NCBI GenBank assembly: GCA_001275005.1
Contig: JWZX01003217.1
Span: 1 to 54,972, forward strand
Length of the DNA stretch: 54,972 nt
Direction: 5' to 3'
Origin: Chrysochromulina tobinii
Lineage: Eukaryota; Haptophyta; Prymnesiales; Chrysochromulinaceae
Under the pieces are notes generated by a model. The model ran no database searches. It saw only the letters and a program-made list of their open reading frames with translations, and was not told the origin of the DNA. Each line of letters starts with the position of its first letter. Position 1 is the stretch's first letter. Of the stretch, positions 1-54,972 are shown piece after piece. The position numbers and the translations under genes were made by a program.

Positions 1-2937
1 CTTCGAACCAGCCCGCCCGGTTCGCGAGCGCCGTCGCGATCGCTGGCGTGCGGTACTCGGCCTCGTTGAGGCCTTGCGCACCCACGAAGGTGCGGAACGT
101 CGTCGAGTTTGCGCTCCACGCTTTCGAGATCTCGTGCAGCTGGGCGGTGGCGCCAGTGGTGGAGGGGGGGGATGGCGGCGGAAGATGCATATGGGGGGTA
201 TGCGTGTGTGGGGCATGGGGGTGATGCGGGTGATGGGGGTGATGCCTATGCAAGAAAAGTCTCCGGTGCTCTCCTGGGACGTGCTTGTGAGCAGCCCGCT
301 CAATGGATGCCGGGTCGGCATCCTGGCTGATGGTCGGGTCGCTTAGGATACCGCTCTTGGGCGAGGCGAATAGCGTTGTAAAGTCGAGGAACGGGGAGAA
401 CAGTTCTCTGCGAGCGCCGGCGCCAGCTGGAGCGCTCCACTCGAGGTCCACGTAGTACCGGAGCGTCGCGCGTTGGATCTGCTCGTGCGGGCGCAGCTGG
501 TTCGGTCCGAGCCCGATGATGTCGGTGAACTGCACGAGCGCCGAGTCATAGTGGCCGACGGAGCTACTTCCGTCCCAAGTTACTACCGAGTCTTGGGCGC
601 CGACGTAGTCGGGGGTGTCCGAGCGGATCCACGTCGACTGGCAGCCGCCCGTGGAGCTCGAGTTCTCGCCGTTGAACACGTACGAAAATGCCGGGGGTGG
701 GGGCGGCGGAAGAGAGGGGCTCGGGGGCGGCGGCGCACGAGGCGGCGGCAGAGAGGGGCTCGGAGGGGGATGAGGCGGGGCGGGCGGAAACGGCGGCGCG
801 GGCGGCGCGTCGAAGTACACCTCGAGCACCGGCTGCTCCGCAACCGTAGCCCAGGCTGCGGTGCGGATGCCGCACCCGTTGCCAAAGTAGGGCACGAAGA
901 TCCAGCCGTGATTGGGCGTGCCCGTGAGCCACCTGTTGACGCTCGGCGTCACGTCGACGGTTTGCGTGGCCACGTTGCCAGCCAGGTCGTTGACGGACGG
1001 GCCCCAGAGCGTCTCGATGACCGCCGCAGAAAAGGGCCAAGGGGGCGTGGGCATCGGCAGGTTGTTGTACGTCACGGTGCTCGCATTCCAGCCGCGGCGG
1101 AACTCGTGCATCTCCGCCTGGTCGCCAACGTTAGACACGGTGTAGCGGAAGAGCGCGCGGGAGATGGGAGCCATGCCAGAGAGCGCGCTCAGGTCGAATC
1201 TCATCAGCACGAAATCGGCATCGGTCCTGCGGGCAAGCAGTGTAGTCAGGGGAGGAGAGGCATGCACACGTGTGAGCACAGGAGCGCATCGACATCGGAT
1301 GAGGCCGTTGGGAGCAGCAGCTCATGCAGCTGAGCCGACCACGTGGGCAGAGAGAAGGGTTTGTGCGCCGGTGGCCGCGCACGCTGAATTTCCGTCCCAG
1401 AAGACCTCGGTGGCGGTGCCGTAGTTGATGTCCGCAGCTATCATGCGCAGCCACGCGTGCTCAGCGTTGCGGATCGTCATGACCGTGAGCGGGGCGCGGG
1501 GCGGCGAGGGCGGCGGCGAGGGCGAGGGCGGCGGCGGCGGCGGCCGCGCGGGCGGCGAGGGCGGCCTGGGCGGCTGCTGCGCCGCGAGCACGACCAGGTT
1601 GACGCGAACGTTTGGCGGCGCGTTGCACGCGCGCATCGAGGAGCCATCGCCAGATCCACCGAGATACTGCGGCGATGGCATCCAGATCCAGCCGTTGTTG
1701 CCGACGCCGTTGACCCAGCTCTGGACGCTCGCCGTCACGTCGATTTCGAACCAGCCCGTCCGATTCGCGAGCGCGGTCGTGATCGCTGGCGTGCGGTACT
1801 CGGCCTCGTTGAGGCCTTGCGCACCCGCAAAGGTGCGGAACGTGGTGGAGTTTGCGCTCCACTCCTTCGAGATCTCGTGCAGCTGGGCGGAGGCGCCCGG
1901 CGCGTTGGCCGAGAATGTTTCGTCCACGTTGTACCGGAGCGTCGCGCGTTGGATGTACTCGTGCGGGCGCAGCTGGTTCGGCCCGGACCCGATGATGTCG
2001 GGGAACTGCACGAGCACCGAGTCGTAGTGGCCGGTGGAGCTGCTCCCGTCCCACCACAGGCCCGTGTCTTGGGCGCCGATGTAGTCGGGGTTGTCGGAGC
2101 GGATCCACGTCGACTGGCAGCCGCCCGTGTAGCTCGAGTTCTCGCCGTTGAACACGTACGAAAATGCCGGGGGGGGGGCGGCTGCGTTGGGGAGGGAGGA
2201 GGAGGCGGCGCCGAAGGCGGCGTCAACGGTTCGAAGTCGAGGTACGGGGTTCGCGAGGCGTCGAGAGAGTTCGTCATCTCAACCCCGACTCCGTTGGTGC
2301 CGCCAGTGGGCAACACGATCCAGCCGTTGTTCACACGGCTACCCGCGAGCCACGCGGCAACCGAGGAGGTCACGTCAAACCTATTCCAGCCAAGGACGCC
2401 TGGGAAGGTTCCGGTGGTTCCACTGGGAACGTTGGTGGGCCTCCACGATGCCGATGCGAATGGGAGGTTGTTCCACGTGACTGTGGACTGTCGAAAGCAG
2501 GGAGGGGCGGAGAGGGACGCGTCAGCGGGAAGGGGTCTCAGCCAGGGTGCCGCACGCGGTTGTGAGGGGAGTGCGCGCGTCTTTGCGGTCGGCGTGCGCA
2601 CCTCACTCCATGGAACGACGAGCTCGCGGAGCGAGGCGTTGTTGCCCGCGTCGGACACAAAGTAGTTGAGCCAGGCGGATTTGCCAGGCACGAGCGTGGC
2701 ACCGACGTAAGAGCGCAAGTCGAACTTGATCAGGAGGGCGGACGTGTCAGTAGTGACGCCTGAGATGACCTGTGTGGCCGAGATCGTCAATGGGCCGTCC
2801 CACCATGCTTGAGTTTCGGTGTTTAAGTTCCAGGTCGGGTAGAGGTTCCTGATGTACGTATCAGAGACGACACTCGGGCCTCTGAGGATCACGCCCGTGG
2901 CCGAGGCCACCAACGCGAGGAAGAGCGTGGCTCTCAT
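1..2937 (-). CDS. Secreted multi-module DNRLRE-like repeat protein (3' end outside window)
   Basis: Start chosen at the ATG at 2937 because it opens a clear signal peptide (MRATLFLALVASATG). At least four beta-sandwich modules of the DNRLRE type follow, joined by Pro-rich linkers: module A (about 2880-2250), B (2155-1590), A' (1480-815) and B' (670-1, cut by the window edge). Each has the family's features: a chain of the type LLIKFDL, a segment STVTWNNLP, then a domain end of the type FDVT-W-NNGW. Two introns fit: 2488-2601 (GTGCGC...CAG, 114 nt, in frame) and 1227-1382 (GTGCGC...CAG, 156 nt). Splicing the first restores the family motif WSE-STVTWNN. Between A and B a run of ten C at 2169-2178 (coding strand) breaks the frame; one added C restores it. 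B' carries a 270-nt insert at 149-418. Likely a cell-surface or extracellular matrix protein; ligand unknown. Domain identity is moderately sure, exact product less so. Confidence 0.75.
149..426 (-). repeat. 270-bp insertion flanked by 8-bp direct repeats inside module B'
   Basis: Modules B (around 1745-2180) and B' (1-700) are nearly identical at nucleotide level, but B' holds 270 extra bases. The extra block is bracketed by GGCGCCAG at 149-156 and 419-426, and module B has no counterpart. The block includes a GGGTGATG-type short repeat near 228-244. It is a multiple of three and open in the gene's frame, so it could be translated as a His/Pro-rich loop or be an intron-like insertion. No obvious canonical GT donor sits at its edge. 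Confidence 0.6.
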
Positions 2938-3210
2938 GAACGCGTGGTGACGTCGTCGATGCGAAAGCGGTGCGGAAAGCCCAAACGCAAACGCCGGTGA
3001 GCCGACGGAGTCTCCGCGAACCTGCGCCGACGGAGATGTCCTTTCGGCAATGGGAGCTTCGAACTCTTCCCATTTGGAAACATCGAGCTCCCCAGTTTTT
3101 TCGACGAACACTGACGGATCCACAGTTTGTACAGTTTGGGATTGTGGCGGCGTGCGAGTGCGTTCGCGAGCCGGTTCGGAGCTGACCGTTTCTCAAAAGC
3201 CCAAAGCCAT

Positions 3211-3311
3211 ATTTGCGAAAAGAGCTCAGAATGATACGCGCTGCCGCGCCCGCGCAACGCCTCGACCACGTTTGCGAAAAGGTCGGCTACGTTTGCGAAA
3301 AGGTCAGCTCT
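3211..3311 (+). promoter_or_regulatory. Repeated TTTGCGAAA motifs in the divergent intergenic region
   Basis: TTTGCGAAA occurs at 3212-3220, 3271-3279 and 3292-3300. The last two lie in tandem units of about 21 bp (3270-3311). A reverse-oriented variant (TTCGCAAAC) lies just after the proposed start at 3330. The region lies between two divergently transcribed genes. The motif resembles the TTTSGCG core of E2F sites, but that link is only by eye. Confidence 0.35.
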
Positions 3312-3329
3312 GTACGGGCGCGTGCGTCC

Positions 3330-6002
3330 ATGTTCGCAAACGTGCGAGCCGCGGCCGAGAAGGCGGCGGAGAAGATCAAAGAGGAAGCGCAAAGGGCCCA
3401 AGAGAAGCTCAAGGAGGAGTCGCAGAAGGCTGCTGAAAAATGGAAGGAGGAGAGTGGCAAACTGACCGGGAAGCTCAAGGATGGGTCTGAGAAGATGAAG
3501 GCCGGGCTCGCCGAGAAGCTCAAAGAATTGGCGGCTGAAAAGCTTCCCGAGGAGGAGGAGGGAGAGGAGGAGGAGGAGGGAGAGGAGGAGGAAACTGAAG
3601 AGGGCGAGGAGGAGGAGGAGGAGGAAATAGAGGAGGGCTCGAGCACAGCAAGAACTGCACTCCGCCAAATGTACAGCCCGGAGGAGCGTGGAAGTGCAAA
3701 GGAGCTGGCAAAGGAGCTGGCGAAGGAGCTGGCGAAGGAGCAGGATGAGCTGGCGAGCGTGCGTGCACAGCTCGGGCAGGCGCTAGCATCAAAGATGGAC
3801 GCGGAGGCGCAGCTGATGCAAAAGTTGCGCGCTGCACTAAAGGCGAAGGCGGACATGGCGGCGCAACTGATGCAAGTGCGCGTGTCGGCGGTGGTGGCCG
3901 CAAACGCGGCGGCAGCCGCAGACGAGGAGGCGACGATCGAGGCAGCTGTTGCATCCGCGGTGGAGCGGGCGGCGGCGGCGGCGGCGGCAGACAAGGAGGC
4001 GGCGGTGGAGGCGGCGGTGGCGGTGGCGGCAGCGGCAGCTGCGGAAAAGGCATCGTCGGCGGCGGTGGCAGAAAAGGAGGCGGCGGTCCATGAGATGATG
4101 GCCGAGCATGCAAGGGCGCTCGCAGCTGCAGCAGAGGCCTCCGCGGCGGCCGAGGCCAAGGCCAAGGAGTGGGTGGCCGCGGAGTTGAGGACCGCACAGG
4201 AGGCTCACGCGGCGGCGAAGCAAGCGGCCGATGCCACAGGTGAGAAGCTCAGCGAAGCGCTTTCGGCGCTTGGGTCCCTAAAGGAGCTGGCGGAGCAGCA
4301 GAAGGCAGATTTGCAGCGCGCGGCAACGGAGCGAGCCGAGGCGGTGCAGCGGGAGGCGACGCTGCAAGGAGCGCTCGCGGCGCAAGAGGAGGCGATCGAG
4401 ACGGACAGGGCAGCCACGGGCAGCGCGCAGCAGGCGGCAGTGCAGCGTGCGTTGGCGGAGGCGCACGAGAAGGCGGCGGAGCAGCTTCGAGCGTCTGCGG
4501 CGACCCATGAGCAACTGCGCAAGGCCCTAGAAGAGGCGGAGGCGAAGGCAGCGGCCAGCTTGTCGCAGCTCGCCGCAGCAGAGGAGGCGCTCGAGGAGCA
4601 AGCCGCGCAAGAAACGGCGGCTGAAGCGGCGTTGGCCAAGGAGAGGGCGGCGACGGCGGCGGTGCTGGCGGCGGCCGAGGCAAAGGCGCAGGCCTCCATC
4701 GCGCGCGCCTCGCAGCTGGAAGCGAGCCTCGCAGTCGCCCAAGCGGCTGGTGCAAGGCTCGCGGCGGAGGCGAGGCGCGCCAATGAGTCCCTCGAGGTGG
4801 CGACGGCGGACAAGCAGGCTGCGTGGGAGGCGGCGGCGGCGGCGGCGGAGGTAGAGCGCAGCCGGATGGAGGCGGAGCTCGAGGAGCGCAAACAGGCGAT
4901 GCGGACGATGCGGCGGCTCGCGGATGCGCAGATTGCGGAGGCGTCGGAGGCGGTGGCGCAGAAGATGGTGGCGGCGGCGGAGCGTGTACAGGAGCTCGAA
5001 ACGGCATTCAAGGAGGTGGCCAAGGATAAGGCGGCAATGCAGGAGCGTCTAGCGGCGGCCGAGCAGGAAGCGAGCGAGTCCTCGGCGCAGGCGGCACAGC
5101 TTGTGTCCGAGACGGCGCCCTTGCGTGAGCGCGTGGGTGCTCTGCAGGAGGCGGCCGCACAGGTGGCCGCAAGAGCCGCAGCCGAGAAGAGCGCCGCGCT
5201 CGCTGCAGCAGCCGCGCAGAGCGAGGCGGCGCTTGCCGCGGCGGTGGCTGACGCGGTGGCAGCGGAGCGGCAAGCGGCGGCCACCGCCGCCGCTGCAGCG
5301 GCGGCCGCGTACGACCAGCAGAGGGAGGCGGCGGCGGCTGAGGCGGCCCAAGCCCTGGCCTCTGCGGCAGCCGCACACGTGGCGACGCTCGAGGCCGCCC
5401 TAGCGGAGCACAAGGCCGCCACCAGCGCCGCCGCCGAGGCCGCCGTCGAGGCTGCGAAGCAAGACTTCATCGCGAACTCGGCTACGGCTATCGAGGCGGC
5501 TGCCCTGAAGCGGAAGTTGCAAGTGGCTGACGATCGTGAGAGGGCTCTGCGCGAGCGGTTGACAAGCCTCGAGGCGGAGGTAACGGCACGCAGCGCAGCG
5601 ATGGCGACCGCCGAGGCGACTGCGCACGCAGAGAAGAGGGAAAGGGAGCTGCTTCGCGATCGCGTGACCGCGCTCGAGGCCGAGGTGGACCAAGAGCGAA
5701 CGCGCGGAAGGTCGCTGGCCGAGGAGGAGGCCGCCGTCGCGGTCAAGCCGTCTCTGAGCGACTACGTGTCGAGGCTCTTTGCATGCACGCCGTCGCGCGG
5801 CGGCGTGCGCGGCGGGCGCTACTCACGTAGCGGTGTAGCGCTCGCGGATAATGACGGGCTCGATGGGCTTGGCAACCACCCGCTTGCTGCAGCCGGCGCG
5901 AGGGATGGGGCCGAGTCGAGGGCGGAGGGCGAGGCGGAGAGCACTGAAGCTAGGGGCGGCGCCCCACGCCACGTGCCCGTACGTAATGAAACGATGCCGT
6001 GA
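3330..6002 (+). CDS. Very long alanine/glutamate-rich coiled-coil protein
   Basis: The ATG at 3330 is preferred (about 890 aa) because it opens the amphipathic repeat and follows tandem promoter-like motifs; an in-frame ATG at 3231 would add 33 residues. The first 70 residues are lysine-rich 11-mer-like helices (KAAEKIKEEAQRAQEKLKEE), reminiscent of LEA or apolipoprotein helices. They are followed by an acidic Glu tract (about 3547-3636) and then some 650 residues of uninterrupted Ala/Glu/Lys heptads typical of coiled coils. The last 80 residues are not helical and end in a charged, low-complexity tail. No enzyme motif was seen. The gene is divergent from the DNRLRE gene with about 390 bp between the starts. 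A structural or scaffold role is inferred only from composition. Confidence 0.7.
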   Translation: MFANVRAAAEKAAEKIKEEAQRAQEKLKEESQKAAEKWKEESGKLTGKLKDGSEKMKAGLAEKLKELAAEKLPEEEEGEEEEEGEEEETEEGEEEEEEEIEEGSSTARTALRQMYSPEERGSAKELAKELAKELAKEQDELASVRAQLGQALASKMDAEAQLMQKLRAALKAKADMAAQLMQVRVSAVVAANAAAAADEEATIEAAVASAVERAAAAAAADKEAAVEAAVAVAAAAAAEKASSAAVAEKEAAVHEMMAEHARALAAAAEASAAAEAKAKEWVAAELRTAQEAHAAAKQAADATGEKLSEALSALGSLKELAEQQKADLQRAATERAEAVQREATLQGALAAQEEAIETDRAATGSAQQAAVQRALAEAHEKAAEQLRASAATHEQLRKALEEAEAKAAASLSQLAAAEEALEEQAAQETAAEAALAKERAATAAVLAAAEAKAQASIARASQLEASLAVAQAAGARLAAEARRANESLEVATADKQAAWEAAAAAAEVERSRMEAELEERKQAMRTMRRLADAQIAEASEAVAQKMVAAAERVQELETAFKEVAKDKAAMQERLAAAEQEASESSAQAAQLVSETAPLRERVGALQEAAAQVAARAAAEKSAALAAAAAQSEAALAAAVADAVAAERQAAATAAAAAAAAYDQQREAAAAEAAQALASAAAAHVATLEAALAEHKAATSAAAEAAVEAAKQDFIANSATAIEAAALKRKLQVADDRERALRERLTSLEAEVTARSAAMATAEATAHAEKRERELLRDRVTALEAEVDQERTRGRSLAEEEAAVAVKPSLSDYVSRLFACTPSRGGVRGGRYSRSGVALADNDGLDGLGNHPLAAAGARDGAESRAEGEAESTEARGGAPRHVPVRNETMP

Positions 6003-6656
6003 GGTGAAACGCAGAGCGTTCCTGTTGCGCGCCATAGGGAATCTGCAGGCTGCTGGACGGTCGCTTTCGGCACAAGGTCAGCGATCATGAGCAGTAGCGA
6101 ATTCTTTGGTGTTCACACGTAACATCTTCGATGTCGACGTGTCCGTAGGCCTTACCGTACAAGAACGGTTGATGGTTGATCCGGTTAGAGTATAGAGCTT
6201 CGAGGATCGAGCGTGTCCCGGTCTTGTCTAGCTGGAGCGGTCGTCGTTACGTACTACTGAGTCGTGAGTCGAGCGTGTACACACCGCCTGTACTGCGGTA
6301 CTCCGCACTGCCATGCGGTGCCTACGCTATACAGTGCAAGTACCGTACTACCGACGAACACAACTAAAGGCGTTCCACGAGCTCGGCTGTAGTACCGAAC
6401 ACGGTCGCTGTTAGTAGGCCGTACACAACTAAAAAACAAGTACGAGTACTAAAAACAAGTATGTACGAGAGCGAGCGAAGGGGGGTTGACGCTGCGCAAC
6501 ACGAGGGGCGGGGAGGTGCCACGAAGGCCGACCGTGAACGGCAGTGGCGTTGCGAGCTGTGTAGCGCGGCGAGCCGGAGAAGCTGGCCGGAAGGCAGCGG
6601 CAGCAGCGCACATAACTCACTAACGTTCATCACGTCGTGCTGGTGCGGCTCGCCGT
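6003..6656. other. Convergent intergenic region, no gene seen
   Basis: This stretch lies between the ends of the coiled-coil gene and the TRPM-like gene. It is lower in GC than its neighbours and has many GTAC/TACGTA words (for example around 6240-6360 and 6410-6460). No reading frame with family resemblance, tRNA or long repeat was recognised. Presumably it contains both 3' UTRs. Confidence 0.5.
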
Positions 6657-9600
6657 TCACCGACCACGCCCAGGCCACTTAAGCGGCTCGAGCACCGCGG
6701 CCTTGACTAGCTGCTGTGTCTCCTGCTGCTGCCGCTGCTGGTCCGGTGCGGGTGCAGCGCTCACGGGTGCAGCGTTCACCGGTGCGGCGCTCCCCCTCAC
6801 GGGTGCGATGCGCGTGGGATCGAGATCTGCGGGGGATCTGCGGGAGATCTGCGTGGGATCGAGATCTGCGCGCGCCTGCCGGTAGCCCACCTGGGCCGCG
6901 TAGGGGTCGAGGCCGGGCTGGAGGCGAGCAGCAGCAGCGCGACGGTACTCGGCCTCGCGCCGATACTCAGCCTGCTGCCGGACCGCTGCCTGCTCCTGCT
7001 CGAGGCGGAGTATCGCTAGCTGCCTCTCGAAGTGCTCGGCCTCGGCGCGCTCCGCCGCGCTCATGACGCGCGTGGCGCGCTGCACGGCCAGCAGGCTATC
7101 GAGCTGCTCACGCAACCCATCGAGTTGACGCTCCATCACCGGGACACGCGCCGTGTTGAGCGGATCGCGCGCCTCGTCGCCCAACATGGCGCCATGGGTG
7201 GGGCTGTTGAGCGCCGTGATGAGCGCGGATAGCCGCTTGAGCTCCGAGCAGATCTCGTGCAGCGAGATCTCGTGCAGCGTGGCCTGCACGGCGCCCATTG
7301 TCGACTCGAGGGCGCCCACGCGCTCCTCGAGTTCACTGAGCTCCTCGAGCTGCTGCGCATCGTCCGCCGCCGCCGCCGCCGCCGTGCGGCCCATCACGGC
7401 GCCCGGAACAGCGCCCATCACGGCGCCATCACCGTGCGGCGAGGCGGCTGGCCAGCGAGCGCGGGCGAAGACGCCACCTGGCATGCGACGAGTGGCCGCG
7501 GAGCGCGACGCTTCTCGTGCCGCGAGCTTCGACTCCAGTTGGTTAGGGTCGCGAATGCACTTCCGGCCGCAAGACAAGGGGGGAAGTGTCTTGCGGCCGT
7601 TGATGGTCGGAATGGCGCCGTCCCTGGGCACGGGGACGCCCGGGTGAGGAGGAGGTGCAGCCGCAGCGCCCGCGCCGTGCATGCCGCCAAACTCGAGCCG
7701 CGCCTCGAGCATCGCCGAGATCGACTCGAGCTTGTGCGTCACAAGCTGAGCCTCTTCCCGCGACAGCTGGCCGCGCGACGAGAGGCGCCCTGCCTCGCGC
7801 TCCGTGCGCTCCGCGATCGTGCGCTGCATCACGAGGAGCTTTTGGAGCGCGCGCCGCTCGACGGCATTGGCCTCGGGCCGCGTGAAGACGGTGCGCTTGT
7901 CCTGCTCAAAGGGGCGCATGCCGTTGGCCGAGTGCGCGCGGAAGAATCGGCGAGGCGTCTTCGAAATGTCCTCGAGCGACTGCTCACGCACAAGGCGCAG
8001 CCGCGTCTTGAGCTCGGGCGGCCCGGCGGCGGACGTCCCTGTCCTCGGCCCGTCCGCCTTCTCCCCGGAGGCGGCGCGCTGCTGCATCGCCTGTCGAAGG
8101 CGCTGCGCCTCAAGGCTCGCCTGCGCCACGCGCTTCCACGACGCACGGAGACGCGGCCACGTCATCACAAAGTCGATGGGCAGCACGAGCAGGATGAAGG
8201 GCGCGGGGATCGGGTGCTGGAGCAAGAAGACGGCCACCGACAGCGCCTTGTTCATATTCATGTGCTCACGCGACGCGTCGACGACCTCCGAGTAGCGTGC
8301 GTTGAACATGGCGATCAGCAAGTTGACGAAGAGGATGAGGACGAGCAGGCAGTAGAGCCACAGGAAGAAGGGCGCGACCAGGGCGCTGCCCGGGGAGCCG
8401 GCGATCTCGGCCGGGTTGAAGTAGCCAAAGGTAGCCCAAAAGGGGGCGAAGAAGGGCCCCGCGGCTGATACATCGAGCTCCTGGTTGAACCAAGGGTGGA
8501 GCGGACCCGCGCCATGCTCGGACTGGTAGTGGGGCAGCAGCAGGTTGAGCGCGACGCCGAAGCCCGATCCGATCACGATGACGAGCGGCAGCCAGAAGCG
8601 CAGATCGTACGCCATGCGAGAGGCGGCGATGATCAGCGCGCCGAGCGTCTCCGAGACGGAGAAGATCTCGGTCAGGCTGAAGAAGATGGGGAGCGCGGCG
8701 ATCGCGAGCAGCGTGCGCAGCACCTCGGTCGCCACCGTCCAACCGCAGTTGCCCGCTGGCGCGCCGTGCTGCCAGCCGCCGCCGTGCTGCAGGAAGTAGT
8801 GCTCGCTCTGCGACTGGCCGGGCAGGCTGTCATGGCGTGCACGGATCCGCCCGTCGGCGCGCAGGTCGAGGAACGCGATCAGATCGGTCGCCTCGGCTGC
8901 GGTCAGAGATGCAAAAGGGTCGCCACGCCGAAACCAGAGAGCGCAAGCGAAGAATGCGAGGAGCGAGACGATCGTGAGCGCATCAACCCACTTGTACACG
9001 CTGTACTTGCGACCCCATCCTTGGACCGTGGCGACGAAGAGGGCGAGCTGGTATGCCTTGGCGACGACCCAGATGAAGAGCACCAGGTGTGCCGTGTACA
9101 GGGGCTGGCAGAGCGGCAGAAAGGAGACCCACACGAAGAGGCCGGTGAACGCGTAGTGTGAGACCATGTCGAGCACGCGCTTGACGAGAGGGATTTGCAG
9201 CAGCCCAACGAGATGCTCGTACCGGTGCACCCGCATCGTGAGCACGTGCCCTTTTGCGGTAGGGTCGAACCCCTGCCGGGTGTGCCGTGCACCTTCCTCG
9301 GCGATGGGCCGGATGGGCCACCGGTATAGATCGTTGAGCTCCGTCCAGATCCACGGCCAGTGGATGGGGAAGAAGAGGAGCTGCCAGATCAGGCCGAGCA
9401 CGAGCGTGAGGGGCGCGCTATGCTTCGTGCGCAGCATGATGCGCCCGCACGCGGCCGAGCGCCCATTCCACATCTCCTCGACGAGCGCCTGGCAGTACCG
9501 ATGCGAGATGAACTTCTTGTTCTCAAGCTCGACCGCGACCTCGAAGAGGGACGAGCGCCGGTGGCGCGTACCCAGCTCGGCCGAGTCGCCCTCTGAGGTG

Positions 9601-12600
9601 AGGAGCAGCTTGCGTGCGGTCTCCTGGTCGGCCAACGTGTCGAGCAGCGCGACGGCGTTCGTCTCGAACCATTTCTCGAGGCTGACGAGCTCGTCCGACT
9701 CGGCCGAGAGGGAGACGCGCAGCTTGCGACAGACCTCCTGGCCGATCAGCGCCGCACGCAGCGGAGACACAGTGCGCTCCCAGATGACCTTGACGAACCT
9801 GGCCGCGCCGCAGCAGATGCCCCACACCAGCAAGTCGAAGGCTCGGACGGTCCTCTGGCGCGCGGCGTAGTACTCGAAGCCCACAATGTGCTGGCGCAGC
9901 ATGAGCACATGCTCCTCGCGCCACGGCGTCGTGTCGGGCAGGTCAAACGGCAGGCGCGCACCCAGAGCCGAGGCGGACATGCCAAGTTCTCCAAAGAGCG
10001 TGGAGAGGCTCACTTCGGACACCTTCGCGCCATACTGCAGCAGCAGGTCCACGATGCGCACGTCGAACGAAGGGTCGGTCACGCGCAGCAGCGCCTCCTG
10101 CAGCGCCTCCTGCACCATCTCCGCACGCGCGGCCGCCGAAGTTCCATACGAGCTCGTATGCATCAGCAGCTGATGGAGCACATCGTACCGCCCCCAGCGC
10201 GCCACCAGCGCGACGCCGAGCGCGTGCCCGCCCTTGCCGCTCACCATGTTACTCGACGCGCGCATGAAATCATTGCACGCAGCCTGAAGCAAGAGGCGCG
10301 ACACCTCCAGCCTGATGAGCTTGACGTCCTCCTCGCTCAGTGCATTGACGTCCTCCTTCAGGGCGAGCGCACGCAGCTTCTCAATGCACTCGTCGACCGA
10401 GTTGCTCCTCTCGAGGGCCACCCAGCGCCCACGCACGAGCACATCGACCCCGAGCTTGCCTCCGAACGAGCCACTGCGGCTCCTGTCGCGCCTGTCGCGC
10501 CCAGGCTCGTCACGCTGTGGTGAGCACGTGCATGCAAGACAGGCCATCAGTGGCAATCAACGCACCTGTCGCGCCCATGCTCGTCACGCCCGCCCCGCTT
10601 GCTCTCATGCTCCGCCGCGTGGCAGCTCAGCCGCAGCTCGAGCGTCGTGCCGAGCGATCGAATCGACAGCTGGCGCATCGTGTCGATAGGCTGGTGGCGC
10701 AGCAGCCGCTGCTTCACTGCTTCACAGGCCCACTGCTGCTGTGACGCGTACAGCGTCAGATTCTCGTCGACGTCGCGCCAGCACACACGACTCTCCACTT
10801 TAGGGCTCTCCTCTTTAGCCGTCATCCGCTGAAGCACCGAGATGCGCATGGATAAACCGCGCCAGTTGATCGCCGACGCCGGTGTCTCCGTCGAGATCCA
10901 TAGCTCGTCCTCCGGCTCGTCGTCGTCCGGCTCCTCGTCCGAGTTGGTCGGACCGCCTGTGCGAGCGGCAGCCCCCTTTCGAGAGCTCATCGAGCGCAAG
11001 GTCCTGCCCATGAACGATCTGGCGGACCTGATGCCCATGAACGATCTGGCGGACCGTGACTCGCTCCCCGTGTGTGAGTACGACTGCAGGCGAATCTTGG
11101 AGGAGAGCTCTCGCGACATGTGGAAGTGGACTGCGGTCGTCTCGATCCACGCGTGGTCCGTGTTGCGTGGGTCGTCCACGTAGCCGCGGTACACAATCCG
11201 CGCATCCTCGCTCGAGAGCTCATCGGGCAGGTTGAAGAGCTCGTCCAGGAGCAGGCGCGTCCGATCCCGCGGCTGGCCACGGTAGTTCGCTGCGCGCTGC
11301 GCGAGGCCGGCTTGCGGCTCAAAGGCCTGGCGCAGCGCCTGCGCCAGCGTCTCGCCCTCGCGGATCAGCCGCCCTGGGAGCGATCGGCCATGCCGCGCGC
11401 TGTGGTGAGCACTTGCATGCAAGACAGGTCATCAGTGGCAATCAACGCACCTGGCAGCGACCACTCATCGGAGCCATCAGTACGCTTGACGACCACCACC
11501 TGCAGCTGGTTCGTCGTTGGGTGTAGCCGCGTGACGATCGGGTCGGCCGCGTGGTTGGGTCCCCACTTGCCCAGCAGCCCGCGGCCCGCGAGCCCCGTCC
11601 GCCCTCGCGGGTTGAGCGGTCGGCCACGCCCACCGTTGGGCTCGAGACTTGCGTTGCCCTCTTCGAACTGGAGGGGCCCCTCGAAGGTGAGCCGGCGCTC
11701 GATCCGCTTGGACGTGAGAGCAAACGTCTCCGCGGAGCGCGGGTCGAGTAGCCGTTTGGCGCTGCCCCTCGGGCTGACGACGGGGCTGGACACCTCCTGT
11801 ATCAAATTCTCCATAGATACATGTCGCTGTCTCGGGTCTTCCGGGTCGGCCCAGCGCTGCTGACGCGTCCGGCTGCGAAAGTTGTCGGTCACAGTCGGGT
11901 CGGTGTAGTCCGCCGGAGCGTATCCAGGGAAGGGCACGGACCAAGGCACCTTCTCGTCGGGCACTTGGACGCGGGCCGGATACCTATCGGGCGCGGGTCG
12001 TACGCGCGCTCGCTCGTGCGGCGCGATCTTCTCCGCCACTCGATCGACAAGCTGCCGGTGGCTCGCGTACAGGTTCGCATACCGGTCCTCGGACAGCGGG
12101 TTGATGTCGAGCCAGATGGCGCGCGTGGCGTCATCGCCTGCGCCGAGCGCGAGCTTGTCTCCTGCGAGGCGAGATTGGGGGCGAGATTAGACGGAGATTG
12201 CAGGCGAGATTGGAGGCGAGATTGGGCCGAGATTGGAGGCGAGAGGCGCACCGATCTCGGGCGGGCAGTGGAAGTGGAATGCGGTCGTCTCGATCCACGC
12301 GTGGTCCGTCGTCCGCGGGTCGTCCACGTAGCCGCGGTACACCACGGTGCCGCCCGAGGCGAAGAGCCTACCGGTCGCCTCTTCAAAGAGTCTCTGCCCT
12401 TCTGGGTCGGGAATGTTGCCCACCTCCGCCCTGAACTCGCGCTGGACCGTCTCTGACACCGTCTCTCCCTCGTCCACCATACCTCCAGGAAGGGCCCACA
12501 CGCCCGGCTGGTCGGCACGCTCGATCGCAACCATCTGCAGCTGGTTCGTCGTTGGGTGTAGCCGCGTGACGATCGGGTCGGCCGCGTGGTTGGGTCCCCA

Positions 12601-14604
12601 CTTGCCCAGCAGCCCGCGGCCCGCGAGCCCCGTCCGTCCTCGCGGGTTGAGCGGCAGTCGCTTCTCATGATCCCAGAGCAGCACGCCTTTCGTCTCGTAT
12701 GTCTTGCGCGAGAGTACCTCGGCGATGAGATCGCTGCTCAGTGGCGCGGGCGGGTCGGCCCACTTAGCCTTCGCATGCGCACGTCGCTCTTCGCGCGTGG
12801 CCCCGTGGTTGCAGAACTTGGTCAGCACCGGGTGCTCGTACGTGGGCGGGTGGTAGCCTCCCGCCGCTGTCCAGTCGGCCTCCCATGGCACAAGACCCTC
12901 GTCCGCAATGGGCAGCCGGCGCACGCCTTCGGGGCAGTCCGCGCCCACGTAACGGTCGCGATCGCGCGCCTTAAGGTGCACGGGCGGCTTGGCGGGTTGC
13001 TCGAGGGAGCCCACTGGCTGCGGAACCTTGACGGCGCGGCGCGCCAGCTTGCGCCGCTCGATGTCAGCGTCAGTGCGCAGCTTGCAGCTGGCGACGACCG
13101 CGTTGAGGATGGAAGTCTCGAGAGACTCGGCTTTGGCCATTGAGAAGACGATCATCAGGTCACGCAACGTGCGCTTGTCGAGCGTGTGCGGCGCGGGCGT
13201 GTGCGAGAGTGAGGGCAGCAGCAGTCGCACCGCCTCCTCCACCTTCTCCCGTGGCACCTTGAGCACGTCCCACTGCTCAAGCTGCTCGTGTAGCAGAGTC
13301 GCCCAAAGCTCGACCGACCCCGGCTCTCGCTCCGGATGCTCCTGAACCTTGAGGGCGAAGTCCGCGAGGGCGCGTGCACAGCCGCGTGACTCGCGCACGA
13401 GCACGCAAGGCGTGTGGTTGCTCCAGGTCGTCAGGATCGTATTGAACGTGCCGCGCCCGCCCTGGACCATGAGGAGCACCCATCAGAGGTCATCAGGGTC
13501 ATCCGAGGTCATCAGAGGAGCGCTTACCTGGATAACGAGGAGCACTGAGGGCACCATGAGCTTCTCGACGAGCCGCCGCTCCACCTGGCCACGTAGCTCG
13601 ATCTCAGCACCCCATGCTGGAGCGCGTGCCCCCGGGTCGTCGACGAGGATGAAGTGCGAGTGGTTCATGTCCAGCGCCGACGACGCGCTCGAGTTCTTGA
13701 TCCGCTTGATGTACGGCAGCAGTGGCGGCGGCAGGCGCTCCTCGGGCTTCGCCTGCCGCAGGCTCTCCTGGTTCGTCACGCACCCGAGCGGGGCGATGCC
13801 GATGAGCGGGGTGGCCCATGCGTGTCCCTCGGCGCGCACGTTGGTAGTGGTCCGACTGCGCAACGCGCGCCCAACCAGCTCCATCACGCCCGTGTCCATG
13901 CCGCCCGTGATTACCCACGCGCGCGTCGAGGACGCCGCCGAGTCGATGCCGTCGCGCAGCATATTCTCAAGTCGTGGCTCAAGGTCCATCGCCTGCGCTG
14001 AGCCGCTTACAGTGAGGAGCACGGATGGCACCTGGATGCGCCAGTAAGACAGTAACAGCTTGACAATTGCATCCGCATCCGTGCGCGTCGACACGCCTGC
14101 GAAGCGTGCAGGCTCGTCCATCAGCTCGTCATCGAAAGAGAAGAAGAGGCGGCCGATCTGGTGGATGCCCGTCGCGTAGAGGTTCCCTACGTCGGCATTG
14201 CTCTCTTGCCAGCGCTCTTCGCGGCGGTCCTCCACCTGTTGCTCGCACTGGCTCGACCAGCACCAGCTCTGTGCCAGCAGTGGCTTGGATTGGCTTAGCG
14301 AGTTGTGCGATGCTGGCGCTGTTCGCGGTGAGCTGCCGGCTGGTGTCGCGTCGCCGGAGCTATCTATGCCGAGCAACCTGCCCCCTCCAGCGGTCTTCTT
14401 ATATGAGCCGTCGGGCAACGCACCGTCGGCGAATCTAGTGTGCGTGTCCATGCCGGACGTGGCGCCATCTTCTCTATCAACGTCTCCCGAATCCCTGCCG
14501 GCTTTACTGATTTCTTTGGCAGGCAGACTCGACAGGTTGAGCGGCAGCGCCGGCGTGTTGGTGCGAGGGTGCACGCGGGACGAGTCCCCTCGCTGCCAAT
14601 GCAT
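6657..14604 (-). CDS. TRPM-like cation channel with two tandem NUDT9-homology domains N-terminal to the pore
   Basis: Five exons join in frame: 14604-13528, 13461-12252, 12161-11451, 11373-10566, 10491-6657 (about 2,546 aa). Order: (1) the TRPM N-terminal nucleotide-binding region, with WVITGGMDTGVMELVG, PLIGIAPLG, LDMNHSHFILVDD and, after the first splice, GGRGTFNTI; (2) NUDT9H-1; (3) NUDT9H-2; (4) a helical region like TRPM MHR3/4, with a segment like FISHRYCQALVEEMWNG; (5) six TM segments, a pore loop around PFWATFGYFNPAEI and an S6/TRP region LFVNLLIAMFNARYSEV; (6) a C-terminal coiled-coil and Pro/Ala-rich tail. Animal TRPM2 is an ADP-ribose- and Ca2+-gated channel with one C-terminal NUDT9H. 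Here two lie before the channel, so gating by ADP-ribose is a reasonable inference, not shown. The start is uncertain; a second in-frame ATG is at 14451. Junctions were placed by reading frame and homology; transcript data would settle them. Confidence 0.85.
10492..10565 (-). repeat. Introner-like intron, copy 1
   Basis: A 74-nt intron (donor GTGCGTTG, phase 2) restores the TRPM gene's frame when removed. Its first about 51 nt match copy 2 at 11400-11450 with only two differences. Its last 23 nt duplicate the end of the upstream exon with one mismatch (CGTGACGAGC-TGGGCGCGACAG), as expected if an insertion or tandem duplication created the intron. Confidence 0.75.
10760..11990 (-). other. NUDT9-homology domain 2 (degenerate Nudix box)
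   Basis: This domain starts with RYPARVQVPDEKVPWSVPF, matching the NUDT9 N-terminal region, then RWADPEDP, PLNPRGRTGLAGRGLLGKWG, and NHAADP. After splicing of 11374-11450 it continues WSLPG-RLIREGETLAQALRQAFE. The box residues R, E, E, E of REUXEE read Q, A, P, Q, so hydrolysis is not expected. YRGYVDDPRNTDHAWIETTA is retained, and VCWRDVDENLTLYAS closes the domain after a long inserted linker of about 100 residues. Expected role: ligand binding without catalysis (inference). Confidence 0.85.
11374..11450 (-). repeat. Introner-like intron, copy 2
   Basis: A 77-nt intron (donor GTGCGTTG) whose core TTGCATGCAAGTGCTCACCA is shared with copy 1 and partly with the kinase intron at 18842-18905. 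Its 3' end (GATCGCTCCCAG) resembles the upstream exon end (GGTCGCTGCCAG), 10 of 12 identical. Removal joins WSLPG to RLIREGE and completes the second Nudix region. Confidence 0.75.
12040..12920 (-). other. NUDT9-homology domain 1 (near-canonical Nudix box)
   Basis: Family landmarks in order: a KWADPPAP-type segment, then PLNPRGRTGLAGRGLLGKWG and NHAADP, LPGGMVDEGE, VQREFRAEVG, YRGYVDDPRTTDHAWIETTA and, across the intron at 12162-12251, GAGDDATRAIWLDIN and NLYASHRQLVDRVAEK. These match NUDT9/TRPM2 landmarks closely. The Nudix consensus GX5EX7REUXEEXGU is met except that the first Glu of the EE pair is Ala. Human NUDT9 hydrolyses ADP-ribose to AMP and ribose-5-phosphate, so this copy could retain reduced activity. 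Confidence 0.85.
12162..12251 (-). repeat. Intron built of about 12-bp CAATCTCGCCTC-type repeats
   Basis: A 90-nt GTGCGC...CAG intron in NUDT9H-1. Most of it is CCAATCTCGCC-like units repeated about six times with small changes. Removal joins PPEI-G to DKLALGAGDD in frame, matching the NUDT9 landmark. Confidence 0.7.
13462..13527 (-). repeat. Intron whose 3' end duplicates the upstream exon end
   Basis: A 66-nt GTAAGC...CAG intron in the TRPM-like gene, phase 0. The upstream exon ends GTGCTCCTCGTTATCCAG and the intron ends GTGCTCCTCATGGTCCAG (15 of 18 identical). GATGACC-type short repeats fill the middle. Removal joins VLLVIQ to GGRGTFN, the expected TRPM motif. Confidence 0.7.
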
Positions 14605-14923
14605 GTAACGCGGCGCTCCGTGTTCCGACACGCTGGGCGCGCTTGCCTGTGCGACGGTTTTACGCAAACACGGTCGTTTTCACGCGTGTCGTCTGACGTG
14701 TGAACGTTCACAGCGGCGACAAGCGGAAGTGTTCTCGCTCGCCTTTATGACATAAAATTCCCTGGAAGTCGCTCCCGCATTAGACGAGCTGCGCCAATTA
14801 CTCTACAAGTATTCAATTAGTTTGATTCCCTGAAAGACGCTACTCGCAATAGGCGAGCCGCGCCTTCTTTTGTATTTCCTGGATGTCGCTCTCGGCAAAC
14901 CAGCGTGATCTGATACCTCTATG

Positions 14924-17098
14924 TCACGCCTCAAGCTTGCCCATGAGGCGTGTTGACGGCGCGCCTCTTCTTGTTGACGGGCCGCCACTTCTGCATGTTG
15001 TGATCGCGGTGCTTGCATTGGCAGCAGCCAACGTTTGGCTCTCGCGTTGCTGCACCACACGGCGCTGCTTGTCGAGTTCGAGTCGGCCCGCTTCCTTCCT
15101 GATATTCATCGATTCACGCATCATGTAGATGGCCATTTCCTTGAAGAGTGTCCAGGTTTTGACTGCCTTGTACGCGTTCGGATAGGCGTGGATGAGGTTC
15201 ACAAAGTCCCTCTTGCTGACGGAACTTGTGTGCACGTATGTGTTCGTCACCGCGCGCAGCGGCTTGGCTTTTGTCAGCAACAGATCGGGCCAGCCCCACG
15301 TATCTCCCGGACCGAGCAAACTGGATCTCGTGGATGAGATGCGGTAGTGGACGCTGCCCTGTGAGATGAAGTAGAGGCACTTACCCGGGGGCAATTCCTT
15401 GGGCCCGAAGACGACGGGGCGCATGCTCAGCACTATCTGGCACAGGAAGCCCTTGCGCTCGGCCTCCATCACTCTTTGAAAGCACCCGGAGACGAAGCAC
15501 GGGATCCGCAAGAGCCAGTGCTTGTTGAGCTCCCACGTCACCCTCTGCTTGAGCATGGGCGACAGCTGCTCGATCGCGGCCATGCGCGAATCGTACTTCA
15601 AGACGTCGATCGTGTGGAAGTAGTAGCGGCGTAGCTCACGGGAAATTTCCTTGGAGAGCTTGTACTGGTCGCAGAAGCGGTTTAGCGCGTCGAGCCCCTC
15701 GGTGAACCGTTTGCGGTCTGGGTCGGCCTGCGTGAGCGCGACAATCAAATTGCCGAAGATAACCGTCCACGCGAAGACGCCAAAGAGGAGCATGACGAGT
15801 AGCAGAATGTACTCGGTCGGCTTGAACTGCACCTCCCACTCCGGTTGCAGCGCAGCCGCGTCGGTAGGAGAGGTCGGAGACGTCGATGAGGAGGTCGGAG
15901 AGGTCGAGTAGAAGGGCTTGTAGGGGCCCATTGCCGGCGTGATCGAGTAGCCGGTGAGCAGCTGCACAGACCAGAAGAGGCAGTGGAGGTACCGATAGGC
16001 GACGTCCACACACTCGGCGAGCACCCTACCCTGTGAGTCGGTGAGCAGGCTTCCGTCGGCCTCGACGCCCGCGGGCTTGCAATAGCCAAAGGTGCCGAGC
16101 CACGTGTCGAGAGGTGATTCGAAAAATGTGGTCCAGATGGCAACAATGCAAGCGTATGCGTGCGTGAGCATGCACGTCTGGGCGAGAAGGCTGATGAGCG
16201 TGACGGTCACTGAGTTGAGCGAGATGCGCTCGCGAGCGCGCTGGAACACACGCGAGGCGCGCATGAGCCGCAACAGCTTGACCAAGCGCAGCGCGCGCAA
16301 TGTGCGCAGCGCCTTGGCGCCGCCCGCATCGGGCCCTTCATTCGAAATGACCGGCAGAATGTCAAAAATGGACGGAAAGATCGAGATGACGTCGAGGAAG
16401 AACCAGCCGCGCACGTAGTTGCGTGCAAGCGCACGCGGATTCATCTCCCAGGCGCTCTTGCCTACAGGATCGCCCGCCTTCGGAACGATTGGCGTCATGA
16501 TGAAGAATGCGAAGATCACATCTAGGATGAAGATGCAATCGACGATACGGTTGATCACAAAGAGCGGTTCGTCGGCGCGAGTGGGTGGAGGTAGGAAACC
16601 GACCTCGAACGGCGTCAGCGCCGCAGTATACATGAGCGCAAGCCCGCCGATCACATCCCAGGCGGGAAAGATGGTCATGTTACTCAGCACCTTGAGGGCC
16701 ACTTGGTTCAAGACGTTCCTGGCGTTGATTTCTGCCCTGTCAAGCACCCGAGTCCCTTGTGGCCTACGGGAACGGATGTCGAGGCGCTTGCGTGCCACCA
16801 TTCTCCTTCGCTGCTCTCTCACAAAGGTGCCAGTCGGGTCAATTATGTACCAAGGAACCTTCTGAACACCGTCCAGCTCCTTGTTGATCAGCTTTGCTTC
16901 GATGACATCAGACATGCTCCGCTCTTCCTTCGGCACCAACGCTTGAGGCACCTCTTCCTCGTCAAGCTGCGCCTTCGCGTCCGGCTGCGAATCAGGCTCA
17001 GTCACAGGGCCAAACAGTGCCGTACTGTTTGTGCTTCTGTTTTGAGTTCCTGCCGTGCTCGACCCTCTTGCAAGGGATACCTTACAACCTCTCCTCAT
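14924..17098 (-). CDS. Six-TM voltage-gated-like cation channel with cyclic-nucleotide-binding-like domain
   Basis: A 724-aa intronless frame from an ATG. The start of the membrane domain (FPAWDVIGGLALMYTAALTP, residue about 143) and the whole order follow the CNG/HCN/EAG superfamily: S1-S3, a voltage-sensor S4 with regularly spaced Arg/Lys (LRTLRALRLVKLLRLMRASR, about 263), S5, a pore loop (about 379-400), S6, a C-linker (RELRRYYFHT) and a cyclic-nucleotide-binding fold (about 530-650). Two oddities: the filter reads LLTGYSITP in place of the potassium GYG/GFG signature, and the phosphate-binding cassette (LGPGDTWGWPDLLL...RAVTNTYV) lacks the usual GE...A pattern, so ligand gating is uncertain. 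It lies head-to-tail upstream of the TRPM-like gene and divergent from the NEK-RCC1 gene. Confidence 0.85.
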   Translation of the reverse strand: MRRGCKVSLARGSSTAGTQNRSTNSTALFGPVTEPDSQPDAKAQLDEEEVPQALVPKEERSMSDVIEAKLINKELDGVQKVPWYIIDPTGTFVREQRRRMVARKRLDIRSRRPQGTRVLDRAEINARNVLNQVALKVLSNMTIFPAWDVIGGLALMYTAALTPFEVGFLPPPTRADEPLFVINRIVDCIFILDVIFAFFIMTPIVPKAGDPVGKSAWEMNPRALARNYVRGWFFLDVISIFPSIFDILPVISNEGPDAGGAKALRTLRALRLVKLLRLMRASRVFQRARERISLNSVTVTLISLLAQTCMLTHAYACIVAIWTTFFESPLDTWLGTFGYCKPAGVEADGSLLTDSQGRVLAECVDVAYRYLHCLFWSVQLLTGYSITPAMGPYKPFYSTSPTSSSTSPTSPTDAAALQPEWEVQFKPTEYILLLVMLLFGVFAWTVIFGNLIVALTQADPDRKRFTEGLDALNRFCDQYKLSKEISRELRRYYFHTIDVLKYDSRMAAIEQLSPMLKQRVTWELNKHWLLRIPCFVSGCFQRVMEAERKGFLCQIVLSMRPVVFGPKELPPGKCLYFISQGSVHYRISSTRSSLLGPGDTWGWPDLLLTKAKPLRAVTNTYVHTSSVSKRDFVNLIHAYPNAYKAVKTWTLFKEMAIYMMRESMNIRKEAGRLELDKQRRVVQQRESQTLAAANASTAITTCRSGGPSTRRGAPSTRLMGKLEA

Positions 17099-17617
17099 TC
17101 GCCGACAGCTAGAAGCTGGTCACTAAAATACCTGATGGTGACCAGGGCTTTTGGCCGGAAGAGCGGAAGACAGGCCTGGACGGTCCGGATGATCGGAGCG
17201 GCCCAAAGGATCGGAGCGGCCCAAAGGAAAAGTGCCAAAACACGACGAAGCGTCTCGAGGCTCAACCTCCGTACCGGTATACCGGTAAAAAGACACCGGG
17301 GTAGCCCACCGGTCTAGACCGGTAAGACCGGTAACGCGACGTGCTGGTATGAAAACGACTAGGTGAGGCTGCTCTACGATGGTGGCGAGACGCGAGGCGC
17401 GCATTTCCATGTTATCGCACACGCGTCCCCCCGAAGCTTCCTCTCACGTACAATACCACGTTTCTAACATCTCCACCGGGTCTCCAACGCCATCCAAGCC
17501 GCCGTAGAATGGTTGCCGGTACCCAGCATGTCGTAACGTTCACAAACTCGTTCACACACCATCCCGTCCGTCGGCCGTGCAGCGCGGCCTCCTGCTGCAG
17601 AGGGCAACTTCCGGGAC
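17099..17617. promoter_or_regulatory. Divergent intergenic region with ACCGGT cluster and 18-bp tandem repeat
   Basis: About 519 bp separate two divergent genes. Five copies of the palindrome ACCGGT lie at 17273-17278, 17281-17286, 17308-17313, 17318-17323 and 17327-17332. Just before them GATCGGAGCGGCCCAAAG is repeated in tandem (about 17190-17228). These are candidate promoter elements; no gene was seen. Confidence 0.4.
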
Positions 17618-20186
17618 ATGACGTGTATCGATGAGTACACCCTCGAAAAGCGCCTCGGGCAGGGTGCGATGGGCACCGTCCACCTGGTGACGCGCAAGAG
17701 AGACGGGCGGCAGCTCGCCCTCAAGCGTGTCAACTTTGCGGATCTGTCACACGAGGAGCGCAAGCAGACGCTGCTCGAGGTCGCGCTGCTCTCTCGCCTG
17801 CGCCATCCGAATATCATCGAGTACGTCGAACATTTCCATGACGGCGACGATCTATGCATCGTCATGGAGGTCGCACCCGATGACGTGCTCAAGGTGGTGC
17901 GGCGTGCAAAAGCAGCGGGCACGCCGCTGCCCGAGGAGCAGCTGCTGAGCATCCTGTCGCAAGTGGCATCGGCGCTGCACTACGCGCACAGCTGTCGCGT
18001 GCTTCACCGCGATGTAAAACCGGCCAACGTGCTGCTCACGGCGGACGGCACGCCCAAGCTCTCCGACTTCGGCATCAGCTGTACCGTGATGCAACACGAG
18101 CTGTCCCTCGGGCGCGCGCTGGTGAAGCGTGCGGACGGCGTGCGCGAGACGGAGTTCGAGGCGGCGGCAGACATCCGAGTGGAGCTCAAGGGCACGCCCG
18201 CATACATGGCGCCCGAGCTCTTCAACCACAAGATGGAGATGAACACCACGTACTCGGCCGCATCGGACGTGTGGGCGCTCGGCGTCATGATGTTCGAGCT
18301 CATGCTGTTTCGTCTGCCGTATGAGGGCGCGTCGATGATGTCGATCGTGTACAAGCTCGTCAACAACCCGTCGCAGAACGCCCTCACCGACGCGCGCGGC
18401 GCGCACGGCCGCGGCCACACCCAGTACTCCCAGGCCATGTACGCGTGCGTCGAGGCGATGCTGCATAAGCGGCCGCAGCAGCGCGCGACGCTGCCAGAGC
18501 TACTTTCGCGCCAGGTGCTGCTGCATCATGCGCGCGGCGGCGGAGCGCCCAAGCGCTTCATCGACCTGCTCGAGGAGGGCGCTGCCCAGATGAGCGGCCG
18601 GCTACCCGACGTATACTCGTTTGGACGCGGTGGTACTCGCCCTCGCCTGCGCGACGACTTGATGGGTCTCCAGATTCGGCAAGTAGCCTGCGGCGCGGCG
18701 CACTGCGCGGTGGTCGCCGTCTCGGGTGAGGTGTTCACTTGGGGGAGGAACGAGTGCGGCCAGCTTGGCCACGGCGACAGGAAGCAGCTCAGCCTACGGA
18801 GGCGCGTGCTTTTCGCCGAGGAGGTCGAGGGCGCCGTCGTGGTGCGCGGCGTCGCGTGCGGCTTCGCGCATGCAAGTGCTCACCACGGCGTCCTATTCCC
18901 CACAGGTGCGCGGCGTCGCGTGCGGCTTTGCGCACACGATTGCGATCGCCCAGCACGGGCGGCGCCTGTACGCGTGGGGCAGCGACAAGCACGGGCAGCT
19001 CGGGCTGGGGAGTGGCGCCTTTTGCCGCGCGGACGTGGGTCTGCAGGTCGCGATCCACGAGGGCGAGCTAAGCATTGAAGGCGTGTGGCGGCCGATTCAC
19101 TGGGGCACGCTCCAACCGACCGACGTGGCGCGAGCGCGAGTGATCGCTGTCGAGGAGGGCTTCGGAGGCGCGGTGACCCTGAGCGCGCTATCCGAGGAAG
19201 GCGAGAGCACGGAGATCGAGATCGAGATCGGCAATCCACGGCTGATGGGTTTGCGTGATCCGATGGATTGCGTGCTCACGCCGACGGCGCTGCGGACTGT
19301 CCTCGATGACGTGGCAGAGGCGTGGGCCGTCGTGGCGTGCGGCGATCGGCACTCGGCCGCCATCACCACTGCGGGATCCGCGTACGCATGGGGCAGCGCC
19401 GATGACGGACGGCTCGGGGTGCTCCTTGTCCCAGGGGAGAGCCGCGTGCTGGCCCCTCGGAAGCTGCCACTCTCGCTGCGAGTGCCCGAGACAGCGCGCG
19501 AGCTCGAGGGCCACTTGGAGGGCCACTTGGCGATGGTGGACTGCGGCGACGAGTTCACGTGCTACGTGGACGAGGCGGGCCGGCTGTGGGGTTGCGGCGC
19601 CAACTACGACGGGCAGCTTGGCATCGACGATCCGGACGTGGGGGAGGTTGGCACGCCGATGCGGCTGATTCCCTGGGGTCCCACTGACCCGGACGACGTG
19701 GGGATTGACTTCATTGCGTGCGGCGCGACGCACGTGGCGGCGGCCGATACGTTGGGGAGGCTCTGGCTGTGGGGCGGGCGGTTCGGCATGCCGCCGACGA
19801 AGGTTCGCTTGCCAGGCCGTTACGAGGACCCAGCTGACGAGAACGCCCTGGGCAGCCCTTGCGCGCTGGTCGCGTGCGGCGCGGACCTCGTCTTCACCGT
19901 GACGGACGACGGCGACGCCTTCACCTGGGGCGAGGGCAGCCACGGCCGCCTCGGCCTCGACGACGGCGCCCAATCTCATGAGGCGCCGCAAAGTCTTGCG
20001 TCACTCTCGGCGCCGCCAGTGAGGGTGCTGATGGTCGCGTGCAGCAAATCGGTCGCCAGCGCGGACGAGGGCCCGGCGGTGCTCGTGCTAGGCGAGCCCC
20101 ACGAAAGCGGCGCCCTCCACGATCAGTTCAAGCGCTTCCTACTCGCCGACAATGACCAGCGATGGGACGGGCGTCCCGCCCGTTGA
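17618..20186 (+). CDS. NEK-like Ser/Thr protein kinase fused to RCC1 repeats
   Basis: Exons 17618-18841 and 18906-20186 (834 aa). The kinase domain (about 1-300) has a Gly loop GQGAMGTV, the ATP lysine in LALKRV, catalytic loop HRDVKPANVLL, DFGIS and GTPAYMAPE, so it should be active. Residues about 330-800 hold RCC1 blades with the recurring pattern VACG-H-A-----G-VFTWG-N--GQLGHG. The kinase-then-RCC1 order is that of NEK8/NEK9, which act at cilia and in mitosis. The activation segment has a roughly 25-residue insert between DFGIS and GTPAYM. The intron is 64 nt and its first bases are identical to the start of the downstream exon, so the exact position of the junction is ambiguous but the protein is not. 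Confidence 0.85.
18842..18928 (+). repeat. Intron with exon-matching end and introner-core match
   Basis: GTGCGCGGCGTCGCGTGCGG occurs at 18842 (intron start) and again at 18906 (downstream exon start), so the intron lies in a 64-nt tandem duplication. Inside it GCATGCAAGTGCTCACCAC (18868-18886) is identical to part of the introner-like intron at 11374-11450, and in the same sense relative to the host gene. Confidence 0.65.
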
Positions 20187-20542
20187 GCTTGACAGTATTC
20201 TGTAGTGTTAAGTATGTGACGGGTCCCGCCCTTGACATACTATTCTGTAGTGCTTCTTAAGTGTAGGTGGACTTGTTTAGGACTCGTACAGATCGGTTCC
20301 CTTCCGCGCTAGATGCGATTCCCGCAACTTCCCCGGCCCGCACAGGCGACAGACTGAGCGCGCGGCGGGGCACGGGGCAGCACATACAGAAATACTAGAT
20401 AGGAACGAGCTCGTCAAGGATTTGGGGGCCGATGCGGAATCCGGTAGTGGGGCATTCTGCTTCTCCGGCACAGTACGTCGATCACAGAGTTCACAGAACA
20501 CAGCTCTGAGACTCGCACACGGATGCGCACCATCATCCGCTC
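20187..20542. other. Convergent 3' intergenic region
   Basis: It lies between two convergent genes. It opens with a GC-rich inverted repeat around GGGACGGGCGTCCCGCCCGT (20164-20183, at the end of the kinase gene). A word TATTCTGTAGTG then occurs twice (about 20196 and 20242), each in a similar context (CTTGACA...TTAAG), indicating a small duplication. No gene was seen. Confidence 0.4.
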
Positions 20543-22516
20543 TCACGCGGCCGCGGGTGCACCGGTTTCGGACGGCGGCTCCTCAAACGCGAGCTTCTCG
20601 ATCATCTCGCAGAGGGCGTGCCAGCCGACCGCGGCCTCGGGGTGCTCCATGATCCGAGCGGCGAGCACGTCGATCGCCTCCGGCATCACGCCCCACTCCT
20701 CGACGCACTTGGGCCATAGGAAGCCGAGCAAGACGTCCTTGTCGCACGAGTCTTGCCCCCCGCTCGCGATATCGAAGGCGAGGTGCAGCGGGATCATGAG
20801 CTCGTCGAGCAGGAACATGAAGGACGCTTTGATGGACGCGATCGACTCGTCTCGCAGCATGCGCTCGATCGACTGCTCGCGCGTCATCTCGAGCATGCAG
20901 TTGAAGAAGAGGTCGGCGAACTCGTTGTAGTCGATGGCGCCGTCGTCGTTCTCGTCAGCCGCGAACATGAGCTTCTGTATCTGATGCTCGTTCAGCCCGA
21001 GCTTCGACTCGAAGAGACACTTTTGGAACTCGGCGCGGTCGAGCTTGCCTGAGCCGTCGGCGTCGTACGCCTGGAAGACGTTGCGCGCCATGTTGGTGAG
21101 CCGCTTCTGCTCCTCGGGCGTGATCGCCTGGAGCGGCGTGATCTTCGCCATCTTTGTCACCATGTGCCGCTTGCGCTCGAGCGCCGGGTCGCTCAGCTTA
21201 ATGATCATGCGCGCCGCCGGCCCGACGAAGTTGGAGATCATCACCTTGCCCTCGGAGTCGACGGGCGCGTCGGCGAGCACGGTCTGCAGCTGGATGGGCG
21301 TGAGCTTGACGAGGTCGGCCTCGATCATTGCGGCCTTGAGCATCTTGGTCGTCAGCCGGCCGTCCTCCTCCGCATCGTAGCTCGCCAGGTGCATCGAGAG
21401 GTACTCGACCAGGTCGTCCGACTCGCTCTGCAAGAAGCCGAGCTTCAGAGCTTCGACCAGGTAGTTGAACATGAGCGGCGCGAACTCGTTGTACTCGATG
21501 GTGCCGCTCTCGTCCTCGTCGATGAAGGACATGATCATCTTGATCTCACGCGGCGTCAGCTTCGTCGCGCCTAGCTGCAGCGACTTGAGGCATTCCACAA
21601 TCTCGCCGCGCTCGAGCCGGCCGCTGTTGTCCTTATCGAAGGAGCGGAAGGCGCTGAGAAGCATCTCGACGATCTCCTCCTCACCGAGCCCGTGGATGAC
21701 CTCGCGTGCCATGAGCTCGGCCTCCTCGTTGCGCACCGCCTCCTCCGCCGCGTTCAGCTGGCGCAGCCGCATCGTCTGGATGATGTCCGCGCCGAGCGGC
21801 GCGAACTCGGCGTACTCGATCTTGCCGTCGCCGTTGGCGTCCGCGAGCATCAGGATCTGGCGCACGCTGCTCTCGTCGAGGCCGAGCTGCGAGGTCTCTA
21901 GAAGCGTGCGGAACTCCTTCGGGTCCAGGTACCTGTTCCCGTCCGCGTCGCCGTCTTTGAAGATCGACACGAGAAGCTGCTCCAGCTCCGCGTCCGACTC
22001 AAACATTTGCTGCAGCGCCGCGGCCTGCGCGTCGGCGAGGTCGTTAGCGGCCTCCATGAGGCGCTCCTGGTTCTCATCGGCGCCGTCAAAGGCCGCGTCC
22101 GCGATCGCCTGCGCCGCCTTGTACTTGCCCGGCACGAAGGCGAGCGGCTGCGGCAGCCTCCCCTTGTCGGCAAACATGGCAGAGCACTCGAGCACGATCG
22201 CCTTGCGGCGGATGGCTGCGTCGAGCCACTGCTTGCGGATCGGCCGCTCACCCGGAAAGCGATTCTTCTGCTTCTCGATAATGTACGACACCCTCGGCGC
22301 CTCACCCTCTCCGCGCGGTTTCACGGTGAACGTGGCCGTCGCCACCAGCTCTGGCACGGGCTTGGTGGGCTGCGGCATCGAGAAGATGACGAGAAATTCA
22401 TGGCCCTGCTCGGCGCGGTCTTTGACGTGCCGCACGTGGTGCACGTACGAACCCAGGGCCCACGACTGACATAAGCCGTCCACCGCCTCGAAGGCTTTCT
22501 TCGGGTCCATGCTCAT
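20543..22516 (-). CDS. Multi-EF-hand calcium-binding protein
   Basis: A 657-aa intronless frame from an ATG. After a 160-residue N-terminal region of unknown fold come EF-hand pairs. Canonical loops: DGDADGNRYLDP (about 189), DANGDGKIEYAE (227), DKDNSGRLERGE (292), DEDESGTIEYNE (334), DADGSGKLDRAE (484) and DENDDGAIDYNE (520). Between 334 and 484 lies a pair with loops DAEEDGRLTTKM and one without ligands, so six good sites in four pairs. The C-terminal 110 residues have no recognised motif. Likely a cytosolic or flagellar calcium sensor; partner unknown. Convergent with the NEK-RCC1 gene. Confidence 0.85.
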   Translation of the reverse strand: MSMDPKKAFEAVDGLCQSWALGSYVHHVRHVKDRAEQGHEFLVIFSMPQPTKPVPELVATATFTVKPRGEGEAPRVSYIIEKQKNRFPGERPIRKQWLDAAIRRKAIVLECSAMFADKGRLPQPLAFVPGKYKAAQAIADAAFDGADENQERLMEAANDLADAQAAALQQMFESDAELEQLLVSIFKDGDADGNRYLDPKEFRTLLETSQLGLDESSVRQILMLADANGDGKIEYAEFAPLGADIIQTMRLRQLNAAEEAVRNEEAELMAREVIHGLGEEEIVEMLLSAFRSFDKDNSGRLERGEIVECLKSLQLGATKLTPREIKMIMSFIDEDESGTIEYNEFAPLMFNYLVEALKLGFLQSESDDLVEYLSMHLASYDAEEDGRLTTKMLKAAMIEADLVKLTPIQLQTVLADAPVDSEGKVMISNFVGPAARMIIKLSDPALERKRHMVTKMAKITPLQAITPEEQKRLTNMARNVFQAYDADGSGKLDRAEFQKCLFESKLGLNEHQIQKLMFAADENDDGAIDYNEFADLFFNCMLEMTREQSIERMLRDESIASIKASFMFLLDELMIPLHLAFDIASGGQDSCDKDVLLGFLWPKCVEEWGVMPEAIDVLAARIMEHPEAAVGWHALCEMIEKLAFEEPPSETGAPAAA

Positions 22517-22675
22517 GGAACGGCGCCTCCCTGCCGAAACGACACTCTATTTCGCTCGAGCGCACCCCGCAGACATGCGCAGATGGCTTTCCACTACATC
22601 TAAGGGCCGCTGTCATCACTGTCGCTGAGAACCAAAGTCTGATGAAGTTTACATACTATTTGGTTTGCGGCGAGA

Positions 22676-23261
22676 ATGGCGATCGTACAGGTGTTGCATC
22701 TCGCTCTCGACACACCTGCCGCTGCGCCAGCAGCGTTCACCGGCGGCCCGTCTGCTCCTTCGCTGCACCGCTCACGCGCTGCATCGCCCACCGCTCCCCC
22801 CCCTCTCGCCTTCCCCACAGTCATGGCTCGAGTACGGCTGGCTGCGGCTGCGGCGCATGGACTACTGGAACCCCGCCCACATCCCGACGAACTGCTCCAA
22901 CAAGCTCTTCCGCTACAGGGCGCCAGGCGCGATGTCGGCCGGCGTCAACGTGAAGAAGCTCGACGACGCCGTCGGCACCACGCCCTTCACCGTGCGCTAC
23001 TTCCAACGCGACCAGATGCGCCGTGATACAGGCTACTACCCAGACACGCCACTATCACTCACCCACGCGCTCTTTCAGAAGCCGCATATGAGCGGGCTGC
23101 GCCCCTCCGCCGCGGCGCCCGAAAAGATCGTAAGCCCCCCCGCCTTCCCCTTCGCCGCCGGCGAGGGCGTCGGTTATGCCAGTCCCAAGGCCATGGGCCT
23201 CTCGAAGAAGGTGCTCAACCCGCTCGCTCGCGACCATGACATGGGCGTCCCAAACATGTGA
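22676..23261 (+). CDS. Small basic protein of unknown function, two exons
   Basis: Proposed exons 22676-22690 (MAIVQ) and 22821-23261, with a GT...CAG intron of 130 nt; 151 aa. The intron is inferred because the second exon's frame is open and well composed from WLEYGWLRLRRMDYWNPAHI onwards, directly after a polypyrimidine-CCACAG acceptor, while the sequence before it reads as low-complexity. The protein is rich in Pro, Arg and aromatic residues (NPAHIPTNCSNKLF, GYYPDTPLSLTHALFQKP), the style of small microtubule-associated flagellar proteins, but no family was recognised. The first exon is the weakest part. Confidence 0.5.
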
Positions 23262-23689
23262 GTGCGCGCCGCGCGAGACACGGAAGATGAGCAAGGAATA
23301 GCCAGCGGCACGTGACTTATAGTATTACGGCGACGAGGGCGCCGGCTCATTCGTGGGGGCTCGAGGGGGGGGGGGGTTCGAGCCGCCACGGGTCCTGTCG
23401 ACAGGAAAGCTACCACAACCCTCGTCATCACGATGTGCTGGCAAATTTTGCGAGGAGCTAGGGAGAACTCGAGGAGCTCGCGCTGCACAGGGGACCCGAC
23501 TGACCTAGGATTCGTTTTTGAGTGAGTTAGGATTCCTATCGAGACACACCACGTGGTGATTTACGGGGTTCAGGACGAGATACCTACTGTGGCTCACAAG
23601 ATTTACCCTAGCGGCACACGCAGTTCTCCACTCACTCTTCAGGAACCTTCCTCAAACACCCCACGGCTTTCACGTGAACACGTGCACAC
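23262..23689. other. Intergenic, no gene seen
   Basis: 428 bp containing a run of eleven G around 23375 and otherwise unremarkable sequence. It probably holds the 3' UTR of the small gene and the promoter of the coiled-coil gene. Confidence 0.4.
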
Positions 23690-25984
23690 ATGCAGACACG
23701 TCTCCTCTTCGTTCTCGCGGCTGCGGCCGTTGAGCATTCGGCAGCCCGCTCGGCTCTAGTGAGCCGTCTTCGTGGAGGCTCTTTGGACGTCGTGTCACCA
23801 ACCGGGGCCGGTTCGGAGGACTCAGATGGCGAAGCAGCTGCTGAAGCTCCGCCAGACGTTGGCAGTGTCTGCAAGCGATACCGTGGCGAGCTCGCAGACT
23901 TTTTCGCTACCTTTGAGCAGCTCGTCCATCGCGCATGCACGACGTGCAAACCCAACGCGATCGGCTACCGCTCATCTCGCGATCGCATCAAGCAACGCGC
24001 CGACAGGCAGGCTCTGTGCACAGCGCACGCGCGGCTTTCAGAAATCTATCGCGATGCCGCTGCGCACGTCGAGCGCCCGTCTGGATCCGTGCCACGCTTC
24101 GCCGCCTCGACACTGCGTCTGCACCTTCTGCTGAGCCGTCTGCTCTCGGAGGAGGACACATCCTCCGCTGCCCCGAGCGCCTCCGACAAGAAGCCTTCCT
24201 CGGCTGACACAAGCCCCGCGGCTCCGCGGACGCTGGTGCTCGACGACGAGGCTGCAGCGCTCGACGCGATGCGCGCGGAGCTCTGCCGCAAGCCCACCGG
24301 TACCGTCGCCTCCGTCGTGCGCGAGCTGCGCGTCGCTCTCGCGCCCGCGGCCTCGACGCAGCTCCTCCTCGTGTATCGCACCCTCCTCGCCGCCGCTGCC
24401 AACACAGCTCCCTCGGCAGGCGCTGCGTTGAGCGCTATAGCACCAAGTGGCGGCGAAGCTGGCGGCATGGGCACGTCTGCGGGCGCGGCGGGCGCGGCGA
24501 CCGCGGCGGCCGCGGCGGCGCTGCAAGAGGAGCTTGAGCTCGCTAGGCAGCAAGCAGAGGCGGCGAGCGATTATGCGCGCGAGGCCGAGCGACTGGTGCA
24601 CGAGCAGGCGGGCCTTCGCTCGGAGGCGGAGCATCAGGCGGCGGTGCTCGCCACGCGCGTGGCACAGCTGGAGGCAGCGCCTCAGAGGGCAAGTGATGCG
24701 ACCACAGACGCGCAGGCGACCCACACGGCGGCCGCTCAGGCTGATGCGGCGAGGGAAGCGACGGCGGCGGCGGCGGCGCTCGCCGCGGCACGGGAGGCCG
24801 AGCAAGCGTCGCGCCGTGCCGAGCAAGCGTCGCGCTCCGAACTGAATGCGCTGCGCGAGGAGTTTCGTCAACGCTCCGACCTTCTGCGAGAGCTGCAGGA
24901 GCGGTTGGAGCTCGCCACGGCGCTCGGTACGCAATCGGCCGCGGCGGAGGCAGCCACACGCGAGCACGCCGAGCGGCTGGGCGAGACTGTGGCGACGCTC
25001 GAGCAGCAGTGCGCGAAGCTCGACGCGGGGCACCGCGCCCTTGTGCAGCGTGCCGCCGTGTGCGCGATGCTCGAGCAGCAAGCAGCGCGCCGCGCAATCG
25101 AGCTCGGGCAGCTCGGAGAGATCTCCCAGCAGCTCGGAGAGATGCCTCCCGGAGCCACCGCTGCCGTCCACCATGGCCATCCCGCACCGCAGCATGGGCA
25201 GCCGCCGCCGCTTCAGCACCAGCCAGGCCAGTCACCCATGCAGCCAGGCCAGCAGCAGCCGCAGCCGCAGCAGCCGCAGCAGCCGCAGCAGCCGCAGCAG
25301 CCGCAGCAGCCGCAGCAGCCGCAGCAGCCACAGCAGCAGCAGCTGCAGCCACAGCCCTATGGCAGCTTCGCGGGAGCGCCACAAGCTCCGGCGGTGCCGC
25401 TCGCGAAGCACAGGGAGGTGCAGCTCGAGCTCGCCATGGCGCACGAGCGGCTGGCGCAGCTGCAAGGCATGCACGCGAGCAACATTCAAGAGCTCGAGCA
25501 TGCAAAGCGCGAGCTGCATGCGAGCGCAGCACACAGCCGGGAGCTGGGGCGCAAGTTGTACCTGGCCGAGCAGCAGCTACAGAGGATGCGCCAGCTATCG
25601 CGCCCCGGCTCGGCTGCAAATCCTGTGCCGCAGCTGCCGTTGGGGGAAGCACACGAGCAAGCACACGAGCAAGCACACGAACAGCGCCTGCCGTGGCAGC
25701 AGGGCCCGAGCTCGCACCGAAGCTCGCAGGGCGACGCGGCCGCGTCGAACATCGGCGCCGTCCAGCCGATGCCGAGCACCTCTGCGATCAGCGAGAACCT
25801 GAGCACGATTGCGGGCTCGCTGCTCGCGACGCTCAATAAAAAGGTGAAGCAGGCGACTTCCTCCACGCTCGAGCTGTCCAAGGGGCTCGTGGACGACATC
25901 AAAGGGCTCACGGGCGCGCAGCCGGCGCAGACGCTGGCGGCCGCGGCGCAGCGAGAGGCGCCGACGGGCGGCGGCTTCGCGTAA
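23690..25984 (+). CDS. Secreted or plastid-routed coiled-coil protein with Pro-Gln-Gln repeat
   Basis: A 764-aa frame from an ATG. The N-terminus is a signal-peptide-like stretch (MQTRLLFVLAAAAVEHSAAR) followed by RLRGGS, a Leu-Arg-Gly-Gly motif often seen just after the signal in secreted proteins of algae with complex plastids (general knowledge). Residues about 35-170 contain a helical domain with CxxC (ACTTCKP). About 270-480 is Ala/Glu/Arg coiled coil; then a Pro-Gln-Gln repeat encoded by a 9-bp CAGCAGCCG tandem array (about 25249-25345), another helical segment, a 12-bp array encoding AHEQ (about 25649-25680), and a C-terminal helix with LATLNKKVKQATSSTLELSK. No enzyme motif. Confidence 0.7.
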   Translation: MQTRLLFVLAAAAVEHSAARSALVSRLRGGSLDVVSPTGAGSEDSDGEAAAEAPPDVGSVCKRYRGELADFFATFEQLVHRACTTCKPNAIGYRSSRDRIKQRADRQALCTAHARLSEIYRDAAAHVERPSGSVPRFAASTLRLHLLLSRLLSEEDTSSAAPSASDKKPSSADTSPAAPRTLVLDDEAAALDAMRAELCRKPTGTVASVVRELRVALAPAASTQLLLVYRTLLAAAANTAPSAGAALSAIAPSGGEAGGMGTSAGAAGAATAAAAAALQEELELARQQAEAASDYAREAERLVHEQAGLRSEAEHQAAVLATRVAQLEAAPQRASDATTDAQATHTAAAQADAAREATAAAAALAAAREAEQASRRAEQASRSELNALREEFRQRSDLLRELQERLELATALGTQSAAAEAATREHAERLGETVATLEQQCAKLDAGHRALVQRAAVCAMLEQQAARRAIELGQLGEISQQLGEMPPGATAAVHHGHPAPQHGQPPPLQHQPGQSPMQPGQQQPQPQQPQQPQQPQQPQQPQQPQQPQQQQLQPQPYGSFAGAPQAPAVPLAKHREVQLELAMAHERLAQLQGMHASNIQELEHAKRELHASAAHSRELGRKLYLAEQQLQRMRQLSRPGSAANPVPQLPLGEAHEQAHEQAHEQRLPWQQGPSSHRSSQGDAAASNIGAVQPMPSTSAISENLSTIAGSLLATLNKKVKQATSSTLELSKGLVDDIKGLTGAQPAQTLAAAAQREAPTGGGFA
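25249..25345 (+). repeat. CAGCAGCCG minisatellite coding for Pro-Gln-Gln
   Basis: About nine 9-bp units in tandem, in frame within the coiled-coil gene. Such arrays vary in length by slippage. Confidence 0.85.
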
Positions 25985-26235
25985 CGTCATAGTATGCTGA
26001 GCAGCAGCTATGACGATTGCTGGGTCATGCAGGGGGGGCTTCGCGTCCGGGCCCTCCGCCGGTCGCGTGTCTTTTACCGGTGCCGAGTGTTAACAGCCAA
26101 TTCACACAAAGCGACATCGTGGGCGGCAGCGGCAACCGCGACACGCCCGGCGACTCGTCACCGAAGCTTTGTCGCCTCCAACGTGTCGTGGACCGCGAGG
26201 CCCGCGATTGGTAGGTACTGTGCGCCACTCCAGTC

Positions 26236-27741
26236 ATGTACTGGGTGTTGATTCAGAGCGCGGCACTAGCAGCGGCGCTCTTGATCATCATCATCTCGTT
26301 CTGGCCTCACTCCTGCGTCCATGATTCCCGGCCAACCGTCAAAATGCTGCCCCGAACGGCAACGGCAGCGGCGGGCAGGTGCCCGGGGCAGCAATGTGTG
26401 TCGGGAGAGGCTGCTGGGCTACCAATGCCCAGTTCGGATGCTCCAGACGGCCACGAGTGGTTGGGTGGCGCTCTCGGCTTTGCTGAAGCACCGAACGCCA
26501 CAGATGGTTACACAACGGCGAGGGCGCCGGTGAATGCGACGCTGCTCCTGATCGGCGTTGTGAGCGGCTCCAAGAACTTCGATGTGCGCGCGTGGCTTCG
26601 CCGCGCCTTCTGGCGTCAACGGGCATGGAGACATGGTGTTGGCTGGCGCTTCGTCGTGGGCACCACCTTGCCTCGGGGCGACAACGACCGCGTCTCGCTG
26701 AACTATGAAGCACGTCGCCATGGAGACATGGATCTGGTGCGGGGCAGCGAGCTGCCGCCGCGGCAAGCTCGGGTCGCGCTCCGTTGGTGGCTGCACGCTG
26801 CAGTACTCGCCACACAGGCGCATGCACCGGCATACTTTGCGCTCACGTACGACGCCGTACTCTTGAGCTTGCCCCGACTGGCCTCTCGATTGCGCTCCGT
26901 GGGGAGGACGCATCGCATGCGTCAACGGCCGGCCGAGCGGCGCTACCTTTACGGAGGCGACCTGCGCTGGGCCGCTTGGGCCGAGAGCAGCGAGCGGGCG
27001 GGCGCCACATGGCGCTGCGTGAGTGCAGTCACGCCGGTCGAGCTGCTCAGTGCGCGGTTGGCGGGGGACGTCGGTCCTCCCGCCGACACGCTCACACCCA
27101 GCGGCCGGCAGACGGCGACCAAGGCGGCGGAGAGCGGCTCGTTCTCCTCGGCGTGCACGAGGGGCGGCAGAGGCACCAAAGGCGCCAGCGACGGCAACAG
27201 AGCGGGCAACAGAGGGGGCACATCGGGCACATTCCTAGCTGCGAGTCCGGAGCTACAGGTGCTCTCAGCGCCGCTGCTGCGCGCACTGCAAGGCCCGATG
27301 GCCTACCGGCTACGCGCGCACCGATTGGAAGTGGTGCCGCCGTTGTCGCTCTGGGACCGATCGGAGACGTATCACCAGAGCGCCGCAGGGCGCACACCTT
27401 CGCAGCCCGCTCTGCTCGCGGCCACGGTGCTCGCTCGCGCCGTGTACAATGCGAGCCGGACGCGCGGGGGCATCGCCTACGTCGAGTTGCGCAGTGCACC
27501 CGATGCGCCCGCGTTCTCGTGGGAGGTCGAGCCGCTCGTCGTGCCCGGGGCCCGCTCGTTGCTCGTGCGCGGCGTGACGAATGGCATCGCCGCTGAGGCT
27601 GTTGTTGAGCGCTTCGAGCGCCAGCAGCGCTCGCCGTCGAACGTGCCCGTCCGCGTGCGCTGCTCACGCGCACGCTGCGAGCAGTGGGGGCTCGCCGAGG
27701 CCGATGCCGCCACCGCGTGTTGCGAAACCCAGCATCAGTGA
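26236..27741 (+). CDS. Type II membrane glycosyltransferase, GT31-like (beta-1,3-galactosyltransferase style)
   Basis: 501 aa. A short cytoplasmic end is followed by one TM anchor (residues about 5-23, LIQSAALAAALLIIIISFW), then a lumenal stem with N-glycosylation sequons (NAT, twice). The catalytic region starts with LLIGVVSGSKNFDVRAWLRR, then GWRFVVGT and LNYEARRHGDM, the pattern of GT31 enzymes (LL-G--S----F--R-AIR, F--G, E----GD). The usual DDD metal site is not clear: the corresponding region reads ALTYDAVLLS, which has lost two of three Asp. It may therefore be a divergent or inactive member. Golgi location inferred. Confidence 0.6.
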   Translation: MYWVLIQSAALAAALLIIIISFWPHSCVHDSRPTVKMLPRTATAAAGRCPGQQCVSGEAAGLPMPSSDAPDGHEWLGGALGFAEAPNATDGYTTARAPVNATLLLIGVVSGSKNFDVRAWLRRAFWRQRAWRHGVGWRFVVGTTLPRGDNDRVSLNYEARRHGDMDLVRGSELPPRQARVALRWWLHAAVLATQAHAPAYFALTYDAVLLSLPRLASRLRSVGRTHRMRQRPAERRYLYGGDLRWAAWAESSERAGATWRCVSAVTPVELLSARLAGDVGPPADTLTPSGRQTATKAAESGSFSSACTRGGRGTKGASDGNRAGNRGGTSGTFLAASPELQVLSAPLLRALQGPMAYRLRAHRLEVVPPLSLWDRSETYHQSAAGRTPSQPALLAATVLARAVYNASRTRGGIAYVELRSAPDAPAFSWEVEPLVVPGARSLLVRGVTNGIAAEAVVERFERQQRSPSNVPVRVRCSRARCEQWGLAEADAATACCETQHQ

Positions 27742-27882
27742 AATAGTGCGATGGAAGAAACGAAATTTCGATTTCGTTTTCACAGACGCTCTTCACGGAT
27801 CACGCGTTCAGAGGGGGCGCAGTGGGCGTCGGTCGACGCACACACACGCGCGCGCGTGCGTCGAGCCCAACAAGGTGCGGGC

Positions 27883-29121
27883 ATGAGTTCGCTCTATCGT
27901 TCATCAATCAGCGGTTGCTTGCTGTCCGAGGTACGCCAGCCCTGCGGGCATGCTCACGCGTACCGCACACGCTCACGGCTGCACTGTCGATCTCGCGCGC
28001 AGCTTCTCACCGACATGATCGACAACGGGCAGCTCCCTGAGTACGCGTACGATATCGGCTTCGAGCACTTTGACAAAGAATGGTGTGAGCACTGGACGGT
28101 CACCGACTGGTCAGAGACCAAAGCGCCTGAGCTCAAGACCAGCATTAAGGCCTCGGTCGAGTGGTACCGGTCAGTGGACAATGTGTACACCTTCATGCTG
28201 CGCGACGCCATCTGCACCGGGTCCGCATTCACCGGCATTGCTGGCCCGCTGTGGAGCATCAAGGTTGGACGAATGAAGCTAGTCGCCGTCGACAGCAAAA
28301 ATGTAGCACTCGCGACGGCGACGGCAGTGGAGAATCTGGCGGCAGTCATTGCATCTGATGCAGCTGAAGTGGATGAGCACGACGATCTCACTTACGGGCT
28401 TGTCGATCCGCGGCATCCCATCAGGAGAGTTGCAGCGACGACTTTCGCGCCGCTGCCAAACGAATGGGCACGGGCACCGGCTTTAGACCGGCAAGAGGAG
28501 GAGCCGTGGCAAGCTGAGGAGGAGGCGTACGAGCGGCCGGCGGCACAGCGCCGTCGACTCCCACAATACGATGGGCCTGGTGACGGTCAAGAAGGTGGCG
28601 GGGGTGGTAGCGGCGGTGGAAGCCGTGGTGGCGGTAGCGGTGGTCGCAGTGGTGGCGGCAGCGGCGGCGGCGGTGGCGAAGATGCGTTCGACGAAGACGA
28701 TGACTTTGATGACGACGACGTGGTGGTTGCGACAAACGCTGCTCGTGCAGAGGACGACGAGGACGACGAGGACGACGAGGAGGGTCTGGCACCAGAAGCG
28801 GGCGCTGACGATGGCGTTCTTGGGCCCGATCCCAACGAGGTTGAGGACGGCGAGGAGGTGGACGAGGAAGAGCCTCTCAACTCAGATGACGACGAGGACG
28901 ACGAGGACGAGCGAGCGGGCGATGGGGCACTCGCTGATGGCGCCGTTGGGCCGCTGAACGCCGACGTCGTCAATCTCGTCTTGGCGCAATTCGACAAGGT
29001 GCGGCGTACGGGGGAGCTGTGGAAGCTCTCGCTGCGCGCCGGGATGGCCCACCTCGTGATCGAGGGCAAGAACAACCACTACGCGTTCGCCCGTGCCGAT
29101 TGCGAGTTTACGTTTGCGTAG
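27883..29121 (+). CDS. Single-chain TFIIA: gamma subunit fused to the beta half of the large subunit
   Basis: Exons 27883-27930 and 28003-29121 (GTACGC...CAG intron, 72 nt); 388 aa. N-terminal 125 residues match TFIIA gamma: LYRSSISG, then across the intron LLSE-LLTDMIDNGQLP, FEHFDKEW, and VDNVYTFMLRDA...IKVGRMKLVAVD, corresponding to the gamma helices and barrel strands. A linker with LPQYDGPGD (the conserved Q-DG-GD of the large subunit) leads to Gly-rich and Asp/Glu-rich tracts, EEPLNSDDDEDDEDE, and the beta-barrel half VNLVLAQFDKVRRTGELWKL...YAFARADCEFTF. The large subunit's N-terminal alpha helices were not found. TFIIA stabilises TBP on promoter DNA. One continuous frame after splicing supports a true fusion. 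An in-frame reading through the intron is possible but would interrupt the gamma helix. Confidence 0.8.
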   Translation: MSSLYRSSISGCLLSEVRQPCGHAHAYRTRSRLHCRSRAQLLTDMIDNGQLPEYAYDIGFEHFDKEWCEHWTVTDWSETKAPELKTSIKASVEWYRSVDNVYTFMLRDAICTGSAFTGIAGPLWSIKVGRMKLVAVDSKNVALATATAVENLAAVIASDAAEVDEHDDLTYGLVDPRHPIRRVAATTFAPLPNEWARAPALDRQEEEPWQAEEEAYERPAAQRRRLPQYDGPGDGQEGGGGGSGGGSRGGGSGGRSGGGSGGGGGEDAFDEDDDFDDDDVVVATNAARAEDDEDDEDDEEGLAPEAGADDGVLGPDPNEVEDGEEVDEEEPLNSDDDEDDEDERAGDGALADGAVGPLNADVVNLVLAQFDKVRRTGELWKLSLRAGMAHLVIEGKNNHYAFARADCEFTFA

Positions 29122-29377
29122 TTTTTGGGCGGCGGCGTCGTGCGGCGACCGCGGTTCTCGGGCTGATGGTGTCACCGTCACAAAATGGTTGGACGCTCAG
29201 TGAACTCCACACGGAGGGTCGAGTCTGCCGGCTCGTTTTTCAGTGTGAACGTCATCGCCCGTGCTGTGAACACATGTGAACACTGTTCGCCCTCTCAGAA
29301 TTTTTTGAAGGACACAAGAAAGTGCTTTCGGTCCACGGTTGTCTCTCCGACACGTGCGTCTTCCCAAAGCCGTGCAA

Positions 29378-30604
29378 ATGCTTGATGAGATCCGACACGC
29401 CGCCTTTGTAAGCCACGCGCAGAGAGGTGAGCGCGTCATCAGCCTCGACGGATCGCGGGCACGGCCTCCGCTTGCCTGCGATGGCTGCGGGAAGACACTG
29501 GAGCCACCTGTCGTGTTTTGCCCGCTCGTCGCCTCGGACGATAACTTACTGCCTCCCGGCTCGGACGGTGGCATGACCATGGACGGTGACGTTGGTGCTC
29601 GTGCGGATGACCAGTATTTCTGCTCTGAGTGCCGCTCAGTGCTCCTTGGCCCGCCATGCCGTGGCTGCGGGAAGCCCACGTCTCGAGCCGACGGCGTGTT
29701 GGCGGGCGACGCGCATTGGCACAAGCAGTGCTTGCGCTGCCCGCACGTGGCGTGCCAAGCACTACTTGGCGAGCGGTATTTCGTGCACGAGGACCGCATC
29801 TTTTGCCGCGAGCACTATCTTGCGCGGGCCGCCGAGCACTGCGCCGGATGTGGAGGCGTCGTCGACGGCGGCCTGCGTGCCCTCGGCCGCGCGTGGCACG
29901 AGGGCTGCCTGCGCTGTGCCGTGAGCGACGAGCCGCTCGTCGCGGGCGAGGCCTTCTTGCACGAGGGTCGGCCGGTCGCACCGACGGCGCGCGAGCGCAC
30001 TGCACCGCGGTGCCACGGGTGCGGCGAGCCGGCGACGGCGAATCGCGTGTACGCGCACGGTGTGGTCTACCACCATGACTGTTTCCGGTGCGTCCACTGC
30101 CGTGCAATCGTCGGCGAGCGCCGCTTCGTCATGTTCGACTCTGAGCCATACCTCGACGGCTGCTATCAGAAGCTCTTTGGTGCCTCGGCGGGCGAGGCTA
30201 TGCGCGCGCAGCTGCATGGAGAGATCCGACGATACGCACTCAGTGTGCCCCTGCTCCCATCGCTCGGCGCGCCCGGGCTGCAACGCTTCCTCATCAAGCA
30301 TGAGGAGCTCCTTCCGTCCGTGCGCCGTATGCTCCGCGAGCACGGCATCGTCCAGTTCGGATCCTTCCTATTTGAGCCACCGGCGGTCTCGAAGCCGTTG
30401 CTCATGCTGCACATGCAGATCCCGGTGATGCTCGATGCCGCAGAGGCGCTGCCGCAGCTCCTGCAGACCGACCGTATCGGTCAGGAGTGGGAGCAGCTCG
30501 TTGCCTCTGTGCACGACGCCCCCGGGTCGCGCGGACGAGCCTGGTACGAGAACATGGTCCAGGAATGTGGCTCCAAAGCCGAGCCGAGGGGTGAGGATTT
30601 GTGA
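29378..30604 (+). CDS. LIM-domain protein
   Basis: 408 aa from the ATG at 29378 (the frame is open further upstream but without ATG). About four LIM-like zinc modules occur: CDGCGKTLE...YFCSECRS, CRGCGKPTSRADG...HWHKQCLRCPHVAC...IFCREHY, CAGCGGVVDG...WHEGCLRC, and CHGCGEPATANRV...YHHDCFRCVHC, all with C-x2-C and H-x2-C spacing. The C-terminal 130 residues (after the last LIM) are helical, without recognised motif. LIM modules bind proteins, often of the actin cytoskeleton. The third module lacks the final Cys pair, replaced by ...GRPVAPTARERT. Confidence 0.75.
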   Translation: MLDEIRHAAFVSHAQRGERVISLDGSRARPPLACDGCGKTLEPPVVFCPLVASDDNLLPPGSDGGMTMDGDVGARADDQYFCSECRSVLLGPPCRGCGKPTSRADGVLAGDAHWHKQCLRCPHVACQALLGERYFVHEDRIFCREHYLARAAEHCAGCGGVVDGGLRALGRAWHEGCLRCAVSDEPLVAGEAFLHEGRPVAPTARERTAPRCHGCGEPATANRVYAHGVVYHHDCFRCVHCRAIVGERRFVMFDSEPYLDGCYQKLFGASAGEAMRAQLHGEIRRYALSVPLLPSLGAPGLQRFLIKHEELLPSVRRMLREHGIVQFGSFLFEPPAVSKPLLMLHMQIPVMLDAAEALPQLLQTDRIGQEWEQLVASVHDAPGSRGRAWYENMVQECGSKAEPRGEDL

Positions 30605-30800
30605 GCTGTTCAATGCGCACGTTAGTTGGCAGAATTCGTCTGAATTTTTAGAGGCGCGCGTGAGTGCGCGTGAGTGCGGAATTGCAAAACTTCCCCTCAA
30701 ACTTCCAGGTTTTGGGTTTTTTGGTTCTCCTGAGAAGTGCCCTGCCGAGACCCACAGGTCGCCCTCAGGCTGGCGTCTTCCACCTGACGTTCTTGTCGAC

Positions 30801-31805
30801 ATGGGTGCGGAGCAGAGCATAGTAGCAGAGCCCGCGGACGATCCTCCAACTGCGCCTCCTGCGCCGATTTCGAAACAAGCGTCATTTGTGTATCCTCCGC
30901 CGCCTCCAGTTTCAAGGGCTGCAAGCGTAGTGGCTCTCGGACCACCCCCACCGCCACCACCACCGCCGCCGCCCGACTTGCCCTCGATGCCGCAAGGCGT
31001 CATGGGCGGTATCATGGGCGAGGCTGCGTTGGCCGAGTATATGAAGGCCAAGAGTAACGGAAGCGCCGCAACAATTCACCTCGCGGGCGCGACGCCTGGC
31101 AACAACAATGCGCACTGCCTTGGCACCTACACGAAGAGTGGCAAAATGAACGCCGGGCGACACGTGTTTCAGCAGAGGAGCGGCTCGAATTCGCTATGGT
31201 TTGCTGAGTCAGGCGTTGAGGACAAGTGGGGGAACCGGCTTCCCGGCTCCTGGTATGTGGGTCCAAGCGCGATGATCGGCAATCGCCAGGGCTTCTTCAA
31301 GGTCACTCAGAACACTGATGTTCCTGAAGAAATCAGCGCTACGTGGCAAGTTTACTACGACGGAGCGTTGCACGACGCACCAAAAGTCAGAGTGCTCACG
31401 CCGACGCAGCACGCGCGTGAACTGCAGGCGTCGCTCTCGGGTGCCGCGCGCCAGGTGGCGATGACGGGGCGCATGCCCCATGGTCTCGACTGCTTCAGCG
31501 CCTTCGGCTTCAGCAAGCTGACGCAAGCTCTGAGCAGCAGCGGCCCGGTGGCTCAAATGGTCAACGACCGCTTCACTTACCTCAGCGACGACGGTGCGAT
31601 CTCTCTGTGGTATGTGGGAGCGCCACCCACGTGGCTCATCGGCAGCACCGCCGACATTGGCGGCCGCGCAGGCTTCATGATTGTCGAGGACAGTGCCCTC
31701 GTGCCGGAGCGAATCACGGCCACCTGGATGGTCTTTGACAATGGCACATGGGGCGCTGTTCCGGGCTTCAAGATTGCCGCGCAAGAGGACGAAATGGCGA
31801 CCTGA
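30801..31805 (+). CDS. Putatively myristoylated protein with duplicated small domain
   Basis: 334 aa from an ATG. The N-terminus MGAEQS fits the N-myristoylation rule (Gly2, small residue at 6). A Pro-rich segment (about 40-65) follows, then two repeats of a roughly 100-residue module. Each ends with comparable strands: WYVGPSAMIGNRQGFFKV...PEEISATWQVYYDG in the first and WLIGSTADIGGRAGFMIV...PERITATWMVFDNG in the second. No family was recognised. Membrane attachment is inferred from the first residues only. Confidence 0.65.
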   Translation: MGAEQSIVAEPADDPPTAPPAPISKQASFVYPPPPPVSRAASVVALGPPPPPPPPPPPDLPSMPQGVMGGIMGEAALAEYMKAKSNGSAATIHLAGATPGNNNAHCLGTYTKSGKMNAGRHVFQQRSGSNSLWFAESGVEDKWGNRLPGSWYVGPSAMIGNRQGFFKVTQNTDVPEEISATWQVYYDGALHDAPKVRVLTPTQHARELQASLSGAARQVAMTGRMPHGLDCFSAFGFSKLTQALSSSGPVAQMVNDRFTYLSDDGAISLWYVGAPPTWLIGSTADIGGRAGFMIVEDSALVPERITATWMVFDNGTWGAVPGFKIAAQEDEMAT

Positions 31806-32854
31806 GCGTGTTGCGACCCCCCGTGCCAGGAGCGACCCACGTGCCTGGAGCGTCCCCCCGTGCCTGGAGCGTCCCCGCGTGGCATTGTGCCGACAATTCG
31901 CAGGTCGAATGGCGAAAGGCGGGGATATTGCAGGTGCTTGAGTACATGGATTTGCCATCATCGTAGAGTGATCACTCTCTCGATCTCTCTCTCGCTGTCT
32001 CTTTGCTTACATCGCGTTCGTGTTGAACCGCGTGAAGTCGTGAGACATCCGTGAGCGCGGGTAAGCGCGGCGGGCGCTCGGCCCGACTCCGAGAGAACGC
32101 GGCGCCCCCGCCGCCGGTGTGCTGGACGAGCCGCGGTTACCGGCTTAAGATACCGGCCAACCGCTGCGCCACTCTGTTGCGCTGCGTGGCAGTATACTGG
32201 CGGTCGTGGCTTCTGGCCGGGATAGCGTCGAGGAATAGCGTATCCAAACGCGACCATTTGCTGGTTCCCATGTGCGTGGCGACGTAGTGGGAGGCGGCGT
32301 CGCCGACTCCGTCCACGGGCCCCGGTCGGTCGCGTTGGCCAGTGGCATATCCAAACGAAAGCTCGTGCGAAAGCCGAAACCGGTCCCAATTCTGTACAAT
32401 ATATGCGGTATCGATCGGCGATGTTCGAGTAAAATTCGGTACGGCCTCGAGTTTACAGTTTTATTCCATGTCCGGATTAGTACGTATAACTCTCCGCGCG
32501 GCTAGCGCCTAGCCGAGCCGAGTCGACCCGCTAGCGAATACGTCGTCGATCGCCATCCGACGATTCGCGCGATCCCGCCGGACTGTCGCACGCCGGCCCC
32601 GCCGCTCAGACCGAGACCCGTGCCCGCGGCTCTCGCGTCGCGCGGTATCCACTGTACTCTCTATAGACTATTCATGCACTAAGAAACTTCCATTACGGCC
32701 AGGCGGGCCCCGGTCCCCGCATTGGGCTGCCGGTCACGCGGGTCCCGTCCGGCGGAGGCAGCTGGCACAGACACGTGGACGCTTCGAACTAACAGCCCCG
32801 TTCTCCCGGCCCTCGTCGTGGACTGGCAACACATGGCGCTATAGACGAGAGAGG
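31806..32854. other. Long intergenic region: short tandem repeat, tRNA-like relic, no protein gene seen
   Basis: At 31821-31882 a unit of about 19 bp (GTGCCTGGAGCGTCCCCCC) is repeated about three times. A pyrimidine-rich CTCTCT tract lies at 31976-32004. A tRNA-like element lies at 32125-32175 (separate entry). The remainder to 32854 has no supported feature. The region is convergent between two genes. Confidence 0.5.
32125..32175 (-). pseudogene. tRNA-Lys(CTT)-like relic or tRNA-derived repeat fragment
   Basis: On the minus strand TGGCGCAGCGGTT (32159-32171) fits an RNA polymerase III A box/D arm. It is followed by CCGGT-ATCTTAA-GCCGG (32140-32156), a 5-bp anticodon stem (one G-T pair) with a 7-nt loop, T33, anticodon CTT and purine 37. 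The D arm is too short and no proper T arm or acceptor stem follows, so it is not a working tRNA. Confidence 0.3.
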
Positions 32855-35800
32855 CTACGCCTTGACCACGTTCCGGACTCGGCCCAGTCCGAGCTCTTTC
32901 AGCCTACGGATGGTGCGGGTCTCGAGCTCGCGCGCGGCCGACTTGGACTCGACCTCGACGAGCACACACTCCAAGAGCCGGTCAGCATGGCGCCGGCGGT
33001 GTTGCTGCAGCCGCCGCCCGATACTATCCGACTCGCCCACGTACAGCGCGGGTGCGACGGCGCTGCCGCTCACCTGGGCGCCCTCCTTGGCACCGAGCTG
33101 GAGCACGTACACGCAAGAGCGCCCATTCAACCGTGGCGGCGGTTGCCAGTCGGCGTGAACCTGAACGAGGTGGTCGCTGCCACTGAGCGCGCGTAGTACC
33201 TCACCTGCCGCGCACAGCTGACTCTTTCTCTGCTCGTCTGCCTTTGCGGCCGCTTCGACGTCGAGAATGGTCGCCGCCCACTCCTCCGCTGCTGTGCCAG
33301 TGCTGCCCTCACCCTCCTCCTCCTCCTCCTCCTCGCCGCCTTCCACCTCGCCGCCCTCCTCCTCGGCACGGGCTTTGCTCATGCCTGCCAGCAGAGCCTC
33401 GGCGCGCTCGACCAGGTCGGCGGGCAGCCCAGCGCCGCGCGCAACGTGGAGCGCGAGCGAGTTGCGGCTCATGCCCTCGGAAAGGGTGAAGCTCATGGCG
33501 ATACGGCCATCGGCGGCGGCCTCGGCTACCGGCAGGCACATCCAGCGGAGCGAGGGCAAGGTCGGCAGGCGCGCGAGCAGTGACTCGAGCTCATGCAGAT
33601 GCGTCGCGAAGACGGCGCTCATCTGGTGCCGGTCGAGCCACTCGAGCAGCGCTGCGGAGAGGGCAGTGCCCTCGTTCGTCGAGGTGCCCCGTCCGATCTC
33701 GTCGAGCATGAGAAGGGATCGACGCGTCCCCTCCCTTGTCATCAGCTGCAGGTCATCCATCTCTTGCGCAAACGCCGACTTGCCCTCGGCGGGCGCGTCG
33801 AAGGACGTTGTACGAAGGAAGAAGGCGTCGTAGCGCGGCACCGTCGCTGAACGCACGGGAGCCAGCAGACCGCTGTTGGCGAGGAGCGCCGCGACGAGCA
33901 TCGAGCGCATCAGCGACGACTTGCCCGCCATGTTGGGCGCAGTAAGCAGCCACAGACCGTCCCATGCGAGGGTGTTTGGCGTGGCTGCGTGCTGCGGGAG
34001 CCAGTATGGCCACACCCCCTCGAGCTCGAGCATGCGGTCCGCGTCGGACGCCGTCTTGAGCAAAGGCAGCGCCCATCGCTGCTCGAGGGCATATCCGACG
34101 TGTGCGGCCAGCGTGGTCGAGAGCAGCACCCAGTGTGCGGCTGTCACGAGCGTGGGCATAGCGGGCGCCAGCTCGTCGCACAGCCGCTGCAGATGCTCCT
34201 TGACGGCGCGCTCGGCACAGTCGCAAGCCTCGAGGTAGCGCACCGTGGCCTCGCGCATCCGTACGCTCAAGTACCGGTTGGCAAGCACGCGCTTGTTGCG
34301 ATCGCGGGCGGGCTCGAGGTGCGCTGGCGTGGGTGGTGAGCCTGGGCCCCGGACCCCATCGCCGCCTCCAAGATCGTCGCCTTCGCCATCGCCGCTATCG
34401 CCGTAGGCGGCCGCCGCGGCCGCGCTCCTGCGCACGTAGAGCTTGCCTGTGCCTCTGCGCAGGTAGATTGCGTTGTTGATGGTGTCGTGCACGACGATCT
34501 GCCCTGTGGCACGCACATCTTCGGCGACGCCGTCACAAAGCTCGCGTGCAGCGGCCTCGAGGGCCGCGTACTCGCCGGCCACCCTCTCCCGCCGAATGAG
34601 CTTACGGAAAGTACCCTCATTACGCTTGAAGAAGCCCTCCGGGATGAGGCCGTGCGCGTCCGTGCACGGCTCGTCGGCGGAGGTGGCCGCGCTGTCGGCC
34701 ACAAGACCCGTGATGTTCTCGTGCGCGCGGTGCGCGCTCTCGGCGAGGTGCGATGGGGAGAGTCGCAGGCCCGACTCCTCGGCGACGAGCGCGAGGAGCG
34801 CCTTGTTCAAACGCGCGAGCTCCGGCGAGCGTAGCGCCGCGTGCACTGCCGCGAGCACCTGCCGCAGCTCGAGGAAGAGCGGCGCGTTCGCTTGTCGCGC
34901 GAGGAGCAGCGAGACGAGCTTGCCTATCGGCACGGGGCGCGCCCTCGGCAGGGCGGTCGATAGCGCCACGAGTTCCGCGCACGCGTCGTGCATCGCGTCC
35001 GCCACCGACGGTCGCGGCGGGAGCAGCAGCCAGCGCCGGAGCAGATGCACGCACGCCGCAGGAGCGTCCGGCGGCAGCACGGAGCGCATCAGGTCGGGTA
35101 CGCCCGGCGCGGGCAGCAGCCCAATCTGCGTGGCGGTCGACATGAATAACGGTGTGGGCGGCGCGTCAAGACCCTCGCCCCGGGAGGGCAGTTGCCGAAA
35201 GGAGCGACCGTCCACCTGCGCTTCCTCCGCGACGAAGTCGATCATCGCCTGTGGGAAAGCGCCAGGGCTTGGCACGTTGAGCGCACGCTTCTCCAGGTGC
35301 GCGAGCGCGCGCGGGAGTGAGATGTCCCCGAGGTCGTTGATGAGGAGCGGCGGCGCGTGTGGACGTGCCGACAGCAGCGCGTGCAGCGCCGCGGGCGAGA
35401 GCCGCTGGTACAGCCGCCACGCACGCGAGTCGAGATGCACGAGCACGACCATGTAGCCGCTCGCGGTGGCGCTGACGCCCGCAAAGGGCGGCGGTTCGGC
35501 GTAGTCGATCTGGTAGGGCGAGAGGCACGCCTCGTAGTGATACACGGGCGAGGCGGGCGAGACTACTTGTGCAAGTACGCGCTGCTTCAGCTTGCGGAAG
35601 CGCCCCTCGCCTGTGCCGGCAGGCGCGACCTCCTCGTAGACCGCGACTGTGAGGCCCGCGGAAGTGAGCGCATCGAGCGTCGCCTGCACGTTCTGGACGG
35701 GACATCCGGCACGGCATTTGCTGCCCATAGGGTTGAGCCCCGCCCACTGCACAAGCATGAGCGCATCGAACCCGAACGCCTCGTAGAACTCACCCACACG

Positions 35801-36187
35801 AATGAGGAGCAGCTGATCAGGCCGCTTTTCCTTCTCGAGAACGGCGAACTCAACGAGCGTACCGCTCGTCCGCGCGACTTTGTTCTCGAAGCACAGGGCG
35901 TTTTCCGTCGAAAGGTATGGCACGAGCGCTATCGCTGCTGGCTTTGTCAGCTCGGCAAGCCGCTGCCGCCAAAAGGGAGTCAGCTGCAAGCTGCTCTCGC
36001 CGGCAGAGGAGGTGCACGCGATAGCCATGCGAAGCAGCGAGCGCTGCGGCAGCAGCGAGAGCGACGAAACGCCGAGGCAGGAGAACAACATGATGAGGAT
36101 CGCCGATACATGTACTTCGCCGATATGGATTGGTGACCTCAAATTCCCCACTACAACCTGTTTGGCGTAGGGCAATGCAGTGTCCAT
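32855..36187 (-). CDS. MSH1: Organellar MutS homologue with GIY-YIG nuclease domain (plant MSH1 type)
   Basis: 1,110 aa, intronless. The hydrophobic N-terminus suggests organelle targeting. MutS domain I landmark LLLIRVGEFYEAFGFDALML (about 128) is followed by GCPVQNVQATLDALTSAGL, as in plant MSH1. The ATPase has P-loop TAPNMAGKSS (about 751; the first Gly of GxxxxGKS is Ala) and Walker B LLMLDEIGRGTSTNEG (about 826). After a Glu-rich linker the C-terminus (about 1022-1110) is a GIY-YIG domain: VYVLQL, ALYVGESDSIGRRL and the catalytic Glu in ARELETRTIRRL. MSH1 keeps plant organelle genomes from recombining and mutating. Divergent from the cold-shock gene with 130 bp between the starts. A later Met in the leader could be the start. 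Confidence 0.9.
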   Translation of the reverse strand: MDTALPYAKQVVVGNLRSPIHIGEVHVSAILIMLFSCLGVSSLSLLPQRSLLRMAIACTSSAGESSLQLTPFWRQRLAELTKPAAIALVPYLSTENALCFENKVARTSGTLVEFAVLEKEKRPDQLLLIRVGEFYEAFGFDALMLVQWAGLNPMGSKCRAGCPVQNVQATLDALTSAGLTVAVYEEVAPAGTGEGRFRKLKQRVLAQVVSPASPVYHYEACLSPYQIDYAEPPPFAGVSATASGYMVVLVHLDSRAWRLYQRLSPAALHALLSARPHAPPLLINDLGDISLPRALAHLEKRALNVPSPGAFPQAMIDFVAEEAQVDGRSFRQLPSRGEGLDAPPTPLFMSTATQIGLLPAPGVPDLMRSVLPPDAPAACVHLLRRWLLLPPRPSVADAMHDACAELVALSTALPRARPVPIGKLVSLLLARQANAPLFLELRQVLAAVHAALRSPELARLNKALLALVAEESGLRLSPSHLAESAHRAHENITGLVADSAATSADEPCTDAHGLIPEGFFKRNEGTFRKLIRRERVAGEYAALEAAARELCDGVAEDVRATGQIVVHDTINNAIYLRRGTGKLYVRRSAAAAAAYGDSGDGEGDDLGGGDGVRGPGSPPTPAHLEPARDRNKRVLANRYLSVRMREATVRYLEACDCAERAVKEHLQRLCDELAPAMPTLVTAAHWVLLSTTLAAHVGYALEQRWALPLLKTASDADRMLELEGVWPYWLPQHAATPNTLAWDGLWLLTAPNMAGKSSLMRSMLVAALLANSGLLAPVRSATVPRYDAFFLRTTSFDAPAEGKSAFAQEMDDLQLMTREGTRRSLLMLDEIGRGTSTNEGTALSAALLEWLDRHQMSAVFATHLHELESLLARLPTLPSLRWMCLPVAEAAADGRIAMSFTLSEGMSRNSLALHVARGAGLPADLVERAEALLAGMSKARAEEEGGEVEGGEEEEEEEGEGSTGTAAEEWAATILDVEAAAKADEQRKSQLCAAGEVLRALSGSDHLVQVHADWQPPPRLNGRSCVYVLQLGAKEGAQVSGSAVAPALYVGESDSIGRRLQQHRRRHADRLLECVLVEVESKSAARELETRTIRRLKELGLGRVRNVVKA

Positions 36188-36317
36188 TGCACTTGTGAAG
36201 GAGAGCGTGAGTGGTGTGTCTCGTTGAACACGTGGCGCTCCCTGGCGTTCTGCGGGACCGATTTCATGTCGACGGCTTCGACTGCTTGGTTTGAGGAGCT
36301 AAGCAAACTTTCCGCCA

Positions 36318-39300
36318 ATGTCGCTTGTCACGGGGAGCATCAAGTTCTTCAGCGCCGACAAGGGCTATGGGTTTATCCTGCCTGACGACAGCTCTGGTGA
36401 CGTCTTCTTTCACCGCCACTCGCTTGCTGATCCAGGTTTGACATGATGCTCATTCCCCTTGGCCCTTTCCCGGACCTCGCTTCACCTTACGGACGGCTGG
36501 GTTCAGCGTTAGGCGACGGCCCGTGCGGGCTGTTTAACTTCGACTTTGCTTCGTTCTTGCCTTCTCAGGGGACTTCCAACTCTGTGTAGCTGGCGCTCGG
36601 GTGGAGTTTGAGTTCGAGTTTACAGACAACAAGCGGAAGGCGCCACGCGTCTTTCTCACCGATAAACCAGCGGGATATGGTTCTGTCACCGCCGTCGAAT
36701 CGTCAACTTTGCGCCCACGCGACTCACGAGGTGGCCCTTTGCTCTTCACTTTCCTTCCTCGTGTCCCCTTGCTCCACGCTCTGCAACTCGCTATGCCTCC
36801 TTAGCTTGCGCTTCCCTCTCCTCTCTCGTTACCACTACAGGAGGCAGCTCCGGCAGCTCTGCTCTCGATGGCGGCCGCGGCACTCGTGAGCGCGACCCTT
36901 CGTACGACTGGCCACCTCCCAGCTACTACGATCGGCCACCGACTGGCGACCGCCGCGCAGACCGCGAGCTCGATGCTCCCAGCTACTACGATCGGCCACC
37001 CCCAAGCGATCGACACCGCGAGCTCGGTCCGTCCAGCTACTACGATCGGCCACCGCCAAGCGATCGACACCGCGAGCTCGATGCTCCCAGCTACTACGAT
37101 CGGCCACCGCCATGCGATCGACACCGCGAGCTCGATGCTCCCAGCTACTATGATCGGCCACCGCCAAGCGATCGACACCGCGAGCTCGATCTGGGTCCGC
37201 CGTCCAGGGGCGGTGGAAGCTTCGGCTACCGGCGGGCCGAGCGCCCGATAGAGCGCCATGCCGAGCGCCCGATGGAGCGCCCGATAGAGCGCTATGCCGA
37301 GCGCCCAATAGAGCGCTATGCAGCGGGAGTCGAGGCAGGCATCAACAGCAGTCTTGCCTGCATGCTTGCAGGGGAATCGCGCCCCCATGACGGTCTTGCC
37401 GGTCTTGCCGTCCGTGCAAGCAATGCAGGGGAGTCGCGCCCCCATGACGGCGCGATGCTGGCCGACGCAGCCGCCAGCGTGGGCGTAGACAGTGGTGTCG
37501 ATCGTGAGAGCGGCGCACTTCTTGGCCTCGGTGGGGATTTTCGGCGCGAGGACGAGGAGGGCCAGATGCAATCGGATGCAATCAGATGCAATCAGACGAG
37601 GAGGGTCAGATGGCAATCAGACGAGGAGGGCCAGATGCAATCTGATGCAATCAGATGCAATCAGATGCAATCAGACGAGGAGGGCCAGGTGCAATCAGAT
37701 TCGATCAGATGCAATCAGATGCAATCAGACGAGGAGGGCCAGATTCGTGAAAGCGGTGCCAGTGGCGAGGGCCCGGCCGGCCAGGCAGTGGGCTCACTTG
37801 TGCCTGCCTCCCCCGTCGAGCACGTTGAGCCGTTCGATGAAGACGACGAGGGCGAGCAAGAGCGCAACCCGCGCAAGCGTTGGCGTGAGTCTGAGAGGCC
37901 TCTCTACGAGGACGACTCGGCTCGTGTGAATGTGAATGTGAATGAGAGGCCTCTCTACGAGGACGACTCGGCTCGTGTGCACGCGAGTGCCGCGGTGCCG
38001 ACGGGAGCGTTGCCCGCAGCGGCCGCCGAGAGGTGGGCATCGGGCGAGGCGTCGTCCTGGGCATCGGGCGAGGCCGCGCAGGCGCCGACGCCAGCGGCGC
38101 CCGAGATCAAGGTGCGAGTCTACCTGCCCGGCTGCGACACGCGCATCGACGTGCGTCTGTCGCTCACGGTGCAGCAAGTCCTCCGATGGGAGCAAACCAA
38201 GCGGCGCACGGAGGCGGAGGCCAAGAAGGTCAAGTACAATCCGAGCGAGGTGGCGGCCGCCTTCGTTGAGCATGTGCCGATGCCCCTCTCGCGTACCTTT
38301 GCTGAGCTCACCGAGGGCTCCTCCACAGGGTCCTCCACAGGGCCAGTCAAGGCCTTATGGGAGCTCAGGATCGAGCCCATCCCAATTGCCTCGCCTTGGG
38401 GCATCGAGGTGTGCCGTCGCACCCTGCTGCTTGCCCTCGCTGTGGCGGCCGCAAAGGTGCGGGGCGCGAGCGCGCCCACGGCGGCGCCCAACCGGCTTGG
38501 CGTGCTCGCGCTCAAAGCGGTGACCGCCAATGGCTTCTACCTCTCGCTCTGGCCGCCGCCCCAGCGCGAGAGTGAGCTGCGCAATCTCGCGACCGAGCTG
38601 CGCACCGCGCTCGGCGAGGTGATCAGCACTGAGATCCACACACGCACGCGCGTCCTGCTCGGCCCCGAGGCGCAGGCAAGTTTCCACAGGGCGGGGCTGC
38701 AGCTGGCTGAGCATATGGGCTCGCACGTCGGCGGCGCCTGCGCTTGTGTGCGACGTAGCGGAGGATCAGCTGCTGCTTGCGCATGGCTCGTACACCGCCT
38801 TCGCTCTCCCGTATACTTCTGACCTGCGTGGCTCGCACCTCGACGTGCACCCGGTCGCCTCGAGAGGTCTCTTCATCCACTTTGCGCCCCCTTCGCTCAC
38901 GCTGCTCCCCTTCGGTGCCCTCGAGCAGCGCGCGCTGCTCATCGCCATTGGGGAGATCGACGACCAGTCGCGCCTGTTGCAGGCGACGAGCGCTGCCAAG
39001 CTCAACGAGCTCGTCGACGCGGGCGAGCGCGCATGCAAGCGTCACATTGAGCTTGCCGAGGCGCATCTGGCGCGCCGGCTGAGTGGCTTCGCCGAACGCG
39101 TCTTTTCCCATCGGCCGCGGCTGCTGCTCATCTCGGTGCCTCCGTACGGCGGCCTCGAGTGGCTCGCCCATGCGCTTGAGCTGCAGCTGCGCGTGCGCGA
39201 GCTGCGTGGCGTGTGCATCGACGCCGCGCACTGGGCCAAGCCCGCGGGCGGCCTACGCGTCGCCGACCTGCGCACCGACCTCGCTACACTCTTCGGGAGC

Positions 39301-39975
39301 GGGCGCGTGGTGCTGCCGCGCGCTCGGCAGCACGAGGAGGGCGGCGCATCGGGCGGCGGCAGCCTGGGCGGCGGCAGCCTGGGCGAGGATGCGACCACGA
39401 TCGAGCTGCCCGCAGGTGGGTACGTGATGCTGTACGGCGAGCGGTTGCAGGAGGAGCTCGCGCAGGCCGCGACCCCCGAGGGGACGGGCGTGCCGGGGGC
39501 GGGTGTGCTCGATGATCTGCCCAAGCCGCACTTCCGTGTGCAGGCGCTCCCGCTCTGCTCCGTCGTCCTCGACGAGCATGCTTGTGTCGGTGGCGGCGGC
39601 TTCCTACTCCTGCGCATGCTCGCTATGGCGCGCGCCTCGGGCGGGAGCGCCGTGGGTGCGCTGCGCGCGTGGGGGCGCCTCCGGCCCGTCGAGCGCGAGC
39701 GTGCCTCGGAGCATATCGACTTGACCGCCGTGGGCGCCGCCGTGCTCAACGAGTGGAAGCCGCTCAACTTTTCGTTCGCGTACGAACTCAACCTCTACGC
39801 GCACCTGCTCACGCCGCTGCTGCGTGCGGTGCCGGTAGGCGATGAGATCTACGCCGAGGCGCGCCGGTTGCTTGACCTGCTCAGCGAGCTGCACGCGATG
39901 CCGCTCGAATACGTGCCCGCCCACTCGCCTGTCCGAGGCTTCTGCGGAGGCTCGTGGATGCCACCACGTCTCTGA
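36318..39975 (+). CDS. Cold-shock domain protein joined to a uridine-kinase-like pseudokinase region
   Basis: Exons 36318-36435, 36569-36679, then 36841 onwards. Residues 1-67 form a whole cold-shock domain: GSIKFFSADKGYGFILPDD (RNP1), DVFFHRHSL (RNP2), VEFEFEFTDNKRKAPRV. Next come five 54-bp repeats coding SYYDRPPPSDRHRELDAP, an ERPIERYAERP stretch, and Asp/Glu- and Gln-rich repeats. From about 38100 a domain like the bacterial/plant uridine-kinase-like (phosphoribulokinase/uridine kinase) family appears: PRLLLISVPPYGGLEWLAHA at the P-loop position, VVLDEHACVGGGGFLLLRML and a final FAYELNLYAHLLTPLLRAVP...GGS. The P-loop GxxxxGK[ST] is missing, so it should not phosphorylate. The frame shifts once near 38735 (separate entry). 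One gene is inferred from frame continuity; two genes remain possible. Confidence 0.6.
36921..37196 (+). repeat. 54-bp tandem repeat coding for SYYDRPPPSDRHRELDAP
   Basis: Units start at 36921 (60 bp variant), 36981, 37035, 37089 and 37143, with only a few differences between units. They are read in the frame of the cold-shock gene. Tyr/Asp/Arg/Pro-rich repeats of this sort are common in RNA-binding proteins. Confidence 0.85.
37367..37450 (+). repeat. 57-bp duplication within the cold-shock gene
   Basis: TGCAGGGGAATCGCGCCCCC (continuing ATGACGG) at 37367 recurs with one difference at 37424. The units begin near GTCTTGCC words, and the protein repeats AGESRPHDG. Confidence 0.75.
37560..37742 (+). 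repeat. ATGCAATCAG minisatellite
   Basis: The decamer ATGCAATCAG is repeated many times, broken by ACGAGGAGGGCC units, making a higher-order array. It codes for MQSDAIRCNQ and SDEEGQ repeats in the cold-shock gene. Confidence 0.85.
38676..38769 (+). other. Frame junction inside the cold-shock/uridine-kinase-like gene
   Basis: The frame read from 36841 ends at a stop at 38822, while the family-like sequence continues in another frame from about 38740 (VCDVAEDQLLLAHGSY). Two explanations fit. One is a one-base indel near 38730-38745, in GGCGGCGCCTGCGC. The other is a GC-AG intron from GCAAGT at 38676 to CAG at 38769 (94 nt). The codons in between look coding, which favours the indel. Confidence 0.5.
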
Positions 39976-40376
39976 CACACCGGCATGCATGGGGATTGGG
40001 GTCGATGTCACTCGAATTCGGGAGCACCACGTACGATTAGGATCTGGTACCATCTACATAGATGTTTGGCTTAACGAGAGACGAGCGTGTTATTTGGTAT
40101 TTTTGTTATAATGAATAATCATCCAAAGCGTGCGGGGCCGCGTGGGCGGTGGAGGCCTTCTCGCTCACGCGCGTTCGAATGCCGTACAATGTATGCCGGT
40201 TATTGAAATGCGGGGGATACCGCTTACCAGGATCGATCATATTACAGTACAATTAACAGCCAGGCCATGTCAGTTCACAGCCAATGTTTATAATTCGTTC
40301 ACACTGCTCGGAAGGCCTGTGCAACCCTGGGGGCTTCGCGGTGATCTCGAGATACAAGTAACGCGCCGCGGTTTTC
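39976..40376. other. Intergenic, no gene seen
   Basis: 401 bp, AT-richer than its surroundings (around 40060-40120 and 40190-40300). It probably holds the 3' UTR of the cold-shock gene and the promoter of the FKBP gene. Confidence 0.4.
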
Positions 40377-41079
40377 ATGATCGCGACGATGGCGGCGATC
40401 GTGGCTGCGCTGCTGCCGCAACCACCCGCACTGTGCACTCGGCGTGTTTGGCTCACGTTAGGAGGTATGGCTGCTATTGCGCTGCCAAATCCCACGAGCG
40501 CTGCATCCGGCCCCATCAGCGAGGGCGTGCGTACACGGAGTGGCCTATTGTACATGGACTTCAAGGAGGGCAGTGGGTCCACGCCGCGGTTCGGCCAATT
40601 GCTGCGGTTTCACTACGTTGGATACGCGCCGAACACGCAGAAGAGGACGCTCGTCAGCTTCGACTCGTCGTACGATCGCCGCTCTGCATATCTCGTGAAG
40701 CATGGAAATGGGTTCACGTGCCAGGGCATTGAGGAGGCGCTGCACACCATGCGCGTCGGCGGCCGCCGACGAGTGGTATTGCCTCCAGCGTTAGGGTACA
40801 CAGCCGATAAGGGCCCGATGCCGCCCGGTGCCGGAGCGCGCAGCAAGCTCTTCGATGCGGTGACCGCAGGCGAGCCACTGATCTTCGACCTCGAGCTGGT
40901 GTCGATCATGGATGATTTGCTCGACCGAGGCGATTACGACGACTTGGTGCGCTTGCGGAGTCTCGCAACGTTTGCTCTGCCGCAGGTCTCATGTGACGGT
41001 TGCGAGTCTCGTGTGGGAGCGCTCGCAGGATGTGGACGATCTCCAGGCGCGCTTTAAGGAGGACCGGATCCAAAGTTGA
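40377..41079 (+). CDS. Thylakoid-lumen FKBP-type peptidyl-prolyl isomerase
   Basis: Exons 40377-40985 and 41029-41079 (219 aa). A 43-nt GTCTCA...CAG intron is proposed because removing it turns a Cys-rich tail into the helix DVDDLQARFKEDRIQS before a stop; without it the protein ends 23 residues after LPQ. The N-terminus looks like a plastid leader ending in a twin-Arg lumen signal (TRRVWLTLGGMAAIALPNPTSA). The FKBP fold shows RFHYVGY, VSFDSSYD, GIEEALHTMRVGGRRRVVLPPALGY and a DLELVSI end strand. Several active-site aromatics of FKBP12 are replaced, as in plant FKBP16 types, so it may act more as a chaperone or assembly factor than as an isomerase. Confidence 0.75.
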
Positions 41080-41587
41080 GCCCTGAGCGGACCAGCGGAC
41101 CAGCGGACCCGGCGGCGGGCTGTGTACTCGCGAGGCGAATGGGTCTGCAAGTGTTTCGTCTCACAGCCGAGAGCGAGGCGACTCGCAGAGCCCCAGTGAA
41201 GGAGCAGTCGCGCGCGGCGCGCGCGCGCGCGCGCTTGGACACAGCCTGACCGCGCGCAGACCGGCGCGCGCGGGGAGAGTGCGCAGTGCACCGCGGTCGC
41301 GGGGTGGGCGCGGGTGACGGATTGGAGTCGCCCCCCCAGGCGCGAAAGTGTCTCTGATGCGTTACTAACACCGTAGCTACGACAAGATTTCGTTTTCCTA
41401 TGAATCAAGGGATCCTGGCGATTAATCCCGGTGCCATGTTCCTCCTAGGAAGGCTTTCGTGCGGCCCCCGAAGTATTCATTTTTAAGAGGGACCGCTCGC
41501 TTTTTCGTTCACGTAAAAAAGAGTCAGCGCCATGGAGAAAGGGTCCCTCTCGACCCCTCGACCCGCTCGCGAGCGTGGGTTCTCCTC
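41080..41587. other. Intergenic with CG run, no gene seen
   Basis: A run of almost pure CG dinucleotides lies at 41209-41234. The frame of the next gene is open back to 41459 but only from a GTG, so it is treated as leader. No other feature was seen. Confidence 0.4.
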
Positions 41588-43489
41588 ATGCACGTGCCGC
41601 TTTTATCGATCGCTTGGTCGCTTCCAGCCGCTCGGCATCCGCCACTTCGTCTCACTCTGCCCAAAGAGATCGTAGTCATTGGCGGCGGCTGGGCTGGGTA
41701 TTCAGCTGCGGATGCACTGTCCGCAGACACCAGCTGCCACGTGACCTTGCTAGATGCATCATCGGCTGTGGGTGGGCTAGCTGGTGGTTGGAGGACGCCT
41801 GGTGGGCGACCCATTGAAGCTGGAATCCACGGCTTCTGGCGCGAGTACAAGAATACGTTTCGCGTCCTTGAGTCGCTCGGCATCCAAGCTGATGAAGTGT
41901 TGACGCCCTTCACGCCTTCGGCGCTCGTGAGCAAGGCGGGCAAGGTGGCCACCGCGCCTGTTCTGGCGACCGACGATGACGCCGGCACCGCGGGCGCGGT
42001 GCCTTCGCCGAAGGCTCTGCTCGAGCTGCTTCGCTTCTCGCCACTCGCCGGCTTTCAGCAGCTCGTAGCTGCGGCGGCTCCTCCTGCACGGCTGCTCGAC
42101 CTGCTGCCTCCGCCTCTCGACACGGCGCTACTCGCCAACTTTGCGTCCACGCGGCTGACACCACTGGACCGCGCATCCGCGGTCGGACTGGCCGCCGCGT
42201 GGGCAGACTTTGATCAGTCCGATGCTGCCTCATGGGCACGCTACGATCAGCTGAGCGCGGAGACGCTCTTCAAGAAGTATGGCGGCGTCACCAACGCGCT
42301 GTACGAGGAGCTCGTCGCGCCGCTGCTGCACGTGCTGCCTATGGGCCCCGGGTATGATCTCTCGGCGGCGGCGGCGCTCTCGTGCTTCCATGTGTTTGCA
42401 TTACAGTCACGCGGTGCCTTTGATGTGCGCTGGTGTCGTGGCAGCATCGCGGAGAAGATCTTTGCGCCGTGGCGAAAGAAGCTACTTGCACGGGGCGTCA
42501 CCGTGCAGAACAGCGCCCGCGTAAGCACGATCACTCGCGATGGCGAGGAGGCCGCCGCCACCCCTTACGCCACCCCTTACGCCACTCCTCCATCGGGGCG
42601 CCTGGTCGTGCGCGTGGAGGGCAGCTCCGAGCTTCTCCTCGCCGACGCGGTGGTGCTTGCTGTGGGGGCCGTGTCCGCCGGCCGCCTCGCCGACGTGTCG
42701 CCCGTCTTGGGCTCGTTGCCGGCGGCGCGCAAGTTTAGAGGTCTGCGCGGCGTCACATGCGTGGCGGTTCGCCTCTTCTTGCAGCCCGCTGCGGAGCGGA
42801 CGCGTCAGCTCTCGGGCGGCATCTGTGACTCCACCTTGCTGCCACCGGCGGTCGCGCGCGCCATGGCCGACAGCCCGGTGCTCGTCGTCGGTCCACACGT
42901 TGGCGGCATGAGCGAGCTCGTGGAGACGGGGTTCTGCGTGTACGACCTGCAGCGGCTGCACAACGAGCATGCGGACGGCGAGCTGGCGGTGATGGAGGTT
43001 GACTTTTACCGTGCGGATGCGCTCGCCGCGATCGAGTCAGACGAGGCCCTCGGCGCCCTCGCACTGAGGGCGGCGGCCGCCGCGATGCAGCTCGATCCAT
43101 CGGTGCTCGACCCGTCACTCCTCGTCGATGTCGCGGTCGTGCGAGCCCGGAACGCCGTGTCGCACTTTGCGGTGGGCTCAGCCGCGCTTTCGCCAGGGGT
43201 GAGGCTGGGCTCTGGCGTGTACTGCTGCGGCGATTGGGTCGACCGGAGCGGCCACGCGTCGTGGTCGACCGAGAAGAGCGTCGTGACGGGCCGCCAAGTG
43301 GCGGCGGCCGTCGGGCGCGACCTCGGGCTTCGCGCCGTTGATGGGGCTGTCATTGATCCCGCGCCGGATGCCCCACCCTTGCAGGCCTTGAGGCAGATCG
43401 CCAGGGCTGCCCGCGCCTCGGGAACGCCCTTGTTCCTCTCCGAGGGCGAGCAGCTGCCGCGGCCTGCGCCGTGGGCGTCGCTACTGTGA
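41588..43489 (+). CDS. FAD-dependent amine-oxidase/carotenoid-desaturase-like enzyme
   Basis: 633 aa from the ATG at 41588, whose first 17 residues look like a targeting signal (MHVPLLSIAWSLPAAR). The dinucleotide-binding motif VVIGGGWAGYSAADAL (about 31) is followed by TLLDASSAVGGLAGGWRTPG and EAGIHGFWREYKN, characteristic of the phytoene/zeta-carotene desaturase branch. The C-terminus has the FAD-closing motif VYCCGDWVDRSGHASWSTEKSV with a preceding V-RA--AVSHF. Substrate not determined; a plastid carotenoid or related polyene is inferred. A small in-frame repeat codes ATPYATPYATP at about 42556-42594. Confidence 0.8.
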   Translation: MHVPLLSIAWSLPAARHPPLRLTLPKEIVVIGGGWAGYSAADALSADTSCHVTLLDASSAVGGLAGGWRTPGGRPIEAGIHGFWREYKNTFRVLESLGIQADEVLTPFTPSALVSKAGKVATAPVLATDDDAGTAGAVPSPKALLELLRFSPLAGFQQLVAAAAPPARLLDLLPPPLDTALLANFASTRLTPLDRASAVGLAAAWADFDQSDAASWARYDQLSAETLFKKYGGVTNALYEELVAPLLHVLPMGPGYDLSAAAALSCFHVFALQSRGAFDVRWCRGSIAEKIFAPWRKKLLARGVTVQNSARVSTITRDGEEAAATPYATPYATPPSGRLVVRVEGSSELLLADAVVLAVGAVSAGRLADVSPVLGSLPAARKFRGLRGVTCVAVRLFLQPAAERTRQLSGGICDSTLLPPAVARAMADSPVLVVGPHVGGMSELVETGFCVYDLQRLHNEHADGELAVMEVDFYRADALAAIESDEALGALALRAAAAAMQLDPSVLDPSLLVDVAVVRARNAVSHFAVGSAALSPGVRLGSGVYCCGDWVDRSGHASWSTEKSVVTGRQVAAAVGRDLGLRAVDGAVIDPAPDAPPLQALRQIARAARASGTPLFLSEGEQLPRPAPWASLL

Positions 43490-43949
43490 GAGGGGAGAGA
43501 GAAGGGAGAGAGAGAGAGAGAGGGCCGCGTGGCCAATATTGCACGGCACATTTGACATCGTACGTTTCTACCCGACCCTTGACGTGAGTTCTGAGTGTGT
43601 CATACGTCGAGACGCTAGTACCAACGAAGTACGACTTCTCGCTGCGGGTGTGGTGCCGTGTGCGGTGTCCAGCCACCCGGGCGCCCACACCGGACCGGAC
43701 CCCGCGGCCCCCTCCCGACCGTCACCGCGTGGTAAGTAGCGTAGAGCGTGCCGGCCGAGGGGGGCTCTGGGCCAAGGCTGGGCGTAGTACACGCCGGTAA
43801 ACGCGGCTACGCGGGCGCCATGCCTTGCACAGCCCGGAAACGTCTCAACAGCGTCTCGATATTAATAAAGTAACCCCACCGATCTCATGCCTCCCCCCAG
43901 CCTCCCCCACCTGCCACCTCCTCGCCGCCGTTCCCGCGAAGCGAATCTC
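43490..43949. other. Convergent intergenic region with GA microsatellite
   Basis: A GA-rich tract (43490-43523, including (GA)n) directly follows the desaturase stop. No gene was recognised in the rest. Confidence 0.5.
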
Positions 43950-45167
43950 TCAGACCTCCTGTGGCACGGCGGCGCCGACCGTGGCACCGACTGCCGCCAA
44001 AGGCAATGCCTCCTGATGAGCATCCTCAGCCACATCGTCCACCGAAAGCTCTCGGATAGACGCCACGTCGGTGGTCAGGCATGCCGGGTTGACGCCCGCT
44101 TTGTGCGCAGCGAGGAGGCCGAGCGCTTCCATGTAGTTATTAACGACTACCACGCCAGAGGCGCGGAGCGCGGCCGCCGAGACATCGAGCGCGCACGTAT
44201 TTTCCTCGACAGCGACGACCAGCGAGCGCGTACCGAGCCGCGCCATCACCGCGGCCCCTCCGCACGCGCCAGCAGGCACGACGATGGCATCGATGTCGTC
44301 GCTCCACAGGTCGCCTGGCAACGGCCGCTCGGACCCATCGAGCAGCGCGGGCGCGCGAGCAAGGTTCACGAGCACGCACGGGAGGAACGTGTGCCCCAGC
44401 TCCTCGGCGCACGTGCGCGGCGAGAGCTCCGGCTCCAGATCGATCGGCCCGAGGGCCGGTGCATGCGCACATGGCAGCTGCAGCTCCTTTGTGATCAGGT
44501 GCGAGATGACGGCCTCGACGCCGCCCACAGAGTCGACACCGCTGCCAGCACGGTACTCGGCCAGCATCTCCTCGTCCTCATCGTCGGGCATGCGCGTGAC
44601 CACCGCAATCGCCGTGCAGCCTGCATCCCGAAGACGCCGTGCGGCCTCGAGGAGCAAATCGGGGCGGCCGAGCGTGCCCCAGCTTGCGCCCGCCGCAGAG
44701 AGTCGAAGCTCCACCTCAAGGGGCGCCGCTGTTGTCGCGTACGCTGCAACGTTGACGCCGAGGGTCGCGCGCGTAGCATCAGCGGCCTGCAAGTGGCGCA
44801 AGCGCAACTCGGGCTCGATGGCAGCGTCAAGCAGGAGCCCCACGCGCTGGGAAGTCACAGGCCTCAGCCCCCACCGACCGGCGGCGAACTCGTCGAGGGC
44901 ATATCCCTCGACATACTGCAGCGCAGGGTGGGGCCAGTAGAGCATCGCGCCGTTCATCACATTGGGATGGGTGATTACCCGGTCTGCCACGCCTGTAAAA
45001 GCACGTGCCACAGGCAGTGCGTCGCCCGCGAATCCGCCTATGGCGGCACCGATGCCTGTAGGTACAACCAGAACTGCCGTATATGGCGACGACGTTAGGC
45101 GTGGTGGCGCTCGCTCAAGTGGAGCGCGCAAGGCCACTGTCATCAGAAAGCAAAGCCCCGCAGCCAT
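43950..45167 (-). CDS. DUF3326 family protein (cyanobacterial/plastid lineage)
   Basis: 405 aa from the ATG at 45167, preferred over the ATG at 45227 because the extra residues are low-complexity. The matured part starts VLVVPTGIGAAIGGFAGDAL and contains ITHPNVMNGAMLYWP, VEGYALDEFAAGRWGLRPV, VGLLLDAAIEPELRLRHLQA, GVDSVGGVEAVISHL, PCAHAPAL and SPRTCAEELGHTFLPCVL, which together are the signature of DUF3326. The family is widespread in cyanobacteria and algae and its reaction is not established. The N-terminus could be a plastid leader. Convergent with the desaturase gene. Confidence 0.85.
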   Translation of the reverse strand: MAAGLCFLMTVALRAPLERAPPRLTSSPYTAVLVVPTGIGAAIGGFAGDALPVARAFTGVADRVITHPNVMNGAMLYWPHPALQYVEGYALDEFAAGRWGLRPVTSQRVGLLLDAAIEPELRLRHLQAADATRATLGVNVAAYATTAAPLEVELRLSAAGASWGTLGRPDLLLEAARRLRDAGCTAIAVVTRMPDDEDEEMLAEYRAGSGVDSVGGVEAVISHLITKELQLPCAHAPALGPIDLEPELSPRTCAEELGHTFLPCVLVNLARAPALLDGSERPLPGDLWSDDIDAIVVPAGACGGAAVMARLGTRSLVVAVEENTCALDVSAAALRASGVVVVNNYMEALGLLAAHKAGVNPACLTTDVASIRELSVDDVAEDAHQEALPLAAVGATVGAAVPQEV

Positions 45168-45399
45168 GTTAGGTTGGAGCTCTGATGAAACTTCATCATC
45201 ACCTCTCCCCCCCCCCCCGTCACGCATTCAACTGAGCATTCAACATACGGATAACACAATAAGCATGGTTCAACCTTTCACCTACGGATGGCGGACGCGC
45301 ATACAGACCCGTAGACAGGATCACATAACATTACAGAGCGAGAGACTTCTACGAGTACGATCGCCGGAACTTACATGTACTTGTAAGCTTCTAAGCTTC

Positions 45400-46470
45400 C
45401 TAAGGTGAGGACGGCGGCCGTGGCGGTGGCGACGGACTGAGGCCTTCGAAGCCCTTTTGCGTCCAATCGTACAGCAGATAGAGCCCGACGCCGGCGAGCA
45501 GGATTGGGCTAAAGAAGCACAGGCTCCTGAGTGCGATCATCGCCTTGGACGTCCTGATCTTCTCCAAGGCGGACGCGTCGGCTGGCAATGGGTCGTTGCG
45601 GGGCAGCGTGTCCAAGCAAGGCGCGAAGATGAACAGTGAGGTGGCTATGACGCGTGGCCCATACCGGTTGCGGTGGAGAAAGCGGTTCACGCAGTAGCAG
45701 CAGCAGCACAGGCAGATCAGAGCCAGCCCGAGGACAACGAGAAGGACCACCAATCCGACCTTCAGGCAGCCGCCCTCCTCGTCTTCAGCAGCGGTCCTGT
45801 TGCCGCCGCTGTACACGAGGCATCGGTCAGTGGCCGTGGCTTCGCGCGGAGACGCCGGCGCTGGTGGAAATCGCGGACTTGGCAGCGGTGGCGGCAGACG
45901 CGGCGGCGGCCGGTTCGGCGGCGGCGGACTCGGCGGCGGCGGCCCCTCGCTCCAGACAATCACAGCGGACGTCGTCACCAGCACGTAGTCGTTGTTTGTG
46001 ATAAGAGAGGAGTTGCACGCGAGCGCCGCACAGATCTGGTACTGGCCAGTTGGCAGCACGCTCTGGCTGCTGGTGCGCAAGTCCACGAATGCGGGATAGG
46101 AAGAGTGTTGAATGGGGCCACCGAACGACGTTGGTGCTCCAGACCCGAAGATGGTGCAACTTCCGTCGTTTGTCACGGCCATGACGCGAACGGCGTTGGC
46201 CGTGGAGGTCAAGACGTTCTGCGCGTCCGCTGCTGAGGCCCACGAAGATCTGTTGATGGTGAGGCGATTCGCCGCAGCCTGATATAAGTTTATCTGTCCG
46301 GTCCTTGAAGCTGCGGTGTTGAAGCCGTTGTTGCTGGCACCGAATGTATAGCTGGATAGGTCCCTGGCGCATGCCGCTTCTGCGGTCCACGTGCGTAGCA
46401 GAAGCAGAAAGAGCGCGAGCCCATTGCCGATGTCGGAGCGGTGTGGGGCGCTTGTACGCGGGGGAAGCAT
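45400..46470 (-). CDS. Secreted/membrane protein with Pro-rich stalk, unknown function
   Basis: 356 aa. A signal peptide (GLALFLLLLRTWTAEA, about residues 16-32) is followed by an extracellular domain of about 140 residues with several NxS/T sites and Cys (CTIFGS, QICAALACNSS). Then comes a Pro/Ser-rich stalk (about 175-205), a TM segment with a striking Cys cluster (VVLLVVLGLALICLCCCCYC, about 235-258) and a second TM (about 315-335, FFSPILLAGVGLYLLYDW). The C-terminal tail is again Pro-rich. No family recognised. The Cys cluster is a likely palmitoylation site (inference). Confidence 0.65.
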   Translation of the reverse strand: MLPPRTSAPHRSDIGNGLALFLLLLRTWTAEAACARDLSSYTFGASNNGFNTAASRTGQINLYQAAANRLTINRSSWASAADAQNVLTSTANAVRVMAVTNDGSCTIFGSGAPTSFGGPIQHSSYPAFVDLRTSSQSVLPTGQYQICAALACNSSLITNNDYVLVTTSAVIVWSEGPPPPSPPPPNRPPPRLPPPLPSPRFPPAPASPREATATDRCLVYSGGNRTAAEDEEGGCLKVGLVVLLVVLGLALICLCCCCYCVNRFLHRNRYGPRVIATSLFIFAPCLDTLPRNDPLPADASALEKIRTSKAMIALRSLCFFSPILLAGVGLYLLYDWTQKGFEGLSPSPPPRPPSSP

Positions 46471-46484
46471 CTCTCTCGCACACC

Positions 46485-46637
46485 TCGCCCTGGCGCCTTG
46501 GCTCCTAATCCTGTTTTGGGTTGTGTTTCATGGTCCGCAACGCGCGGAAAAACATATTGCAACTCTCTCGCCCTGGCGCCTGGTTCCCAATCCTGTTTTG
46601 GGTTGTGTTTCATGGCGCGCGTCGCGCGGAAAAACTT
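46485..46637. repeat. Two tandem copies of an about 75-bp sequence, period 80
   Basis: CTCGCCCTGGCGCCT...CCTGTTTTGGGTTGTGTTTCATGG...CGCGCGGAAAAAC occurs at about 46485-46557 and 46565-46637. It lies just upstream of the membrane protein gene and of the PFK-2 gene, between divergent starts (46470 minus, 46843 plus). Confidence 0.75.
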
Positions 46638-46842
46638 TCATAAAAACTCGTCACAAATGATGATGTCGGGGGGAAGAGATTGCTGAAAAGGGCTCAAAAA
46701 GGGCACAGCGAGAGTTTCTGTCAGGGGCCCTGGAGGGTGTGTGAGGGTGTGAGGGGTGGTTTTTTTCGTGCTGAACGAGGGAAAAAGTATGAATTTTGTG
46801 TTTCCATGAAGAGCACAGAGGCGGCCGCGGAAGAGCGTACAG

Positions 46843-48801
46843 ATGATGAGTGCAAGTAGCAGCGTGCAGGGAGGGAGCGCTCCACGACGCAACAGCGACC
46901 CCGACAGTGGCCCATACGTCAAGTCTCAGGAGCACTTGCTCACTGCGACTGACTACAATCCACAGCCTACAGCGGTGCCGCCACCCATTGCTGCCAATGC
47001 CGGCACACTTGGTGTTCGCCACGTCCTGTGCATCATCGGCCTACCCGAGCGCGGTAAGCCATATATAGCTCGACGCCTTCAATTGTATTTATCTTTCTTT
47101 CACGGTGCGGACGTGCGAGTCTTCAACATCGCCGACTATGCCGTTGGTCCGAGCGGCTGCGACGAGAATGCCGAGACGCTGCTGGATGATGTGCGCAAGT
47201 TCATGGAGAAGCGTAACGAAGCAGCCTCGAACAACATGGATGTGCCCAGCCGCATCGGGTCTGCCAGCGTATCCGAAGACCCCACCGAGACTCCCCTGTC
47301 TCACCAGTACCTCATCGATGAGGCAGACCGCCGCCGCAAGAATGTCGACTCGGGCAAGGTCGCCATCATGATGTCCACGGACGCGAACGCGACATTCAAG
47401 GAGAAGTGGTCCGGTACATCCAAGGAGCGGCGCCAGTGGCTCGCGACCACACTCGCGCAGGATCGGGTGATGGGCGCCAAACTCATCTTCATCGAGGTCA
47501 TCGTCAACCAGCCGCATCTGATCGAGGCCAACATCCGGGCCAAGCGGCGCGCCCAGGGCCTGGGTGAGACCTCGGCAGCGGCCATGCGCGAACACCACAT
47601 CAAGGTGAAGCACTACGCGCGCATGTACGTGACGTTGCAGGACGACGGCTCGGAAGACGACCTTTCGTACATCAAGCTGTACAACTACGGCGGCAAGGTT
47701 ATTACCAACCGCATGCACGGCTACCTGCGCATGCGCATCGCGCAGTTCCTCACGACGGTGCACACGACGCCGCACGTCATCTACCTGTCGCGCCACGGCC
47801 AATCCGAGTACAATGTGATGGGCAAGATTGGCGGGAACCCGCCGCTCTCCACAGCCGGCGAGGAGTACGCTCGTCGGCTGGGCAAGTGGGTGCCCGACAA
47901 CATCTGCAGGACGCCCGATGGCCGGCCTATCAAGTCACGGTTGTGGACGTCGTCGCTGCAGCGCACCATTCTGACGGCAGAGCACATCCCGCACCCGCTC
48001 ATCCCGTGCCGCGAGCTTTTCGATGCCTACGGCAACGAGATACACTCCAGTTCTAGCCTAGTTCTCGCCGACGGATGGCGGGGCCACCCATCCTCGCCCA
48101 CAGCGGACGGAGTTGTCAGCTTCGGGATCATGCCCACGCACCCGGCCACGCTCGCAGCGACGCTCGCAGCGGACGCTTCTCGTGGCTTGGGCAAGATGCC
48201 CACGCCTCCATCGCCGCTGCCGTCCAGGATGCCGTCCGAGGCAACTCTGGCCGATCCGCCGGCCCTCAAGCTCGAGCACAGCGAGAGTGGGCCTGCTTCT
48301 TCCGAGCCCCCTACAGAGCCTTCCGAGCTGGACGGCGTCTTGCACAGTGAGGAGCTTTGGGAGCAGATGTCGCCGCGCGTCTACCGTAATCTCGACGAGA
48401 TCTTCGCGGGCGAGTACGAGGGGATGAGCTACGAGGATATCGAGCGGCTCATGCCGGAGGAGGCCTCTCTGCGCTCCATGGATAAGATTGGGTACAGGTA
48501 CCCTCGAGGGGAGTCGTACTTTGACATCCTCGCCCGCCTGGACCCGCTCGTGCACGAGATGGAGTCCTATCGGGAGCCTGTGCTCATCGTCTCACACCAG
48601 GCCGTGCTGCGTGTGCTGTACGCCTACCTGATGGCCAAGCCACGCAGCTCGGCCCCCAAGATCGAGATCCCGCTGCATACAATCATGAAGATCACTTACG
48701 ACGGCTGGAACCCTCCGTATGAAGAGCGCGTCTACCTAGGGCCGGAGCCACTGTCCGAGTCACCAGACAAGCCCGCGAACGACGGCCAGAAGAAGCTGTG
48801 A
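46843..48801 (+). CDS. 6-phosphofructo-2-kinase/fructose-2,6-bisphosphatase-like protein
   Basis: 652 aa from an ATG. The N-terminal kinase half has VLCIIGLPERGKPYIARRL (about 62); the family P-loop is GLPARGKT, so the Thr that contacts the nucleotide phosphate is Pro. The C-terminal phosphatase half keeps VIYLSRHGQSEYNVMGKIGG (about 312), LDEIFAGEYEGMSYEDIE, YRYPRGESY and IVSHQAVLRVLYAYL, with both catalytic His. A Pro/Ser-rich insert of about 100 residues (48050-48350) sits before the LDEI segment. The N-terminus has RRNSDP, a 14-3-3-like site. Most likely it now mainly removes fructose-2,6-bisphosphate. Start context and length fit the family with N-terminal extension. Confidence 0.85.
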   Translation: MMSASSSVQGGSAPRRNSDPDSGPYVKSQEHLLTATDYNPQPTAVPPPIAANAGTLGVRHVLCIIGLPERGKPYIARRLQLYLSFFHGADVRVFNIADYAVGPSGCDENAETLLDDVRKFMEKRNEAASNNMDVPSRIGSASVSEDPTETPLSHQYLIDEADRRRKNVDSGKVAIMMSTDANATFKEKWSGTSKERRQWLATTLAQDRVMGAKLIFIEVIVNQPHLIEANIRAKRRAQGLGETSAAAMREHHIKVKHYARMYVTLQDDGSEDDLSYIKLYNYGGKVITNRMHGYLRMRIAQFLTTVHTTPHVIYLSRHGQSEYNVMGKIGGNPPLSTAGEEYARRLGKWVPDNICRTPDGRPIKSRLWTSSLQRTILTAEHIPHPLIPCRELFDAYGNEIHSSSSLVLADGWRGHPSSPTADGVVSFGIMPTHPATLAATLAADASRGLGKMPTPPSPLPSRMPSEATLADPPALKLEHSESGPASSEPPTEPSELDGVLHSEELWEQMSPRVYRNLDEIFAGEYEGMSYEDIERLMPEEASLRSMDKIGYRYPRGESYFDILARLDPLVHEMESYREPVLIVSHQAVLRVLYAYLMAKPRSSAPKIEIPLHTIMKITYDGWNPPYEERVYLGPEPLSESPDKPANDGQKKL

Positions 48802-48992
48802 CGAGAGGCGGATCGCTCGCGTGCAGGGGCAGAAGTGCACCACTGTCGTGCTAACCGAGCCCTTTGCGAGGGTCCACCGTCCACAGCGCAGTCAACGTAG
48901 AGCAGTCTGCTCAGCCCGCGTGTTGTACACTTTGTTCGATTGTGGGCCCCTAAACTTTCCACGTTCATTCACATTCATAGGGTGACAGCACA

Positions 48993-50159
48993 ATGGCCTC
49001 ATCGCCTGCGCAGCATGCAGCCGCTCTTTACCTGCAGCGTGCTCCCTTGGACGATGTGCTAGCGGCGACCATGGCCATTCCAGACTGGATGTCCCTCGAG
49101 GCCCAGGGTGAGCTGATTCGTGCAGGGCTGGCAGCGCCCGCGGTGGGTGGCCGCTACAGACGCCGAGTTCTCAAGATGCTGATGCATGCATTGGGCAAGC
49201 ACACCGAGGTGCACGAGGATCTATTGGCCGCCTATATCGATAGTCTTGCCGAAAGTGAAAGCGAGGCGTCAACTGCAGATCTCTCGTTCAAACTTCCAGG
49301 CCTTGAGGAACTCCTCACCGTTTCCGTCGTCAACCACATTGGCGGCGGTAGCGAAACGGGCGGCATGGTGTGGCCTGCCTCACTGCTCCTGGCATCGTGG
49401 CTGCTGCGACCGGCCGCCGCGGTCGAGCTCGATGGGGTGCACATTCTTGAGCTGGGCTCCGGCGTTGGCATGCTCGGTCTAGCACTCGCGAGATGCACAC
49501 CCATTGCCGGTATCACTATGACGGATTTTGTGATAGAGACTCTGGACAACTTGCAACGGAACGTCTCGCGGCAGAATGATGGAGTCGCGCATAAAGTTCG
49601 AGTGCGGCAATTGGATTGGAACGAGGCAGAGTGCATGCGCCGTGCCTCTTATGGTGCTGCCTTCAGAGGTGGCGGAAGAGACAGCGACGGCAGCAGCGAT
49701 GCCCTCGACGGCATCGGCCATGAGGGTTGGCGTGGGGCCGCCTCACCAAGTGTATCGGGCTTTGACCTTGTGCTGGCGGCTGATGTCGTGTACGACCCAT
49801 CGGCGCTGCCTGCCCTCGTGGCAACCATCGCCGCAGCAATGGCACCTAGCAATGTGTCCCCAGGTGCACGTCGATGCAGGGCCCTCGTAGCTTCTGAGCG
49901 CCGATCAGAGGAGACGTGGACTACATTTGATACGCTGCTGCAGCGCCATCGTCTGCAGATTCGGGATCTCTCAGTCGAAGCCCGCGCTGCCTGTGCGGCC
50001 CAGTCGAACTTTTATTGCCCAAGCAGCACTCTCGAGAGGATGGTACTCATCGAGCTCATTGATGATTCTCTCGGCATGAGCTCGTCCGAGGACTCCGAGA
50101 CCTGGGAATCGAGGCTTTGCCCGTTGGTGACAGATCTCAAGTGCAAGTCTCAGTACTGA
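48993..50159 (+). CDS. FAM86/EEF2KMT-type lysine methyltransferase
   Basis: 388 aa from an ATG. An N-terminal helical region (residues 1-100) is followed by TGGMVWPASLLLASWLL, the SAM motif HILELGSGVGMLGLALA (about 150), ITMTDF, DNLQRNV and VRQLDWNE, then DLVLAADVVYDPSALPALV. This order is that of seven-beta-strand lysine methyltransferases of group MTF16. Human FAM86A (EEF2KMT) methylates elongation factor 2; that substrate is an inference here. A Ser/Gly/Asp-rich insert follows LDWNEAEC. Confidence 0.8.
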   Translation: MASSPAQHAAALYLQRAPLDDVLAATMAIPDWMSLEAQGELIRAGLAAPAVGGRYRRRVLKMLMHALGKHTEVHEDLLAAYIDSLAESESEASTADLSFKLPGLEELLTVSVVNHIGGGSETGGMVWPASLLLASWLLRPAAAVELDGVHILELGSGVGMLGLALARCTPIAGITMTDFVIETLDNLQRNVSRQNDGVAHKVRVRQLDWNEAECMRRASYGAAFRGGGRDSDGSSDALDGIGHEGWRGAASPSVSGFDLVLAADVVYDPSALPALVATIAAAMAPSNVSPGARRCRALVASERRSEETWTTFDTLLQRHRLQIRDLSVEARAACAAQSNFYCPSSTLERMVLIELIDDSLGMSSSEDSETWESRLCPLVTDLKCKSQY

Positions 50160-50437
50160 CTTCCGCAGTATCCGGATACAAGTGCTGGTGTTCATGTTTG
50201 TTTGTAGTCATAGTCAAGTTTACATAATACAGAAAAACCGAACCGACGCCGGAACAACAAACAACCCGCCCTATACCCGCGGCGTACATCCGGCAATCAG
50301 TGCTCCGCGTCCCTGAAGTTGTGACCGGAACTTTCAAGTTCTTCTATTCATAATGAATGCATGCTGAAACAGACTGAAATCATGGTCATTTTGCGACCCT
50401 GGAGCGGGCGACGGCGACGACGGGCACGTCCAATAAA

Positions 50438-52797
50438 ATGCAGCGAGTACGGCAGTCGGTCTGCTTGTTGTCGGTCCTGCTCCTTGGCTTGCAGATAGCT
50501 CTGCTGGGATCGAGGGGACGCGTCGTTCAAATCGGTGCATCGATGCATGCCGAACCTGAGACCGTCGTCGGAGCCTCTCCAGCAACGCAGTCCATGATTG
50601 AGGCGCTGTTGCGGAACATGCGCGGTGTCAGCGTCGATGATGGCGGCAGCAGCATTGATTCCAGTGGTAACGCGTCCACGAACAAGCAGTGCGCAGAGGA
50701 GCAGGGTGAGCTGCCGCGAAACCGCATTCTGATCGTCCACGAGCAGCACCTTCAGTCAATGGGTTGTGACGTGCGTCTGCTAAGGTTTGTCAAGGATCTG
50801 CTCTACCTCAATCAGGAAGTGTCGATGCTCTTCCGCTGCTCGACGCCCGCGAAGATGCGTCAACCCAAGTCGAAGATGCTCGCCAGCATCCTGCGCATTG
50901 ACAACTATGAGGAGGCACAGCTGCGCAAGGGCCTGCGCCATCCGCCCGGCATCTACGAATGGACGTCCGCCGAACGCTTCGCGCAGCTGATAAGCATGGG
51001 CTACTTCAACGTCGTCATCATCTTCCTTTGGTTTTGGTACGACCCACAGCCATCCGCGGCGGAGCTCATGCTGCCGCTGCTGCGTGCGCACGCGCCGCCG
51101 GACAAGCAGCCCTTCGTTGCGCTGCTCTCGGACGACGCGCACTCGATTCGGTGCGCGAGCCTCTCGCGAGCCCGACGCCCGTGCCATCTTTGCTCCCGCT
51201 CGCTCACGCGTCACCCACCGCACGTTCGTGTCTGTGCGTGCGTAGCTCGACGCGTCTAGGCGAGGTCGAGATTCATTTGTCCACGCGCAGCGGGTACAAC
51301 GAGCGCGCGCGCAACTACTGGTATCGACAGAAGCACATGTACCGGCTGGCGGATATGGTGATGCACATTTCGCCCATGGACCAGGTGGCCGAGAAGGAAT
51401 CGTACCCGTTCGTCAAGTACTATAAGCTGCTGCGCATGCCCATTCGGACCTTCCGCATCCTCGGCAAAGGCCAGGTGGTTGGCCTGGACCGCTCTTTCCT
51501 GCGCACCGCCAACATCGGCTTCATTGGTAACGGTATGACGCCAACCAACCACCTGGGGATTCAGTGGTTCCTTGAGCACTGCTGGGAGGATGTGCAGCGC
51601 CAGCTGCCCGGCGTACGCATGCGACTGATCGGCCGGCCGCCAGGCGAACGTGTCGTGCGCGGCAAGCCCGTGCAGTGCGTGCAGACCGAGGACGCGCACT
51701 GCGGCTGGGCATGGGGAACGCCGTACGCGGGCGCCGAGAAGGAGAACGGCATCGACGAGCTCGGCTACCTAAGCGCCGAGGAGCTGCTCGTCGAGGTGCT
51801 TTCGTGGCGGCTGATGATCGTACCCGTTCTCCGCACGACCGGTGTGAACACCAAGATCCTTGTGGCGCTCGAGCTGGGCGTGCCGCTCGTGATCACGCCC
51901 GTGGCTGCCTCACCCTTCGACCTACCCGACAACGAGACCATCGTCGCCTTCGCGGATCAGGCGCTGAACTTCGTGCAACAGACAGTCTCCGTGTATACCG
52001 TCTCGTGGCTGTGGACGCAGCTCTCGCGGGGCTCTCGCCAGCACTGGGAGTCGCTCGCCACGCACGACCCCGCGCGAAATGACGTGCGCATGATGCTTTC
52101 GACGATCTGCCTGGATACGACGGAGCACCACTACTTGAGGCGCTGGACGCCGCCCACGATCCCGCTCGAGCCGCCTGAGCCAATGGCCCAGCTGCCCTCG
52201 GCGAGCACGCCGCGTCGCAAGCTCAGCCCTTGCTTCAATGGCGGTAACTGGAGCACCTCGAGCGCGTCGCCCTTGCTCCTCGTGGGCTCCCACGCGATGA
52301 GTGAGGTGTTCCCACGCTTCGACGAGCTTGTGCGGCTTGTGTGGGAGGGCATCGCGTTGCACTGCGACCTGAGGCTCGTTGTGCGCCAACCCGCCGAGCC
52401 GTACTTGCTCGATGGCGTCGATGTGTTTCTCGATGGGCACTGGGCCCTACCCCTCTCGACACTCGACGGGCTGCCGCATCGGCTCGTCTTCTACCACTGG
52501 GATCTGGGCAAGATGGGGACCAACTTCCATTCGAATGAGAACATGCTCGAGGTCGTCGGCGCGGCAGAAATTTTTGTGGCGCAGGCGGCGCGGCGTCCGT
52601 GGGCGGCGCTTAAGGTGCTCGTCAACCAGGAGATGCGCTCAAGCGGGGGCTTCTTGTTCAACTGGCGCAAAGCGCTGACGCATCTCGGCTTCTCCAAGCC
52701 GGCGATGAATAAGATCATCCCGAACATAGTCAGCAGATTCGAGACGAACTTCACGCAGTCCCTGCTGGCGCATATGCTCGCGTCGCACTCGGGCTGA
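50438..52797 (+). CDS. Membrane-anchored glycosyltransferase, GT4-like
   Basis: Exons 50438-51150 and 51246-52797 (GTGCGC...TAG intron, 95 nt); 754 aa. An N-terminal TM anchor (VCLLSVLLLGLQIALLG, about 8-24) suggests a type II Golgi protein. The second half has a GT-B pattern: IGFIGNGMTPTNHLGIQWF, VRMRLIGRPPGERV and VLRTTGVNTKILVALELGVPLVITP, the last being the nucleotide-sugar binding helix with its conserved Glu. A C-terminal region (about 560-750) repeats some features (LLLVGSHAMSEVFPRFD, LVFYHWDLGKMG) and could be a second, divergent domain. Donor and acceptor unknown. Confidence 0.7.
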
Positions 52798-53249
52798 CGT
52801 CGGTGCAGCACGGATGAGACGCGCCCTGGCCCATGGCCCATGCCACCTTGCCACCGGGCACCGCCCACCGCATGGCGGGGCGTGGGGGGGCGAGAGTGCG
52901 AGAGAGCACCCCGCCACCGGCCAGACAATAACCCGCGCGACCGGCCGACGGCGGCGCGAGCGCCCCGGTGGCCGGTGCCCGGATCTAGAGGCCTCTCTAT
53001 TCGTATATATGAATCTCTCCCCTCTCCTCAATGTCCACAGTCACACGACGGTGTCTAACGGTGTTGGTGTGGAACGTCGACGGTGTGCGTACGGTATCTG
53101 CCCAACGGGAACACACAAAGTACCGATCACTGTTCCGAGATCGTCACACGAGTCATACTGGCACCGGCCACAAGAAGCCTCCTGCTTCCGCTTCCTGTCG
53201 CCACTCCCTCCAGGCACATCCCGTGGGCGGCTGCACGCGCGCACGCTTC
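52798..53249. other. Convergent intergenic region, GC-rich, no gene seen
   Basis: Around 52825-52875 short words GGCCCATG and CCACCG are repeated. Nothing else was recognised. It holds the 3' ends of the glycosyltransferase and SNF2 genes. Confidence 0.45.
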
Positions 53250-54972
53250 CTAACCTTTGACGAGGAGTTCCGACACTGAGCTCGCCGAGTGCGCAGCTGC
53301 CGCATCGAAGGCAGATTGCGCCTTTTCTGCCAGCATGAAGCCCTTGCCTTTCTTGGCGTTCAGCCTCTCGAGGTTCTCAGGTGAGCGGTCGAGGACTTCG
53401 AGCAGCTCCTCGTCGGTGATGACCTTACCCTTGCCGAGTGCCGACTTGCTCGGATCGAATGCGAGTAGGTCCTTAAGCTCATTCTCGACGAGCTTGGCAT
53501 CCTTGTCGGTCTTTTCGCCGATGTCCTTGAACTTGCCCTTGGAGACGACGAGCTGCTCGAGCTTGAGCTTCTGCTTGGCGGCCTGCAGCACCTTCTCTTC
53601 GACAGTCGCCGCCGTCGCGAGCCGGTAAACCATCACCGTCTTCTTCTGGCCGATGCGGTGGCAGCGGTCCTGCGCCTGCAGGTCCATGTGCGGATTCCAG
53701 TCGGAGTCGAAGATGATGACCGTATCGGCGCGTGTGAGGTTGACATCCAGGCCGCCAGCCCGTGTCGAGAGCAGAAACACGTCAGTACCCTCCTCCGACT
53801 CTTGGAAGGTCTTCATGCTCTGCATGCGGTCCTCCGCGGAGACGGTGCCGTCGAGCCGGCAGTAACTGTATTTGCGCCACTCGAGGTAGTCTTGCAGAAT
53901 GTCGAGCATGCGCGTCATCTGCGAAAAGATGAACACCCTGTGGTCGCCCTGCTTGCGAATGAGCTCAGTCAGGATTCGGTCAAGCAGTTGCATCTTGCCG
54001 GACGCTTCCACGAGGATGTCGTCCACAGCCTCGTTGCCCGCGGCGTCCACCGGCCACTCGAAAAGGTATGGGTGATTGCAGCACTTGCGCAGCTGCATTA
54101 GGATATTCTGCAGGCGCTGCGGCTTGCCTGCGCTGTCGGCGATCTGCCGCTTGAGCAGCTCAGCATACATCTCGCTCTGCCATTCGGTCATCCACGCGAA
54201 CAGGATGAACTCGTACTTCTTGGGCACCTCGAGCTCGACGTCAGCCTTGAGGCGGCGCAGCAGGAAGGGGCGCAGGATCTGGTGCAGCTTGGAGACGACG
54301 CCCGCCTGCATCTCACCCTTGAAGACTCTCTCGTCGTTGTCCTCGCGCGAAAAGTCGAAGTCGAACCACGCCTGAAACGAGTCAAGGTCGATGTTGGGCA
54401 GCAGGAAGTTGAGCAGCGACCACAGCTCGATCAGATTGTTTTGCAGCGGCGTGCCCGTGAGGAGCAGTCGATTGCACCCCGCACCACAGATCGACTTGAG
54501 CTCGCGGATCAGCCTGCAGTTCATGTTCTTCAGACGGTGGCCTTCGTCAATGATCGCAAACTTCCAATGGATCTTCTTGAGCTCCTTCACGTCGCGGATG
54601 ACGATCTCGTACGACGTGATCATCACGGGAAAATGCTTTTCCGCCTTGCCGCAGAAGTACGAGCCCAGTATCTCCTTGCGCGTCTCCTTGCTCCCATGGT
54701 AGATGATCGACTCGAAGCCTGGCGCCCACTTTTTGAACTCGTTGTGCCAGTTATGCACCGTCGAGAGCGGCCCGACGACCATGAAGGGCCCGTTCACGCC
54801 TTGCTGGTTGAGGTGAGCGAGCATCGCAATGGACTGCACGGTCTTGCCCAGTCCCATTTCGTCACCAAGGATGCCGTTAAGGCCATTCTCGTAGAGGCCA
54901 ACGAGCCAGTGCACGCCCACCAGCTGGTAGGGACGCATGGTGCCCTTGATCATCTTGGGCTGCTTGAGGCTT
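53250..54972 (-). CDS. SNF2-family chromatin remodelling ATPase, LSH/DDM1-like (5' end outside window)
   Basis: Partial: the frame is open to the right edge (reading QPKMIKGTMRPYQL at the boundary). Helicase motifs in order: LGDEMGLGKTVQSIAML (I), TSYEI, IDEGHRLKN (II, DEGH), LLLTGTPLQNNLIELWSLLN (III), RVFIFSQMTRMLDILQDYL (IV), LLSTRAGGLDVNLTRADTV (V) and DRCHRIGQKKTVMVYRL (VI). Sequence around motifs I-III (NGLNGILGDEMGLGKT, ITSYEIVIRD) and the tail LEQLVVSKGKF are closest to LSH/HELLS and DDM1, which support DNA methylation in plants and animals; ISWI is the alternative. The usual AADT of motif V reads RADT. No HAND/SANT region follows, which argues against ISWI. Confidence 0.85.
   Translation of the reverse strand, partial: SLKQPKMIKGTMRPYQLVGVHWLVGLYENGLNGILGDEMGLGKTVQSIAMLAHLNQQGVNGPFMVVGPLSTVHNWHNEFKKWAPGFESIIYHGSKETRKEILGSYFCGKAEKHFPVMITSYEIVIRDVKELKKIHWKFAIIDEGHRLKNMNCRLIRELKSICGAGCNRLLLTGTPLQNNLIELWSLLNFLLPNIDLDSFQAWFDFDFSREDNDERVFKGEMQAGVVSKLHQILRPFLLRRLKADVELEVPKKYEFILFAWMTEWQSEMYAELLKRQIADSAGKPQRLQNILMQLRKCCNHPYLFEWPVDAAGNEAVDDILVEASGKMQLLDRILTELIRKQGDHRVFIFSQMTRMLDILQDYLEWRKYSYCRLDGTVSAEDRMQSMKTFQESEEGTDVFLLSTRAGGLDVNLTRADTVIIFDSDWNPHMDLQAQDRCHRIGQKKTVMVYRLATAATVEEKVLQAAKQKLKLEQLVVSKGKFKDIGEKTDKDAKLVENELKDLLAFDPSKSALGKGKVITDEELLEVLDRSPENLERLNAKKGKGFMLAEKAQSAFDAAAAHSASSVSELLVKG

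What the first reader, a model, noticed from the sequence alone, without database searches (positions are those of the whole stretch)
6657..14604. TRPM-like channel with two NUDT9-homology domains placed before the pore
Seen: in one gene the order is TRPM SLOG-type N-terminus, NUDT9H, NUDT9H, MHR-like region, six-TM pore, coiled coil. All five exon joins keep frame and land on family motifs. Known: animal TRPM2 has one NUDT9H, C-terminal to the pore, and senses ADP-ribose there and in its N-terminus. Inference: an algal Ca2+ channel with three potential nucleotide-binding modules, two of them fused to the N-terminal sensor, independently assembled or an older domain order. I know of no described channel with this layout.
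Basis: partly seen in the sequence, partly recalled or inferred. Interest (0 to 1): 0.93.

Follow-up and report, generated by a model that had tools for sequence, protein, structure and literature searches.

The report
TRPM channel with N-terminal Nudix pair
A microbial, probably algal, gene encodes a TRPM-type ion channel that carries two ADP-ribose-enzyme-like domains near its front end instead of one at its back end, a domain order not found in the papers searched and shared by relatives in the same genome and in other sequence collections.

Summary
On the minus strand (14604-6657) four GT-AG introns join five exons into one 2546-aa frame: TRPM SLOG, NUDT9H, NUDT9H, MHR3/4-like region, six-TM pore, TRP helix, coiled coil. 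It is not a splicing or assembly artefact. A paralog runs from inside NUDT9H-1 through NUDT9H-2, MHR and pore in one 1886-codon frame. Proteins P0127 and P0128 hold the full order in one polypeptide.
New here: the two NUDT9H copies are unequal. Copy 1 keeps all three Nudix-box glutamates in 10 of 12 sequences. Copy 2, as aligned, has lost the Mg-binding glutamate in 9 of 9 but keeps the ADP-ribose arginine in 9 of 9. The window gene's copy 1 keeps two of three glutamates. Its SLOG site keeps the aromatic and arginine, but its membrane Ca2+ site is degraded.
Best reading: an ADP-ribose-responsive TRPM channel with a hydrolase-like and a pseudoenzyme-like Nudix domain beside the N-terminal sensor. 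Gating and Ca2+ permeation are inferred, there is no transcript, and one fusion origin or several is unresolved. New variant of a known kind.

The parts
13528..14604 (-). exon 1: start codon, N-terminal tail, first part of the TRPM SLOG (MHR1/2) domain
   Evidence: LSDAT_euk E 5.3e-38 on this exon; TRPM2 MHR1/2 crystal 7aov E 4.7e-26
12252..13461 (-). exon 2: rest of SLOG/MHR1-2 and most of NUDT9H-1
   Evidence: human NUDT9 1q33 E 5.7e-39; TRPM2 chanzyme 8sr7 E 1.6e-29
11451..12161 (-). exon 3: end of NUDT9H-1 and first half of NUDT9H-2
10566..11373 (-). exon 4: second half of NUDT9H-2 with an internal insert, and a linker
   Evidence: the insert is also present in P0121 and, in other form, in P0012 and P0025
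6657..10491 (-). exon 5: MHR3/4-like helices, six-TM pore, TRP helix, coiled coil, stop codon
13324..14109 (-). TRPM SLOG domain (interrupted by intron 1); HFILVDD...AWGAEIELR carries the ADP-ribose aromatic (W) and arginine
   Evidence: residue roles from PMC11479946 section 7
12010..12993 (-). NUDT9H-1, hydrolase-like; Nudix box REFRAE (two of three glutamates) and catalytic GDD kept
10709..12027 (-). NUDT9H-2, pseudoenzyme-like; Nudix-box glutamates and GDD lost, ADP-ribose arginine (R1428 position) kept; the last part (residues 1194-1221) scores only E 4 on its own
12535..12651 (-). gene-conversion-like tract in NUDT9H-1
   Evidence: 116 of 117 bases identical to 11500-11616; 27 of 28 core codons identical
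11500..11616 (-). gene-conversion-like tract in NUDT9H-2
9468..10280 (-). MHR3/4-like helical region
8304..9191 (-). six transmembrane helices S1-S6 with pore loop GPFFAPFWATFGYFNPAEIAG
   Evidence: helices of the model, alignment
8220..8297 (-). TRP-like helix after S6
7197..7367 (-). coiled-coil stretch
   Evidence: Dynamitin profile match E 4.4e-5, below its cut-off, read here only as coiled coil
13462..13527 (-). intron 1 (66 nt)
   Evidence: P0009 and P0127 read across the join
12162..12251 (-). intron 2 (90 nt)
   Evidence: P0001 reads across the join, whereas P0002 and P0003 run on into the intron
11374..11450 (-). intron 3 (77 nt), holds the 56-nt repeat
   Evidence: P0005 and P0127 read across the join; the near-identical P0001 ends and P0121 begins inside the intron sequence
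10492..10565 (-). intron 4 (74 nt), holds the 56-nt repeat
   Evidence: P0121 reads across the join

Best explanation
A TRPM-family cation channel of a probably haptophyte alga in which a tandem NUDT9-homology pair sits between the N-terminal SLOG (MHR1/2) sensor and the MHR3/4 region. Shown: one gene, the domain order, homology of every part, and conservation of the order in paralogs and in other sequences. Inferred: ADP-ribose made during stress binds the SLOG site and starts opening. NUDT9H-2, which keeps the ADP-ribose arginine but has lost the catalytic glutamate, acts as a second binding or coupling site, like the dead NUDT9H of human TRPM2. NUDT9H-1, with a largely intact Nudix box, slowly destroys the agonist and so acts as a local off-timer, like the choanoflagellate and sea-anemone channels. 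In animal TRPM2 the C-terminal NUDT9H lies in one layer with MHR1/2; here the pair would reach that layer directly through the chain.
For: One open frame over four GT-AG joins. Domain matches. TRPM fold of exon 5. Same-genome paralogs: C955, 1886 codons without a stop, from inside NUDT9H-1 to the coiled coil; C1509, SLOG to NUDT9H-1 in 882 codons; C1166, SLOG-NUDT9H-NUDT9H in 1587 codons followed by MHR/pore matches in other frames. Full order in single proteins P0127 and P0128. Copy 1: E1386-position glutamate in 11 of 12, all three glutamates in 10 of 12. Copy 2, as aligned: E1386 position changed in 9 of 9 (Asp in 1, Ala or Lys in 8), all three glutamates in 0 of 9, R1428 position Arg in 9 of 9. 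SLOG aromatic and arginine kept as W and R. Roles of these residues in srTRPM2 are from PMC11479946 sections 7 and 11; Nudix-box mutant activity from passages of PMC6461439.
Against: No transcript, binding, enzyme or current data. The window gene's copy 1 has Ala at the second Nudix glutamate, so its hydrolase may be weak. The S2-S3 Ca2+ site (E, Q, N, D in P0130, P0131, C955 and P0128) reads L, gap, K, D here, so TRPM2-like Ca2+ co-activation is doubtful for this gene. The ELF/QIP filter motif is replaced by YFN (motif from PMC5671594). The SLOG pattern search covered 12 proteins and matched 7; C1166 and P0016 lack the aromatic by eye. The enzyme/pseudoenzyme split is not perfect: the D1460 position is Asp in 2 of 9 copies 2 and Gly in 1 of 10 copies 1 that reach it (P0005), and P0007 copy 2 (REAFENE) could be read one residue shifted with the glutamate kept. 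C1166 copy 2 has a long insert, so its aligned Nudix letters are unsure. Several copies are near-duplicates (C1509 and P0128). The C1509 model has pTM 0.52, so the placement of NUDT9H-1 beside SLOG is not established.
Confidence: 0.55

Rival explanations
1. Annotation or assembly artefact: a NUDT9-like gene and a TRPM-like gene lie side by side and were joined by wrong introns or a wrong contig join.
For: The window gene needs four introns, two of which carry a repeated 56-nt element with several possible acceptors. No transcript is available. Near-identical database entries do not settle every join: P0002 and P0003 run on into intron 2, P0001 ends and P0121 begins inside intron 3.
Against: C955 runs from inside NUDT9H-1 through NUDT9H-2 and MHR to the pore in one 1886-codon frame with no intron. 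P0127 and P0128 are single proteins with the full order. P0001 (93%) reads across the place of intron 2 and P0121 (94%) across that of intron 4.
Confidence: 0.02
2. The architecture is real but the Nudix pair does not gate the channel with ADP-ribose. It hydrolyses or binds another nucleotide or only scaffolds, and the pore is gated by something else such as lipid, voltage or temperature.
For: The membrane Ca2+ site is degraded in this gene and in P0121, P0122, P0123, P0124 and P0129. C955 and P0128 copy 2 are strongly diverged (E 6e-16 to 9e-21 and 1e-15 to 1e-20 per main fragment). In Nematostella TRPM2 disrupting catalysis leaves gating unchanged (PMC6461439 passages). C1166 and P0016 lack the SLOG aromatic by eye.
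Against: The ADP-ribose arginine of NUDT9H is kept in 9 of 9 copies 2 and 11 of 11 copies 1 that reach it, and the SLOG aromatic plus arginine are kept in the window gene, P0127, P0128, P0129, P0009 and C1509.
Confidence: 0.3
3. The N-terminal order is an old TRPM order, or came by moving the C-terminal NUDT9H of a TRPM2-like ancestor to the front, rather than by a separate capture of an algal NUDT9 gene. (This can hold together with the best explanation.)
For: Tree tests do not reject one clade of the channel NUDT9H rows (p-AU 0.146) or of the N-terminal ones (p-AU 0.372). A metagenome protein with the usual C-terminal order but an algal-type NUDT9H exists (P0089).
Against: In the 44-row tree the N-terminal, stand-alone and P0089 domains split from choanoflagellate C-terminal plus animal NUDT9 at 99/95, but only at 93/89 in the 25-row mixture-model tree, and the split may simply follow species kinship.
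Confidence: 0.3

Closest known systems
TRPM2 chanzyme of the choanoflagellate Salpingoeca rosetta (8sr7 and related entries; PMC11479946, sections 7 and 11 read)
   Same: SLOG/MHR1-2 with ADP-ribose aromatic and arginine; NUDT9H with Nudix box; MHR3/4, six-TM pore, coiled coil; the REFMEE box of srTRPM2 (PMC6461439 passage) equals that of C1509, C955 and P0128
   Different: One NUDT9H, at the C-terminus; here two, before MHR3/4 and the pore, none found after it; copy 2 pseudoenzyme-like; filter and membrane Ca2+ site differ in the window gene
Human TRPM2 (6pus and related entries)
   Same: A Nudix domain that lost the Mg-binding glutamate but keeps the ADP-ribose arginine (PMC11479946 section 11), as in NUDT9H-2
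   Different: Position and number of NUDT9H; human TRPM2 has no hydrolase-like partner domain
NUDT9, ADP-ribose pyrophosphatase (1q33)
   Same: E 5.7e-39 to exon 2; same core GRTG..GRGLLG.WGPNHAADPIVTR
   Different: Stand-alone enzyme; no channel
Other TRPM channels (TRPM3, TRPM4, TRPM5, TRPM7, TRPM8)
   Same: Fold of MHR3/4 plus pore: all 50 listed structural matches are TRPM
   Different: No NUDT9H (PMC13143021 passage: among vertebrate TRPM only TRPM2 has it)

Membership tests
TRPM channel family | N-terminal SLOG/LSDAT melastatin domain | tested here: met
   LSDAT_euk E 6.4e-44, cut-off passed
TRPM channel family | MHR3/4 region before the membrane domain | tested here: met
TRPM channel family | six-TM pore followed by TRP helix | tested here: met
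   helix pattern and alignment NLLIAMFN...P.PAPF; Pfam Ion_trans is under its cut-off. The alignment fed to the model held two canonical TRPM rows, which may lean it towards TRPM
TRPM channel family | tetrameric cation channel | not testable with these tools
   needs expression and recording
TRPM2 subfamily | NUDT9H at the C-terminus, after the pore | tested here: not met
   both NUDT9H lie at residues 516-1221, pore at about 1700-2000; no further NUDT9H match on this contig
TRPM2 subfamily | ADP-ribose site in MHR1/2 (srTRPM2 F268 aromatic, R275) | tested here: met
   W and R in AWGAEIELR
TRPM2 subfamily | Ca2+ site in S2-S3 (E, Q, N, D; residue identities recalled) | tested here: not met
   L, gap, K, D in the window gene; 4 of 4 kept in C955, P0128, P0130 and P0131
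TRPM2 subfamily | filter motif ELF or QIP (PMC5671594 passage) | tested here: not met
   YFN at the aligned place
TRPM2 subfamily | opening by ADP-ribose | not testable with these tools
   needs patch clamp
NUDT9 / NUDT9H domain family | homology over the whole domain | tested here: met
   two matches, E 1.8e-103 (model positions 7-277 of 283) and 7.6e-82 (positions 9-235; the rest of copy 2 scores only E 4)
NUDT9 / NUDT9H domain family | canonical Nudix box REUXEE (active enzyme) | tested here: inconclusive
   copy 1 REFRAE (first and third glutamate kept); copy 2 lost

The most novel reading that the evidence does not exclude
A separate kind of TRPM chanzyme in algae in which an enzyme and a pseudoenzyme Nudix domain are fused in tandem to the N-terminal ADP-ribose sensor. 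One clears the signal and the other reads it, so that a single subunit carries three ADP-ribose sites before its pore. It would be an arrangement evolved apart from animal TRPM2, and its two Nudix copies exchange sequence by gene conversion.
Probability: 0.4. Interest if true: 0.82.

Novelty: new variant of a known kind. Interest (0 to 1): 0.68.

Why it matters
The papers seen place NUDT9H at the C-terminus of TRPM and put it there already in the TRPM/TRPS ancestor (PMC13143021, passages; PMC11479946). A channel family with the domain doubled and moved to the front shows that this order is not fixed, and it offers a natural test of how a Nudix domain couples to the pore. It also places a live-like and a dead-like NUDT9H side by side in one chain, so the open question of enzyme versus sensor roles, worked out so far by comparing species, could be asked within one protein. 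It would point to ADP-ribose signalling through channels in marine algae, a question that I did not search as such.

Tried and rejected
Artefact of splicing or assembly: rejected on C955, P0127, P0128, P0001 and P0121.

One origin of the fusion: not decided. Tests for channel NUDT9H, N-terminal ones, tandem ones and copy 2 as one clade gave p-AU 0.146, 0.372, 0.256 and 0.556. For that tree I dropped 19 of the 44 rows: 8 named long, short or odd rows (one of them a stand-alone, P0117) and 11 further stand-alone rows that could be fragments of channels. The groups were named after the first tree had been seen.

An alternative acceptor in intron 3 (CACAG inside the repeat) also keeps frame and would add 8 residues; I preferred LPG-RLIREGE because P0005 reads LPG-KFVERGE (by eye). 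Of the acceptors that I considered by eye for intron 4, only the one at 10491/10492 keeps frame.

The structure model of C1509 residues 95-790 aligned to TRPM2 chanzymes over both domains, but with rmsd near 20 A and pTM 0.52, so it says nothing on domain placement.

Literature: 10 searches, the cap. The library holds open-licence PMC papers only. Eight papers were seen as passages found by terms; only sections 7 and 11 of PMC11479946 were read whole. PMC7555694 gave nothing on the Ca2+ site, so those residue identities are recalled.

Full report
Gene. The minus strand from 14604 to 6657 holds five long exon frames. Joining them at four GT-AG introns of 66, 90, 77 and 74 nt gives a single frame of 2546 codons and a stop. 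The contig is C2058 of a 53-Mb, 2253-contig assembly without a name.

Is it one gene? The own genome was searched in six frames with exon 2 (12 matches) and exon 5 (13 matches). Besides the two copies in C2058 itself, NUDT9H matches fall on four contigs: C1509, C1166, C955 and C1766. C955 runs from inside NUDT9H-1 (contig edge) through a diverged NUDT9H-2, MHR and pore to the coiled coil in one frame of 1886 codons, with no stop and no intron. C1509 runs from SLOG through NUDT9H-1 in 882 codons to its contig end, and overlaps C955 by 942 bases at 93.7%, so the two are probably alleles or close copies of one gene. C1166 has SLOG-NUDT9H-NUDT9H in 1587 codons, followed by MHR and pore matches in other frames. 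C1766 looks like a stand-alone NUDT9 of 360 codons. None of the 12 NUDT9H matches lies after a pore.

Relatives elsewhere. A search of 5.8 billion proteins with exon 2 gave 1978 hits among the 7993 candidates scored, of which 120 were listed. P0001 (93%) continues from the end of SLOG across the place of intron 2 into NUDT9H-2; P0004, P0005, P0006, P0007 and P0016 hold two copies or the start of a second one, and P0016 is named Prymnesium polylepis. A search with exon 5 gave 6 hits; P0121 (94%) runs from NUDT9H-2 across the place of intron 4 into the pore. Some near-identical entries do not confirm joins: P0002 and P0003 run on into intron 2, P0001 ends and P0121 begins inside intron 3, as prokaryote-style frame calling would give; intron 3 is bridged only by the more distant P0005 and P0127. 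A search with the whole protein gave 10 hits. P0127 (1924 aa) and P0128 (2511 aa, the C1509/C955 gene by similarity) carry SLOG-NUDT9H-NUDT9H-MHR-pore, the second copy of P0128 in two fragments (E 1.3e-15 and 1.4e-20); P0129 (1943 aa) carries SLOG-NUDT9H-MHR-pore with a single copy; P0130, P0131 and P0133 have the usual C-terminal copy. For P0127 and P0129 the Pfam pore and TRPM2-like matches are under their cut-offs. P0089 has a pore followed by a C-terminal NUDT9H. So the N-terminal order is a family, and both orders exist.

Two unequal Nudix copies. I aligned the domains to the NUDT9H model and read the positions that PMC11479946 (sections 7 and 11) and PMC6461439 (passages) name for catalysis and binding. 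In 12 copies 1 the Mg-binding glutamate (E1386 of srTRPM2) is kept in 11 (Asp in P0006), all three glutamates in 10 (window Ala and P0006 Ser at the second), and the third in 12. In 9 copies 2 the E1386 position is never Glu as aligned, and all three glutamates are never present. The third is Glu in 4 (P0127, P0128, P0006, P0007). The catalytic Asp (D1460 position) is Asp in 2 of 9 copies 2 (C1166, P0128) and in 9 of 10 copies 1 that reach it (Gly in P0005). The arginine that holds the ADP-ribose phosphates (R1428 position) is Arg in 9 of 9 copies 2 and in 11 of 11 copies 1 that reach it. Limits: P0007 copy 2 reads REAFENE and could be shifted by one residue so that a glutamate is kept; C1166 copy 2 has a long insert that makes its aligned letters unsure; C1509 and P0128 are near-duplicates; P0009 and P0070 are partial proteins counted as copy 1 by their place after SLOG. 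Boxes: window REFRAE, C1509/C955/P0128 REFMEE, C1166 REFLEE, P0127 REFQEE; copy 2 of the window reads RQAFEPQ. PMC6461439 reports REFMEE for the active srTRPM2 domain and RILRQE for the inactive human one. Copy 1 therefore looks like an enzyme (perhaps weakened in the window gene) and copy 2 like a binding-only domain.

Sensor and pore. The SLOG aromatic and arginine that PMC11479946 found essential (F268, R275) are W and R here. A pattern search over 12 proteins matched 7: the window gene, C1509, P0127, P0128, P0129, P0009 and P0130. P0131 has the site in the alignment; C1166 and P0016 lack the aromatic by eye; P0125 and P0126 were not looked at further. The S2-S3 cation site is kept in full in C955, P0128, P0130 and P0131 and as E, N and D in P0127 (its Q lies next to an alignment gap), but reads L, gap, K, D in the window gene and is also degraded in P0121 to P0124 and P0129. 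The window filter reads FGYFNPAEI where TRPM2-like channels have ELF. Thus ADP-ribose sensing is plausible, while Ca2+ co-activation and Ca2+ preference are open, and the genes of this genome probably differ.

Gene conversion. A 117-base tract is shared by the two copies with one difference. Over 28 core codons, 27 are identical between the two window copies. Of the other 27 pairs among this and the neighbouring loci, the near-identical C955/C1509 pair shares 26 of 27 same-residue codons, and the remaining 26 pairs share 6 to 19 of 15 to 26. Protein constraint alone would not fix synonymous bases, so recent exchange or partial re-duplication is likely.

Origin. In a 44-row tree the N-terminal, stand-alone and P0089 domains split from choanoflagellate C-terminal plus animal NUDT9 at 99/95; in a 25-row mixture-model tree the same split has 93/89. 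Copy 2 of the window groups with copy 2 of P0005, P0012 and P0025 (99/89 and 100/99), and copy 1 with copy 1 of P0004 and P0005 (99/98 with P0009; 100/98), so the tandem is older than the split of the window and P0005 lineages. AU tests do not reject a single origin. Whether the order is a fresh capture or a relocation stays open.

Literature. I made ten searches of open-licence PMC and saw passages of eight papers and two whole sections of one. Where these passages give a place for NUDT9H in a TRPM channel, it is the C-terminus. I saw no mention of an N-terminal or doubled copy. Subscription papers and preprints were not searched.

Verdict. The architecture is real (I put this above 0.95), conserved, and not described in what I searched: a new variant of the TRPM/NUDT9H channel. 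The mechanism is inference from conserved and lost residues.

Noticed in passing
window 11374-11450 and 10492-10565 (minus): Introns 3 and 4 contain a near-identical 56-nt element with GT...AG ends; 47 places in the own genome match it, these two included (a lower bound: 166 candidates, 40 scored). Near-duplicated target sequence flanks both by eye (one search shows it for intron 4), which looks like introner-type intron gain.
   Followed up: partly
window 12535-12651 and 11500-11616: 116 of 117 bases identical between the two NUDT9H copies, with 27 of 28 core codons identical: gene conversion or re-duplication.
   Followed up: yes
window 14924-17119 (minus): A cyclic-nucleotide-type channel frame (Ion_trans E 7.7e-21; cNMP-binding E 0.002, under its cut-off) ends about 320 bases upstream of the TRPM start codon on the same strand.
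   Followed up: partly
window 32855-36298 (minus): A MutS-like frame (MutS_V E 2.2e-41, MutS_I E 4.3e-10) whose C-terminus looks by eye like a GIY-YIG nuclease, as in plant MSH1 (recalled); Pfam did not report the nuclease.
   Followed up: partly
P0132 and P0134: Database proteins of almost 2000 aa listed with PF03496 (an ADP-ribosyltransferase family, recalled) plus PF01129 or PF04233, and a NUDT9H domain in the first third: possibly transferase and hydrolase of ADP-ribose in one chain.
   Followed up: no
G000: 149 matches to Ion_trans, several of them sharing one long open frame, so the genome has a large set of multi-domain cation channels.
   Followed up: no
P0129: A TRPM-like protein with a single N-terminal NUDT9H placed directly after SLOG, possibly a different insertion point from the tandem family; tests inconclusive.
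   Followed up: partly
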